Assembly: GCA_020249045.1 (NCBI GenBank) | Contig: JADCGK010000164.1 | Location: forward strand, 1-44,304 | Direction: 5' to 3' | DNA from: Azospirillum sp. | Lineage (GTDB): Bacteria > Pseudomonadota > Alphaproteobacteria > CACIAM-22H2 | Length of the DNA: 44,304 nucleotides | In this document: positions 1 to 44,304 of the stretch, piece by piece | Layout of the letters: the number at the start of each line of letters is the position of its first letter | How positions within the stretch are numbered: position 1 is the stretch's first letter | Notes under the pieces: generated by a model | The model's input: only the letters and a program-made list of their open reading frames with translations | Told to the model about the DNA's origin: nothing | Database searches by the model: none | Position numbers and translations under genes: made by a program

Positions 1-190
1 ACTGCTCCCAAATCGGCCGATCGAGACCGAGGGCGGCGATCGCGCGTTCGCGTTCGGCCTGATCGGCGTCGGCGGCGATGAAGATCTCGACCGGATCGCC
101 GATGGCGAACACGCCGAAGAACACGATCAGCGACATCAGCAGCAGCACGAGGCCGCTTTGCATCAATCGCCGGATGATGAAGACCGTCAT
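1..190 (-). CDS. ABC transporter permease, DppB/OppB type (partial)
   Basis: Inner-membrane permease subunit of a peptide/nickel-type ABC importer, cut by the window edge so that only 63 N-terminal residues remain. The ATG at 188-190 opens with MTVFIIRRLMQS, followed by a hydrophobic segment (about residues 11-30) and GDPVEIF. That start, with a first membrane helix and then a G-D-P turn, is typical of DppB-like proteins. It lies 43 bases downstream of the binding-protein gene on the same strand and is almost certainly co-transcribed with it. The second permease and the ATPases would lie outside the window. The family assignment rests on this short N-terminus and on context. Confidence 0.75.
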   Translation of the reverse strand, partial: MTVFIIRRLMQSGLVLLLMSLIVFFGVFAIGDPVEIFIAADADQAERERAIAALGLDRPIWEQ

Positions 191-233
191 GGGCGAAACG
201 AAGGGGGCCGGCCGGAACCGGCCCCCGAGCCGA

Positions 234-1802
234 TCAACGCGGTTTGACGAAATGCGCGAGCGTGTATTCGTCGGTACGCGCTTGGTAGGTCAGGTTCGAG
301 CGCATCGCCCAGAGGTTCACCGCGTAGTAGAGCGGAATGAGCCCGTAATCGCGGATGGCGAGCTCGGAGGCCTGGAACAGCAACCGCTCGCGCGCGGCCG
401 CGTCCACCGTCTGCAACGCTTGGGTCAAGATCGCGTCCATCTGCGGGTTCGAGTAGCGGCCGCGGTTCGAGGCGCCAAAGCCCAGATCGCGGTTGGGCGT
501 GGCGAGCAGCGCGCGCAACGGCGAGGACGTCTCGCCCGTGTCCGAGCCCCAGCCCACGAGCATGACCGAGAACTCGAAATTCGGCGCACCGGCGCGCGCG
601 ACGTAGGTGGCCCAGGGCATGACCTGAACCTGGGTTTCGAGCCCCAAGCGGTTGAACATCGGCCCGATCGCCTGCAGGACCTTGTCGTCCTCGGGATAGC
701 GGTCGTTGGGGCCGTGGATCGTCAGGCGAAAGCCGTTGGGGAAGCCCGCTTCGCGCAGCAGGCGCTGGGCACCTTGCAGATCGAACGGATCGGGCTTCAG
801 GTTGGGCGAAACGCCGTACATGCCTTCGGGCAGCAGGCCGCCCGCGGGGATCGCCTGGCCGTCGAAAATCTGGCGCGCAATACCTTCGCGGTTGATCGCG
901 CGCGACAGCGCCTCGCGCACGCGCCGGTCCTTGAGCGGGTTGGCCGCCAAAGGCTGGCCCGTGGCCTTGTCGAAGGCGTGCGGGGTCACGTCGCGGTTGT
1001 GGTCCAGATGCAGGTAGATGACCCGGTTGGACGTCACGCTTTCCAGCCGGAGGTTCTGGTTTTGGCGCATGCGCGGCAGATCGGCCGTTTGCACCTGGTC
1101 GATGATGTGCACGTCGCCCGACAGCACGGCCGCCGTGCGGGCCGACGCGTTGGTCATGATGCGCGTCGTGACGGCGGCCCAATGCGGCTTGTCGCCCCAG
1201 TAGGCGTCGTTGCGTTCCTTCGTCACGCGGTCGCCCGGCGTGAAGCCCGTGAATTTGAACGGGCCCGTGCCGACCATGGCGCGGCCGGAATTGAAATCGG
1301 CGGTCGGCGCTTCGTCGTTGCCGCGCTTGACGATGTTCACGACCGCGAGATCGACGGGCAGCATCGGCCGGGGGGCCGCCGTGCGCATCAGCAGCGTGTG
1401 CGGATCGATCACGGTCACATCGACGCCGCGAACCATCGCGGTGAAGGACGAGGGCGAGTTCGGCACCCAAGGCACGCGCTTGAAGGTCGCGAGCACGTCC
1501 TGCGCGTCGAAGTCGGAGCCGTCGTGGAACTTCACGCCGCGGCGAAGCTTGAATTCCCAGGTGTTGTCGTCGACCGAGCGCCAGGATTCGGCGAGGCCCG
1601 GGATCGGGCGCTGCTGATGGTCGAAATGGACGAGCCGGTCGAAGAAGTATTGGGCGATGTTGTTGTTGGGCCCGAGATTGTGGAAATGCGGGTCCATCGA
1701 CGTGATGTTGCCGCCCACGCCGACGACGAGGTTCTGGGCGACCGCCGCGTTCGCGGTCAGCGCGACCGCGAGGGCCAGCGCGCTCAAATGGGTCTTCTTC
1801 AT
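234..1802 (-). CDS. ABC transporter substrate-binding protein, family 5 (DppA/OppA-like)
   Basis: Periplasmic solute receptor of 522 residues, the usual length for SBP family 5 (peptides, glutathione, nickel and similar ligands). It begins with a Sec signal peptide (MKKTHLSALALAVAL, probable cleavage after ANAAVA before QN). Family features follow: an N-terminal ITSMDPHF block, WEFKLRRGVKFHDGS near residues 80-95, a central VGTGPFKF, and a C-terminal GWGSDTGE/SSPLRALLAT region. A GGGAGA-like Shine-Dalgarno lies about 9 bases before the ATG. It is clearly paralogous to the product of 2822-4420, with long matching blocks over the whole length. A permease gene follows 43 bases downstream. The ligand cannot be read from sequence; a short peptide or modified amino acid is plausible given the nearby peptidases. 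Confidence 0.92.
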   Translation of the reverse strand: MKKTHLSALALAVALTANAAVAQNLVVGVGGNITSMDPHFHNLGPNNNIAQYFFDRLVHFDHQQRPIPGLAESWRSVDDNTWEFKLRRGVKFHDGSDFDAQDVLATFKRVPWVPNSPSSFTAMVRGVDVTVIDPHTLLMRTAAPRPMLPVDLAVVNIVKRGNDEAPTADFNSGRAMVGTGPFKFTGFTPGDRVTKERNDAYWGDKPHWAAVTTRIMTNASARTAAVLSGDVHIIDQVQTADLPRMRQNQNLRLESVTSNRVIYLHLDHNRDVTPHAFDKATGQPLAANPLKDRRVREALSRAINREGIARQIFDGQAIPAGGLLPEGMYGVSPNLKPDPFDLQGAQRLLREAGFPNGFRLTIHGPNDRYPEDDKVLQAIGPMFNRLGLETQVQVMPWATYVARAGAPNFEFSVMLVGWGSDTGETSSPLRALLATPNRDLGFGASNRGRYSNPQMDAILTQALQTVDAAARERLLFQASELAIRDYGLIPLYYAVNLWAMRSNLTYQARTDEYTLAHFVKPR

Positions 1803-1902
1803 CGTTGGGTCTCCCTGTCCGACTGAGGCCGGTATGAACGGAATGTAGGCCGGGTGCCGGTCTTTGTCGCTTCGAATCTGGCGAAGGGGCCGTCGCCCGG
1901 GG

Positions 1903-2811
1903 TCAACGCGCCCGGCCCGCGAGGCGCCGATGGGCCGCAGCCGTGGCCTTCAATGCTTTGACGAAACCGTCGATCGCGGGCCCGCGCGCGGCGGGGCCCA
2001 GAACCGCAACGAACTTCTGCCACAGCGTCGGCCGGAAGGGCCGGATCGCGGTGTCGCCGTCGCCCTCGGCCTGCAGCGCGGTCAACCGGCTGACGACCGC
2101 GATGCCGATGCCCGCACGGGCGCATCCCAAGGCCGCCGCACCCGACGAAGTCTCCACGCGCAGTTTCGGCACCGCGCCCGCCCGCCGGAACAAATCGTCC
2201 AGCCGCGCGCGCAAGTCGTAGGGACGGTTGATCAGCACCAGCGGTTCGCCATGAAGATCGCGCGCTTCGATCGCCGATTTGGCGGCGAGACGGTTTGCTT
2301 TCGGGATCACGCACACCGTCTCGATGTCGAGCAACGGCACGGAGTCGTGTCCGGCCAAATCGATGGGCAGCGTCAGCACGCCAACATCCACGCGGCCCTC
2401 GCTCAGCGCGCGCACGCACGCGGGCGCCGAACCGTAATCGACGTCGAGCAACGTATCGGGATGCCCGCGCGCGAAGCGCACGATGCAAGCCGGCAAAAAC
2501 CGCGTGGCGAGACTGGGCGGAAACATCGCGCGGATCCGATCGCCGCCCTGCAACCGCAGGCTCGCCGCGACGTCCGCCAGCCCGTCGATCTCGCGGAACA
2601 CCCGCTCGACCTCGACCGCAAACGCCCGGCCGGGTTGCGTCGGCGCCAGCCGGCCGCGTTCGCGGCGAAACAGCGCGAAGCCGAGTTCCGCTTCCAATTC
2701 GGCGATCGTACGGCTGATCGCGGACGGCGCGACGTTGAGCGTGCGGCTGGCGGCGGCCTGACTGCCCGCGGCAGCGACCGCGCGCAGCACCCGAAGCGCG
2801 CGAAGGTTCAA
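1903..2811 (-). CDS. LysR family transcriptional regulator
   Basis: DNA-binding regulator of 302 residues. The N-terminal winged HTH covers about residues 1-60, with the typical AASRTLNVAPSAISRTI recognition region and a FRRERGRLAPTQPG wing. A periplasmic-binding-like effector domain follows from about residue 90. The start is TTG (2809-2811), with a GGCGGA stretch just upstream and no better ATG nearby. It sits on the same strand between two paralogous binding-protein genes, 10 bases after one and 100 bases before the other. That is unusual, since LysR genes are more often divergent from their targets. It probably controls this transporter locus, with the transported compound or a derivative as effector; this is inference. 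Confidence 0.9.
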   Translation of the reverse strand: MNLRALRVLRAVAAAGSQAAASRTLNVAPSAISRTIAELEAELGFALFRRERGRLAPTQPGRAFAVEVERVFREIDGLADVAASLRLQGGDRIRAMFPPSLATRFLPACIVRFARGHPDTLLDVDYGSAPACVRALSEGRVDVGVLTLPIDLAGHDSVPLLDIETVCVIPKANRLAAKSAIEARDLHGEPLVLINRPYDLRARLDDLFRRAGAVPKLRVETSSGAAALGCARAGIGIAVVSRLTALQAEGDGDTAIRPFRPTLWQKFVAVLGPAARGPAIDGFVKALKATAAAHRRLAGRAR

Positions 2812-2821
2812 CGTCCGCCCG

Positions 2822-4420
2822 TCAATTGGCCGACGGACGGACCGAATGGGCGAGCGTGTATTCGTCCGCGCGCGGCGCGTACGCGACGTTGCGCCGGTGG
2901 CCCCACAGATTGACCTGATAATAGAGCGGGATCAGGCCCACGTCGGCCATCGCGACCTCGCTCGCCTCGGCCAACAGGCGCGCGCGCGCGGGGTCGTCGA
3001 CGGTGGCGAGCGCGCGGGTGAGGATTTCGTCCATTTGCGGGTTCGAATAGCGGCCGCGATTGGACGGACCGAAACCCGTCTGCGGATTGACCGTCGCCAA
3101 CAGCGAGCGCAACGGCGAGGACATTTCGCCCGTGCCCGCCCCCCAGCCGACCAGCATCACCGAAAACGCGTAGTTCGGCGCGCCGGCCTGCCCCACATAG
3201 GTGGCCCAGGGCAGCGTCACGACGCGGGTGTCGATGCCGACACGGCTGAACATCGGGCCGATGGCTTGAAGGACCTTTTCGTCCTCGGGATAGCGGTCGT
3301 TCGGCCCATGGATGGTCAATGCGAAGCCGTTGGGGTAACCCGCCTCGGCAAGCAGGCGGCGGGCACCGTCGGCGTCGTAGGGCTCGGGCCGCTGGTTCTG
3401 CGGCGCGCCGAAGAAACCGGGCGGCAGCAGATTGGCCGCGGGCAGCGCCTCGCCGTCGAACAGACGCTGGGCGATCGCCTCGCGGTTGATGGCCTTGGAC
3501 AGCGCTTGGCGGACGCGCCGGCTCTTGAGCGGATTGTTGGGCAGCACCGCGCCCTGCTTGTCGGTCGCGAAGGGCGTTTGGTCGCGCGCGTGGTCGAGAT
3601 GCAGATAGATCACCCGGTTCGAGCCGATCTTGGCGACCGTCGTATTCGCGTTCTGCCGGATGCGCACAAGATCGTTCGTCGGCACCTGGTCGACGATCTG
3701 AACGTCGCCCGCCAACAGCGCCGCCGTCCGGGCCGAATTGTTGGTGATGACGCGTACCGTCACCCGGTTCCAATGCGGCCGGCCGGCCCAGTAATTGTCG
3801 TTGCGCTGGAGCACGACCCGGTCGCCCGGCGCGAATTCGACGAAGCGGAAAGGTCCGGTGCCGACGGCCGCGGCCCCCTGGTTGAACGCGGCGGTCGGGC
3901 TTTCGACGTGCCGCCGGCTGACGACGTTGACGATCGAAAGATCCGTGGGCAGCAGCGGATAGGGCCGCGCGGTCTTGAACCGCACCGTATGGGGATCGAC
4001 GACGATCGTCTCGACGATCGGCCGGGTCGCGATGTTGAAGGACGAAGGCGAGTTCGGGACCCACGGTACGCGCTTGATCGTGGCCACCACGTCCTCGGCG
4101 TCGAAGGGCGAACCGTCGTGGAAGCGCACGTCGCGGCGCAATTTGAATTCCCACGTCGTTTCGTCGATCGCACGCCATTCGGTGGCGAGGCCCGGGATCA
4201 AACGCTGCTGTTCGTCCTGATGGACGAGCCGGTCGAAGATATGCGCCGCGATATTGTTGTTGGGCGCCAGATTGTGGAAATGCGGATCGATCGACGTGAT
4301 GTTGCCGCCGAGCCCCATCACGAGGTCCTGGGCGCGCACGGGAGTCGAGACGAGGGCGAGAGCGAGAGCGAGGCACGCGGGCGCCAACAACCGGGTGGCG
4401 CGGACGAACGAGACGGACAT
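2822..4420 (-). CDS. ABC transporter substrate-binding protein, family 5 (paralogue)
   Basis: Second periplasmic solute receptor of the locus, 532 residues from the chosen start. The ATG at 4418-4420 is preceded by AAGGACC about 9 bases upstream and gives a clean signal peptide (MSVSFVRATRLLAPACLALA, probable cleavage after TPVRA before QD). A longer open frame to 4555 exists, but it would bury the signal peptide. Family 5 hallmarks match the paralogue at 234-1802: ITSIDPHF, WEFKLRRDVRFHDGS, VGTGPFRF and GWGAGTGE. The blocks are so alike that a local duplication is likely. It is followed after 10 bases by the LysR gene. Two receptors sharing one permease set would widen or tune substrate range; that is inference. 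Confidence 0.92.
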   Translation of the reverse strand: MSVSFVRATRLLAPACLALALALVSTPVRAQDLVMGLGGNITSIDPHFHNLAPNNNIAAHIFDRLVHQDEQQRLIPGLATEWRAIDETTWEFKLRRDVRFHDGSPFDAEDVVATIKRVPWVPNSPSSFNIATRPIVETIVVDPHTVRFKTARPYPLLPTDLSIVNVVSRRHVESPTAAFNQGAAAVGTGPFRFVEFAPGDRVVLQRNDNYWAGRPHWNRVTVRVITNNSARTAALLAGDVQIVDQVPTNDLVRIRQNANTTVAKIGSNRVIYLHLDHARDQTPFATDKQGAVLPNNPLKSRRVRQALSKAINREAIAQRLFDGEALPAANLLPPGFFGAPQNQRPEPYDADGARRLLAEAGYPNGFALTIHGPNDRYPEDEKVLQAIGPMFSRVGIDTRVVTLPWATYVGQAGAPNYAFSVMLVGWGAGTGEMSSPLRSLLATVNPQTGFGPSNRGRYSNPQMDEILTRALATVDDPARARLLAEASEVAMADVGLIPLYYQVNLWGHRRNVAYAPRADEYTLAHSVRPSAN

Positions 4421-4669
4421 TTCCGGACGGTCCTTTTTATGGGCGGCACGGCGCGCGAACGCCGGTCTACGCGACGGCTTTACGTTCGCAGAACGGCCAC
4501 CGCGTTGCAAGTCCGAGGCCGAGACGTATGCCGGCTTTTCGGGGTTCAAACCCACTCGCGCTTCGCGTTTCGCGGTACCCCCATCGAATCATTCGACTGG
4601 CGCCGCACGCCCGCGGCGCCGATCTTCCGCCGCGTCATGCCCGCCCGCGGAAATCCGCCTTTTCGGCTT
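4421..4669. other. 249-base non-coding gap between M81 peptidase and binding-protein genes
   Basis: The largest gap in the left-hand locus. No convincing small ORF is seen. It contains a perfect 8-base inverted repeat (4599-4606 GGCGCCGC and 4613-4620 GCGGCGCC, 6-base loop) with no T-run on either side, so it is not a classical intrinsic terminator. The ribosome-binding site for the 4420 start lies at the left end. The gap is large enough for a separate promoter for the transporter genes, but I found no convincing -35/-10 pair. Confidence 0.45.
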
Positions 4670-6184
4670 TCAAGGCGCCCACTGCGCGTCCGCGTCGAGC
4701 GGGAACACGGGGCGCGGCAGATTGCGGAACTTGATCCTTTCGAGCACGGGCGCCGTCAGCCCGGCGGTATCCACCTCGAATACCCGTTCCGGCGGGAAGA
4801 ACTCGTCGAACCCGGCGCGGAAATGACCCCGCGACTTGACCGCCACGCATTTGGCGCGCGCAACGTCCAACCCGTGCATCTCGAAGAAGACCGGATCGGC
4901 GCATTGCTTGCGTTTGCTCGCCACGATGACGACGAGACCGCCCAGATCGAGCGCCGCATTCGGCCCCAGATCGACCTGCCGGCCTTTATAGATGCCGCGC
5001 CGCCCGACGACCGGGCCGGGATGCACCGACAGCACCCGCGCGCGCCGCTCGAAGGCGACGCCGAATTCGTCGGCGCCCGCGCGGTTGAAGCGCGCGACGA
5101 TTTCGGCCCCCTTGCCCGCTGCCACCGCGTCGGCCGCGAGGGCGGGGTCGATGAAAACGCCGAACAAGGCGCCGGCGATCCCGCCTTCGAGCAGCGCAAG
5201 CAGCAAGTCGGTCGTGCAACCGCGCCCGCCGCCGCCGGGATTGTCGCCGGAATCGGCGAAGATCACGGGCGTACGCGCGCCGGCCATCGCGTCGCGCGCG
5301 AGATCGATCGCTTCGGGGATCGAGGTCAGCTTCTTGACGAAGCGCCGCCTATCGGCCCAGGCGCGCGCGGCGAATTCGACGGCGACGGCGCGGGCGTGAT
5401 CGCGGCTCGCGCGCGAGGTCGCGACCAACGCGACGCCGTTCTTGGGCGTATCGCCGAACACGAACCCGCCGACGACCGAGAGATTCATAAGGTCGCCGTC
5501 CGCCGCCATGCGCGCGTCGGCCGCGGCCATCAGATCGGCGTAGGGGCCGCTCGCGGTCAACAGCGTGATCGAGGCGGGCGTCAGCGGCAACCGGACCAAG
5601 GCGGTGTGGCTTCGGGCGCCCGCCATCAATTCGGCCAAGTGGCGCGCGCACTCGGCGCCGCGCTCGCGCTGGTCGACATGCGGATTGGTGCGGTAGCTGA
5701 CGAACGCGTCCACCGCATCGACCATCGCCTCGGAGATGTTGGCGTGCAGATCGACGGACGCCACGACGGCGGCGGGGCCCACGCAGCGTCGCACGGCGGC
5801 GTAAAGCTCGCCGTCGGGATCGAAGGTTTCGGTCGCGGTCATGGCGCCGTGATTGCAAATGTAGGCGCCGTCGACCGGTCCCGCCGCGCGCAGCATGCCT
5901 TCGATCTTCGCCAGACACGCATCGAAGAACGCCTGCTCGATCGGACCGCCGGGTTCCGCCGCCGCGCACAGGATCGGCACGGGCACCCAATCGGGCGCGA
6001 GCCGGTCCATCTCCGCGAAGAACCCCGGAAACTCCAGCGGGCAAGCGGGCGCGGCCTTGCGGGCCTCCTTCGTCAGCGCCTCGCCCTCCAAGAAGCACAG
6101 GCGCCGGAAATCCTCGGGCCCCGTCGGCGCCGCGAAGGCGTTGCTCTCCAGATGGAAACCGATCAACGCGACGCGCTTCGCCAT
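4670..6184 (-). CDS. M81 family metallopeptidase (MlrC/microcystinase C-like)
   Basis: Zinc-dependent hydrolase of 504 residues. The N-terminal domain carries HLESNAF (11-17, the family's H-x-E-x-N element), D145-x-H147 (VDLHANIS) and YRTNPHVD with H169, the expected metal ligands. The C-terminal MlrC domain has DSGDNPGGGGRGCTTD. The ATG at 6182-6184 was chosen over an upstream one at 6286 because a GGGGAGGGGAG ribosome-binding site precedes it and the HLES motif then falls near the N-terminus as usual. MlrC cleaves linearised microcystin peptides, but most M81 relatives have unknown substrates and many sit beside Opp/Dpp-type transporters, as here. I infer hydrolysis of a small peptide or amide taken up by the adjacent ABC system. 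It is divergent from argE across 86 bases. Confidence 0.88.
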   Translation of the reverse strand: MAKRVALIGFHLESNAFAAPTGPEDFRRLCFLEGEALTKEARKAAPACPLEFPGFFAEMDRLAPDWVPVPILCAAAEPGGPIEQAFFDACLAKIEGMLRAAGPVDGAYICNHGAMTATETFDPDGELYAAVRRCVGPAAVVASVDLHANISEAMVDAVDAFVSYRTNPHVDQRERGAECARHLAELMAGARSHTALVRLPLTPASITLLTASGPYADLMAAADARMAADGDLMNLSVVGGFVFGDTPKNGVALVATSRASRDHARAVAVEFAARAWADRRRFVKKLTSIPEAIDLARDAMAGARTPVIFADSGDNPGGGGRGCTTDLLLALLEGGIAGALFGVFIDPALAADAVAAGKGAEIVARFNRAGADEFGVAFERRARVLSVHPGPVVGRRGIYKGRQVDLGPNAALDLGGLVVIVASKRKQCADPVFFEMHGLDVARAKCVAVKSRGHFRAGFDEFFPPERVFEVDTAGLTAPVLERIKFRNLPRPVFPLDADAQWAP

Positions 6185-6270
6185 GCGATTGCTCCCCTCC
6201 CCTTTGTACGCGAGGGGGAGTTTGGGCATACTCCGCCCCCGTTCCGCAACCCGTCGCCCGGTGCAATTCG

Positions 6271-7446
6271 ATGAGCAGCCAGCCAAGTCCGGAATCCCTC
6301 GATCTCGTCCGCACGCTCGTGTCCTTCGACACCACCAGCCGCGACAGCAATCTCGCGCTCATCGACTGGGTGCGCGGCTATCTCGCGAAGCTCGGCGTCG
6401 ACTCCCATCTCGTGCACGACGAAACCGGCAGGAAGGCCAATCTTTGGGCGACGATCGGCCCCGCCGACCGGCCGGGTCTCGTCCTTTCCGGTCATACGGA
6501 CGTCGTGCCGATCGACGGGCAGGAATGGACCGTCGAGCCGTTCAAGCCGTCGATCAAGGACGGGCGGATCTACGGCCGCGGCACGACCGACATGAAAAGC
6601 TTCCTTGCGGTGTGTCTGGCGCTCGCCCCCGAGTTCAAGAAGGCGAAGCTGAAGCGTCCCATCCATTTCGCCTTCTCCTACGACGAGGAGGTCGGCTGTC
6701 TGGGCGTGCGCCGCCTGTTGGACGATCTGAAGACGCGCGGCATCAAGCCCGCGGGCTGCGTGGTGGGCGAACCGACGAACATGAAGGTGATCCGCGCGCA
6801 CAAGGGCAAGCTGTCGCTGCGCGCCCATGTTCGCGGCTTCGAATGCCATTCCTCCCTCGCCCCGCGCGGGGTCAACGCGGTCCAGTACGCGGCACGCATC
6901 GTCGCCAAACTGGCCGACATGAACGAACGGTTCGCGGCCGACGGCCCGTTCGACGCGGAGTTCGACATTCCCTACACGACCGCCCATGTCGGCACGATCC
7001 AGGGCGGCACGGCGCTGAACATCGTGCCGAAGGACTGCAAATTCGACTTCGAGTTCCGCCATCTGCCCGTGCACGATCCGCGCGCGCTGTTCGCCGAACT
7101 CGAGGCCTGGGTGCGAAAGGAACTCGAGCCCAAAATGCGCGCCGTACACGCCGATACCGGCGTGCGCTTCGAGGAACTGTCGACCTTCCCCGGCCTTTCG
7201 GGCGACGAGGACGCCGAGGTCACGCAAGCCGCCAAAGCCGCGTCGGGCGGCAACGCCACCGGCAAGGTCGCCTTCGGCACCGAGGCGGGGCTGTTCGAAA
7301 CCGCGGGCATTCCCACGGTGATCTGCGGCCCCGGCGACATCGATCAGGCGCACAAGCCGGACGAGTTCATCGCGCTCGAACAGATCGGCCTGTGCGAACA
7401 GTTCCTGCGCCGCATGGTCGAGCGGCTGGAGGCCCGCGCCGCATGA
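6271..7446 (+). CDS. argE: acetylornithine deacetylase, M20A family
   Basis: Cytoplasmic zinc hydrolase (391 residues) that removes the acetyl group from N-acetylornithine in arginine synthesis; relatives act on other N-acyl amino acids. The di-metal motifs are in place: SGHTDVVP with H75 and D77, GRGTTDMK with D107, the catalytic pair E139-E140 in SYDEEVG, E167 in VGEPTN, and a C-terminal His in QAHKPDEF. A dimerisation domain occupies roughly residues 180-290 (HSSLAPRGVNAV). The stop overlaps the next gene by ATGA, so the HAD gene is translationally coupled. Alphaproteobacteria often use ArgJ for the same step, so a role in degrading acylated amino acids is an alternative. Confidence 0.88.
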   Translation: MSSQPSPESLDLVRTLVSFDTTSRDSNLALIDWVRGYLAKLGVDSHLVHDETGRKANLWATIGPADRPGLVLSGHTDVVPIDGQEWTVEPFKPSIKDGRIYGRGTTDMKSFLAVCLALAPEFKKAKLKRPIHFAFSYDEEVGCLGVRRLLDDLKTRGIKPAGCVVGEPTNMKVIRAHKGKLSLRAHVRGFECHSSLAPRGVNAVQYAARIVAKLADMNERFAADGPFDAEFDIPYTTAHVGTIQGGTALNIVPKDCKFDFEFRHLPVHDPRALFAELEAWVRKELEPKMRAVHADTGVRFEELSTFPGLSGDEDAEVTQAAKAASGGNATGKVAFGTEAGLFETAGIPTVICGPGDIDQAHKPDEFIALEQIGLCEQFLRRMVERLEARAA

Positions 7447-8048
7447 AGCCGGAAATCGTCGTCTTCGACTTCGGCGGCGTCCTGGTCGACTGGGACCCGC
7501 GCCGCGCGTACCGCCATCTTCTGCCGGACGACGCGGCGATCGAGGAATTCCTCGCCACCGTCTGCACGCCGGACTGGAACTACAAGCAGGACGCCGGCCG
7601 GTCGATCGCCGAGGCCGAGGCCGAATTGATCGAGAGGTTCCCGGACAAGGCGGCGCTGATCCGCGCCTATTACCAAGGGCACGAGGCGTCGATTTCGGGC
7701 GCCATCGAGGGCACGGTCGAAATCCTGGAGGCGCTGCACGCCAAGGGCACGCCGCTCTACGGACTGACGAACTGGTCGGCCGAAACCTTCCCGCGCACGC
7801 GGCCGCGCTTCGCGTTTTTCGAACGCTTCCGTCACATCGTCGTATCGGGCGAGGTCAAGCTCGCCAAACCCGATCCCGCGATCTACCGCCTGTTGCTCGC
7901 GCGGATCGGCGCGCCCGCGCAAACATGCGTTTTCGTCGACGATTCCGCCAAGAACGTCGAGGCGGCCAAATCGATGGGCATGCACGCGCTGCTCTTCGAA
8001 GGGCCGGCGAAACTTCGTTCCGATTTCGAAGCCTTGGGATTGCTGTGA
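7443..8048 (+). CDS. HAD superfamily hydrolase, subfamily IA (YihX-like)
   Basis: Small cytoplasmic hydrolase of 201 residues, probably a phosphatase. HAD motifs are FDFGGVLVDWD with nucleophile D9, GLTNWS as motif II, KLAKPDPAIY with the motif III lysine, and FVDDSAKN as motif IV. The second motif I position is Gly (D-x-G) rather than Asp, as in YihX and haloacid dehalogenase-type members, so either a sugar-phosphate phosphatase or a dehalogenase is possible. A helical cap lies between motifs I and II. The start ATG overlaps the argE stop by four bases. Substrate unknown. Confidence 0.85.
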   Translation: MKPEIVVFDFGGVLVDWDPRRAYRHLLPDDAAIEEFLATVCTPDWNYKQDAGRSIAEAEAELIERFPDKAALIRAYYQGHEASISGAIEGTVEILEALHAKGTPLYGLTNWSAETFPRTRPRFAFFERFRHIVVSGEVKLAKPDPAIYRLLLARIGAPAQTCVFVDDSAKNVEAAKSMGMHALLFEGPAKLRSDFEALGLL

Positions 8049-8083
8049 CCGGGGCGTAAGCTCGCCCGCGAAGGAGAAACGCC

Positions 8084-9034
8084 TTGGACGACGAAACCTA
8101 CGCGATCGAGCTCGCCGGACCCGACATCTCCCCCTACAAAAAGGGCAATACCGGCTTCGACTACGTCACGACGTTCGATTCCGGCGTGCCCGGCCCGCAC
8201 GCGGCGATCTCCGCCGTCGTCCACGGCAACGAGCTTTGCGGGGCGATCGCGCTCGATTGGCTGTTCCGCGAGAACGTGCGGCCCGCGCGCGGCAAGCTGT
8301 CGCTGTTCTTCTGCAACGTCGACGCCTATCTCGGCTTCGATCGCGCGAACCCGCAGGCCTCGCGCTTCGTCGACGAGGACTTCAACCGCGTCTGGAACGT
8401 CGAAACGTTGGAGGGCCCGCGCAAATCCGCCGAACTCGCGCGCGCGCGCGCGCTGCGCCCCTTCCTCGACACGGTCGATCTTCTGCTCGACATCCATTCC
8501 ATGCAGCACCCCACCGCGCCGTTGATGCTCTGCGGCCCGCTGGAGAAGGGCCGCCGCTTCGCCCGCGAATTGGGCACGCCCGCGACCGTCGTGTCCGACG
8601 CCGGCCACGCCGCGGGCAAACGCATGCGCGACTACGGCGGCTTCGGCGATCCGGACGGGCCGAAGAACGCGCTTCTGGTCGAGTGCGGCCAGCATTGGGA
8701 GCGGAATTCCGAGCCCGTCGCCAAGCAGACGGCGCTGCGCTTCCTGCTGGCCACGGGGGCGGTCGCGCGCGATTGGATCGCGCCGCGGCTGACCCCGCCG
8801 CCGGCCGCGCAAAAGGTGATCGAGGTCACCCACGCCGTGACGATCCGCAACGACGGGTTCGAGTTCGTCGAGCCCTTCAAGGGTCTGGAGACGATCGACA
8901 AGGCCGGCACGATCATCGCGCGCGACGGCCAAACGCCGGTGACCACGCCTTACGACGCGTGCGTGTTGATCATGCCCTCGCGGCGCCTGGGCAAGGGGCA
9001 AACCGCCGTCCGTCTCGGCCGCTATATCGGCTGA
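8084..9034 (+). CDS. succinylglutamate desuccinylase/aspartoacylase family protein
   Basis: Zinc carboxypeptidase-fold deacylase of 316 residues. The metal site is visible as H47-x-x-E50 in VVHGNELCG and H138 in LLDIHSM. NRVW (N101-R102) is the substrate-binding pair and E200 in LLVECGQHW is the probable catalytic Glu. The start is TTG at 8084, supported by AAGGAG seven bases upstream; no ATG fits. Family members remove succinyl, acetyl or aspartyl groups from small N-acyl amino acids. No other ast genes are present, so this is probably not AstE of the arginine succinyltransferase pathway. It directly abuts the AbrB membrane gene and follows argE and the HAD gene, suggesting an acyl-amino-acid salvage group. 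Confidence 0.85.
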   Translation: MDDETYAIELAGPDISPYKKGNTGFDYVTTFDSGVPGPHAAISAVVHGNELCGAIALDWLFRENVRPARGKLSLFFCNVDAYLGFDRANPQASRFVDEDFNRVWNVETLEGPRKSAELARARALRPFLDTVDLLLDIHSMQHPTAPLMLCGPLEKGRRFARELGTPATVVSDAGHAAGKRMRDYGGFGDPDGPKNALLVECGQHWERNSEPVAKQTALRFLLATGAVARDWIAPRLTPPPAAQKVIEVTHAVTIRNDGFEFVEPFKGLETIDKAGTIIARDGQTPVTTPYDACVLIMPSRRLGKGQTAVRLGRYIG

Positions 9035-10075
9035 ATGGGCGGGGTCGATCTTCGCGCGCTGGCGATCACGGTCGCGATCGGCACGCTGGGCGGCGCGCTG
9101 TTCAAATGGCTGACCGTGCCGCTGCCGTGGATGCTGGGCGCGCTTTGTTTCACCACGGCGGCAGCCATGCGCGGGGCCGCCATCGTCATGCCGCGCGATC
9201 TGCGCAACGGCTTCGTCACCATATTGGGCGTGATGCTGGGGGCCGGCTTCACGCCCGCCGTCCTGGCGCGGATCGACCAATGGGCGATCACGCTCGCGGG
9301 GTTGGTGGTTTGGGCCGCCGTCGCGGGCGCGCTCGCCTACGTTTATTTCCGCCGTGTGCCGGGCTACGACAGGACGACCGCCTTCTTCGCCGCCACCCCG
9401 GGCGGTCTTGCGGAGATGACGCTGGTCGGCGGCCGGATGGGCGGCGACGTGCGGGTCTTGTCGTTGACCCACGCGATCCGCGTGATGGCCACCGTATTGA
9501 TCATTCCGATCTGGTTCCGGTTGGAGGGCCTGATCGGCGCCGCATCGCCGGGCGCGCTCGTCGGCCTCCTGGACGTGTCGCCGCGCGAATACGCGGTGCT
9601 GGGCGCTTGCGCGATCTTCGGCGCATTGCTGGGGGTCAAACTGCGCTTGCCGGCCGCGACGATGCTGGGCCCGATGGCGCTGTCCGCGGCCGTGCATCTC
9701 GCGGGGTTCAGCGAAGCCCAACCGCCTTACGTGCTGACGGCGGCGGCGCAGGTCGTTCTGGGCTGCGCGATCGGCCAGCGTTTCGCGGGCGCCACGCTCG
9801 GCGGAATCGCGCGCACGGTCGGCCATGCGCTCGCCGTCACCGCAATCATGCTCGGGTTGGCCATCGGCTTTGCGGCTGTGCTGGCACGCGCCAGCGGCGA
9901 GCCCTTCTCGGCCTTGGTGCTGACCTACGCGCCCGGTGGCTTCGCGGAGATGAGCCTCGTCGCCCTCGCCTTGGGCGCGGATACGGCGCTCGTCGCCTCG
10001 CATCACCTGTTCCGGATCGCCTTCGTCGTCTCGCTCGCGCCGTGGCTGTTCGGACGTCTCGGCGGCCGGAGCTGA
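9035..10075 (+). CDS. AbrB family membrane protein (AbrB duplication, PF05145)
   Basis: Integral inner-membrane protein of 346 residues with about ten hydrophobic helices in two similar halves. Each half carries the family loop: FFAATPGGLAEMTLVG near residue 125 and TYAPGGFAEMSLVALAL near residue 295. Proteins of this type were once called putative ammonia monooxygenases, but they look like transporters or regulators; this is unrelated to the AbrB DNA-binding protein of Bacillus. The ATG follows the previous stop codon immediately, so it is coupled to the deacylase. Transport of the deacylase substrate or product is a reasonable inference. Confidence 0.85.
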   Translation: MGGVDLRALAITVAIGTLGGALFKWLTVPLPWMLGALCFTTAAAMRGAAIVMPRDLRNGFVTILGVMLGAGFTPAVLARIDQWAITLAGLVVWAAVAGALAYVYFRRVPGYDRTTAFFAATPGGLAEMTLVGGRMGGDVRVLSLTHAIRVMATVLIIPIWFRLEGLIGAASPGALVGLLDVSPREYAVLGACAIFGALLGVKLRLPAATMLGPMALSAAVHLAGFSEAQPPYVLTAAAQVVLGCAIGQRFAGATLGGIARTVGHALAVTAIMLGLAIGFAAVLARASGEPFSALVLTYAPGGFAEMSLVALALGADTALVASHHLFRIAFVVSLAPWLFGRLGGRS

Positions 10076-10115
10076 GGCGCTTTCCCCGCCCCCCGAATCC
10101 CGCCATCTCTAGCGC

Positions 10116-10856
10116 ATGAAATGGCGCGACGAGGCCATCGTTCTGGGGCGGCGCGCGCACGGCGAACACGCGGCGGTGGCGACGCTGTTTTCGCGCGCGC
10201 ATGGCCGGCATTTGGGCCTCGCGCGCGGCGGCGGACACGGAAAATCGGCCGCGATCTACGAACTCGGCAACCGCGTGGACGCGGCCTGGCGCGCACGCCT
10301 TCCCGAGCACCTGGGCAATTGGACCTGCGAATTGGTCGAAGCCGTGGCGGCCAAACTCATGGACGCGCCCGACAAGCTCGAAGCGCTCGCCGCGTGCGCG
10401 GCGTTGCTCGATGCGGTGTTGCCCGAACGCGAGCCGCACGCAGGCCTGTACGACGCGACGCGCGATCTGCTTGCGCGCTTGGACGATGCGGGCTGGCGCG
10501 AGGCCTATGTGCGCTGGGAATGCCGGTGCTTGGCCGATCTCGGCTTCGGGCTCGATCTCGACTCGTGCGCCGCCACCGGCGTCGTCGACGATCTGCGCTA
10601 CGTCAGCCCCAAGACCGGGCGTGCCGTTTCGGCCGAGGCGGGCGCACCTTACGCCGACCGGCTGTTCGCCCTGCCCGGCTTTCTGCGTGCACCCGTTCCC
10701 GCAACACCCGCCGACCTCGTCGCCGGCCTCGAAATCGCGGGGCATTTCCTGGAACGGCACGTCCTCGCCCCACAGACGAAGACCTTGCCGGGCGCCCGAG
10801 TCCGGCTCTATGAGCGCTGGCGCCGGGAATTTCGCCGGCCCAAGGAACCGAGATGA
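10116..10856 (+). CDS. recO: DNA repair protein RecO
   Basis: Recombination mediator of 246 residues that acts with RecF/RecR to load RecA at gaps. The N-terminal OB-fold begins [21 protein letters not shown], with a basic G-rich stretch (LARGGGHGK). The helical domain follows, with [22 protein letters not shown] near residues 130-150, the remnant of the RecO zinc finger; the full four-Cys set is absent, which is common in alphaproteobacteria. The stop overlaps parC by ATGA, so the two are probably one operon. The recO–parC order is also seen in other alphaproteobacteria. Confidence 0.93.
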
Positions 10857-13069
10857 CCGAGACTTTCGCAGCCGAAATCAAGCCCGTACCGCTGGCCGAC
10901 GCGCTGGGCGAGCGCTATCTCGCCTACGCGCTGTCCACGATCATGGCGCGTTCGCTGCCCGACGTGCGCGACGGCCTGAAGCCCGTGCACCGGCGCCTGC
11001 TCTGGGCGATGCAGCAGCTCAAGCTCGACCCCGCGACCGGCTTCAAGAAATGCGCCCGCGTCGTCGGCGATGTGATCGGCAAATACCACCCGCACGGCGA
11101 CCAGTCGGTTTACGACGCGCTCGTGCGTCTGGCCCAGGATTTCGCCCAACGCTATCCGCTGGTCGACGGCCAGGGCAATTTCGGCAACATCGACGGCGAT
11201 AACGCCGCGGCGATGCGCTACACCGAAGCGCGCCTCACTTCGGTCGCGGTCGAATTGCTGCGCGGGCTCGACGAAAACGCGGTCGATTTCCGCAGTACCT
11301 ACGACGGCGAAGGCGAAGAGCCGATCGTCCTGCCCGCGGCCTTCCCGAACCTGCTGGCCAACGGTGCGGCCGGGATCGCCGTCGGCATGGCGACCAACAT
11401 TCCGCCGCACAACATCGTCGAGATCTGCAACGCGCTGCTGCATCTGATCAAGACGCCCAACGCGCGCGTCGCCACGCTCGTGGACCTCATGCCCGGCCCC
11501 GACTTCCCCACCGGCGGCATTCTGGTCGAATCGCGCGAGACGCTTGTCCAAGCCTACGAAACCGGCCGGGGCAGTCTGCGCGTGCGCGCCAAGTGGGCGG
11601 TCGAGGAATTGCCGCGCGCGACCTGGCAGGTCGTGGTTACGGAGATTCCCTACCAGGTCCAGAAGTCCAAGCTGATCGAGAAGATCGCCGAGTTGCTGCA
11701 GGCCAAGCGGCTGACGCTGCTCGCCGACGTGCGCGACGAGTCCGACGAAAACGTGCGCCTCGTTCTCGAACCCAAGAGCCGCAACGTCGACGCCAAGCTG
11801 ATGATGGAGCAGCTGTTCCGGACGACCGAGCTGGAAACGCGGTTCGCGCTCAACATGAACGTGCTCGACGCGGACAACGTGCCGCGCGTGATGGACCTCA
11901 AGGAGGTGCTGCAGGCCTTCCTCGACCATCGGCACGTCGTCCTCAAGCGCCGGTCCGAACACCGGCTCGACCAGATCGACAAGCGCCTGGAGATCCTCGG
12001 CGGCCTGCTGATCGCGTATCTGAACATCGACGCGGTCATCAAGATCATCCGCAACGAGGACGAGCCCAAGCCCGTGATGATGAAGAAGTGGGGGCTCACG
12101 GAAATCCAGGCCGACGCGATCCTCAACATGCGCCTGCGGTCGTTGCGCAAGCTCGAGGAGTTCGAGATCCGCAAGGAGAACGACGCGCTGACCAAGGAGA
12201 AGAAGGAGCTTCAGACCCTTCTCAAGAGCGAGGACAAGCGCTGGGCGGCGATCGCGACGGAAATCCAGGAGTTGAAGGCGAAGTACGGCCCGCGCACGCC
12301 GCTGGGCAAACGGCGCACGGAAGTCGCGGACGCGCCGGCCGATCTGGTGGTGCCGGTCGAAGCGCTGATCGAGCGCGAGGATCTGACGATCGTCGTCTCC
12401 GACAAGGGCTGGGTCCGCGCCTTCAAGGGCCACCTCGACGATCAGGCGGTCAAGGAAGTGCGCTACAAGGATGGCGACAAGGCGAGATTCGTCGCGCGCG
12501 CCGGATCGCCCGACAAGTTGATGGTGCTCGCCACCAATGGCCGCTTCTACACGTTGGGTTGCGACAAGCTGCCCCGCGCGCGCGGCGACGGCGAACCGAT
12601 CAAGGTCACGCTCGAACTGGCCAACGACGTGGATATCGTCGATCTGTTCATCCACAAGCCGGACCGCAAACTCGTCGTGGCGTCGTCGGACGGGCGCGGG
12701 TTCGTCGTGCCGGAGAACGAATGCGTGGGCCAGACGCGCCAGGGCAAGCAGATCCTGAACGTCGGCGACGGCGTCGAGGCGAAGGCCGTTTGTCCGGTCG
12801 AGGGCGATACGCTCGCGGTCCAGGGGACGAACCGCAAATTGCTGCTGTTCCCGCTCGCCGAGCTGCCCGAAATGGCGCGCGGCCGCGGCGTGATCCTGCA
12901 GCATTATTCGAAGGGCGGCGAACTCTACAAGATCCGCACCTTCGACATCGCCAAAGGCTGGCCCATCGGCTTCGCCAATTCCGACGCGCGCGAGAACGCG
13001 CCCAAGCACTGGGTGGGGGCTCGCGCGCAAGCCGGCTCGCTGCCGCCCAAGGGATTCCGGTTCGAGTGA
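10853..13069 (+). CDS. parC: DNA topoisomerase IV subunit A
   Basis: Breakage-reunion subunit of topoisomerase IV (738 residues), which decatenates daughter chromosomes together with ParE. The catalytic Tyr is Y123 in AMRYTEARL. The winged-helix region carries [16 protein letters not shown] long coiled coil lies around residues 390-470, and a C-terminal six-bladed beta-pinwheel contains recurring [10 protein letters not shown]-like strands. The position equivalent to E. coli ParC Ser80 is Gln84 here, while Glu84 corresponds to Asp88. The C-terminus lacks the GyrA box, favouring ParC over GyrA. It converges with mepA, with only four bases between the stop codons. Confidence 0.95.
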
Positions 13070-13073
13070 CGGT

Positions 13074-13922
13074 TCAAGGCGCCCGCAGGACCGCGGCGCA
13101 CTGGACAGGCAGTTTCGGGCGCGGCGGCCCGGTTTGAACGCGGGGGGCCGCGCGCGCGGCCTCCGCATCGCGGCGGCGGCGTTCGTCGGCGTCGAGGAAC
13201 CACCAGTCGAGCGTCGCATCGCATCCGTCGCCCGGCGGCGGAGCCGCCTGCTGCACGCAATCGGGGCTCCCGGCGGGGCACACCAGGCGGACGTGGAAAT
13301 GTTCGTTGTGGCCGCGCCAGGGGCGGATCTTGCGCAGCCAGGCGCGGTCGGGGCCGGCCGTCTCGCACAGTTTTCGCTTGATCGCGAAATGCACGAGAAT
13401 GCGGTCCACGCGCGGATCGTCCGCGGCCATGCGCAACACGCGCGCATGCGCGTCGCGCCATCGCGCGGGATCGACGGTTCGCTCGTCGGGCGTCGTCAAC
13501 TTGACGATCGCGATGTCCTCGCGCTCGGTCGGGGCGAGGCGCGGCTTCGGGTCGAGATTGAACCAGATGTCGACGTCGAGGCCGTTCTGGTGGCTGCCGT
13601 GCAAACTCGCCATCGGCCCGCCGCGCGGCTGGGCCAGATCGCCGACGTAAAGATCCCCGAACCCGGACGCGCGCGCCCGAGCCCCCATATCCTTGACGAA
13701 CGCCACCGTCGTGGGATGGCCCCAATGCCGATCGCGCGAAACGCGCACGGCTTGATAACCGGGGCCTTCCGTCGGCAATGCCTCGGCCCCGGCAATGCAG
13801 CCCGCGGCGGGACCGCCGAACACGCGCGCGGGGCCCGGTGTGGGGGCGCGCGCCTCGCTCCACTCCTTCCCGTGCGCGGGCACCGCCAGCGCCGCGAGCA
13901 TCAGCGCCACGCTAAGCCGCAT
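13074..13922 (-). CDS. mepA: penicillin-insensitive murein endopeptidase, M74 family
   Basis: Periplasmic LAS-type metallopeptidase that cuts D-Ala–meso-DAP cross-links in peptidoglycan. From the ATG at 13920-13922 the protein has 282 residues and a signal peptide (MRLSVALMLAALAVPAHGKE). The zinc site motifs are GSHQNGLDVDIWF (His and Asp) and HNEHFHVRLVCP (His-x-His). A C-terminal Cys pattern (CVQQAAPPPGDGCDA) matches MepA. An upstream ATG at 13991 would displace the signal peptide. The 5' end overlaps the ABC-F gene by 11 bases, so it is probably translated from the same transcript. Confidence 0.92.
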   Translation of the reverse strand: MRLSVALMLAALAVPAHGKEWSEARAPTPGPARVFGGPAAGCIAGAEALPTEGPGYQAVRVSRDRHWGHPTTVAFVKDMGARARASGFGDLYVGDLAQPRGGPMASLHGSHQNGLDVDIWFNLDPKPRLAPTEREDIAIVKLTTPDERTVDPARWRDAHARVLRMAADDPRVDRILVHFAIKRKLCETAGPDRAWLRKIRPWRGHNEHFHVRLVCPAGSPDCVQQAAPPPGDGCDATLDWWFLDADERRRRDAEAARAAPRVQTGPPRPKLPVQCAAVLRAP

Positions 13923-15774
13923 CGGCTTCCTCCAACGCTTGCGCTGCGGCGAGCCAACGTGCCTCGGCCGCATCCATCGCCGCAACCGCATCCTTGTGGC
14001 GCTTTGCGAGATCGGCGGCCTTGGCCGGATCGGCGTAGACCGCCGGATCGGCGAGTGCCGCGTCGAGTTTCGCCTTGGCTTCCGTCCGCTTGGCGAGATC
14101 GGCTTCGGCGGCGGCGAGTTCCTTGCGCAAGGGACCGAGCGCCGGCTTCGGGCGCGGCGCCGGAGCGGCGACCGATGTCCGCGGCTTTTCGTCGGCCGCG
14201 CGTTGGGCGCGCCGCTCGGCCAGACAATGCGCGCGATATTCGCCGAGATCGCCGTCGAACGGCGCGACCCGCCCGCCCGAAACCAGCCACAGCCGGTCGC
14301 AGGTGAGTTCGAGCAGACTCCAATCGTGCGTGACCAGGATGACCGCCCCGGCGTAATCGCCGATCGCGGCGACCAAGCGCTCGCGGCTAGCCATGTCGAG
14401 GTGGTTGGTGGGTTCGTCGAGGATCAGCAATTGCGGCCGGTGCGCGGTCGCGAGCGCGAAGGCGAGCCGGGCCTTTTCCCCGCCCGACAGCTTGCCGGTC
14501 GGCGTTTCGGCCTTTTCGCCGGAGAATCCGAACCGCGCCAGACGCGCGCGCAACTGCTCGTTCGTGTCCTTGGGCCGCAGGTCGCCCAGATGCAGCAAGC
14601 CCGAGCGCGCGAGGTCGAACTCCTCGACCTGATGCTGGGCGAAGAAGCCGACTTCGAGATTGCGCGCGCGCGTCTCGCGCCCGTCCATCGCCGACAGCCG
14701 GCCCGCGAACAGCTTGGCCAACGTCGATTTTCCGTTCCCGTTGGCGCCGAGCAGGCCGATGCGGTCGTCGGGATCGAGGCGCAAATCGATGCCCTTGAGG
14801 ATCGGCTTGCCCGGTTCGTAGCCCACCGAGGCCTTGTCGTAGACGATCAGCGGCGGCCGCGGCAATTCCGGTTCGGGAAATTCGAAGCGAACGGTTTCCT
14901 CGTCGCGCTCGACGACGATGGGCGTGAGCTTGGCCAGCGCCTTCAGGCGCGATTGGGCTTGGCGCGCCTTGGTGGCCTTCGCGCGAAACCGGTCGACGAA
15001 GGACTGCATGTGCTTGCGCTGCGCGTCCACCTTCGCGGCCATGGCGGCTTGCTGGGCGAGACGCTCCTGGCGCTGGCGCTCGAAGGATTCGAAATCGCCG
15101 GCGTAGAGCGTGAGCTTGCGGTGTTCGAGATGCAGGATATGCGTGCAGACCGCATCGAGAAGCCGGCGGTCGTGGCTGACGACCAGCAGCGTGCCCGGCC
15201 ATTTGCCGAGGTGATCTTCGAGCCACAATGCGCTTTCGAGGTCGAGATGGTTCGTCGGCTCGTCGAGCAGCAGGACGTCGGGGCGTGCGAACAGGACCGC
15301 GCCCAAAGCCACGCGCATGCGCCAGCCGCCCGAGAAGTCGGCGAGCGGACGGGCTTGCGCGCGCGAATCGAACCCCAAACCGGCGAGGATCGACGCCGCG
15401 CGCGCGGGCGCGGAATACGCGTCGATCTCGGCGAGCCGGACGTGAATATCCGCGACGCGCTCGCCGCTCGCCCCGGCCTCCTCTTCGGCCAGCAGCGCCG
15501 CCCGCTCGGTATCCGCCGCCAGCACGAAATCGAGCGGGGTTTGCGGACCGCCGGGCGCCTCCTGCGCGACCCAGCCGAGTTTGGCGCGCTTGGGCAACGC
15601 GACGGCGCCTTTGTCGGGCGCGAGCACGCCGCGCAAGCACGCGAGCAGCGTCGATTTGCCGGCACCGTTCCGGCCGACGAGGCCCACGCGCTTGCCGTCG
15701 GGGATCTGGACGGTCGCGTCCTCGATCAGCGTCAGGCCGGCCACACGCAAGGTCAGGGAGTCGAAAGCGATCAT
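13912..15774 (-). CDS. ABC-F family ATPase, YheS-like
   Basis: Cytoplasmic twin-ATPase protein of 620 residues without membrane segments; ABC-F proteins act on the ribosome. The first cassette has Walker A GRNGAGKST (34-42), signature FSGGWRMR near 147 and Walker B LLLDEPTNHLD (168-178). The linker (about 225-285) is a charged helical pair with KHMQSFVDRFRAKATKA. The second cassette has GANGNGKST (343-351) and FFAQHQVEEFD, a stretch typical of YheS. A C-terminal coiled coil rich in Ala, Glu and Lys covers the last 80 residues. It is not a transporter despite the fold. It is divergent from the IMPase gene across 43 bases and followed by mepA. Confidence 0.9.
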   Translation of the reverse strand: MIAFDSLTLRVAGLTLIEDATVQIPDGKRVGLVGRNGAGKSTLLACLRGVLAPDKGAVALPKRAKLGWVAQEAPGGPQTPLDFVLAADTERAALLAEEEAGASGERVADIHVRLAEIDAYSAPARAASILAGLGFDSRAQARPLADFSGGWRMRVALGAVLFARPDVLLLDEPTNHLDLESALWLEDHLGKWPGTLLVVSHDRRLLDAVCTHILHLEHRKLTLYAGDFESFERQRQERLAQQAAMAAKVDAQRKHMQSFVDRFRAKATKARQAQSRLKALAKLTPIVVERDEETVRFEFPEPELPRPPLIVYDKASVGYEPGKPILKGIDLRLDPDDRIGLLGANGNGKSTLAKLFAGRLSAMDGRETRARNLEVGFFAQHQVEEFDLARSGLLHLGDLRPKDTNEQLRARLARFGFSGEKAETPTGKLSGGEKARLAFALATAHRPQLLILDEPTNHLDMASRERLVAAIGDYAGAVILVTHDWSLLELTCDRLWLVSGGRVAPFDGDLGEYRAHCLAERRAQRAADEKPRTSVAAPAPRPKPALGPLRKELAAAEADLAKRTEAKAKLDAALADPAVYADPAKAADLAKRHKDAVAAMDAAEARWLAAAQALEEADAA

Positions 15775-15817
15775 CGCCCTTCCCTATAGCCCATCTTCCC
15801 CGTAGTTTCAGCGTCTT

Positions 15818-16600
15818 ATGACCGACGAAATCGCCCGCAAAACCCTGGCCGCCGCCGCGATCGCGCGCGCCGCCGGGGACCTCCAGCGCAAATTCTTCGC
15901 AGATCGCGCGTCGATCGGCATGACCTTCAAGGGGCCGCAGGATTACCTGACGGCCGCCGACGGCGCGGTCGAGAAACTCGTCATGGGCATGATTCGCGAA
16001 GCCTTCCCGGCCGACGGCGTGCTGGGCGAAGAGACAGGCGGCAGCAAGGATACGCGCGCGCTCTGGGTCATCGATCCCATCGACGGCACGGCCAATTTCG
16101 CGACCGGCATCGCGCATTTCTGCATTTCGATCGCCTACGTCCATGAAGGACGCGAGGAGATCGGCGCAATCTACGATCCGATGCGCGACGAACTATTCTT
16201 GGCCCGGCGCGGCGCGTTCGCCACGTGCAACGGCCGCCCGATGAAGGTTTCGGCGACGACCGAGTTCGCGCGCGCGCAGGTCGAACTCGGTTGGTCCTCG
16301 CGCCGGCCGATCCGCAGCTACACCGAGATCGTGGAGCGCACGGTCGCGGCCGGTGCTTCGTTCCGGCGCGCGGGCTCGGGCGCGCTCGGTATCGCCTACG
16401 TCGCCGATGGCCGCTCGGACGGCTACGCCGAAATCCACATCAATTCGTGGGATTGCCTCGCCGGCATCGTGATGGTGCGCGAAGCCGGCGGCCGGACCAA
16501 CGATTTCCTCGGCGCCGGCGGCCTGGACGAGGGCGCGCCGATCCTGTGCGGCAATCCGACGATCTACGTGCCGCTCGGCAAGGCCGCGGGATTGCTCTGA
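15818..16600 (+). CDS. inositol monophosphatase family protein
   Basis: Mg-dependent phosphatase of 260 residues with the complete IMPase signature: LTAAD (44-48), GEE (70-72), the metal-binding IDPIDGT (85-91, D86 and D89) and NSWDCLAG (W211-D212). These enzymes act on inositol-1-phosphate, on 3'-phosphoadenosine 5'-phosphate or related phosphates, and on histidinol phosphate; sequence alone does not separate them here. The next gene starts one base after its stop codon, so they form an operon with the AtuA-like pair. Confidence 0.88.
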   Translation: MTDEIARKTLAAAAIARAAGDLQRKFFADRASIGMTFKGPQDYLTAADGAVEKLVMGMIREAFPADGVLGEETGGSKDTRALWVIDPIDGTANFATGIAHFCISIAYVHEGREEIGAIYDPMRDELFLARRGAFATCNGRPMKVSATTEFARAQVELGWSSRRPIRSYTEIVERTVAAGASFRRAGSGALGIAYVADGRSDGYAEIHINSWDCLAGIVMVREAGGRTNDFLGAGGLDEGAPILCGNPTIYVPLGKAAGLL

Positions 16601-16601
16601 T

Positions 16602-17858
16602 ATGCGCCTTGCGCACGCCGGGCGCGGCGGCAGACCGGACGAAACGAAGGAAGCGCTGGTCCATCTGACCGCGGCGCCCGGTCCGCATTGCCTGATGCTG
16701 CGCCTCGCGTTGCGCGACGTCGAGCGCGCGCTCGCGCCGATCTTGATCGAATGCCTTTCCGGCCGTGTTCGCTTGGCCATCGAAGTTCCGGCGGGCGATC
16801 CCGCCGCGGTCGCGCATGCGGTCAACGCGCTCGCGGCCAAGCTCGGCCGCCGCCGGCCGCGCGTGGGCATCGTCGACGGCGGCGATCTGCTGGCCACGCA
16901 AGGCGGCGCCGGACTTCTGGGCGTGCCGTGCGACCCGCCCCCGCCCCCGGACTCCGTGCTTGTCGCCGCCCATGTGCGGTTCGGCGCGGCGCCGCTGCTG
17001 GCGCTGTTCGCCAAGGGGGCTGAGATCATCGTGAGTGGTCCGCTGACGCCCTCGGCGACCGCGATCGCCTTCGCGCGCTACGCCCATCGCTGGCCGGCCG
17101 AAGATCACGCACGGATCGCTGCTGCGGCGGCGGCCGGCAGAATCCTGGCCGCGGGCCCCGCAGCGGTCGGCGGCGACTTGTTCGATCCGGCGATCGACGC
17201 CCCGCGCGCGATCGGCTTGCCGATCTGCGACGTCGCCGAAGACGGCGCGGTCGTGTTCGAGAGCACGCGCGATCCGCCGCCGGTCGCGGGCCTCGCACTC
17301 GCCTTGCTCGACGGCGTCGAGGATCCGCGCGCCTGGATCGAACCGGACGTCAGGGTCGATCTCGACGACGCGACGTTGATCGGCGCGCGCTTGTCCGGTG
17401 TGCGCGGCGACGCGGCGCCGGGCCATCTGCCCGGCACGCTCGTCTTCGAAACGGGTTTCGTGGGCGAGGCCGAACTCGCCTATGGCGGCACAGGTGCGGC
17501 CGGGCGCGCGATCCATGCCGCCCGTGCCCTCGAGACGCGTCTCGCGGGCATGCCCCCCGACATGCGCGTGCGGATCGAAATCGTCGGTCTGGACGCCGCG
17601 ACGCGCGGTTGCGGCGCCCGGGCGGCGGATCTCGCCGTGGTGCCGGGCAAGGACGTGCGGGTTCGTCTGGCCACGCGCGCGCCCACGCGCGATGCGGTCG
17701 ACGCGGCGTTGGCCGAGTTCGCCGCCGTCGCCGCGTTCGGGCCGGCGGGTGCGGGCGGCGTGCGTCAAAGCGCGCATCCCGAGCGGCGGGTCTCCATCGC
17801 CGCGATCCCCGCCGCCTTGACGACCGCGCGTGCCTCGTTGCTGGAAGCGGACGCATGA
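16602..17858 (+). CDS. AtuA/DUF1446-like protein, shortened N-terminus
   Basis: A divergent member of the acyclic terpene utilisation AtuA family (418 residues; typical members are about 450-600). Family resemblance is strongest in the middle and C-terminal parts: EIIVSGPLTPSATAI (usually a V-I-T-G-R-V-A-D-like stretch), IGLPICDVAEDG, DPRAWIEPDV, FVGEAELAYGG and the late GPAGAGGVR. The usual N-terminal glycine-rich G-x-G-x-G-F nucleotide-loop-like start is missing and replaced by about 60 poorly matching residues, so activity may differ. AtuA proteins accompany acyl-CoA carboxylases in terpene and related catabolism, but none is nearby. The stop overlaps the next small gene by ATGA. Family membership is my reading of motif similarity, without a search. 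Confidence 0.7.
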   Translation: MRLAHAGRGGRPDETKEALVHLTAAPGPHCLMLRLALRDVERALAPILIECLSGRVRLAIEVPAGDPAAVAHAVNALAAKLGRRRPRVGIVDGGDLLATQGGAGLLGVPCDPPPPPDSVLVAAHVRFGAAPLLALFAKGAEIIVSGPLTPSATAIAFARYAHRWPAEDHARIAAAAAAGRILAAGPAAVGGDLFDPAIDAPRAIGLPICDVAEDGAVVFESTRDPPPVAGLALALLDGVEDPRAWIEPDVRVDLDDATLIGARLSGVRGDAAPGHLPGTLVFETGFVGEAELAYGGTGAAGRAIHAARALETRLAGMPPDMRVRIEIVGLDAATRGCGARAADLAVVPGKDVRVRLATRAPTRDAVDAALAEFAAVAAFGPAGAGGVRQSAHPERRVSIAAIPAALTTARASLLEADA

Positions 17859-18220
17859 GCGCGCTCATCCCCTTGCGCCTGCTGGCCCACGCGCGCGCGC
17901 GCGCGGTCGGCGGCTCGCTGACGATCGCACTTGCCGTGCGCGACCCGGCCGATTGGCGCGCAGTCCGCGCGGCCACCGGCGCCGCGCGCGTCGGCGCGTG
18001 GCTGTCGGCGCTGCGCCCGCGGACGGTCAAGCGGGTCGAGCTTGCGGGTCTCGCAAGCTTCCATTTCCGGTTCGAAGCGGCCGCGGGCGCGGGCCGCGGG
18101 CACGATCTCGCCTTCGATCCCGACGGCCGCGCTTTCGCCCAGAAACTGCTGGAAATGCCGGTCGAGATCGACCGCGCGCGGGCCGAGACGTTGACAAGCG
18201 CCGTCGCCACCCCCATTTGA
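17855..18220 (+). CDS. AtuA-partner small domain (AtuA-like ferredoxin-fold type)
   Basis: A 121-residue cytoplasmic protein with no membrane segment or signal. Its pattern (LRLLAHARARAVGG…, then VELAGLASFHFRFEAA, then DPDGRAFAQKLLEMPVEI) matches the small domain that is fused to, or encoded right after, AtuA proteins, where the usual form is A-R-S-G-D-K-G followed by L-P-N-L-x-A-L-N-F. Here the S-G-D-K motif at the start is degraded to RARAVGG. It starts by ATGA overlap with the shortened AtuA-like gene, supporting a two-subunit unit. Function unknown; probably substrate binding or assembly. Confidence 0.6.
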   Translation: MSALIPLRLLAHARARAVGGSLTIALAVRDPADWRAVRAATGAARVGAWLSALRPRTVKRVELAGLASFHFRFEAAAGAGRGHDLAFDPDGRAFAQKLLEMPVEIDRARAETLTSAVATPI

Positions 18221-18228
18221 CGGCCGGC

Positions 18229-18807
18229 ATGGACCTCCAGCAAATCCTCGATCTCGTCCGCGAACAGGGCAACGCGATCTACGTCTTGGTCGCGACCGGC
18301 GCGTTTTGGAACTCGATGCTGTTGCCCCTTTTTGCGGGCTACGCCGTTCATCTGGAGGCGCTTGGCTACTGGCCCACGGTCGCGGCGGTGTTCGCGGGCG
18401 GCGTGATCGGCGACGAGGTCCGGTTCTTCCTCGCCCGGCGCTTCGGCGCGCAATTGTTCGACGCGATGCCGCGATTGCGCGCGGGCATCGAAAAGGCCGC
18501 ACGCGTTGTGGAACGGCATCAATGGTGGATGATGTTCGTCTACCGTTATCCGCACGGCGTGCGGGGGTTGGCCGGGTTCGCCTTCGGCCTCTCGAACATG
18601 CCGCGCTGGCGCTTCTCGGCGCTCAACGTCGCCTCGGCCGCCGTCTGGGCCAATCTTCTGGTCGGGGTCGGTTACGGCTTCGCGCACGTCTCCGACAAGG
18701 CGCTGGGCGAAGCGGCGACGAAAACGGCGCTCGGCTTGCTCGTCGCGTTTCTGGCGCTGGCGTGGTTCCTGTCCAAGCGCCTGGAGGAAGCGGTCGAACG
18801 CCGCTGA
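18229..18807 (+). CDS. DedA family membrane protein
   Basis: Inner-membrane protein of 192 residues with hydrophobic segments at about 18-40, 45-65, 105-125, 130-155 and 165-185. It shows the DedA motifs IGDEVRFFLARRFG (G-D then R-R) and FVYRYPHGVRGLAG (an R-x3-G-x-R element in the re-entrant loop). DedA proteins include undecaprenyl-phosphate and phosphatidylethanolamine flippases and affect membrane homeostasis. The ATG at 18229 lies 8 bases after the AtuA-partner stop; a longer open frame from 17830 lacks merit because it overlaps that gene. Its stop abuts the converging pentapeptide-repeat gene with no gap. Confidence 0.85.
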   Translation: MDLQQILDLVREQGNAIYVLVATGAFWNSMLLPLFAGYAVHLEALGYWPTVAAVFAGGVIGDEVRFFLARRFGAQLFDAMPRLRAGIEKAARVVERHQWWMMFVYRYPHGVRGLAGFAFGLSNMPRWRFSALNVASAAVWANLLVGVGYGFAHVSDKALGEAATKTALGLLVAFLALAWFLSKRLEEAVERR

Positions 18808-20130
18808 TCAAAGGGCCGCGTCCAGCCCGTTCGTGCCGCGCGTATCCGCCCCGTCGATGTTCGCCCCGCGCAAATCGGCGCCGCTGAAGTCGCAATCCAG
18901 CAGGATCGCGTCCTTCAGATTGGCCTCGCGCAGATCCGCGCGGCGCAACGTCGCGCCGGTCAGATCGGCTTTGTGCAGATTGGCTCCGCGCAGATCCGCG
19001 CCGGTCAGATTGGCCTCGCGCAACCGCGTGTTCCAGATGCGCTGGCTCATCGTATCGACCGGCATGGGCGACATGTCGGCGTCGCGCAACTTGGCGCCGG
19101 TCATCGTCGCCTTGTCCAACCGCGCGCCCTGCAACTTCGCCGAGACGAGATCGCAATTCGCCATGAACGCCGACGAGAAGTCGGACATTTGGAAAAAGCC
19201 GCCGGTCAGCTTGGCGTCGCGCAGGATCGACAGGCTCAACCGTCCGGCCGAAAGATTGACCCCCGGCGCGTTCAACGACGCCAGGTTCACCCGCTCGAAA
19301 TCCGCCTGCGCGCCGCCGCGCCCCTCCGTCTTCAGCCATTCGAGATGGTCGACGAAGATCTGCTGGATCGACTTTTCGAGGCTGTCGATGTTGACCGGCA
19401 GCACCGCTTTGGACGTATCCACCCGCGCCAGATCGCGCGTGCCGAAATTGGACGCGGTGAGGTCCGCACCGTCGAGATTGGTGTTGTCGAGCAAGGCGCC
19501 CGACAGCGTCGCCCCATGCAGGATGCAGTTCGACAGATTGGCGTTGGTCAGGTCGGCGCCCGACAGCACGACGCCGGAAAGATCGGAGTTCGACAGATCG
19601 GCCTCGCGCAGAACGGCACCGCGCAGAATGCAGCCGGTCAGGTCCGTGCGCGGACCGAACACGCGGCTCATCTTCGCGTTGGTCATGTCCGCGTTGTTGA
19701 ACTTCGAATCCGTGATGACCGCGCCTTGACGCTGGTTGTTGTGGTACGAAAAATTGCCGTCCTTGTCGCGGACGATGATGAATCCGTCGCGGATGTCCGC
19801 CCCGCTGAGGTTGGCGCGTTCGAGATTCGCGCGCTTCAACTGCACGCCGCGCAAATCGGCTTTCGACAGATCCGACTCGTGCAGATCGCACCCCGTCAGA
19901 TCGGCGCCGAACAGGTTGGCCCGACTGAGCTTGGCCCCGCCGAAATCGGACTCGCACAGATAGGCGCCGACGAGTTCGGCCTCCGAAAGATTGCGCCCGC
20001 GGAAATTCATCCGCTCGGCGATCTTGAAGGACAGCACCAGCCGCATCCCGCCGGTCATGCCCTTGGCCATTCTCTCGTGCAGGCCGACGGCTTGGTTGAT
20101 TTCCTGCTGACTGACTTTCGAACTGCCCAT
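18808..20130 (-). CDS. pentapeptide repeat protein with interrupted solenoid
   Basis: A 440-residue protein largely made of A(D/N)LXX repeats, which fold as a right-handed quadrilateral beta-helix. An N-terminal helical stretch (1-40, VSQQEINQAVGLHERM) precedes repeats at about 42-114. A hydrophilic loop (115-137, DGFIIVRDKDGNFSYHNNQ) leads into repeats 138-233. A helical linker (234-277) contains IFVDHLEWLKTEGRGG, resembling the H-x2-W-L-x4-G insert of some bacterial pentapeptide proteins, followed by repeats 278-350, a short spacer with WNTRL, and repeats 372-430. No signal peptide or membrane helix. The ATG at 20128-20130 is favoured because the upstream extension is low-complexity Arg/Pro. 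Biochemical role unknown; gyrase protection (Qnr/MfpA-like) is possible but unsupported. Confidence 0.88.
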   Translation of the reverse strand: MGSSKVSQQEINQAVGLHERMAKGMTGGMRLVLSFKIAERMNFRGRNLSEAELVGAYLCESDFGGAKLSRANLFGADLTGCDLHESDLSKADLRGVQLKRANLERANLSGADIRDGFIIVRDKDGNFSYHNNQRQGAVITDSKFNNADMTNAKMSRVFGPRTDLTGCILRGAVLREADLSNSDLSGVVLSGADLTNANLSNCILHGATLSGALLDNTNLDGADLTASNFGTRDLARVDTSKAVLPVNIDSLEKSIQQIFVDHLEWLKTEGRGGAQADFERVNLASLNAPGVNLSAGRLSLSILRDAKLTGGFFQMSDFSSAFMANCDLVSAKLQGARLDKATMTGAKLRDADMSPMPVDTMSQRIWNTRLREANLTGADLRGANLHKADLTGATLRRADLREANLKDAILLDCDFSGADLRGANIDGADTRGTNGLDAAL

Positions 20131-20198
20131 CCGTCGGACCCGCGTGGTTGCGAATGGATAATGCGCCGGGCGCGCGCGGTGGTAAAGTCCCGCACGGA

Positions 20199-20318
20199 AT
20201 GGCCCATGTGAAGGTCTTCGTCGCCGCCGCCGTCTTCGGACTCGCCGCCTATGCCGTGGTGCTGGGGCTGGTCCGTTGGTCCAATTCGGCCGGTTTGCTG
20301 GAGTGGCTCGCCCGATGA
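20199..20318 (+). CDS. possible 39-residue single-span membrane protein
   Basis: A short frame encoding MAHVKVFVAAAVFGLAAYAV and continuing to WSNSAGLLEWLAR. It has one hydrophobic helix (about residues 5-25) flanked by Lys and Arg, the layout of a small membrane protein. No strong Shine-Dalgarno is seen, though ACGGA lies just upstream. It is divergent from the pentapeptide-repeat gene (68 bases). Its stop overlaps a further 34-codon frame, which in turn overlaps the acyl-CoA synthetase start, so it could act as a translational lead-in. Coding status is uncertain. Confidence 0.35.
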   Translation: MAHVKVFVAAAVFGLAAYAVVLGLVRWSNSAGLLEWLAR

Positions 20319-20415
20319 CCACCGCCCTCGCCGTCGCAGAGCGGCGTCGCACGGAAAATTTTGCGCCCGAGCCGGCAGACCATGGCTCGGCCGCCGGGCC
20401 TTCGGGGAGGCGCTT

Positions 20416-21900
20416 ATGAACCTCGCAGCACATCTTCTGCGCAATGCCTTGCGCGATCCGACCGGATCGGCGCTCGGTCTCGGGGACGCGGTCGTCGCGG
20501 ATTGGGCCGGCATGGCGCGCGATGCCGCAAGCCTGGCCGGGGGGCTGCGCGCGCGTGGCCTCCAACCCGGCGCGCGTGTGGCCATCGTCGCCGCGAACTC
20601 ACCCGACTATGCGCGCGCGCTCTACGCGATTTGGTGGGCCGGGTACGCGGCCGTCCCGATCAACGTGAAGCTCCATCCGAAAGAACTCGCCTATTGCCTC
20701 GATCATTCGGGGGCCTCGCTGATCCTGCATTCGCGCGACCTCGGGGAGAACGTGGCCGCGGCGGCGCGCGAAGCGGGTGTTTCGGCGCAGGCGATCGAGT
20801 TCGGCGGGGCCCATTGGCGCGGCTTGCACGGCGAGGCGGCGGCGTTGGCCGAGGTCGCGCCCGACGATCTCGCCTGGTTGTTCTACACCAGCGGCACGAC
20901 CGGCCGGCCAAAGGGCGCGATGCTGAGCCACCGGAACATTTTGGCGATGGCGACGAGCTACTTCGTCGATATCGACCCGCCGCAATTCGGCGGTGCGATC
21001 GTGCATGCGGCGCCGATGTCCCACGGTTCGGGCCTATACATGTTTCCGACCTTGGCCATCGGCGGCACGCAAGTGATCCCCGAAAGCGGCGGCTTCGATC
21101 CGGCCGAGATCTTCGCGTTGTGGCGGCATTGGCGTCACGTCACGATGTTCGCGGCCCCGACGATGGTCAAACGCTTGACCGAAGCGCCGGGTGCGGCACC
21201 CGGCAATCTGCGAGTGGTGGTTTTCGGCGGTGCGCCCATGTACGTCGCCGACCTGAAGGCCGCCATCGGCACGTTCGGCTATCGCTTCGCCCAGCTCTAC
21301 GGCCAGGGCGAAAGCCCGATGTGCATCACCGGCATGACGCGCGCGACGATCGAAGCCGCGCACGTCGCCGGCGACGACGCGATCCTGGGCTCCGTCGGCA
21401 CGGCGCAGAGTGTCGTCCAGGTCCGGTGCGCGCCCGACGGCGAAGTGCTTGCGCGCGGGGACAGTGTGATGCGCGGCTATTGGCGGGACGACGCGGCGAC
21501 CGCGAAAACGCTGAAGGACGGTTGGCTGCACACCGGGGATGTCGGGGCCATCGACGCGCGCGGCTACCTCACGCTCAAGGACCGCTCGAAGGACCTGATC
21601 ATTTCGGGCGGTTCGAACATCTACCCGCGCGAGGTCGAGGAGATCCTCCAACGCCATCCGGCCGTCGCCGAAGTTTCGGTGATCGGCGAACCCGATCCCG
21701 AATGGGGCGAGAACGTCGTGGCGTTCGTCGTGCGCCGCGCCGGCGCCTCGGTCGACACCGCCGCCCTCGATGCGCTGTGCCTCGCCAACATCGCGCGGTT
21801 CAAGCGCCCCAAGCGCTACGTCTTCCTCGAGGCGCTGCCCAAAAGCGCCTACGGCAAAATCCTCAAGACCGAACTGCGCCGACTTCTGAAGGGGGAATAG
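20416..21900 (+). CDS. class I adenylate-forming acyl-CoA synthetase
   Basis: AMP-dependent CoA ligase of 494 residues that activates a carboxylic acid through an acyl-adenylate to its CoA ester. Core motifs are YTSGTTGRPKG (157-167, P-loop), LYGQGESPM (the A5-type Y-G-x-x-E position, with Gln before the Glu), LHTGDVG and the hinge KDRSKDLIISGG. The conserved lysine sits near the end in SAYGKILK. The ATG at 20416 has GGGGAGG six bases upstream; the longer open frame to 20251 is rejected. It is directly followed by an SDR gene with no gap. The substrate is probably a medium-chain or aromatic acid, but the binding pocket cannot be read reliably. Confidence 0.9.
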   Translation: MNLAAHLLRNALRDPTGSALGLGDAVVADWAGMARDAASLAGGLRARGLQPGARVAIVAANSPDYARALYAIWWAGYAAVPINVKLHPKELAYCLDHSGASLILHSRDLGENVAAAAREAGVSAQAIEFGGAHWRGLHGEAAALAEVAPDDLAWLFYTSGTTGRPKGAMLSHRNILAMATSYFVDIDPPQFGGAIVHAAPMSHGSGLYMFPTLAIGGTQVIPESGGFDPAEIFALWRHWRHVTMFAAPTMVKRLTEAPGAAPGNLRVVVFGGAPMYVADLKAAIGTFGYRFAQLYGQGESPMCITGMTRATIEAAHVAGDDAILGSVGTAQSVVQVRCAPDGEVLARGDSVMRGYWRDDAATAKTLKDGWLHTGDVGAIDARGYLTLKDRSKDLIISGGSNIYPREVEEILQRHPAVAEVSVIGEPDPEWGENVVAFVVRRAGASVDTAALDALCLANIARFKRPKRYVFLEALPKSAYGKILKTELRRLLKGE

Positions 21901-22716
21901 ATGGGCGGCCGACTGGCGGGCAAAAGCGCGATCGTGACCGGGGCCGGATCGGCGGGCCCGGGCTGGGGTAACGGCAAAGCCGCCGCCGTGCTCTTCGCGC
22001 GCGAAGGGGCAAAAGTCGCTTGCGTGGATGTGCGCCACGACGCCGCCGAGGAGACCGCCGCGATCGTGCGCGCGGAAGGCGGCCAAGCGCTGGTCTTCGC
22101 CGCCGACGTGGGACGCAAAGCCGACGTGGACGCGCTGGTCGGCGCGTGCCTTGCCGCCTGGGGCCGTATCGACGTTTTGCACAACAACGTCGGAATTCTC
22201 GCACTCGGCGGGCCGGTCGAACTCGACGAGGCGGATTGGGACCGCGTCTTGCGCGTCAACCTGACGAGCATGTACCTGACCTGCAAGGCCGTTCTGCCGG
22301 CGATGACGGCGCAATTCGCGCGCGAGGGGCGCGGTGGATCGATCGTCAACATCGCGTCGATCGCCGGCATCCGTTACACGGGCGTGCCCTACATCGCCTA
22401 CAGCACCACGAAGGGCGCCGTGATCCCGTTCACGCGCGCGCTGGCGCTGGAGTATGCGGCTCGCGGCGTCCGCGCGAACTGCATCCTGCCCGGCTTGATG
22501 AATACGCCGATGATCGTCGAGCCGCTGAAGGACGCCTATGGCGGCGGGTCGGTCGCCGCGATGATCGAGGCGCGCGACCGCCAATGTCCGACGGGCAAGA
22601 TGGGCGATGCATGGGATGTTGCGTACGCCGCGCTGTTCCTCGCCTCGGACGAGGCCAAGTACGTGACCGGCGTCGCTTTGCCGGTCGACGGCGGCATATC
22701 GCTCAAATTCTCGTGA
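21901..22716 (+). CDS. SDR family NAD(P)-dependent oxidoreductase
   Basis: Classical short-chain dehydrogenase of 271 residues. The nucleotide-binding motif is the expanded TGAGSAGPGWGNGKA (13-27) instead of the plain T-G-x3-G-I-G. An acidic residue (D43) after the second strand suggests NAD over NADP. The catalytic set is S153 (IASIAG), Y167 and K171 (YSTTK), with NNVG (95-98) after the fourth strand. Its ATG begins on the base after the ligase stop codon. With the acyl-CoA synthetase it probably forms a two-step catabolic unit, such as activation plus oxidation of a hydroxyacyl intermediate; this is inference. Confidence 0.9.
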   Translation: MGGRLAGKSAIVTGAGSAGPGWGNGKAAAVLFAREGAKVACVDVRHDAAEETAAIVRAEGGQALVFAADVGRKADVDALVGACLAAWGRIDVLHNNVGILALGGPVELDEADWDRVLRVNLTSMYLTCKAVLPAMTAQFAREGRGGSIVNIASIAGIRYTGVPYIAYSTTKGAVIPFTRALALEYAARGVRANCILPGLMNTPMIVEPLKDAYGGGSVAAMIEARDRQCPTGKMGDAWDVAYAALFLASDEAKYVTGVALPVDGGISLKFS

Positions 22717-22722
22717 GCGTCG

Positions 22723-23616
22723 TCAGCCGCGCGCCATATGCGCGCGACCGGCGGCCGCGAGGCTATCCAGAAACGCGCGCGCGGCCGGCGCCAAAGCCGC
22801 CTTGCGCGCGACCGCGCAAAGCTGACGTCGGGCGGGGGGATCGAGCGGGATCGCGGCCAGACGCCGCTCGCCCGACGGCACGACGAGTTCGGGCACGACC
22901 GACACGCCGACCCCTTCGCGCACCATGGCGAGCAACGCCGCCGGATCGCGCACCGAGAACGCCACTTTCGGGGCGATGCCGCTGTTCTGGAAAATCTCGC
23001 GCACGTCGTCTTCGCAGCCCGCGTTGGACATCACGAACGGCTCGTCGGCCAACTCGGTCGGACGGATGGAACGGCGCTGCGCCAAGCGATGTTTGCGCGG
23101 CATGATCGCCAGGAAATCGTCCTCAGCCACGGGGATCGCGTCGAATTCGCGCGGAGTTTCGGCCGTCAATCCGATGTCGACCGCGCCACCCACGACCCAG
23201 TCGCGCACTTCGCCGTCGGTGCCTTCGATGAGCACGACCTCGATGCCGGGATAGCGCGCGCTGAAATTCTTGACGATCGGCGGCAGCAAGCGCGCCGCCG
23301 CGGACGCGACCGAACCCACGCGCACGCGGCCCGATTGCAGACCGATCAGCACCTGGGCGCGATGGCGCACGCGTTCGATGGCTTCGAGCGCCTGACGCGC
23401 GTCGGACTGGATGGCCGCCCCGGCGGCGGTCGGCGCCACTCGACCGCGGTTGCGCAGCAGCAAAACCACACCTAGCGATTCCTCCAACGCCGCGACCGCT
23501 TGACTGACGCCCGACTGGGTCAAACCCAGCTTGTGCGCCGCGGCGGTGAAGCCGCCTTCCTCCAGGACCGCGAGGAAGGCTTTGAGCTGGCCGACATTGA
23601 TGCTCGAGGAACTCAT
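22723..23616 (-). CDS. LysR family transcriptional regulator
   Basis: Regulator of 297 residues with an N-terminal winged HTH (residues about 5-65, AAAHKLGLTQSGVSQAV recognition helix, LLLRNRGRVAPTAAG wing) and a LysR substrate-binding domain. The ATG at 23614-23616 has GGAGAG eight bases upstream; an ATG at 23679 would make an atypical leader. It is divergent from the EamA transporter across 115 bases that contain a T-N11-A palindrome, so it probably controls that transporter and itself. It converges with the ligase–SDR pair, which it may or may not regulate. Confidence 0.92.
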   Translation of the reverse strand: MSSSSINVGQLKAFLAVLEEGGFTAAAHKLGLTQSGVSQAVAALEESLGVVLLLRNRGRVAPTAAGAAIQSDARQALEAIERVRHRAQVLIGLQSGRVRVGSVASAAARLLPPIVKNFSARYPGIEVVLIEGTDGEVRDWVVGGAVDIGLTAETPREFDAIPVAEDDFLAIMPRKHRLAQRRSIRPTELADEPFVMSNAGCEDDVREIFQNSGIAPKVAFSVRDPAALLAMVREGVGVSVVPELVVPSGERRLAAIPLDPPARRQLCAVARKAALAPAARAFLDSLAAAGRAHMARG

Positions 23617-23655
23617 CCGCGTCTCTCCGCGCCCGCCTATGGGCGTTGGCAATCC

Positions 23656-23670
23656 ATAAGCCGGGCTCAT
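23656..23670. promoter_or_regulatory. candidate LysR operator (T-N11-A palindrome)
   Basis: ATAAGCC-G-GGCTCAT is an inverted repeat with one mismatch over seven-base arms. It also fits the LysR consensus T-N11-A exactly (T at 23657, A at 23669). It lies 40 bases from the LysR start and 62 from the EamA start, the usual place for a LysR recognition site serving two divergent genes. Confidence 0.55.
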
Positions 23671-23731
23671 ATCGGCCATGAATCGAATACGTTTTACTTA
23701 TATCTCCGCGGCGATTTAGCGTCGAGCGGAA

Positions 23732-24664
23732 ATGTCCACCGCTTCACCACCCCCGCAAGACGGCGTTCTCAAAGGCTACGCCTGGGGCTTTTTCGCGATT
23801 TCGATCTGGGTGTCGTGGATGGTCGCCACGCGCGCCGGCGCGAAAAGCTCGCTCGACGCGCTGGACCTGACGGCGTTGCGGTTCGCGTCGGCGGGTTTGA
23901 TTCTGCTGCCCGTGGCGCTCAAACACGGGCTCGATCCGCGCCGTCTGGGATGGGGCGTTTGGACGGCGCTGATCTGCGGCGCGGGCGTCGTCTATTCGAT
24001 CGTGTCGGCCGCCGGCTTCGCCTTCGCGCCGATCAGCCACGGTTCGGTGATGCTGCCCGGTACGATGCCGATGTTCGTGGCGATTCTGTCCGTGCTGATC
24101 TTGGGCGAACGCATCGTCGGGCCCCGGCGCTTCGGGTTCGTCCTGATCCCGACGGGGGTGATCGTCCTGGTGTTCGCCGGTGCCCATCACGGCACGGGCG
24201 GGGAATGGCGCGGCCAATTGATCTTCGTCGCGGCCGCTTTGCTGTGGGCGAGCTACACGATCGCTTTGCGCAAAAGCGGTCTCGCCCCGCTCGCGGCGGC
24301 GGCGATCGTTTGCGTGTGGTCGGCCATCCTGTTCCTGCCGCCCTACGCGCTTTACGCGCTCGCGACCGACGGGGCGGGTCTCGCGCACGCAAGCTGGGGC
24401 GAGATCGCGCTGCAGACCCTCATCCAGGGCGTGCTCTCCAGCGTCGTGGCCCTCTACGCCTACAACCGCGCGATCGCGATCCTGGGATCGTCGCGCGGGG
24501 CGGCGATCGGATCGCTGGTTCCCGTGCTCGCGACGCTGGCCGCGATCCCCGTTCTCGGGGAATGGCCGGTGGGCACGGATTGGCTTGGCCTTGCGGCGAT
24601 AACCGTGGGCGTCTACCTCGCCACCGGCGCGCCGCTGCCGGGCCGTCCGAGCGCGCGCGCATAG
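23732..24664 (+). CDS. EamA/DMT family transporter
   Basis: Inner-membrane drug/metabolite-type exporter of 310 residues with ten predicted helices in two EamA repeats (about 15-140 and 158-300). Typical features are LTALRFASAG in helix 2 of the first half, SVLILGERI at the end of that half, and the mirror-image AAIPVLGEWP in the second. Members export amino acids, purines or other metabolites. It is divergent from a LysR gene, a common arrangement in which the regulator senses the exported compound. The ribosome-binding site (GAGCGGA) is only moderate. Confidence 0.9.
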   Translation: MSTASPPPQDGVLKGYAWGFFAISIWVSWMVATRAGAKSSLDALDLTALRFASAGLILLPVALKHGLDPRRLGWGVWTALICGAGVVYSIVSAAGFAFAPISHGSVMLPGTMPMFVAILSVLILGERIVGPRRFGFVLIPTGVIVLVFAGAHHGTGGEWRGQLIFVAAALLWASYTIALRKSGLAPLAAAAIVCVWSAILFLPPYALYALATDGAGLAHASWGEIALQTLIQGVLSSVVALYAYNRAIAILGSSRGAAIGSLVPVLATLAAIPVLGEWPVGTDWLGLAAITVGVYLATGAPLPGRPSARA

Positions 24665-24695
24665 AAAAAGGCGGCGCGCCTGCCGGCACGCCGCC
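24665..24695 (-). terminator. intrinsic terminator after aceA (possibly bidirectional)
   Basis: On the minus strand a GC-rich hairpin (arms 24689-24695 and 24670-24676, continued by an inner GCC/GGC helix with one C·A mismatch and a four-base loop) runs straight into five T residues (24669-24665). It sits 40 bases past the aceA stop codon. On the plus strand the same hairpin follows the EamA stop directly and ends in CCTTTCCCTT, so it may also stop that transcript, less efficiently. Confidence 0.8.
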
Positions 24696-24735
24696 CTTTC
24701 CCTTGCGCCTCCCCAAACTTGGGATATCCGCCCTT

Positions 24736-26025
<1,290 letters not shown>

Positions 26026-26083
26026 GGTCCTCTCCTTCCGAGTTTTCGGCCCCTCGGGGCCACCCCCCGAACGACGTTCGGCA

Positions 26084-26198
26084 TGTAAATATCTTGACGT
26101 TGCAGCGCCGAAACGCAAATGCGAAACGGCCTTAAATCGCGTAAATGCGTCGTTCTCTTTGCAGACGGGCGGAGAATATTGTAAAGTTTGTAAATATC
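26084..26198. promoter_or_regulatory. cluster of G(T/C)AAAT-type repeats between aceA and its regulator
   Basis: Between the two divergent starts lie TGTAAATATC at 26084-26093, GCAAATGCG at 26115-26123, GTAAATGCG at 26141-26149 and TGTAAATATC again at 26189-26198. The last copy overlaps a pair of TTGTAAA heptamers spaced nine bases apart (26179-26185, 26188-26194). All read the same way on the plus strand in otherwise GC-rich DNA. The ten-base exact duplicate, with one copy near each gene, suggests binding sites for the adjacent ScfR/RamB-type regulator; RamB sites in actinobacteria also contain TTTGC/GCAAA cores. Confidence 0.55.
26159..26187 (+). promoter_or_regulatory. possible promoter of the ScfR-type regulator gene
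   Basis: TTGCAG (26159-26164), a 17-base spacer and TAAAGT (26182-26187) form a plausible sigma70-type pair 24 bases before the start codon. The TTGTAAA repeats lie over the -10 box, which would suit autorepression. The match to consensus is only moderate. Confidence 0.35.
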
Positions 26199-26210
26199 GG
26201 AGTGTCGCCC

Positions 26211-27632
26211 ATGGCCCGCAAAACGCTGCTCGGCAACAAGATCCGTCGCCTGCGCCAAGCTCGCGACCTGACCCAGGCCAAGATGGCCGAGTTGCTGGGC
26301 ATCTCCGCCTCCTACCTCAATTTGATCGAGCACGACGAACGGCCGGTCACGGTGTCGCTGCTGCTCAAACTCGGCAAAAGCTTCGACGTCGATCTCGCCG
26401 ACCTGTCCGACGAGGACGACCGCAAACTCGCTGCAGGCTTGCGCGAGGTGTTCGCGGACTCCACGCTCGACGGCGGCGAGGTGGGCGCCGAGGAAATCAA
26501 GGCACTGGCCGAGGCTGCCCCCACCGCCGCCAAGGCGATCCTGGAACTTTATCGGGCCTATCGCCTCGCGCGCGAGGACGCGCAGTCGATGACGCTGGGG
26601 TTGGGCGGGGGACGGACGCGCAAGACCGTGCTGCCGGCCGAGGAATCCCGCGACTTCTTCCACGACCGAACCAATTACTTCGACGAATTGGAGCGCGCGG
26701 CGGAAGCGTTAGTGCGCGGTGCGGCCCTGCCGCCGGGCGAACCCTGGCGCGTGATGCTCGACTACGCCAAGGTCAAACACGGCATCGCGGTCGAGATAGC
26801 CCCCCCCGAAGCGCTGGACGGCGCCGTGCGCCGCTTCGACGCCAAAACCCGCACGCTGCGCCTGTCGGAGATCCTGCCGCGCGCCTCGCGCCGGTTCCAT
26901 ATGGCCTATCAGATCGGGTTGGTCGAAGCGCGCGACGCCGTGGACGGCATCGTCGCGGCCGCGAAGCTCGCCTCGCCGGAGACCGAAACGCTCGTGCGCG
27001 TCGGGCTCTACAACTATTTCGCGGGCGCGGTGCTGATGCCCTATGCGCCCTATCTCGAAGCGGCCCGGGCGTTGCGCTACGACATCGAGCGTCTCGCCCA
27101 GCGCTTCGGGGCGAGCTTCGAACAGGCCTGCCACCGGCTCGCCACGCTCCAGCGCCCGCAGGACAAGGCGATCCCGTTCTGGCTCGTGCGCACGGACGTC
27201 GCGGGCAACGTGTCCAAGCGCATTTCGGCGGCCGGCTTCCATTTCTCGCGCTTCGGCGGCTCGTGCCCGCGCTGGATCGTTCACGAGGCCTTCGCAAGCC
27301 CGGGACGGATCCTCACGCAGATCGCGCGCCTTCCCGACGGCGCCACGTTCTTCTCGATCGCGCGCACGCTGACCAAACCCGCCCCCGGCTTCGGCGAGCC
27401 CGCCTCCACCCTCGCGATCGGGATCGGCTGCGACATCGCGCGCGCGGGCGAACTCGTCTACGCCGACGGCTGGGACCTGCAATCCCGCGTGCGAGAGGTC
27501 GAAATCGGCGTCGGCTGCCGGCTATGCGAACGCGAGAACTGCCGCCAGCGCGCCTATCCGCCGCTGCAACACCGGCTGGACATGGACCCGGCGGTCAAGG
27601 GCGCGTCGGCTTACGCGTTCAAGAAACGCTGA
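26211..27632 (+). CDS. ScfR/RamB-type short-chain fatty acyl regulator (XRE + ImmA/IrrE-like + DUF2083)
   Basis: Transcription factor of 473 residues. An XRE-type HTH occupies about residues 8-62 ([20 protein letters not shown]). A degenerate ImmA/IrrE-like domain spans roughly 140-290. The C-terminal domain ends in [17 protein letters not shown] followed by a Cys cluster ([12 protein letters not shown]), typical of short-chain fatty acyl regulators. The metalloprotease motif H-E-x-x-H is not present (FHMAYQIG at that place), so it is probably a sensor domain only. Related RamB proteins control isocitrate lyase genes, and this one is divergent from aceA, so that is its likely target, with an acyl-CoA as effector. 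The start was set at the ATG of MARKTLLGN. Confidence 0.9.
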
Positions 27633-27641
27633 GGCGGGGCT

Positions 27642-28160
27642 TCAGCGCGGCGGCAACCGGCGCTTGGCGTAGAACACCAGAAGATCGGCAAGGGTCCGCA
27701 GAAACTTGTCGTCGTCGCGCGCCATCGCCGAGGCGAACTCGACACCTTCGACGAAGACGCCCATTTCCTCGATCGCGACGGGATCGCCCGCCGGTTTGCC
27801 GCCGGCGGCGGCGACGCCGTGGGGCAACGTATCGCGGACGAACTCGATCAGCCGGGCGAAGCTCCGCCGTTGGTCGGCCGACAGGCCGCCGAGCTTGCCC
27901 TTGAAGATCCGCTCGTCGAGCAGAAAAATCCGACTGTCGACGCGCGCGCGCGCCGACGCCATACGGCGGCCCCCGTCCACCAGCGACAGTTCGCCGAAGA
28001 TTTGCCCCGGCGCGATCTCCGCGATCGTGACGAGATCGGCGCCGTGGCCCTGGAAGATCTCGACCGCCCCCTCGCGCAAAAGGCACGCGAAATGCCCGTC
28101 TTCGCCCTCTTCGAAGATCAGGTCGCCTTTGCGGTAACTCCGGCTGAACTCATCGGCCAT
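27642..28160 (-). CDS. stand-alone cyclic nucleotide-binding domain protein
   Basis: A 172-residue soluble protein with a Crp-like cNMP-binding beta-barrel at about residues 8-100: YRKGDLIFEEGEDG, then AEIAPGQIFGELSLVDGG, then RRMASARA. The phosphate-binding cassette keeps G-E and the Arg corresponding to E. coli CRP Arg82, but has Met where CRP has Ser83. The C-terminal 70 residues are helical and contain no recognisable HTH, so it is probably not a DNA-binding CRP. It lies 16 bases after dnaE on the same strand and converges with the ScfR-type gene across nine bases. A sensory or protein-regulating role is inferred. Confidence 0.82.
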   Translation of the reverse strand: MADEFSRSYRKGDLIFEEGEDGHFACLLREGAVEIFQGHGADLVTIAEIAPGQIFGELSLVDGGRRMASARARVDSRIFLLDERIFKGKLGGLSADQRRSFARLIEFVRDTLPHGVAAAGGKPAGDPVAIEEMGVFVEGVEFASAMARDDDKFLRTLADLLVFYAKRRLPPR

Positions 28161-28176
28161 CCGGCGAAACTATACA

Positions 28177-31100
28177 TCATATCTCCGCGACTTCGAGGAT
28201 TCCGGGCACTTGGCCCAGCGCCTGGCGGATTTCGGGCGTGATCGCGAAGGTCTCCTTGAGGCGGATTTCCACCTCCGCGCCATCGGCCGCCCGCAAACTC
28301 ACGCGGATCGCGCCCTTGCCGCGTCGCGCGCCCGCGACGATCTTCTTCAGCCCCTCGATCGCGCCGATCTCCCCAAGGCCGACGCGCAGTCCCGCGGCCG
28401 AGTTGGCGACCTCCTGATCGAGCGGCTTCACGTCGCTCGCCAGCAGGCGCACGTTCTCCTCCTCGATTTTCGCATCGGCGTAGACCAGCAGCGGCTTGCC
28501 GGAGTCGAACAACTCGCGCGACTTCGCCAGAACCTCGGAGAAAACGGTGATTTCGTAGGTTCCGCCCGCGTCGGACAATTGCACGAACGCGAATTTGTTG
28601 CCCTTGGCGGAGGTGCGCTCCTTCTTGCCGAGAACCGTGCCCGCCAGCCGCACGCGGCTGGAGCCGCCCGCGGCGAGGCTGCGCGCGATATCCCCCGAGC
28701 GGACGACCCCCAGGCGCTTCAGCCCGACCGCGTAGGCGTCGAGCGGGTGGGCGGTCAGGTAGAAGCCCACGCTTTCGAATTCGGCCTGCAGGCGCTCGTT
28801 GAGGCTCCAATCCGGCACTTTGGGCAGCGGCGGATCCGCCGGCCCGGCCGCCCCGCCGCCGAACAGATTGTTCTGCTGCGTGGCGCGTTCCTCGGCCGTC
28901 GCCTGCGCGGTGCGCAGCAGCGTTTCGATCGCGGCGAACATGCGCGCCCGGTTGGGATCGAGGCCGTCGAAGGCGCCGGCCTTGACGAGGTTTTCGAGCG
29001 CGCGCTTGTTGAGTTGCTTGGCGTCCACCCGGCGCGCGAGGTCGAAGGGCGATTTGAACGGACCGTTCGCCGCGCGCTCTGCGACCAGCGCTTCCATCGC
29101 GGCGAGCCCGACGTTGCGCACGGCGGCGAGCGCGTAGCGCACCGCGCCCTTGCCCTCCCGGCCGTCGGGGAACTCGACCGTGAACGCGGCTTCCGACCGA
29201 TTGGCGTCGGGCGGCAGGATGCGATAGCCGAGGCGTTCGACCTCCTGCCGGAACAGGTTGAGCTTGTCGGTATTCGACAGATCGAGCGTCATGGACGCGG
29301 CGAAGAATTCGACCGGATGGTTCGCCTTCAGCCACGCGGTCTGATAGGCGACGATCGCGTAGGCCGCCGCATGGCTTTTGTTGAAGCCGTAGCCGGCGAA
29401 CTTGTCGACCAAATCGAAGATCGACGACGCCTTGGCCTCGTCCACGCCGTTGGCGACCGCGCCGTCGACGAAGATCTTGCGCTGGGCCTCCATCTCCTCC
29501 TTGATCTTCTTGCCCATCGCGCGGCGCAGCAAATCCGCTCCGCCCAACGAGTAGCCGGAGAGGACCTGCGCGATCTGCATCACCTGTTCCTGGTAGATGA
29601 TGACGCCGTAGGTCTCCTTCAGGATCCCTTCGAGTTTCGGGTGCAGGTAATCGGGCTTTTCGAGGCCCTGCTTGACGGCGATGTATTTGGGGATGTTCTC
29701 CATCGGACCCGGCCGATAGAGCGCGACGAGCGCGATGATGTCCTCGATCCGGTCCGGACGCAGCCGGCGCACGGCATCGCGCATGCCCGTGCTTTCGAGC
29801 TGGAACACGCCGACCGTGTCGCCCTTCGAGAGCATGTCGTAGGTCTTCTTGTCGTCGAGCGGCAATCGGTCGATGTCGACGTCGATGCCCTTTCGGCGGA
29901 TCAGTTCGACCGCGCGCACGATGACCGTCAGCGTCTTCAGACCGAGGAAGTCGAACTTGACCAGCCCCGCCTTCTCGACGTCCTTCATGTTGAACTGCGT
30001 GACCGGCATCGTCGAACGCGGATCGCGGTAAAGCGGCACGAGTTCGTCGAGCGGCCGGTCGCCGATCACCACGCCGGCGGCGTGGGTCGAGGCATGGCGG
30101 TACAGACCTTCGAGATTTTTGGCGAACGCGACCAGGCGTGCGACCGCCTCGTCCGCCGCGATCATTTCGCGCAGCAGCGGCTCGCCGTCGATCGCCTGTT
30201 GCAGCGTGACGGGATTGGCCGGGTTGTTCGGCACCAGCTTGCAGATGCGATCGACCTGCCCGTACGGCATGCCGAGCACGCGGCCGACGTCGCGCAAAAC
30301 CGCGCGCGCCTGGAGCTTGCCGAACGTGATGATCTGCGCCACGCGGTCCTGGCCGTAGACGCCCTGGACGTAACGGATCACCTCGTCGCGCCGGTCCTGG
30401 CAGAAATCGACGTCGAAGTCGGGCATCGACACGCGTTCGGGATTGAGGAAGCGCTCGAAAAGCAGCCCGAATCGCAGCGGGTCGAGATCGGTGATGGTCA
30501 ACGCCCACGCGACGACCGAACCCGCGCCCGAACCGCGGCCCGGCCCCACCGGAATGGCGTTGCGCTTGGCCCATTGGATGAAGTCGGCGACGATCAGGAA
30601 GTAGCCGGGAAAGCCCATCTTCACGATCACGTCGGCTTCGAATTCCAGCCGCGCGCGATAGGGTTCGGCCGCCCTGGCGCGCGCTTCGGCGTCCATGTCG
30701 GCCGTGTAGACATTCGCCTCCAAGCGCTTCTCGAGACCCTCGCGCGCGGCCGCGCGCAGCGCGTCGGCCTCGGAGGTGTCCTTCGCGCGCGTCGACCGCG
30801 GCAAAATGGGCTTGCGCCCGTCGACCCACCACGCGCATCGCTTGGCCAGGACCAAGGTATTGTCCGCCGCCTCGGGCAGATCGGCGAACAGCTCGCGCAT
30901 CTCCTCGGCCGACTTGAAGCGATGTTCGGGCGTCAGGCGCCGCCGGTCGCGGTCCGCCACGAACCTGCCTTCGGCGATGCACAGCAGCGCGTCGTGGGCG
31001 TCGTACATGCCCGCGTCGGCGAAGTAGACGCCGTTGGTCGCGACCAACGGCAGATCTCGCGCGTAGGCCAAGTCGATCAGCGCGTCCTCGATCTTCGCTT

Positions 31101-31662
31101 CCTCGGGCAAACCGTGGCGCTGGATTTCGATGTAAAGGCGTCCCGGGAATGCCGCCTGCAAACGATCGAGCGTGGCTTCGGCCGCCGCGCGCTGACCTTC
31201 GAGCAAAAGGCGGCCGACCGGGCCTTTGATCCCGCCGGTCAGGCAGATCAAGCCTTCGGACCGCGCGGCGATGTCGGCGAGTGGGACCTGCGGCGTCTCG
31301 CCCGACGGCGTGTCGAGATAGGCGTGGCTGGAGAGTTTCCCGAGATTGGCCCCGCCCGCCGGGCACTGGGCGATCAGCAGCAGCCGGTCGGGCTCGGGCG
31401 CCTTGCCGAGCGCCCGCGCGGCCATGCCGCCCTCGCCTTCGCGCCGGACGCCGAGATCGCACCCGATCAAGGGTTGGACGCCCGCGTCCACACAAGCGCC
31501 GGAGAATTCCAGCGCCCCGAAGAGGTTGCCGGTATCGGCGATGCCCACGGCCGGCATACCCGCCTTTTTGGCGAGTTCGACCAGCTTCTTGACCTTGATC
31601 GCGCCCTCGGACAGCGAATAGGCCGAGTGCGCGCGCAGATGGACGAACGAGGCGTGCGGCAT
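28177..31662 (-). CDS. dnaE: DNA polymerase III subunit alpha
   Basis: Replicative polymerase of 1161 residues. The N-terminal PHP domain opens FVHLRAHSAYSLSEG, with ADTGNLFG near 43-50, so several PHP metal ligands are replaced as in other proteobacterial DnaE1 proteins. The polymerase active site has PDFDVDF with D415 and D417, and VKFDFLGLKTL supplies the third Asp. GYGFNKSHAAAYA marks the fingers. Tandem HhH/beta-binding and OB-fold regions (GTVLGKKERTSAKGNKFAFV) follow. Proofreading would come from a separate DnaQ. It is part of the minus-strand run proS–lolC/E–lolD–…–dnaE. Confidence 0.97.
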   Translation of the reverse strand: MPHASFVHLRAHSAYSLSEGAIKVKKLVELAKKAGMPAVGIADTGNLFGALEFSGACVDAGVQPLIGCDLGVRREGEGGMAARALGKAPEPDRLLLIAQCPAGGANLGKLSSHAYLDTPSGETPQVPLADIAARSEGLICLTGGIKGPVGRLLLEGQRAAAEATLDRLQAAFPGRLYIEIQRHGLPEEAKIEDALIDLAYARDLPLVATNGVYFADAGMYDAHDALLCIAEGRFVADRDRRRLTPEHRFKSAEEMRELFADLPEAADNTLVLAKRCAWWVDGRKPILPRSTRAKDTSEADALRAAAREGLEKRLEANVYTADMDAEARARAAEPYRARLEFEADVIVKMGFPGYFLIVADFIQWAKRNAIPVGPGRGSGAGSVVAWALTITDLDPLRFGLLFERFLNPERVSMPDFDVDFCQDRRDEVIRYVQGVYGQDRVAQIITFGKLQARAVLRDVGRVLGMPYGQVDRICKLVPNNPANPVTLQQAIDGEPLLREMIAADEAVARLVAFAKNLEGLYRHASTHAAGVVIGDRPLDELVPLYRDPRSTMPVTQFNMKDVEKAGLVKFDFLGLKTLTVIVRAVELIRRKGIDVDIDRLPLDDKKTYDMLSKGDTVGVFQLESTGMRDAVRRLRPDRIEDIIALVALYRPGPMENIPKYIAVKQGLEKPDYLHPKLEGILKETYGVIIYQEQVMQIAQVLSGYSLGGADLLRRAMGKKIKEEMEAQRKIFVDGAVANGVDEAKASSIFDLVDKFAGYGFNKSHAAAYAIVAYQTAWLKANHPVEFFAASMTLDLSNTDKLNLFRQEVERLGYRILPPDANRSEAAFTVEFPDGREGKGAVRYALAAVRNVGLAAMEALVAERAANGPFKSPFDLARRVDAKQLNKRALENLVKAGAFDGLDPNRARMFAAIETLLRTAQATAEERATQQNNLFGGGAAGPADPPLPKVPDWSLNERLQAEFESVGFYLTAHPLDAYAVGLKRLGVVRSGDIARSLAAGGSSRVRLAGTVLGKKERTSAKGNKFAFVQLSDAGGTYEITVFSEVLAKSRELFDSGKPLLVYADAKIEEENVRLLASDVKPLDQEVANSAAGLRVGLGEIGAIEGLKKIVAGARRGKGAIRVSLRAADGAEVEIRLKETFAITPEIRQALGQVPGILEVAEI

Positions 31663-31672
31663 GATCCCGACG

Positions 31673-32404
31673 TTAACCGCGCGCGCCGGAGTCGATCCAG
31701 CGCCACACCGGGCTGTGGATAGCTTGGTCGTCGGTCGTGATGAGGATGCCGAACCGGGCGGCGGGGATCTCCAACACGGTTTCGTTCTCCCAGCGGTCGC
31801 GCCACGCGGCCAACGCGGCGGCTTCTGCGGCCGTCAGATCGTCGGTCAGGCACCAATGGCCCACCGCGTAGAAACCGGTCTCGCGCGCGCCGATGGCGCG
31901 TTGCAAGTCGGCGAGCGGATTGCCGGCCACGGGCCGGACCGGGAGATAGATGCGCCCATGATTGCGATCGCCGACGAAGGGCCCGCCCAAGCGGATCGGG
32001 ATCGGCCCCGACCGGGCGAGAAACGTCCGCGCGGCGGCTTCGTAGGCGCGGCCGGTCGCTTCCGCCACAGGGCCTGCGAGCGTGGCATGCAAGACCGAAC
32101 GGCGCCGGGGCGGGATGTGCCAAGCGATCTTCGATGCGACAAGGCGGGCACGCAAATCCGCATCGAGCGCCCGGTAGATGGGGCTGGCTTCGAGCGCATC
32201 GGCGGGGATATGCAGCACCAGCGCGTGGCGCGGCGTCGCATAACGGCCGTCGCGATAATCCTTGCCCGGCACGCTCGAAATCGCACGCGGATGGCCGGGT
32301 ACGACGAGCGGCAGATGCGCCAAACGGTAATCCTCGCCGAGCCCGAACACCGCGTCCGCGGCGAAACGATGGCGCGACGCGGCGTACCGCAGGCCGTCGG
32401 TCAC
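31673..32404 (-). CDS. uncharacterised protein, possibly 2H phosphoesterase-like
   Basis: A 243-residue soluble protein I do not recognise with certainty. It starts with GTG, overlapping the stop codon of the upstream lipoprotein gene (GTGA), and ends 10 bases before dnaE, so it is clearly in that operon. SVLHATLAG (H106-x-T108) looks like the first H-x-T-x motif of 2H phosphoesterases. The second expected motif would be GHWCL (H183-x-C185), with Cys replacing Thr/Ser. The spacing (77 residues) and the intervening RIYLPV strand fit the fold. If real, the lost Thr could mean altered or no catalysis. RNA or nucleotide processing next to dnaE is speculation. Confidence 0.6.
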   Translation of the reverse strand: MTDGLRYAASRHRFAADAVFGLGEDYRLAHLPLVVPGHPRAISSVPGKDYRDGRYATPRHALVLHIPADALEASPIYRALDADLRARLVASKIAWHIPPRRRSVLHATLAGPVAEATGRAYEAAARTFLARSGPIPIRLGGPFVGDRNHGRIYLPVRPVAGNPLADLQRAIGARETGFYAVGHWCLTDDLTAAEAAALAAWRDRWENETVLEIPAARFGILITTDDQAIHSPVWRWIDSGARG

Positions 32405-32958
32405 CGCGTCTGCGGCAACGGCGCGCTGTCGACGCCGCCTCGCGGATTGGCGGGCAAAGGCTGCGGTTGGAAGGCGGGAGGATTCTGGGTGCCCTGGCGA
32501 ACCGCCGACACGCGCGGAGTCATCGAAAACTCGACGCGGCTCGCCGACGTGATCGTGCCCGAGGGAAGGATCTGGATCGTCGCGACCCGATCGCCCTGCT
32601 GATAGACGAGCACGCTGGTCGCCGATCGGATGTTGGACACTTCCTGCCAGCCGAAGCGCGGCATTTCCCGCCGGTAGAATTCATACATGTCGGCGACCGA
32701 GTTGCCGGGGCTCATCACCAAGCGGCCGAACCACGCGCCGTCGTTGCCCATCACGAACAGATTGTTGAGATCGACACTGGCGTTGGCGGGCATCGGCACG
32801 TCGGTGAAACGCACGAAACCGGGACTGGGCGAGGCGTTGCGGTCGTTGGGGTTCTGCGCCGAGCCGGTCGAGGCGGTTTGCCCCGTGAGGCCGCAAGCGC
32901 CCAGCGCCAAGGCGCCGACGGCCGCGAAAGCGATTTTTCGTGCGATACGCAAATTCAA
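32401..32958 (-). CDS. conserved lipoprotein of unknown function
   Basis: Predicted lipoprotein of 185 residues. From the TTG at 32956-32958 (GGGAG six bases upstream) the N-terminus is MNLRIARKIAFAAVGALALGAC with lipobox LGAC and Cys22 as the lipidated residue. A longer frame from another TTG at 33018 would bury the signal. The mature part has a short Asn/Ser-rich linker, then a compact domain (FVRFTDVPMPAN, FGRLVMSPGN, MYEFYRREMPRFGW, DRVATIQILPSG) and a Pro/Gln-rich tail. It follows lolD on the same strand, so a client or accessory of the Lol system is tempting but unproven. No named family is recognised. Confidence 0.82.
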   Translation of the reverse strand: MNLRIARKIAFAAVGALALGACGLTGQTASTGSAQNPNDRNASPSPGFVRFTDVPMPANASVDLNNLFVMGNDGAWFGRLVMSPGNSVADMYEFYRREMPRFGWQEVSNIRSATSVLVYQQGDRVATIQILPSGTITSASRVEFSMTPRVSAVRQGTQNPPAFQPQPLPANPRGGVDSAPLPQTR

Positions 32959-33014
32959 ATTTCGGCTCCCGAGTCGCGGACTGCCGAATAGTGTTTCGCC
33001 GATGGGATAGCCCG

Positions 33015-33687
<673 letters not shown>

Positions 33688-33695
<8 letters not shown>

Positions 33696-34935
33696 AGCGC
33701 AGCGCCTCGACCGGATCGAGCCGCGCCGCGCGCCACGCGGGATAGATCGTCGCGAGGAACGACAGCGCCAGCGCCATGATCACGACCTCGACCACTTCGC
33801 GCGGGTCGGTTTTGGACGGCATCGTCGCGAGGAAATAGACCTCCGGCGAGAACAACTGCGTGCCGGTGACCCATTGCAGGAACTGGCGCACGTGCTCGAT
33901 GTTCGCGTTGAAGAGCACGCCGAGCCCGAGCCCCGCGAGCGTCCCGAGCACGCCCACCGAAGCCCCGGCCATGAAGAAAATCCGCAAGACCGCGCCGCGC
34001 GAAGCGCCCATCGTGCGCAGGATGGCGATGTCGCGCGCCTTGTCCTTCACAAGCATGATGAGCGAGGAGACGATGTTGAACGCGGCGACTAGGATGATCA
34101 GCGTCAGGATCAGGAACATCACGTTCCGTTCGACCTGGACGGCGTTGAAGAAGCTGGAATTCGCCTGCTGCCAGTCGAGCACGCGCACGCCCTGCCCGGC
34201 CGCCGCCACGACGCTTTGCCGCGTCTGCCAGATGCGCTGCGGATCGCGCACGAAGACTTCGACGCCGCTCGCATCCTCGCCGGTACGGAAGAAGGTTTGG
34301 CCCGCCTCCATCGGCAGGAAAACGAAGGCGTTGTCGTACTCGAACATGCCGGTTTCGTAGATCGCGACGACGCGGAACGCGCGCAAGCGCGGCATGGTGC
34401 CGAAGGCGGTCACGTTGCCTTGCGGGGAGATCAGCGTGATCCGGTCGCCGGGCGACAAGCCCATGCGCGACGCCATGCGCACGCCGATGGCGGCCGCGTC
34501 GTCGCCCGCGAAATCGGCCAGAGCGCCGCGGCGCACGTTGCCGGCGATCAGGCTGCGCCGGGCCATGTCTTCGGGCCGCAACGCGCGCACGAGCGCGCCG
34601 CTCGCGACGCCGTTGGCCGAGGCCATCGCCTGGCCCTCGACCAAAGGCGAGGCGTCGATGACGTCGGGCAAGGCCCGCAATCTGTCGGTCACGTTCGCCC
34701 AGTCGGCGAGCGGCCCGTTGGCGCCGTAGATCGTCATGTGGCCGTTGAGGCCGAGGATGCGGCCCAGCAACTCCGCCCGGAAGCCGTTCATCACCGCCAT
34801 GACGATGATGAGCGTGGCGACGCCGAGCGCGATCCCGGTCAGCGAGAACCACGCGATGACCGAAATGAAGCCTTCCTGGCGGCGCGCGCGCAGATAGCGC
34901 ATCGCCACCATCCGTTCGAAGACGCCGAAGGCCAT
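33688..34935 (-). CDS. lipoprotein-releasing ABC transporter permease LolC/E
   Basis: Membrane subunit of the Lol exporter, 415 residues. There is one helix near residues 25-50 ([21 protein letters not shown]), a large periplasmic domain (about 50-265) and three C-terminal helices. The segment [17 protein letters not shown]-like ([12 protein letters not shown]) and [15 protein letters not shown] are characteristic, as is the terminal DPVEALRYE. Alphaproteobacteria commonly have a single LolC/E-type subunit that forms a homodimer; no second copy is nearby. The ATG at 34933-34935 is 11 bases after proS. Confidence 0.93.
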
Positions 34936-34946
34936 CGCGGGAGCGA

Positions 34947-36269
34947 TCAGGCCGTCGGCGCGAGCAGGCGGTTCAACGCCTCCTCGGCCGACAATTCGAG
35001 GCGCTCGCCCGTACGCCGGCGCTTGAGCTCGACCTTGCCGTTGGCGAGGCCGCGCGGGCCCACGACCAGCTGCCAGGGCAAACCGATCAGATCCATCGTC
35101 GCGAACTTGGCGCCGGGGCTGTCGGACGTGTCGGCATAGAGCACGTCCTTGCCCGCGTTCTGGAGCTTGGCGTAGAGATCCGCGCACGCCGCGTCGCATT
35201 TGGCGTCGCCCACGCGCAAGTTGACGAGCGCAAGATCGAACGGCGCCACGGAATCCGGCCATACGATTCCGGCCTCGTCGTGGCTCGCCTCGATGATGGC
35301 GCCCACCAGGCGCGACACGCCGATGCCATAGGAACCCATTTCGACCGTCACCGGCGCGCCGTCGGGTCCCGCGACCTGGGCGTTCATCGGCTTGGAGTAC
35401 TTGGTGCCGAAATAGAAGATGTGCCCGACCTCGATGCCGCGCGCCTTGCGCAAACGGTCCGGGGGGACCGGGCATTTGGCCGCATCGTGCATTTCGCTGG
35501 TCGCGGCGTATTTCGACAGCCACTCGTCGACCAGCGGCTGCAGGTCGGCCGAAAAATCGACGTCGCGCTTGAGAACGTCGGCTTCGAGCCACGCGGCGTC
35601 GCAATAGACTTCCGATTCGCCCGTATCGGCCAGGATGATGAATTCGTGGCTGAGATCGCCGCCGATGGGCCCGGTATCCGCGCGCATCGGGATCGCCTTC
35701 AGACCCATGCGCGCGTAGGTGCGCAAATAGGCGACGAACATCCGGTTGTAGGCGGCGCGCGCGCCCTTGCCGTCGATGTCGAACGAGTAGGCGTCCTTCA
35801 TCAGGAACTCGCGTCCGCGCATCACGCCGAAACGCGGGCGCACCTCGTCTCGGAACTTCCATTGGATGTGATAGAGGTTCAGCGGCAGGTCCTTGTAGCT
35901 TTTGACGTAGGACCGGAAGATTTCGGTGATCAGTTCCTCGTTGGTCGGGCCGTAGAGCATGTCGCGCTCGTGCCGGTCGACGATGCGCAGCATCTCCTTG
36001 CCGTAATCGTCGTAGCGGCCGCTCTCGCGCCACAAATCCGCAGGTTGGATCGTCGGCATCAGCAATTCGATGGCGCCCGCGCGGTCCTGCTCCTCGCGCA
36101 CGATCCGTTCGATCTTCTTGAGCGCGCGATGGCCGAGCGGCAGCCAGGAATAGATGCCCGCCGCCGACTGACGGATCATGCCCGCGCGCAGCATCAGCCG
36201 GTGCGAGACGATCTGGGCCTCGGAGGGGTTTTCCTTGATCGTGGGCAGGAAGTAGCGCGACAGACGCAT
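34947..36269 (-). CDS. proS: prolyl-tRNA synthetase (short type, no editing insert)
   Basis: Class II aminoacyl-tRNA synthetase of 440 residues, charging tRNA-Pro. Motif 1 region: [17 protein letters not shown]. Motif 2: [19 protein letters not shown]. Motif 3: [14 protein letters not shown]. The C-terminal anticodon-binding domain runs from about residue 340. The roughly 180-residue INS editing domain of E. coli ProS is absent, as is usual in alphaproteobacteria, which then need a free-standing deacylase such as ProXp or YbaK for mischarged Ala-tRNA-Pro; none is in the window. First gene of the proS–lolC/E–lolD run. Confidence 0.96.
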
Positions 36270-36315
36270 GGGACCGTTCGTAGGTTGGAGAGCGACGCGC
36301 GAAACTAGGCGAAAC

Positions 36316-36792
36316 CTAGCGCGGCGCCAAGCCTTGGCGGCGGCAGGCTTCGCGCAACGCCTCGATTTCGGGATTGCCGAGCGCTTCGCCGTTGTAAAGC
36401 GTCCTGCCCGTCAGCACATCCACGCGCACCTCCCCGAGCCTGACATTGGGCTGATACAGCGGCGATCCGTTCGGAACGCCGAAACGGCGCAGATCGACCG
36501 CGACGTCGAACGCCACCGTCTCGGGCACGCGGATTTGCGGCGCCGGATTCAGATCCGCCCCCGCCACCGGCCGACCGTGCACGTCCACGCCGGGCCGATA
36601 ATTCACGTCGGGCGCCGGTCGATGCTCGACGAACAGGCGCCGGCAATCCGCACCGGTGACCTGAACGCTCGTCGATTCGGCCGGGGCTTGCGTCGGCCTG
36701 GTCTGGGCGACGGCCCCTGCCAGCCCAAAAATCGACAGCGACACCACCAGAATGGTGCGAAGGTGAGTTCGGGACATCGCCGAAGCCCTCAT
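36316..36792 (-). CDS. small exported protein of unknown function
   Basis: Predicted secreted or periplasmic protein of 158 residues with a signal peptide ([19 protein letters not shown]). The mature part starts with a short Pro/Thr linker. It then has [27 protein letters not shown], followed by beta-rich segments ([32 protein letters not shown]), and two Cys residues that may pair. Two starts fit, ATG at 36790-36792 (AAAGGG upstream) and ATG at 36775-36777 (GAGGG upstream); both keep the signal peptide. It lies 46 bases before proS on the same strand. No named family is recognised. Confidence 0.72.
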
Positions 36793-37049
36793 GCTAGGCC
36801 CTTTCAATCGCAGAAGAATTCGACAAAAATACGACACCCTGCCCGTCAATTGTGCAGCGCAGCATCCATATTGAAACATCGTGTCGTTCGCACGCAAACT
36901 AATTCGCTGAAATTGCTCGACAGTTTCAACTTCCCCAGTATACTCCCCGACCACAAGAACGCGCCTCAAAAAGGGGCGCACGGCCCAAGTTTGGGGAGTT
37001 CACGCCGCCAAGCCCGGTGCGCTCGATCGAGCCGCCGGGCTTCGTGTTT
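36793..37049. other. 257-base non-coding gap with hairpin and AT-richer stretch
   Basis: The longest gap in the window. At 37010-37042 a strong interrupted hairpin (AAGCCCGG … CCGGGCTT with an inner GCTCGATCGAGC palindrome) lies just past the tag stop codon. On the plus strand it is followed by CGTGTTTT; on the minus strand it lacks a T-run, so it is only terminator-like. At 36937-36944 the palindrome AGTATACT provides a TATACT -10-like box on both strands, without a clear -35. The 36793-36930 part is AT-richer than the surroundings and is probably the leader of the small exported-protein gene. No small ORF is convincing. Confidence 0.45.
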
Positions 37050-37607
37050 TCAGTAGCCGAAGCCCGCACGCTGGGCCGCCAGCCACGGCGGCTTGGCTTT
37101 GGCGATGCGCGCATGCACCGGACAGGTCGCGCGATGCGCGCCGGGCAGATAGCCGATGCTCATCAGAAACTCGCCGACGATCTCCCCGCCGGTGAATTTG
37201 AATGTCTTTGCGAAAACCTTGACCCATTCCTTTTTGGTCTTGGGATGCTGCGACGCCAGCCATGCGGCGAAGGATCCGTGGGCGGCGGCGAGCTCCAAAA
37301 TCGCGTTCGCGTTGTGGATCGCGGCGGCGATCTTGAGTCTGTTGCGCACGATGCCGGGATCGGCCAGCAGACGGGCGACATCCTTGACGCCGAACTTCGC
37401 GACCTTGGCGACGGAAAACCCGGCATAGGCGGCACGGAATCCTTCCCGCTTTTTCAGCATCAGTTCCCACGACAGGCCGGCTTGATTGATCTCGAGCAGC
37501 AAACGCTCGAACAACGCATCGTCGCCTTCCAGCGGAAACCCGTACTCGCGGTCGTGATAGGGGCCGTGCAGCGGATGGCCCGGCGCGGCGTCGCAATAGC
37601 CGCTCAT
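37050..37607 (-). CDS. tag: DNA-3-methyladenine glycosylase I
   Basis: Base-excision repair enzyme of 185 residues that removes 3-methyladenine. The zinc-snap ligands are present: C5 and H18 near the N-terminus (YCD, YHDREYG) and the C-terminal H-x3-C in AHRATCPVH. Catalytic-pocket motifs are EINQAGLSWELMLKKREGFR and FKFTGGEIVGEFLMSIGY. The start is the ATG at 37605-37607, overlapping the stop of the upstream DUF1467 gene (ATGA). The gene is last in a three-gene run (mce, DUF1467, tag) and is followed by a hairpin. Its position between DUF1467 and proS differs from the order I associate with alphaproteobacteria. Confidence 0.93.
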   Translation of the reverse strand: MSGYCDAAPGHPLHGPYHDREYGFPLEGDDALFERLLLEINQAGLSWELMLKKREGFRAAYAGFSVAKVAKFGVKDVARLLADPGIVRNRLKIAAAIHNANAILELAAAHGSFAAWLASQHPKTKKEWVKVFAKTFKFTGGEIVGEFLMSIGYLPGAHRATCPVHARIAKAKPPWLAAQRAGFGY

Positions 37608-37864
37608 CGCGGCGAAGGCATCGGCAACGCGTCGCGTACCGGCAGGAAATCGGACTGGACGATGCCGAAGATGATCAGCCAGACGACGGCCGCGGCCAGC
37701 GTCGTCCACAGCACCTTTTTGCCCATCATCGGCTTCTCGGGCGCGCCCGCCATCTGCCCGCGCCCGCCCGGTTCGGTCGTCGGGCGCACGCCCCACGGCA
37801 GGACCGCGAACAACACGATCCACCAAATCACCGCGTACATGGCGATCCCGGTCACGATGGTCAT
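37604..37864 (-). CDS. DUF1467 family membrane protein
   Basis: Small inner-membrane protein of 86 residues with two hydrophobic helices (about 4-24 and 50-70) joined by a Gly/Lys-rich loop. Features are YAVIWWIVLFAVLPWGVR, then KVLWTT and WLIIFG. This matches the DUF1467 family, which in alphaproteobacteria lies between mce and proS. Both ends overlap neighbours by ATGA (mce stop and tag start), so the three genes are translationally coupled. Function unknown. Confidence 0.85.
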   Translation of the reverse strand: MTIVTGIAMYAVIWWIVLFAVLPWGVRPTTEPGGRGQMAGAPEKPMMGKKVLWTTLAAAVVWLIIFGIVQSDFLPVRDALPMPSPR

Positions 37865-38265
37865 GCCTGCTCGAGCTCCACCAGCGTACCCGCGAAATCC
37901 TTCGGATGCAGGAACAGCACGGGCCGGTCGTGCGCGCCAATCTTGGGCTCGCCGTCGCCGAGCACGCGCGCGCCTTGCGCCTTCAGCCGGTCGCGCGCGG
38001 CCAGGATATCGTCGACCTCGTAGCACACGTGATGCATCCCGCCCGAAGGGTGTTCGGCCAGGAATTTCGCGATCGGCGAAGCGGCACCCAGCGGATGCAG
38101 AAGCTCGATCTTGGTGTTCGGCAGCTCGACGAAAACCGTCGTCACCCCATGGGCGGGCAGGTCGACGGGGGCCGAAACCTTGGCGCCCAAGGTTTCCGCG
38201 TAGGTGCGCGATGCCGCGGCGAGGTCGGGCACGACGATGGCCACATGGTTCAAACGTCCGATCAT
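37861..38265 (-). CDS. mce: methylmalonyl-CoA epimerase
   Basis: Enzyme of 134 residues in the vicinal oxygen chelate (glyoxalase) fold that interconverts (S)- and (R)-methylmalonyl-CoA in propionate and odd-chain metabolism. Two beta-alpha-beta modules carry the metal ligands: H7 in GRLNHVAIVVPD, E in VFVELPNTKIELL, H in MHHVCYEVDD and the terminal E in GTLVELEQA. It opens the mce–DUF1467–tag run; its stop overlaps the DUF1467 start. Confidence 0.92.
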   Translation of the reverse strand: MIGRLNHVAIVVPDLAAASRTYAETLGAKVSAPVDLPAHGVTTVFVELPNTKIELLHPLGAASPIAKFLAEHPSGGMHHVCYEVDDILAARDRLKAQGARVLGDGEPKIGAHDRPVLFLHPKDFAGTLVELEQA

Positions 38266-38307
38266 CCCCGTGAGATAGCATCGCGGGGCCGCGGCTTCCA
38301 GGGGGGG

Positions 38308-39285
38308 CTAGCGTTGTCCGCGCGCGCGCTCGATCTCGCGCAAGCGCGCCACGTTGCGGTTGTGCTCGGCCAAGGTGCGCGCGAAAGCGTGGCGGCCTTC
38401 GCCGTCGGCGACGAAATAAAGCTCGTCGGTCTTGGGCGGGTTCAGCGTCGCTTCGATGGATGCCCGGCCGGGATTGGCGATCGGCGTGGGCGGCAACCCC
38501 GCATGGACGTAGGTATTCCAGGGGTGCCGGTTCTCCAGATCCGCGCGGCTCAGCGGCCGGCCCAGCGGTCCCGACGGATCGATCCCATAGGCCACCGTCG
38601 GGTCGGCTTGCAGGCGCATGCCGATGCGCAGGCGGTTGACGAACACGGCCGCCACGCGCGGCCGTTCGTCGGCATGGCCCGTTTCGCGCTCGACGATCGA
38701 GGCGAGGACGAGCGCCTCCTCCGGCCCGCGCAGCGGCAAATCCGGCGCGCGCTTGGCCCACAGCTCGGCCAACAGGTCGCGCTGGGCGCGCGTCGCACGC
38801 TCCACCAATCGGGCGCGCGAATCCCCCCAGGAATAGAAATAGGTGTCGGGCAGCATGCCCCCTTCGGGCGGCGCCGCCACGTCGCCCTCCAGCCCCTCCG
38901 CCGCGCGCAAGACGGCCAGGAACTGCGCGATCGTCTGGCCTTCGACAAGCGTGACGCGGCGGACGAGCGTACGGCCGGCGGCGAGCTGGGAAGCGACCTC
39001 GCGCGCGCTGGCGCCCGCCGGGATCGCGTATTCCCCCGCCTTCAACCGCCCAAGATGCCCCTCCCACCGGGCGCCCAACAGGAACGCCCAGCGCGAAGGG
39101 ATGGCGCCGCTTTCGGCGAGCAGATCGGCAATGGCCTCGCCCCCCGCCCCACGCGGGATCAACACGCGCGTGGGTTCGGCCGCGGGTCCGGGGGAGACGT
39201 ACAGATCCGTAAGCCGCCAGAAGGCGGCGGCACCGGCGCAGACGAACGCGAGAAGGACGAGCGCGGCGAACCGCGTTTTCGTCAA
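38308..39285 (-). CDS. mltG: endolytic murein transglycosylase MltG
   Basis: Inner-membrane enzyme of 325 residues that cleaves nascent glycan strands and helps set their length. It has one N-terminal membrane helix (about 5-24), a LysM-like region (RVLIPRGAGGEAIADLL) and a YceG catalytic domain with ASIVERETG, where E199 matches the E. coli catalytic Glu218. Further motifs are LQADPTVAYG, NTYVHAGLPPTPIANPG and ELYFVADGEG. The start is TTG (39283-39285), overlapping the fabF stop as TTGA. Last gene of the fab cluster, the usual position in alphaproteobacteria. Confidence 0.95.
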   Translation of the reverse strand: MTKTRFAALVLLAFVCAGAAAFWRLTDLYVSPGPAAEPTRVLIPRGAGGEAIADLLAESGAIPSRWAFLLGARWEGHLGRLKAGEYAIPAGASAREVASQLAAGRTLVRRVTLVEGQTIAQFLAVLRAAEGLEGDVAAPPEGGMLPDTYFYSWGDSRARLVERATRAQRDLLAELWAKRAPDLPLRGPEEALVLASIVERETGHADERPRVAAVFVNRLRIGMRLQADPTVAYGIDPSGPLGRPLSRADLENRHPWNTYVHAGLPPTPIANPGRASIEATLNPPKTDELYFVADGEGRHAFARTLAEHNRNVARLREIERARGQR

Positions 39286-40544
39286 TTGACCGCCGAGAAG
39301 ATCACCGCCGCGTTCGTGCCGCCGAAGCCGAACGAGTTCGACAGCGCGTGACGGATTTTGCGGGGCTTCGCTTGCTTCGGCACGAGGTCGATGTCGCAGC
39401 CCTCGGAGGGATTGTCGAGGTTGCGCGTCGGCGGCGCGACCTGATCGCGGATCGACAGGATCGAGAAGATCGCCTCGACCCCGCCCGCCGCGCCCAACAG
39501 ATGGCCGATCGCCGACTTGGTGGAAGACATCGACAACGCGTAGGCATGCGGTCCGAACAGGCGCTTGACCGCACCCAATTCGATTTCATCGCCCAACGGC
39601 GTGGAAGTGCCGTGCGCGTTGATGTAGTCCACCGCTTCCTTGTCGAGTTTGGCGTTGCGCAGCGCGGCCGTCATGGCACGGAAACCGCCGTTACCGTCCT
39701 CGGGCGGCGCCGTGATGTGATGCGCGTCGCCCGACAGGCCATAGCCCGCGAGTTCGGCGTAGATCTTGGCGCCACGCTTCTTCGCGTGCTCGTATTCCTC
39801 GAGCACGACGACGCCCGCGCCTTCGCCCATCACGAACCCGTCGCGATCCTTGTCCCAAGGACGCGACGCGGCCTCGGGCGTGTCGTTGAACCCGGTGGAC
39901 AGCGCGCGCGCCGCGGCGAAGCCCGCAATCCCGAGACGGCAGATCGCCGCCTCCGCGCCGCCCGCCACCATCACGTCGGCGTCGCCGAGCGCGATCAACC
40001 GGCCCGCATCGCCGATGGCGTGGGCGCCGGTGGCGCACGCGGTCACGGCCGAATGGTTCGGCCCTTTGAAGCCGTACTTGATCGACACGTGCCCGGAGGC
40101 AAGGTTGATGAGCGCCGCCGGAATGAAGAACGGCGAGATACGCCGGGGCCCGCGTTCCTTGAGCGTGATCGAGCCGTCGTAGATCGTCTGCAACCCGCCG
40201 ATGCCCGAACCGATCATCACGCCGGTGCGTTCGAGGCTTTCCTCGTCCGTCGGCTTCCAACCGGCATCCTCCACCGCCTGGGTCGCCGCGGCGATCCCGT
40301 AGACGATGAAGTCGTCCATCTTCTTCTGCTCTTTGGGCGACACCCAATCGTCGGGATTGAATTTGCCCGACGCCAGATCGCCGCGCGGCACCGCCGCCGC
40401 GACCTTGCAGGGAAGGTCGGAGACGTCGAAGGATTGGATGCCCGCGAGCCCGGACTGACCCGCGAGGATGCGATCCCACGTCGCCTTCACCCCGCAACCC
40501 AGGGGCGTGACGAGACCCAGACCCGTGACGACGACGCGGCGCAT
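39282..40544 (-). CDS. fabF: 3-oxoacyl-ACP synthase II
   Basis: Condensing enzyme of fatty-acid elongation, 420 residues. The catalytic triad is visible: C170 in VTACATGAHA, H311 in NAHGTSTPLGD and H348 in KSAIGHLLGAAGG, with K343 close by. The GFGGTNA glycine-rich loop is near the C-terminus. Length and motifs favour FabF over FabB. It lies 21 bases after acpP and overlaps mltG by four bases. Confidence 0.96.
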   Translation of the reverse strand: MRRVVVTGLGLVTPLGCGVKATWDRILAGQSGLAGIQSFDVSDLPCKVAAAVPRGDLASGKFNPDDWVSPKEQKKMDDFIVYGIAAATQAVEDAGWKPTDEESLERTGVMIGSGIGGLQTIYDGSITLKERGPRRISPFFIPAALINLASGHVSIKYGFKGPNHSAVTACATGAHAIGDAGRLIALGDADVMVAGGAEAAICRLGIAGFAAARALSTGFNDTPEAASRPWDKDRDGFVMGEGAGVVVLEEYEHAKKRGAKIYAELAGYGLSGDAHHITAPPEDGNGGFRAMTAALRNAKLDKEAVDYINAHGTSTPLGDEIELGAVKRLFGPHAYALSMSSTKSAIGHLLGAAGGVEAIFSILSIRDQVAPPTRNLDNPSEGCDIDLVPKQAKPRKIRHALSNSFGFGGTNAAVIFSAVN

Positions 40545-40565
40545 GGCGACGACGGACCCGGCCGC

Positions 40566-40802
40566 TTAGGCCTTGGCCTTGCCGATGAACTCGATCGCGT
40601 CCTTGACGGTCGAGATCTTCTCGGCCGCGTCGTCGGGAATTTCGATGCCGAATTCCTCTTCGAAGGCCATCACCAGCTCGACCGTGTCGAGCGAGTCGGC
40701 CCCGAGGTCGTCCACGAAGCTCGCGGCCTCGGTCACCTTGGCTTCTTCGACGCCCAGATGTTCGACGACGATCTTCTTCACGCGGTCGGCGATGTCGCTC
40801 AT
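40566..40802 (-). CDS. acpP: acyl carrier protein
   Basis: Small acidic protein (78 residues) that carries growing acyl chains on a 4'-phosphopantetheine arm attached to S37 in the D-S-L motif ([16 protein letters not shown]). The four-helix layout and ending ([18 protein letters not shown]) are standard. The ATG at 40800-40802 is preceded by GAGAGG. It is separated from fabG by 128 bases that include a terminator-like hairpin, so it probably has its own promoter and high expression. Confidence 0.97.
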
Positions 40803-40890
40803 TTTCAGATACCTCTCGATGGTGACGAGGCCGCCGTGGCGGAGTCGTCTTGATAAAGCGGGGGTAGCTAACACGAAACGCCGCGACAAG

Positions 40891-40911
40891 AAAAGCGCCG
40901 GAAAACGGCGC
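40891..40911 (-). terminator. intrinsic terminator/attenuator between fabG and acpP
   Basis: On the minus strand GCGCCG, a five-base TTTTC loop and CGGCGC are followed by TTTTCTTG. The hairpin lies 20-40 bases past the fabG stop codon. It would end or attenuate the fabD–fabG transcript before acpP. Confidence 0.65.
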
Positions 40912-40930
40912 CCTTCCAAGCGCTTGCGGA

Positions 40931-41668
40931 TCAGATCATGGCCATGCCGCCGTTTACGTGCAACGTCTGGCCGGTGACGAAGGCCGCCTCGTTCGAGGCA
41001 AGGTAGAGCGTGGCGGCCGCGATTTCCTCGGCCGTGCCCATGCGGCCCAGCGGAATGGCGCCCAGAAGGCGCGTTTTCTGTTCGTCGTTCAACGCGTCGG
41101 TCATCGGCGAGACGATGAAGCCGGGGGCCACGCAATTGACGGTGATGCCGCGCGAGGCGACCTCCTGGGCCAAAGCCTTGGACATGCCGATCATGCCCGC
41201 CTTCGCCGCGGCGTAGTTCGCTTGGCCCGGATTGCCGGTCACGCCGACGATGGACGTGATGCCGACGATCCTTCCCCACTTGCGCTTCATCATGCCGCGC
41301 AAAGCGGCGCGCGAAAGCCGGAACGCCGCCGTCAGATCGACGTCCAGAACCTTCTGCCAATCCTCGTCCTTCATGCGCATGGCCAAGCCGTCGCGCGTCA
41401 GACCCGCGTTGTTGACGAGAATGTCGACCTGGCCCAACGCCGCCTCGGCGTCCTTGAACAGCTTTTCGGTCGCGGCCGCGTCGCCCAAATCGCCCGGCGT
41501 CACCACCGCGCGTTCGCCGATCTTCGCCTTGACCGCTTCCAACGCCTCGACGCGCGTGCCCGACAGCGCGACCTTGGCGCCCGCGCCCGCGAGCGTTGCC
41601 GCGATCGCGGCCCCAAGCCCGCCCGAGGCGCCGGTCACCAGCGCGCATTTTCCGGTCAGATCGAACAT
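40931..41668 (-). CDS. fabG: 3-oxoacyl-ACP reductase
   Basis: NADPH-dependent ketoreductase of fatty-acid elongation, 245 residues. Nucleotide loop TGASGGLG (12-19), NNAG (86-89), catalytic S139, Y152 and K156 (YAAAK), and a C-terminal [16 protein letters not shown] are standard FabG features. R39 after the second strand (SGTRVEAL) suits NADP(H). It lies 10 bases after fabD. Confidence 0.96.
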
Positions 41669-41678
41669 CGGCGGCTCC

Positions 41679-42632
41679 TTACAGCGATTTGGCGAAAGCT
41701 TCGATATCGGCCGGGCCGTTCAGTGCCGTTCCGGTCACGTCGGGTTCGATGCGTTTGACGAGTCCCGAAAGCACCTTGCCGGCGCCGAGTTCGTAAAGCT
41801 GCGCGACACCCTGTCCCTTCATATAGGACACGCATTCGCGCCAGCGCACCCGGCCCGTCACCTGGCGCACCAGCAAATCGCGGATCGCGGCGGGATCGGA
41901 GACGTGGGACGCCGTCACATTGGCCACCAGCGGCACTTTGGGCGGCACCATCGTGGTTTTGGCCAGCGCCTCCTGCATCGCGTCGGCGGCGGGCTTCATC
42001 AGCGCGCAATGGAACGGGGCCGAGACCGGCAACAACACGGCGCGCTTGGCGCCCTTGGCCTTGGCGATGTCGAGCGCGCGTTCGACCGCGGCTTTCGCAC
42101 CCGACACGACGACCTGACCCGGCGCGTTGTCGTTGGCGAAGTCGCAGACTTCCTCCTTGCCGTCGGGAGTCTTGCGCGCCTCCTGCGCGACCGCCTCGGC
42201 CGCCGGCGCATCGAGCCCCAGGAGGGCGGCCATCGCCCCCTCGCCGACGGGGACTGCCGCTTGCATCGCGGTGCCGCGCAAGCGCAGCAGCCGTGCGGCG
42301 TCGGCCAGCGAGAACGTACCTGCGGCGGCCAAGGCCGAATACTCGCCCAGCGAATGCCCGGCGACGAATGCGACATGGCGGCCGAATTCGAGCTTGGCCT
42401 CGCTTTCCAGCACCCGCAGCACGGCGATCGAATGGGCCATCAGGGCGGGCTGGGCGTTGGCGGTTAACGTCAGCTCTTCGGCCGGCCCCTCGAACATCAG
42501 CTTGGACAGCTTTTGCTTCAGCGCCTCGTCGACTTCCTCGAAAACGGCGCGGGCGGCCGGAAAAGCCTCCGCCAAATCCTTGCCCATGCCGGGGGCTTGC
42601 GATCCTTGTCCGGGAAACGTGAACGCGCGCAT
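41679..42632 (-). CDS. fabD: malonyl-CoA–ACP transacylase
   Basis: Transfers malonyl groups from CoA to ACP; 317 residues. The motifs FPGQGSQAPGMG (6-17), AGHSLGEYSAL with nucleophile S94, R119 in the next helix and catalytic H208 in SAPFHCALM are all present. First gene of the fab cluster. A TTGACA-type promoter lies about 50-80 bases upstream in the divergent gap with the copper-chaperone gene. Confidence 0.96.
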   Translation of the reverse strand: MRAFTFPGQGSQAPGMGKDLAEAFPAARAVFEEVDEALKQKLSKLMFEGPAEELTLTANAQPALMAHSIAVLRVLESEAKLEFGRHVAFVAGHSLGEYSALAAAGTFSLADAARLLRLRGTAMQAAVPVGEGAMAALLGLDAPAAEAVAQEARKTPDGKEEVCDFANDNAPGQVVVSGAKAAVERALDIAKAKGAKRAVLLPVSAPFHCALMKPAADAMQEALAKTTMVPPKVPLVANVTASHVSDPAAIRDLLVRQVTGRVRWRECVSYMKGQGVAQLYELGAGKVLSGLVKRIEPDVTGTALNGPADIEAFAKSL

Positions 42633-42682
42633 GCGGGGCTTACCGTCGCTTCGAGGGGGTCGGAAATTCAGGGAAGGGCGCT

Positions 42683-42711
42683 TGCCTACAAAGCCCCTCC
42701 CCCCGTGTCAA
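42683..42711 (-). promoter_or_regulatory. candidate sigma70 promoter of fabD
   Basis: Reading the minus strand, TTGACA (42711-42706), a 17-base spacer and TAGGCA (42688-42683) lie about 50 bases before the fabD start. The -35 is a perfect match; the -10 is weak. Confidence 0.5.
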
Positions 42712-42730
42712 GCCGCCGCACCCGGTGGGG

Positions 42731-42760
42731 GTGACGCGGTCCCCGGCGTTACGCTATATC
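42731..42760 (+). promoter_or_regulatory. possible promoter of the PCu(A)C gene, giving a leaderless mRNA
   Basis: GTGACG (42731-42736), an 18-base spacer and TATATC (42755-42760) resemble a sigma70 promoter. The -10 box ends seven bases before the ATG at 42768, so transcription would start at or next to the start codon. No Shine-Dalgarno is visible, consistent with leaderless translation. Confidence 0.4.
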
Positions 42761-42767
42761 GCGGGCC

Positions 42768-43250
42768 ATGGAAACCCTTCGCCGCGCGGCCTTGGCCGCC
42801 CTGCTCGCCCTTCCCGCCCTCGCTGCCCCGGCATTCGCCGCCGATATCCGCGTCGAGGACGCCTGGGCGCGCGCAAGCCTCGGCCAGGCGCGGAACGGCG
42901 CGGCCTACATGATCGTCCATGCGACCGGGGCCCAGCCCGATAGGCTCGTGGCGGCCGCCTCCCCGGTCGCCGGGAAGGTCGAGTTGCACAACCACATCAT
43001 GGTCGGCAACGTTGCCCAAATGCGGCCGGTGGACGCGATCGAAGTCGTCCCGGGTTCGCCCACGGTTTTGCAGCCCGGCGGGCTGCATGTGATGCTTTTG
43101 GACCTGACCGCCCCCCTCCAGGCCGGCCAGAAATTTCCGATCACCTTGCGTTTCGAGCGTGCGGGCGAGGTGCGGGTCGACGTCGATATCCGCGCCGTTC
43201 GCCCCACCCCGGGCCACGGCCATGGCGGCGGGCATATGCACCGGAACTGA
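42768..43250 (+). CDS. periplasmic copper chaperone, PCu(A)C family
   Basis: Periplasmic Cu(I) carrier of 160 residues that helps deliver copper to cytochrome oxidase. It has a signal peptide (METLRRAALAALLALPALAAPAFA, then AD). The family motif H-x-N/H…x10-M-x21-H-x-M is exact: H74, M85, H107 and M109. An extra His-rich tail (HGHGGGHMHRN) could bind further metal, possibly Cu(II). It is a single gene, divergent from fabD and upstream of rpsF, without an adjacent Sco gene. It may be made from a leaderless transcript. Confidence 0.93.
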   Translation: METLRRAALAALLALPALAAPAFAADIRVEDAWARASLGQARNGAAYMIVHATGAQPDRLVAAASPVAGKVELHNHIMVGNVAQMRPVDAIEVVPGSPTVLQPGGLHVMLLDLTAPLQAGQKFPITLRFERAGEVRVDVDIRAVRPTPGHGHGGGHMHRN

Positions 43251-43268
43251 CCGGCCGCCGTCCACCCC

Positions 43269-43297
43269 TTGCCACTCCGGGGAAAACCCCCTATAAG
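43269..43297 (+). promoter_or_regulatory. strong candidate promoter of rpsF–rpsR
   Basis: TTGCCA (43269-43274), a 17-base spacer and TATAAG (43292-43297) give good -35 and -10 matches at ideal spacing. Transcription would start near 43304, leaving a leader of about 140 bases before rpsF. The spacer contains a short CCGGGG/CCCCC inverted repeat. Confidence 0.6.
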
Positions 43298-43446
43298 CCC
43301 GGCCTTCAACGGCGGCGGGGGTCATAGCCTCGTCGTCCTCCTTGCCCCCACCGGCGGACCTAAAGGCGGTTCAGGTGCGGGCTGAGGGCCGGGTCGCCCC
43401 CGTCGGGGCCGGCTTTGGTCCGCGAACCGAGAGGGAGATGCCGCAG

Positions 43447-43899
43447 ATGGCGTTCTACGAGAACGTGGTCATCGCGCGTCAGGACTTGGCGCAAGCCCAG
43501 GTCGACGCGCTGGCCGATCAGATGACCGAAACGCTCAAGGGCTTGGGCGGCGAGGTGAAGAAGCGCGAGTATTGGGGCTTGCGCTCGCTTGCCTATCGCA
43601 TGAAGAAAAACCGCAAGGGCCATTACGTCTATCTCGGGCTGGAATGCTCGGGCGCAGCACTCGCCGAGATCGAGCGCCAGCTGCGCATCAACGAGGACGT
43701 GCTGCGCTTTCTGTCGGTCCGCGTCGAGACGATCGAGGAAGGCCCGACGGCGATGATGCAGAAGCGCGAAGACCGCGGCGAGCGCGACGAGCGCGGCTTC
43801 GGCGGCGGCTTCGGCGGACCCCGCGGCGATCGCGGCGACCGTCCGCGCCGGCGCGATTTCGACGGCGGCGACGCCGCCCCCATGACGGGAGCCAACTGA
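43447..43899 (+). CDS. rpsF: 30S ribosomal protein S6
   Basis: Small-subunit ribosomal protein of 150 residues that pairs with S18. The S6 core is clear: [40 protein letters not shown] and [18 protein letters not shown]-terminal extension rich in Arg, Gly and Asp follows (about 110-150), as in other alphaproteobacteria. The ATG at 43447 was chosen because GAGGGAG lies nine bases upstream; an ATG at 43438 is too close to it. rpsR follows after one base. Confidence 0.96.
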
Positions 43900-43900
43900 T

Positions 43901-44188
43901 ATGACCGGTCCCAGCAACGAAACCCAGGGCGCCGAAAAGGGCGCCGGCGGCGGCTCCTTCGGCGGTCGCCGTCCGTTCTTCCGCCGCCGCAAGTCCTGCC
44001 CGTTCTCCGGCCCCAACGCGCCGAAGATCGACTACAAGGACGTGCGGTTGCTGCAGCGCTACATCTCCGAGCGCGGCAAGATCGTCCCCGCCCGCATCAC
44101 GGCCGTGTCGGCCCCCAAGCAGCGCGAACTCGCCAAGGCGATCAAGCGCGCGCGCTTCCTGGGCCTCCTGCCGTATCTGGTGGCCTGA
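43901..44188 (+). CDS. rpsR: 30S ribosomal protein S18
   Basis: Ribosomal protein of 95 residues, binding partner of S6 in the platform of the 30S subunit. The core begins at [20 protein letters not shown] and continues through [18 protein letters not shown] and [19 protein letters not shown]. An N-terminal Gly/Ser-rich extension of about 20 residues precedes it. It is cotranscribed with rpsF. Confidence 0.97.
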
Positions 44189-44257
44189 GGCGCGGATGGG
44201 AATCCGGGGCGGCGCCCATGCGGTGCCGCCCCGCTTCCCGGTCCCGGCTGGCGAAGA

Positions 44258-44304
44258 ATGAACCCTCAATTCCTGCTCCTCGCGGGTGGCTTGGGCGCGG
44301 CGAG
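44258..44304 (+). CDS. start of a membrane protein gene, probably DUF2232 family (partial)
   Basis: Only 15 complete codons are inside the window (MNPQFLLLAGGLGAA), a hydrophobic N-terminus. In alphaproteobacteria a DUF2232 membrane protein gene commonly lies between rpsR and rplI, so this is the likely identity. The sequence alone cannot confirm it, and the ribosome-binding site (GCGAAGA) is weak. Confidence 0.45.
   Translation, partial: MNPQFLLLAGGLGAA

Follow-up and report, generated by a model that had tools for sequence, protein, structure and literature searches.

A reduced form of the two-subunit AtuA/AtuA_ferredoxin system is encoded by two overlapping genes in a 44,304-nucleotide stretch of Azospirillum sp. 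DNA (hereafter the window), and it is a genus-wide feature, not a case of local decay. The pair is homologous to the AtuA family and has lost family-conserved residues in both subunits, while the two genes are conserved in a fixed gene order and stand directly behind a gene of the inositol-monophosphatase (IMPase) superfamily. We favor the reading, at a probability of about 40%, that an AtuA/citramalate-lyase-type complex has turned into a non-lyase partner of an inositol-type phosphatase. Proteins of the AtuA family occur widely among the genomes searched, and most carry an annotation by name only. A genus-wide variant with the scaffold kept and the shared polar residues gone marks the residues that are likely to be catalytic, suggests that an AtuA complex can be retained for a non-lyase role, and is a warning against labelling this gene a terpene-utilisation protein.

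Organization of the locus

Four genes on the forward strand between positions 15818 and 18807 encode, in order, an IMPase, an AtuA-like large subunit, an AtuA_ferredoxin-like small subunit and a DedA/VTT membrane protein (Table 1). A single base (16601) separates the IMPase and large-subunit genes, the two subunit genes share an ATGA overlap (17855-17858), and eight bases (18221-18228) lie between the small-subunit and DedA genes. Re-reading of the DNA bore out the coordinates, strand, 1-8 base gaps and ATGA coupling given in an earlier sequence-only reading. All four products passed the Pfam curated cut-offs in a profile search, with 179.3 bits for the IMPase (cut-off 27), 135 bits for AtuA (cut-off 22.8), 34.9 bits for AtuA_ferredoxin (cut-off 27) and 51.9 bits for the VTT domain of DedA (cut-off 33.9). 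The assignment of the middle two genes to AtuA and its ferredoxin-like partner was thus upheld for both subunits; the AtuA match was strong (4.2e-39), aligned residues 40-405 with positions 58-429 of the 437-position profile, and was the sole match to this profile in the window's genome. Wherever the assemblies of the genus reach, tblastn synteny revealed the same flanks, namely the ABC-F gene upstream, which is the fixed flank of the locus, and the genes for the pentapeptide-repeat protein and an acyl-CoA ligase downstream.

Table 1. Genes of the reduced AtuA locus and its immediate flanks (positions in the window).
Feature	Position	Strand	Evidence
ABC-F ATPase, divergent neighbour	13912..15774	-	two-ATPase layout; tblastn synteny; orthologue search
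IMPase (inositol-monophosphatase superfamily)	15818..16600	+	PF00459 1.4e-52; presumed metal-site motifs GEE, DPIDGT, WD intact
Reduced AtuA-like large subunit, 418 aa	16602..17858	+	PF07287 4.2e-39
Reduced AtuA_ferredoxin-like small subunit, 121 aa	17855..18220	+	PF23544 2e-08; 4-base overlap with large-subunit gene
DedA/VTT-domain membrane protein	18229..18807	+	PF09335 1.3e-13; spacing in relatives
Pentapeptide-repeat protein, convergent flank	18808..20565	-	translation; synteny

Residues kept and lost in the large subunit

A column was counted as family-conserved when at least 90% of 40 canonical AtuA proteins agreed in it, and these columns were compared with nine full-length variants in a joint alignment. 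The canonical set leaves out L072 and L084, which the motif pattern did not find, and the long fused forms or distant subtype (L039-L044), of which L043 is still present in two alignments. Among the 116 family-conserved columns, 54 were lost in all nine variants, 18 were partly kept and 44 were kept. In L067 numbering, the residues absent from all nine variants include the N-terminal G13, F14, E41, E45-R46-T47 and G62, as well as D17, N88, D121, N151, Y153, D177, H207, E210, C211, Q214, K251, T263, E266, Q267, Y270, E271 and K315. In particular, the core polar residues R174/D177, H207, E210-C211, Q214, K251, E266-Q267 and Y270-E271 were found in 40 of 40 canonical proteins, and the variants failed at every one except R174, which was kept in one of the nine. 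We infer that these core residues are catalytic in the canonical proteins. The kept columns are mostly glycine, proline, alanine and arginine, and much of what is kept belongs to the C-terminal half; this scaffold (G-P-A-G and conserved R/G) retains R302, R313, R324, G329, R353, R355, E372 and P381 in all nine variants and G380 of the G-P-A-G region in eight.

The sequence-only reading had described the N-terminal glycine-rich segment as lacking, which held only in part: a degenerate HAG-x-G-x-RP stretch still aligned to the canonical GxGAGFxxDR, whereas the variants lack the G-F of this motif and carry a deletion of an internal block (canonical ...ERTLA...RRDP..GY...). Because 35 of the 40 canonical proteins had been selected by this very motif, finding it invariant among them is partly circular; this circularity does not extend to the E41/ERT/GY columns. 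The variants are 414-419 residues long, compared with 436-471 in the canonical set, and this shortness is not due to a mis-called start, because the window contains no earlier in-frame start. The AlphaFold2 model of the large subunit had a pLDDT of 36.7 and was unusable.

Changes in the small subunit

The small subunit scored above the PF23544 cut-off in nine of the 11 genus genomes. The [SAT]-G-D-K motif was present in 33 of 35 canonical loci and absent in 10 of 10 variants, which confirmed the earlier remark that the small partner has no S-G-D-K motif. Of 30 family columns, 13 were lost, GDK included, although the GDK columns in this count are partly circular, since the canonical small partners had been located by that motif. 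One of the five structure models was confident, with a pLDDT of 73.5 compared with 34-43 for the others, and its nearest fold was 9evf_B (Foldseek E 0.012, TM 0.55/0.62). The structural match to 9evf_B gave a VIA Z of 9.3 and an rmsd of 3.4 over 98 aligned of 105 residues, while other matches reached a Z of 8.5.

Relationship to citramalate lyase

The only solved relative found was CmlA of citramalate lyase (9erq/9evf); the structure tables give the 9evf title as "Citramalate lyase - ADP - pyruvate complex". CmlA showed distant homology to the canonical large-subunit profile (E 6.8e-07), and the same enzyme supplied the fold nearest to the one confident small-subunit model. The motifs R-x2-D-P, E-C and Y-E-x2-D-P are common to canonical AtuA proteins and CmlA and are replaced in the variants, the window protein reading P-x2-P-S, A-A and D-G-x2-D-P at the corresponding positions. 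Taken together with citramalate lyase, the AtuA family may be one whose members split acetate off 3-hydroxy acids.

Distribution, descent and selection

The genus is Tagaea or close to it, since the closest record with a name is Tagaea sp. CACIAM 22H2 (L024; 71% identity); the NCBI taxonomy places Tagaea in Rhodospirillales. Among 41 genomes surveyed, the variant was carried by 10 of the 11 from the genus. The eleventh (G009, 86% complete) had neither the variant nor a match to the neighbouring ABC-F gene, so this genome is uninformative about absence. A profile built from the nine variants gave 521-714 bits for genus members. The variant was not found outside the genus, where the best scores were 162 bits among 23 genomes of the order, 176 bits in a class sample of 385 genomes and 192 bits in a phylum sample of 398 genomes. 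These samples overlap, and rare members may occur elsewhere because the class and phylum samples were drawn from larger groups. A search of viral contigs yielded no relatives.

In the tree, the variants grouped in one clade (support 100/100), the stem of which is very long at 2.02 changes per column. The reading frames of the pair were open in all 10 genomes, and the 4-base overlap was kept in each (ATGA in seven, GTGA in three). The dN/dS values ranged from 0.05 to 0.33 for the large subunit and from 0.04 to 0.35 for the small subunit over pairs with more than 68% identity, some with dS near saturation; the pair is under purifying selection. Recent decay of a standard AtuA gene at this site found no support, as no relative carried a standard AtuA there. 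We also examined the ABC-F orthologues of six family genomes from other genera and found no AtuA or DedA beside any of them; the only trace of IMPase nearby was a weak, 30% partial match approximately 4 kb away in L179. With sites of this kind, insertion and rearrangement at the locus look alike.

Gene linkage and the IMPase

The IMPase gene lies 1-6 bases upstream of the pair in all nine assemblies that reach it. In contrast, DedA follows the pair within eight bases in only four of 10 genomes (the window's, G001, G006 and G010). A rhodanese gene stands between the pair and DedA in G002, G003, G004 and G005, and in G005 it shares the reading frame of the small subunit, no stop codon separating the two. 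In G007 and G008, approximately 2.4 kb separate the pair from DedA, including opposite-strand frames; the intervening frames are rhodanese and, named by eye, LysR-like and luciferase-like. The linkage that holds is therefore that of IMPase, AtuA and the small subunit, and DedA is not tightly linked across the genus. No IMPase, DedA or rhodanese gene was found near other AtuA genes in 46 loci, most of them with 1.5 kb flanks only.

The motifs GEE, DPIDGT and WD, which we take to be the metal-site motifs of IMPase, are intact in nine of nine genus copies. The protein scored below the NCBIfam equivalog cut-offs for SuhB (175.7 of 332 bits), HisN (140.6 of 275) and CysQ (95.4 of 229). Among family genomes of other genera, nine of 12 had a best IMPase match with 54-62% identity. 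An iolC-type kinase/aldolase gene was directly upstream of the orthologue in three of these nine (L146, L149 and L150), and a gene for an SBP_bac_6-type solute-binding protein was beside it in four (L146-L149); profile searches of the neighbours covered L149 and L150 proteins plus one unrelated L147 frame, and the other loci were judged by similarity of the first residues. The remaining loci had differing neighbours, and the L148 and L150 assemblies end near the gene. This setting, with iolB/iolC and an SBP_bac_6-type transporter, differs from that of the window in that no AtuA gene was found beside the orthologue in any of the nine sister-genus loci, so the IMPase does not need the pair there. 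Within the genus, iolC occurs elsewhere in the genome in five of 11 genomes, and no iol gene adjoins the IMPase at the window locus. The link to a phosphorylated substrate suggested by the sequence-only reading thus gains indirect support, from the fixed IMPase neighbour and from those sister-genus orthologues that adjoin inositol genes. The sister-genus settings make it plausible that the IMPase is an inositol- or sugar-phosphate phosphatase.

Proposed role of the pair and alternative explanations

Although nearly all family-shared residues are gone, the pair persists intact beside a phosphatase gene and therefore probably has a different job now. It is AtuA family by descent and fails the residue tests, and for this reason should not be called an AtuA lyase; its lyase activity appears to have been lost, as judged from the residues replaced. 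In the reading that we favor, the products of the two genes would form a heteromeric complex, as their gene overlap and their homology to a two-subunit enzyme suggest. They derive from the AtuA/AtuA_ferredoxin family, to which citramalate lyase (CmlA and its small subunit) belongs by distant homology. In this genus both subunits have lost the ancestral shared residues, whereas selection has preserved the scaffold, the translational coupling and the position directly after an IMPase gene that looks intact. The complex would still fold and associate, most likely working in a non-catalytic mode, and a small carboxylate or phosphate might be bound in its old pocket. The reading assumes a physical partnership with the IMPase, ligand binding and regulation: the pair would serve the IMPase as a sensor or regulator, and the IMPase would dephosphorylate an inositol-type or sugar-type monophosphate. 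A functional IMPase link would make this a pseudoenzyme pair coupled to a phosphatase. The earlier idea of a repurposed AtuA module agrees with the genus-wide conservation, purifying selection, residue loss in both subunits and long stem; its membrane part fared poorly.

The main rival to a non-lyase IMPase partner, possible but somewhat unlikely in our view, is that the pair is a new enzyme whose old pocket was rebuilt for a different reaction, probably on the IMPase product or a related polyol, acid or phosphate. The fixed location among the same flanks and the catabolic iol genes beside some sister-genus IMPase orthologues would fit such an enzyme. Additionally, 16 residues in the large subunit and eight in the small subunit are new and fixed in all copies, and the polar residues among them keep this explanation in play; they include H5, R55, E61, C110, D111, R180 and D237 in the large subunit and comprise H70, R81, H83, D84 and R92 in the small subunit, where R81, H83 and D84, all invariant, fall in the stretch GAGRGHDL. 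However, the new invariants showed no enrichment at the columns once conserved in the family (p 0.56 and 0.44 for the large and small subunits), and among as few as 9-10 related sequences shared descent would be expected to leave invariant positions. The lost-family columns also evolve like the rest, with an entropy of 0.88 compared with 0.98 for the remaining columns in the large subunit (p 0.18) and 0.84 compared with 0.85 in the small subunit (p 0.44), while the kept family columns are constrained (0.46 and 0.38). Because the lost columns vary like background, an abandoned active site is favored over a rebuilt one.

A more specific form of the non-lyase partner is rather unlikely: a two-subunit pseudoenzyme, formerly an acetate-releasing lyase whose two subunits lost catalysis together, would serve as an obligate ligand-sensing regulator of the IMPase, joined in some members of the genus by the rhodanese, a sulfurtransferase, as an additional partner. 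We regard it as improbable that the four genes form one functional unit of phosphatase, lipid flippase and AtuA pair acting on a membrane-linked substrate. They share a strand with gaps of 1-8 bases in the window and its clade relatives, but rhodanese or several frames on either strand intervene before DedA in six of the 10 genomes, and DedA scored 24.4 of 250 bits against undecaprenyl-phosphate-transporter models, far below their level; on both counts the membrane or lipid link drawn earlier through DedA is weak.

It is very improbable that the pair is a divergent yet canonical AtuA-type lyase in which misalignment across the deletion mimics residue loss. The profile match does cover most of the length, and the C-terminal GPAG region is kept, but the losses fall at well-anchored columns: around the R/D and H-L-x-E-C-x-x-Q columns, the joint alignment has four invariant residues, W164, G179, G191 and P207 in the window protein. 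In addition, both subunits changed together. A relic decaying neutrally, to which the loss of family residues might point, is scarcely credible and was rejected because of the intact frames, together with the kept overlap and dN/dS values well below 1.

Comparison with canonical AtuA loci

Retained as a non-lyase partner or not, the pair resembles the known two-gene form of AtuA in matching both profiles, in the order of large and small subunit and in the short gene overlap that is usual there. Plasmid examples of this form were found in Neorhizobium, Skermanella, Loktanella and Martelella, with LysR/GntR regulators and ABC or TRAP transporters beside them; the variant has neither and instead has the IMPase upstream, and it differs further in the 54 of 116 family columns lost from its large subunit and the GDK lost from its small subunit.

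Thauera AtuA, the sequence of which we take to belong to PF07287, shares the family name, yet it is a protein of 615 residues and not a split pair, and it is surrounded by terpene and carboxylase genes, none of which occur at the window locus. No geranyl-CoA carboxylase or other atu gene was detected among the window proteins scanned by profile (four in one scan, 20 in the others), and a terpene operon accordingly found no support among them. The sequence-only reading was right that no such genes are near, and the four canonical plasmid pairs indicate that this is not unusual. DUF1446 is the older name of the AtuA family. One published study notes that a gene lying downstream of methylaspartate ammonia-lyase belongs to DUF1446 and has no known function (PMC4682846).

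Genes flanking and within the locus

A single-domain rhodanese gene was found between the AtuA_ferredoxin-like small subunit gene and the DedA gene in six of the ten genomes of the genus (loci L029, L031, L032, L033, L027 and L030). In genome G005, where the locus (L031) lies on a short contig, the rhodanese was in frame with the small subunit, and the two were read as a single frame of 226 codons; this joined frame represents either a fusion or a sequencing error. In two genomes of the genus (L027 and L030), LysR-like and luciferase-like oxidoreductase frames, both named by eye, were also present between the small subunit and DedA genes on the opposite strand. A long pentapeptide-repeat protein formed the conserved downstream flank of the locus across the genus, with approximately 79-82% identity.

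Coordinates of neighboring genes
Feature	Location	Strand	Source
Rhodanese gene	L029:10521-10850
Long pentapeptide-repeat protein	window 18808-20565	minus
Isocitrate-lyase-family gene and divergent short-chain acyl-CoA regulator (ScfRs domain)	window 24736-27632		Pfam

IMPase neighbors in sister genera

In sister genera, the IMPase orthologue was adjoined by iolB/iolC genes, a transporter with PhnS2/PhnU2-like subunits, or both (loci L146, L147, L148, L149 and L150). Together with these neighbors, the IMPase at these loci possibly forms a unit that takes up and breaks down a phosphorylated sugar or inositol.
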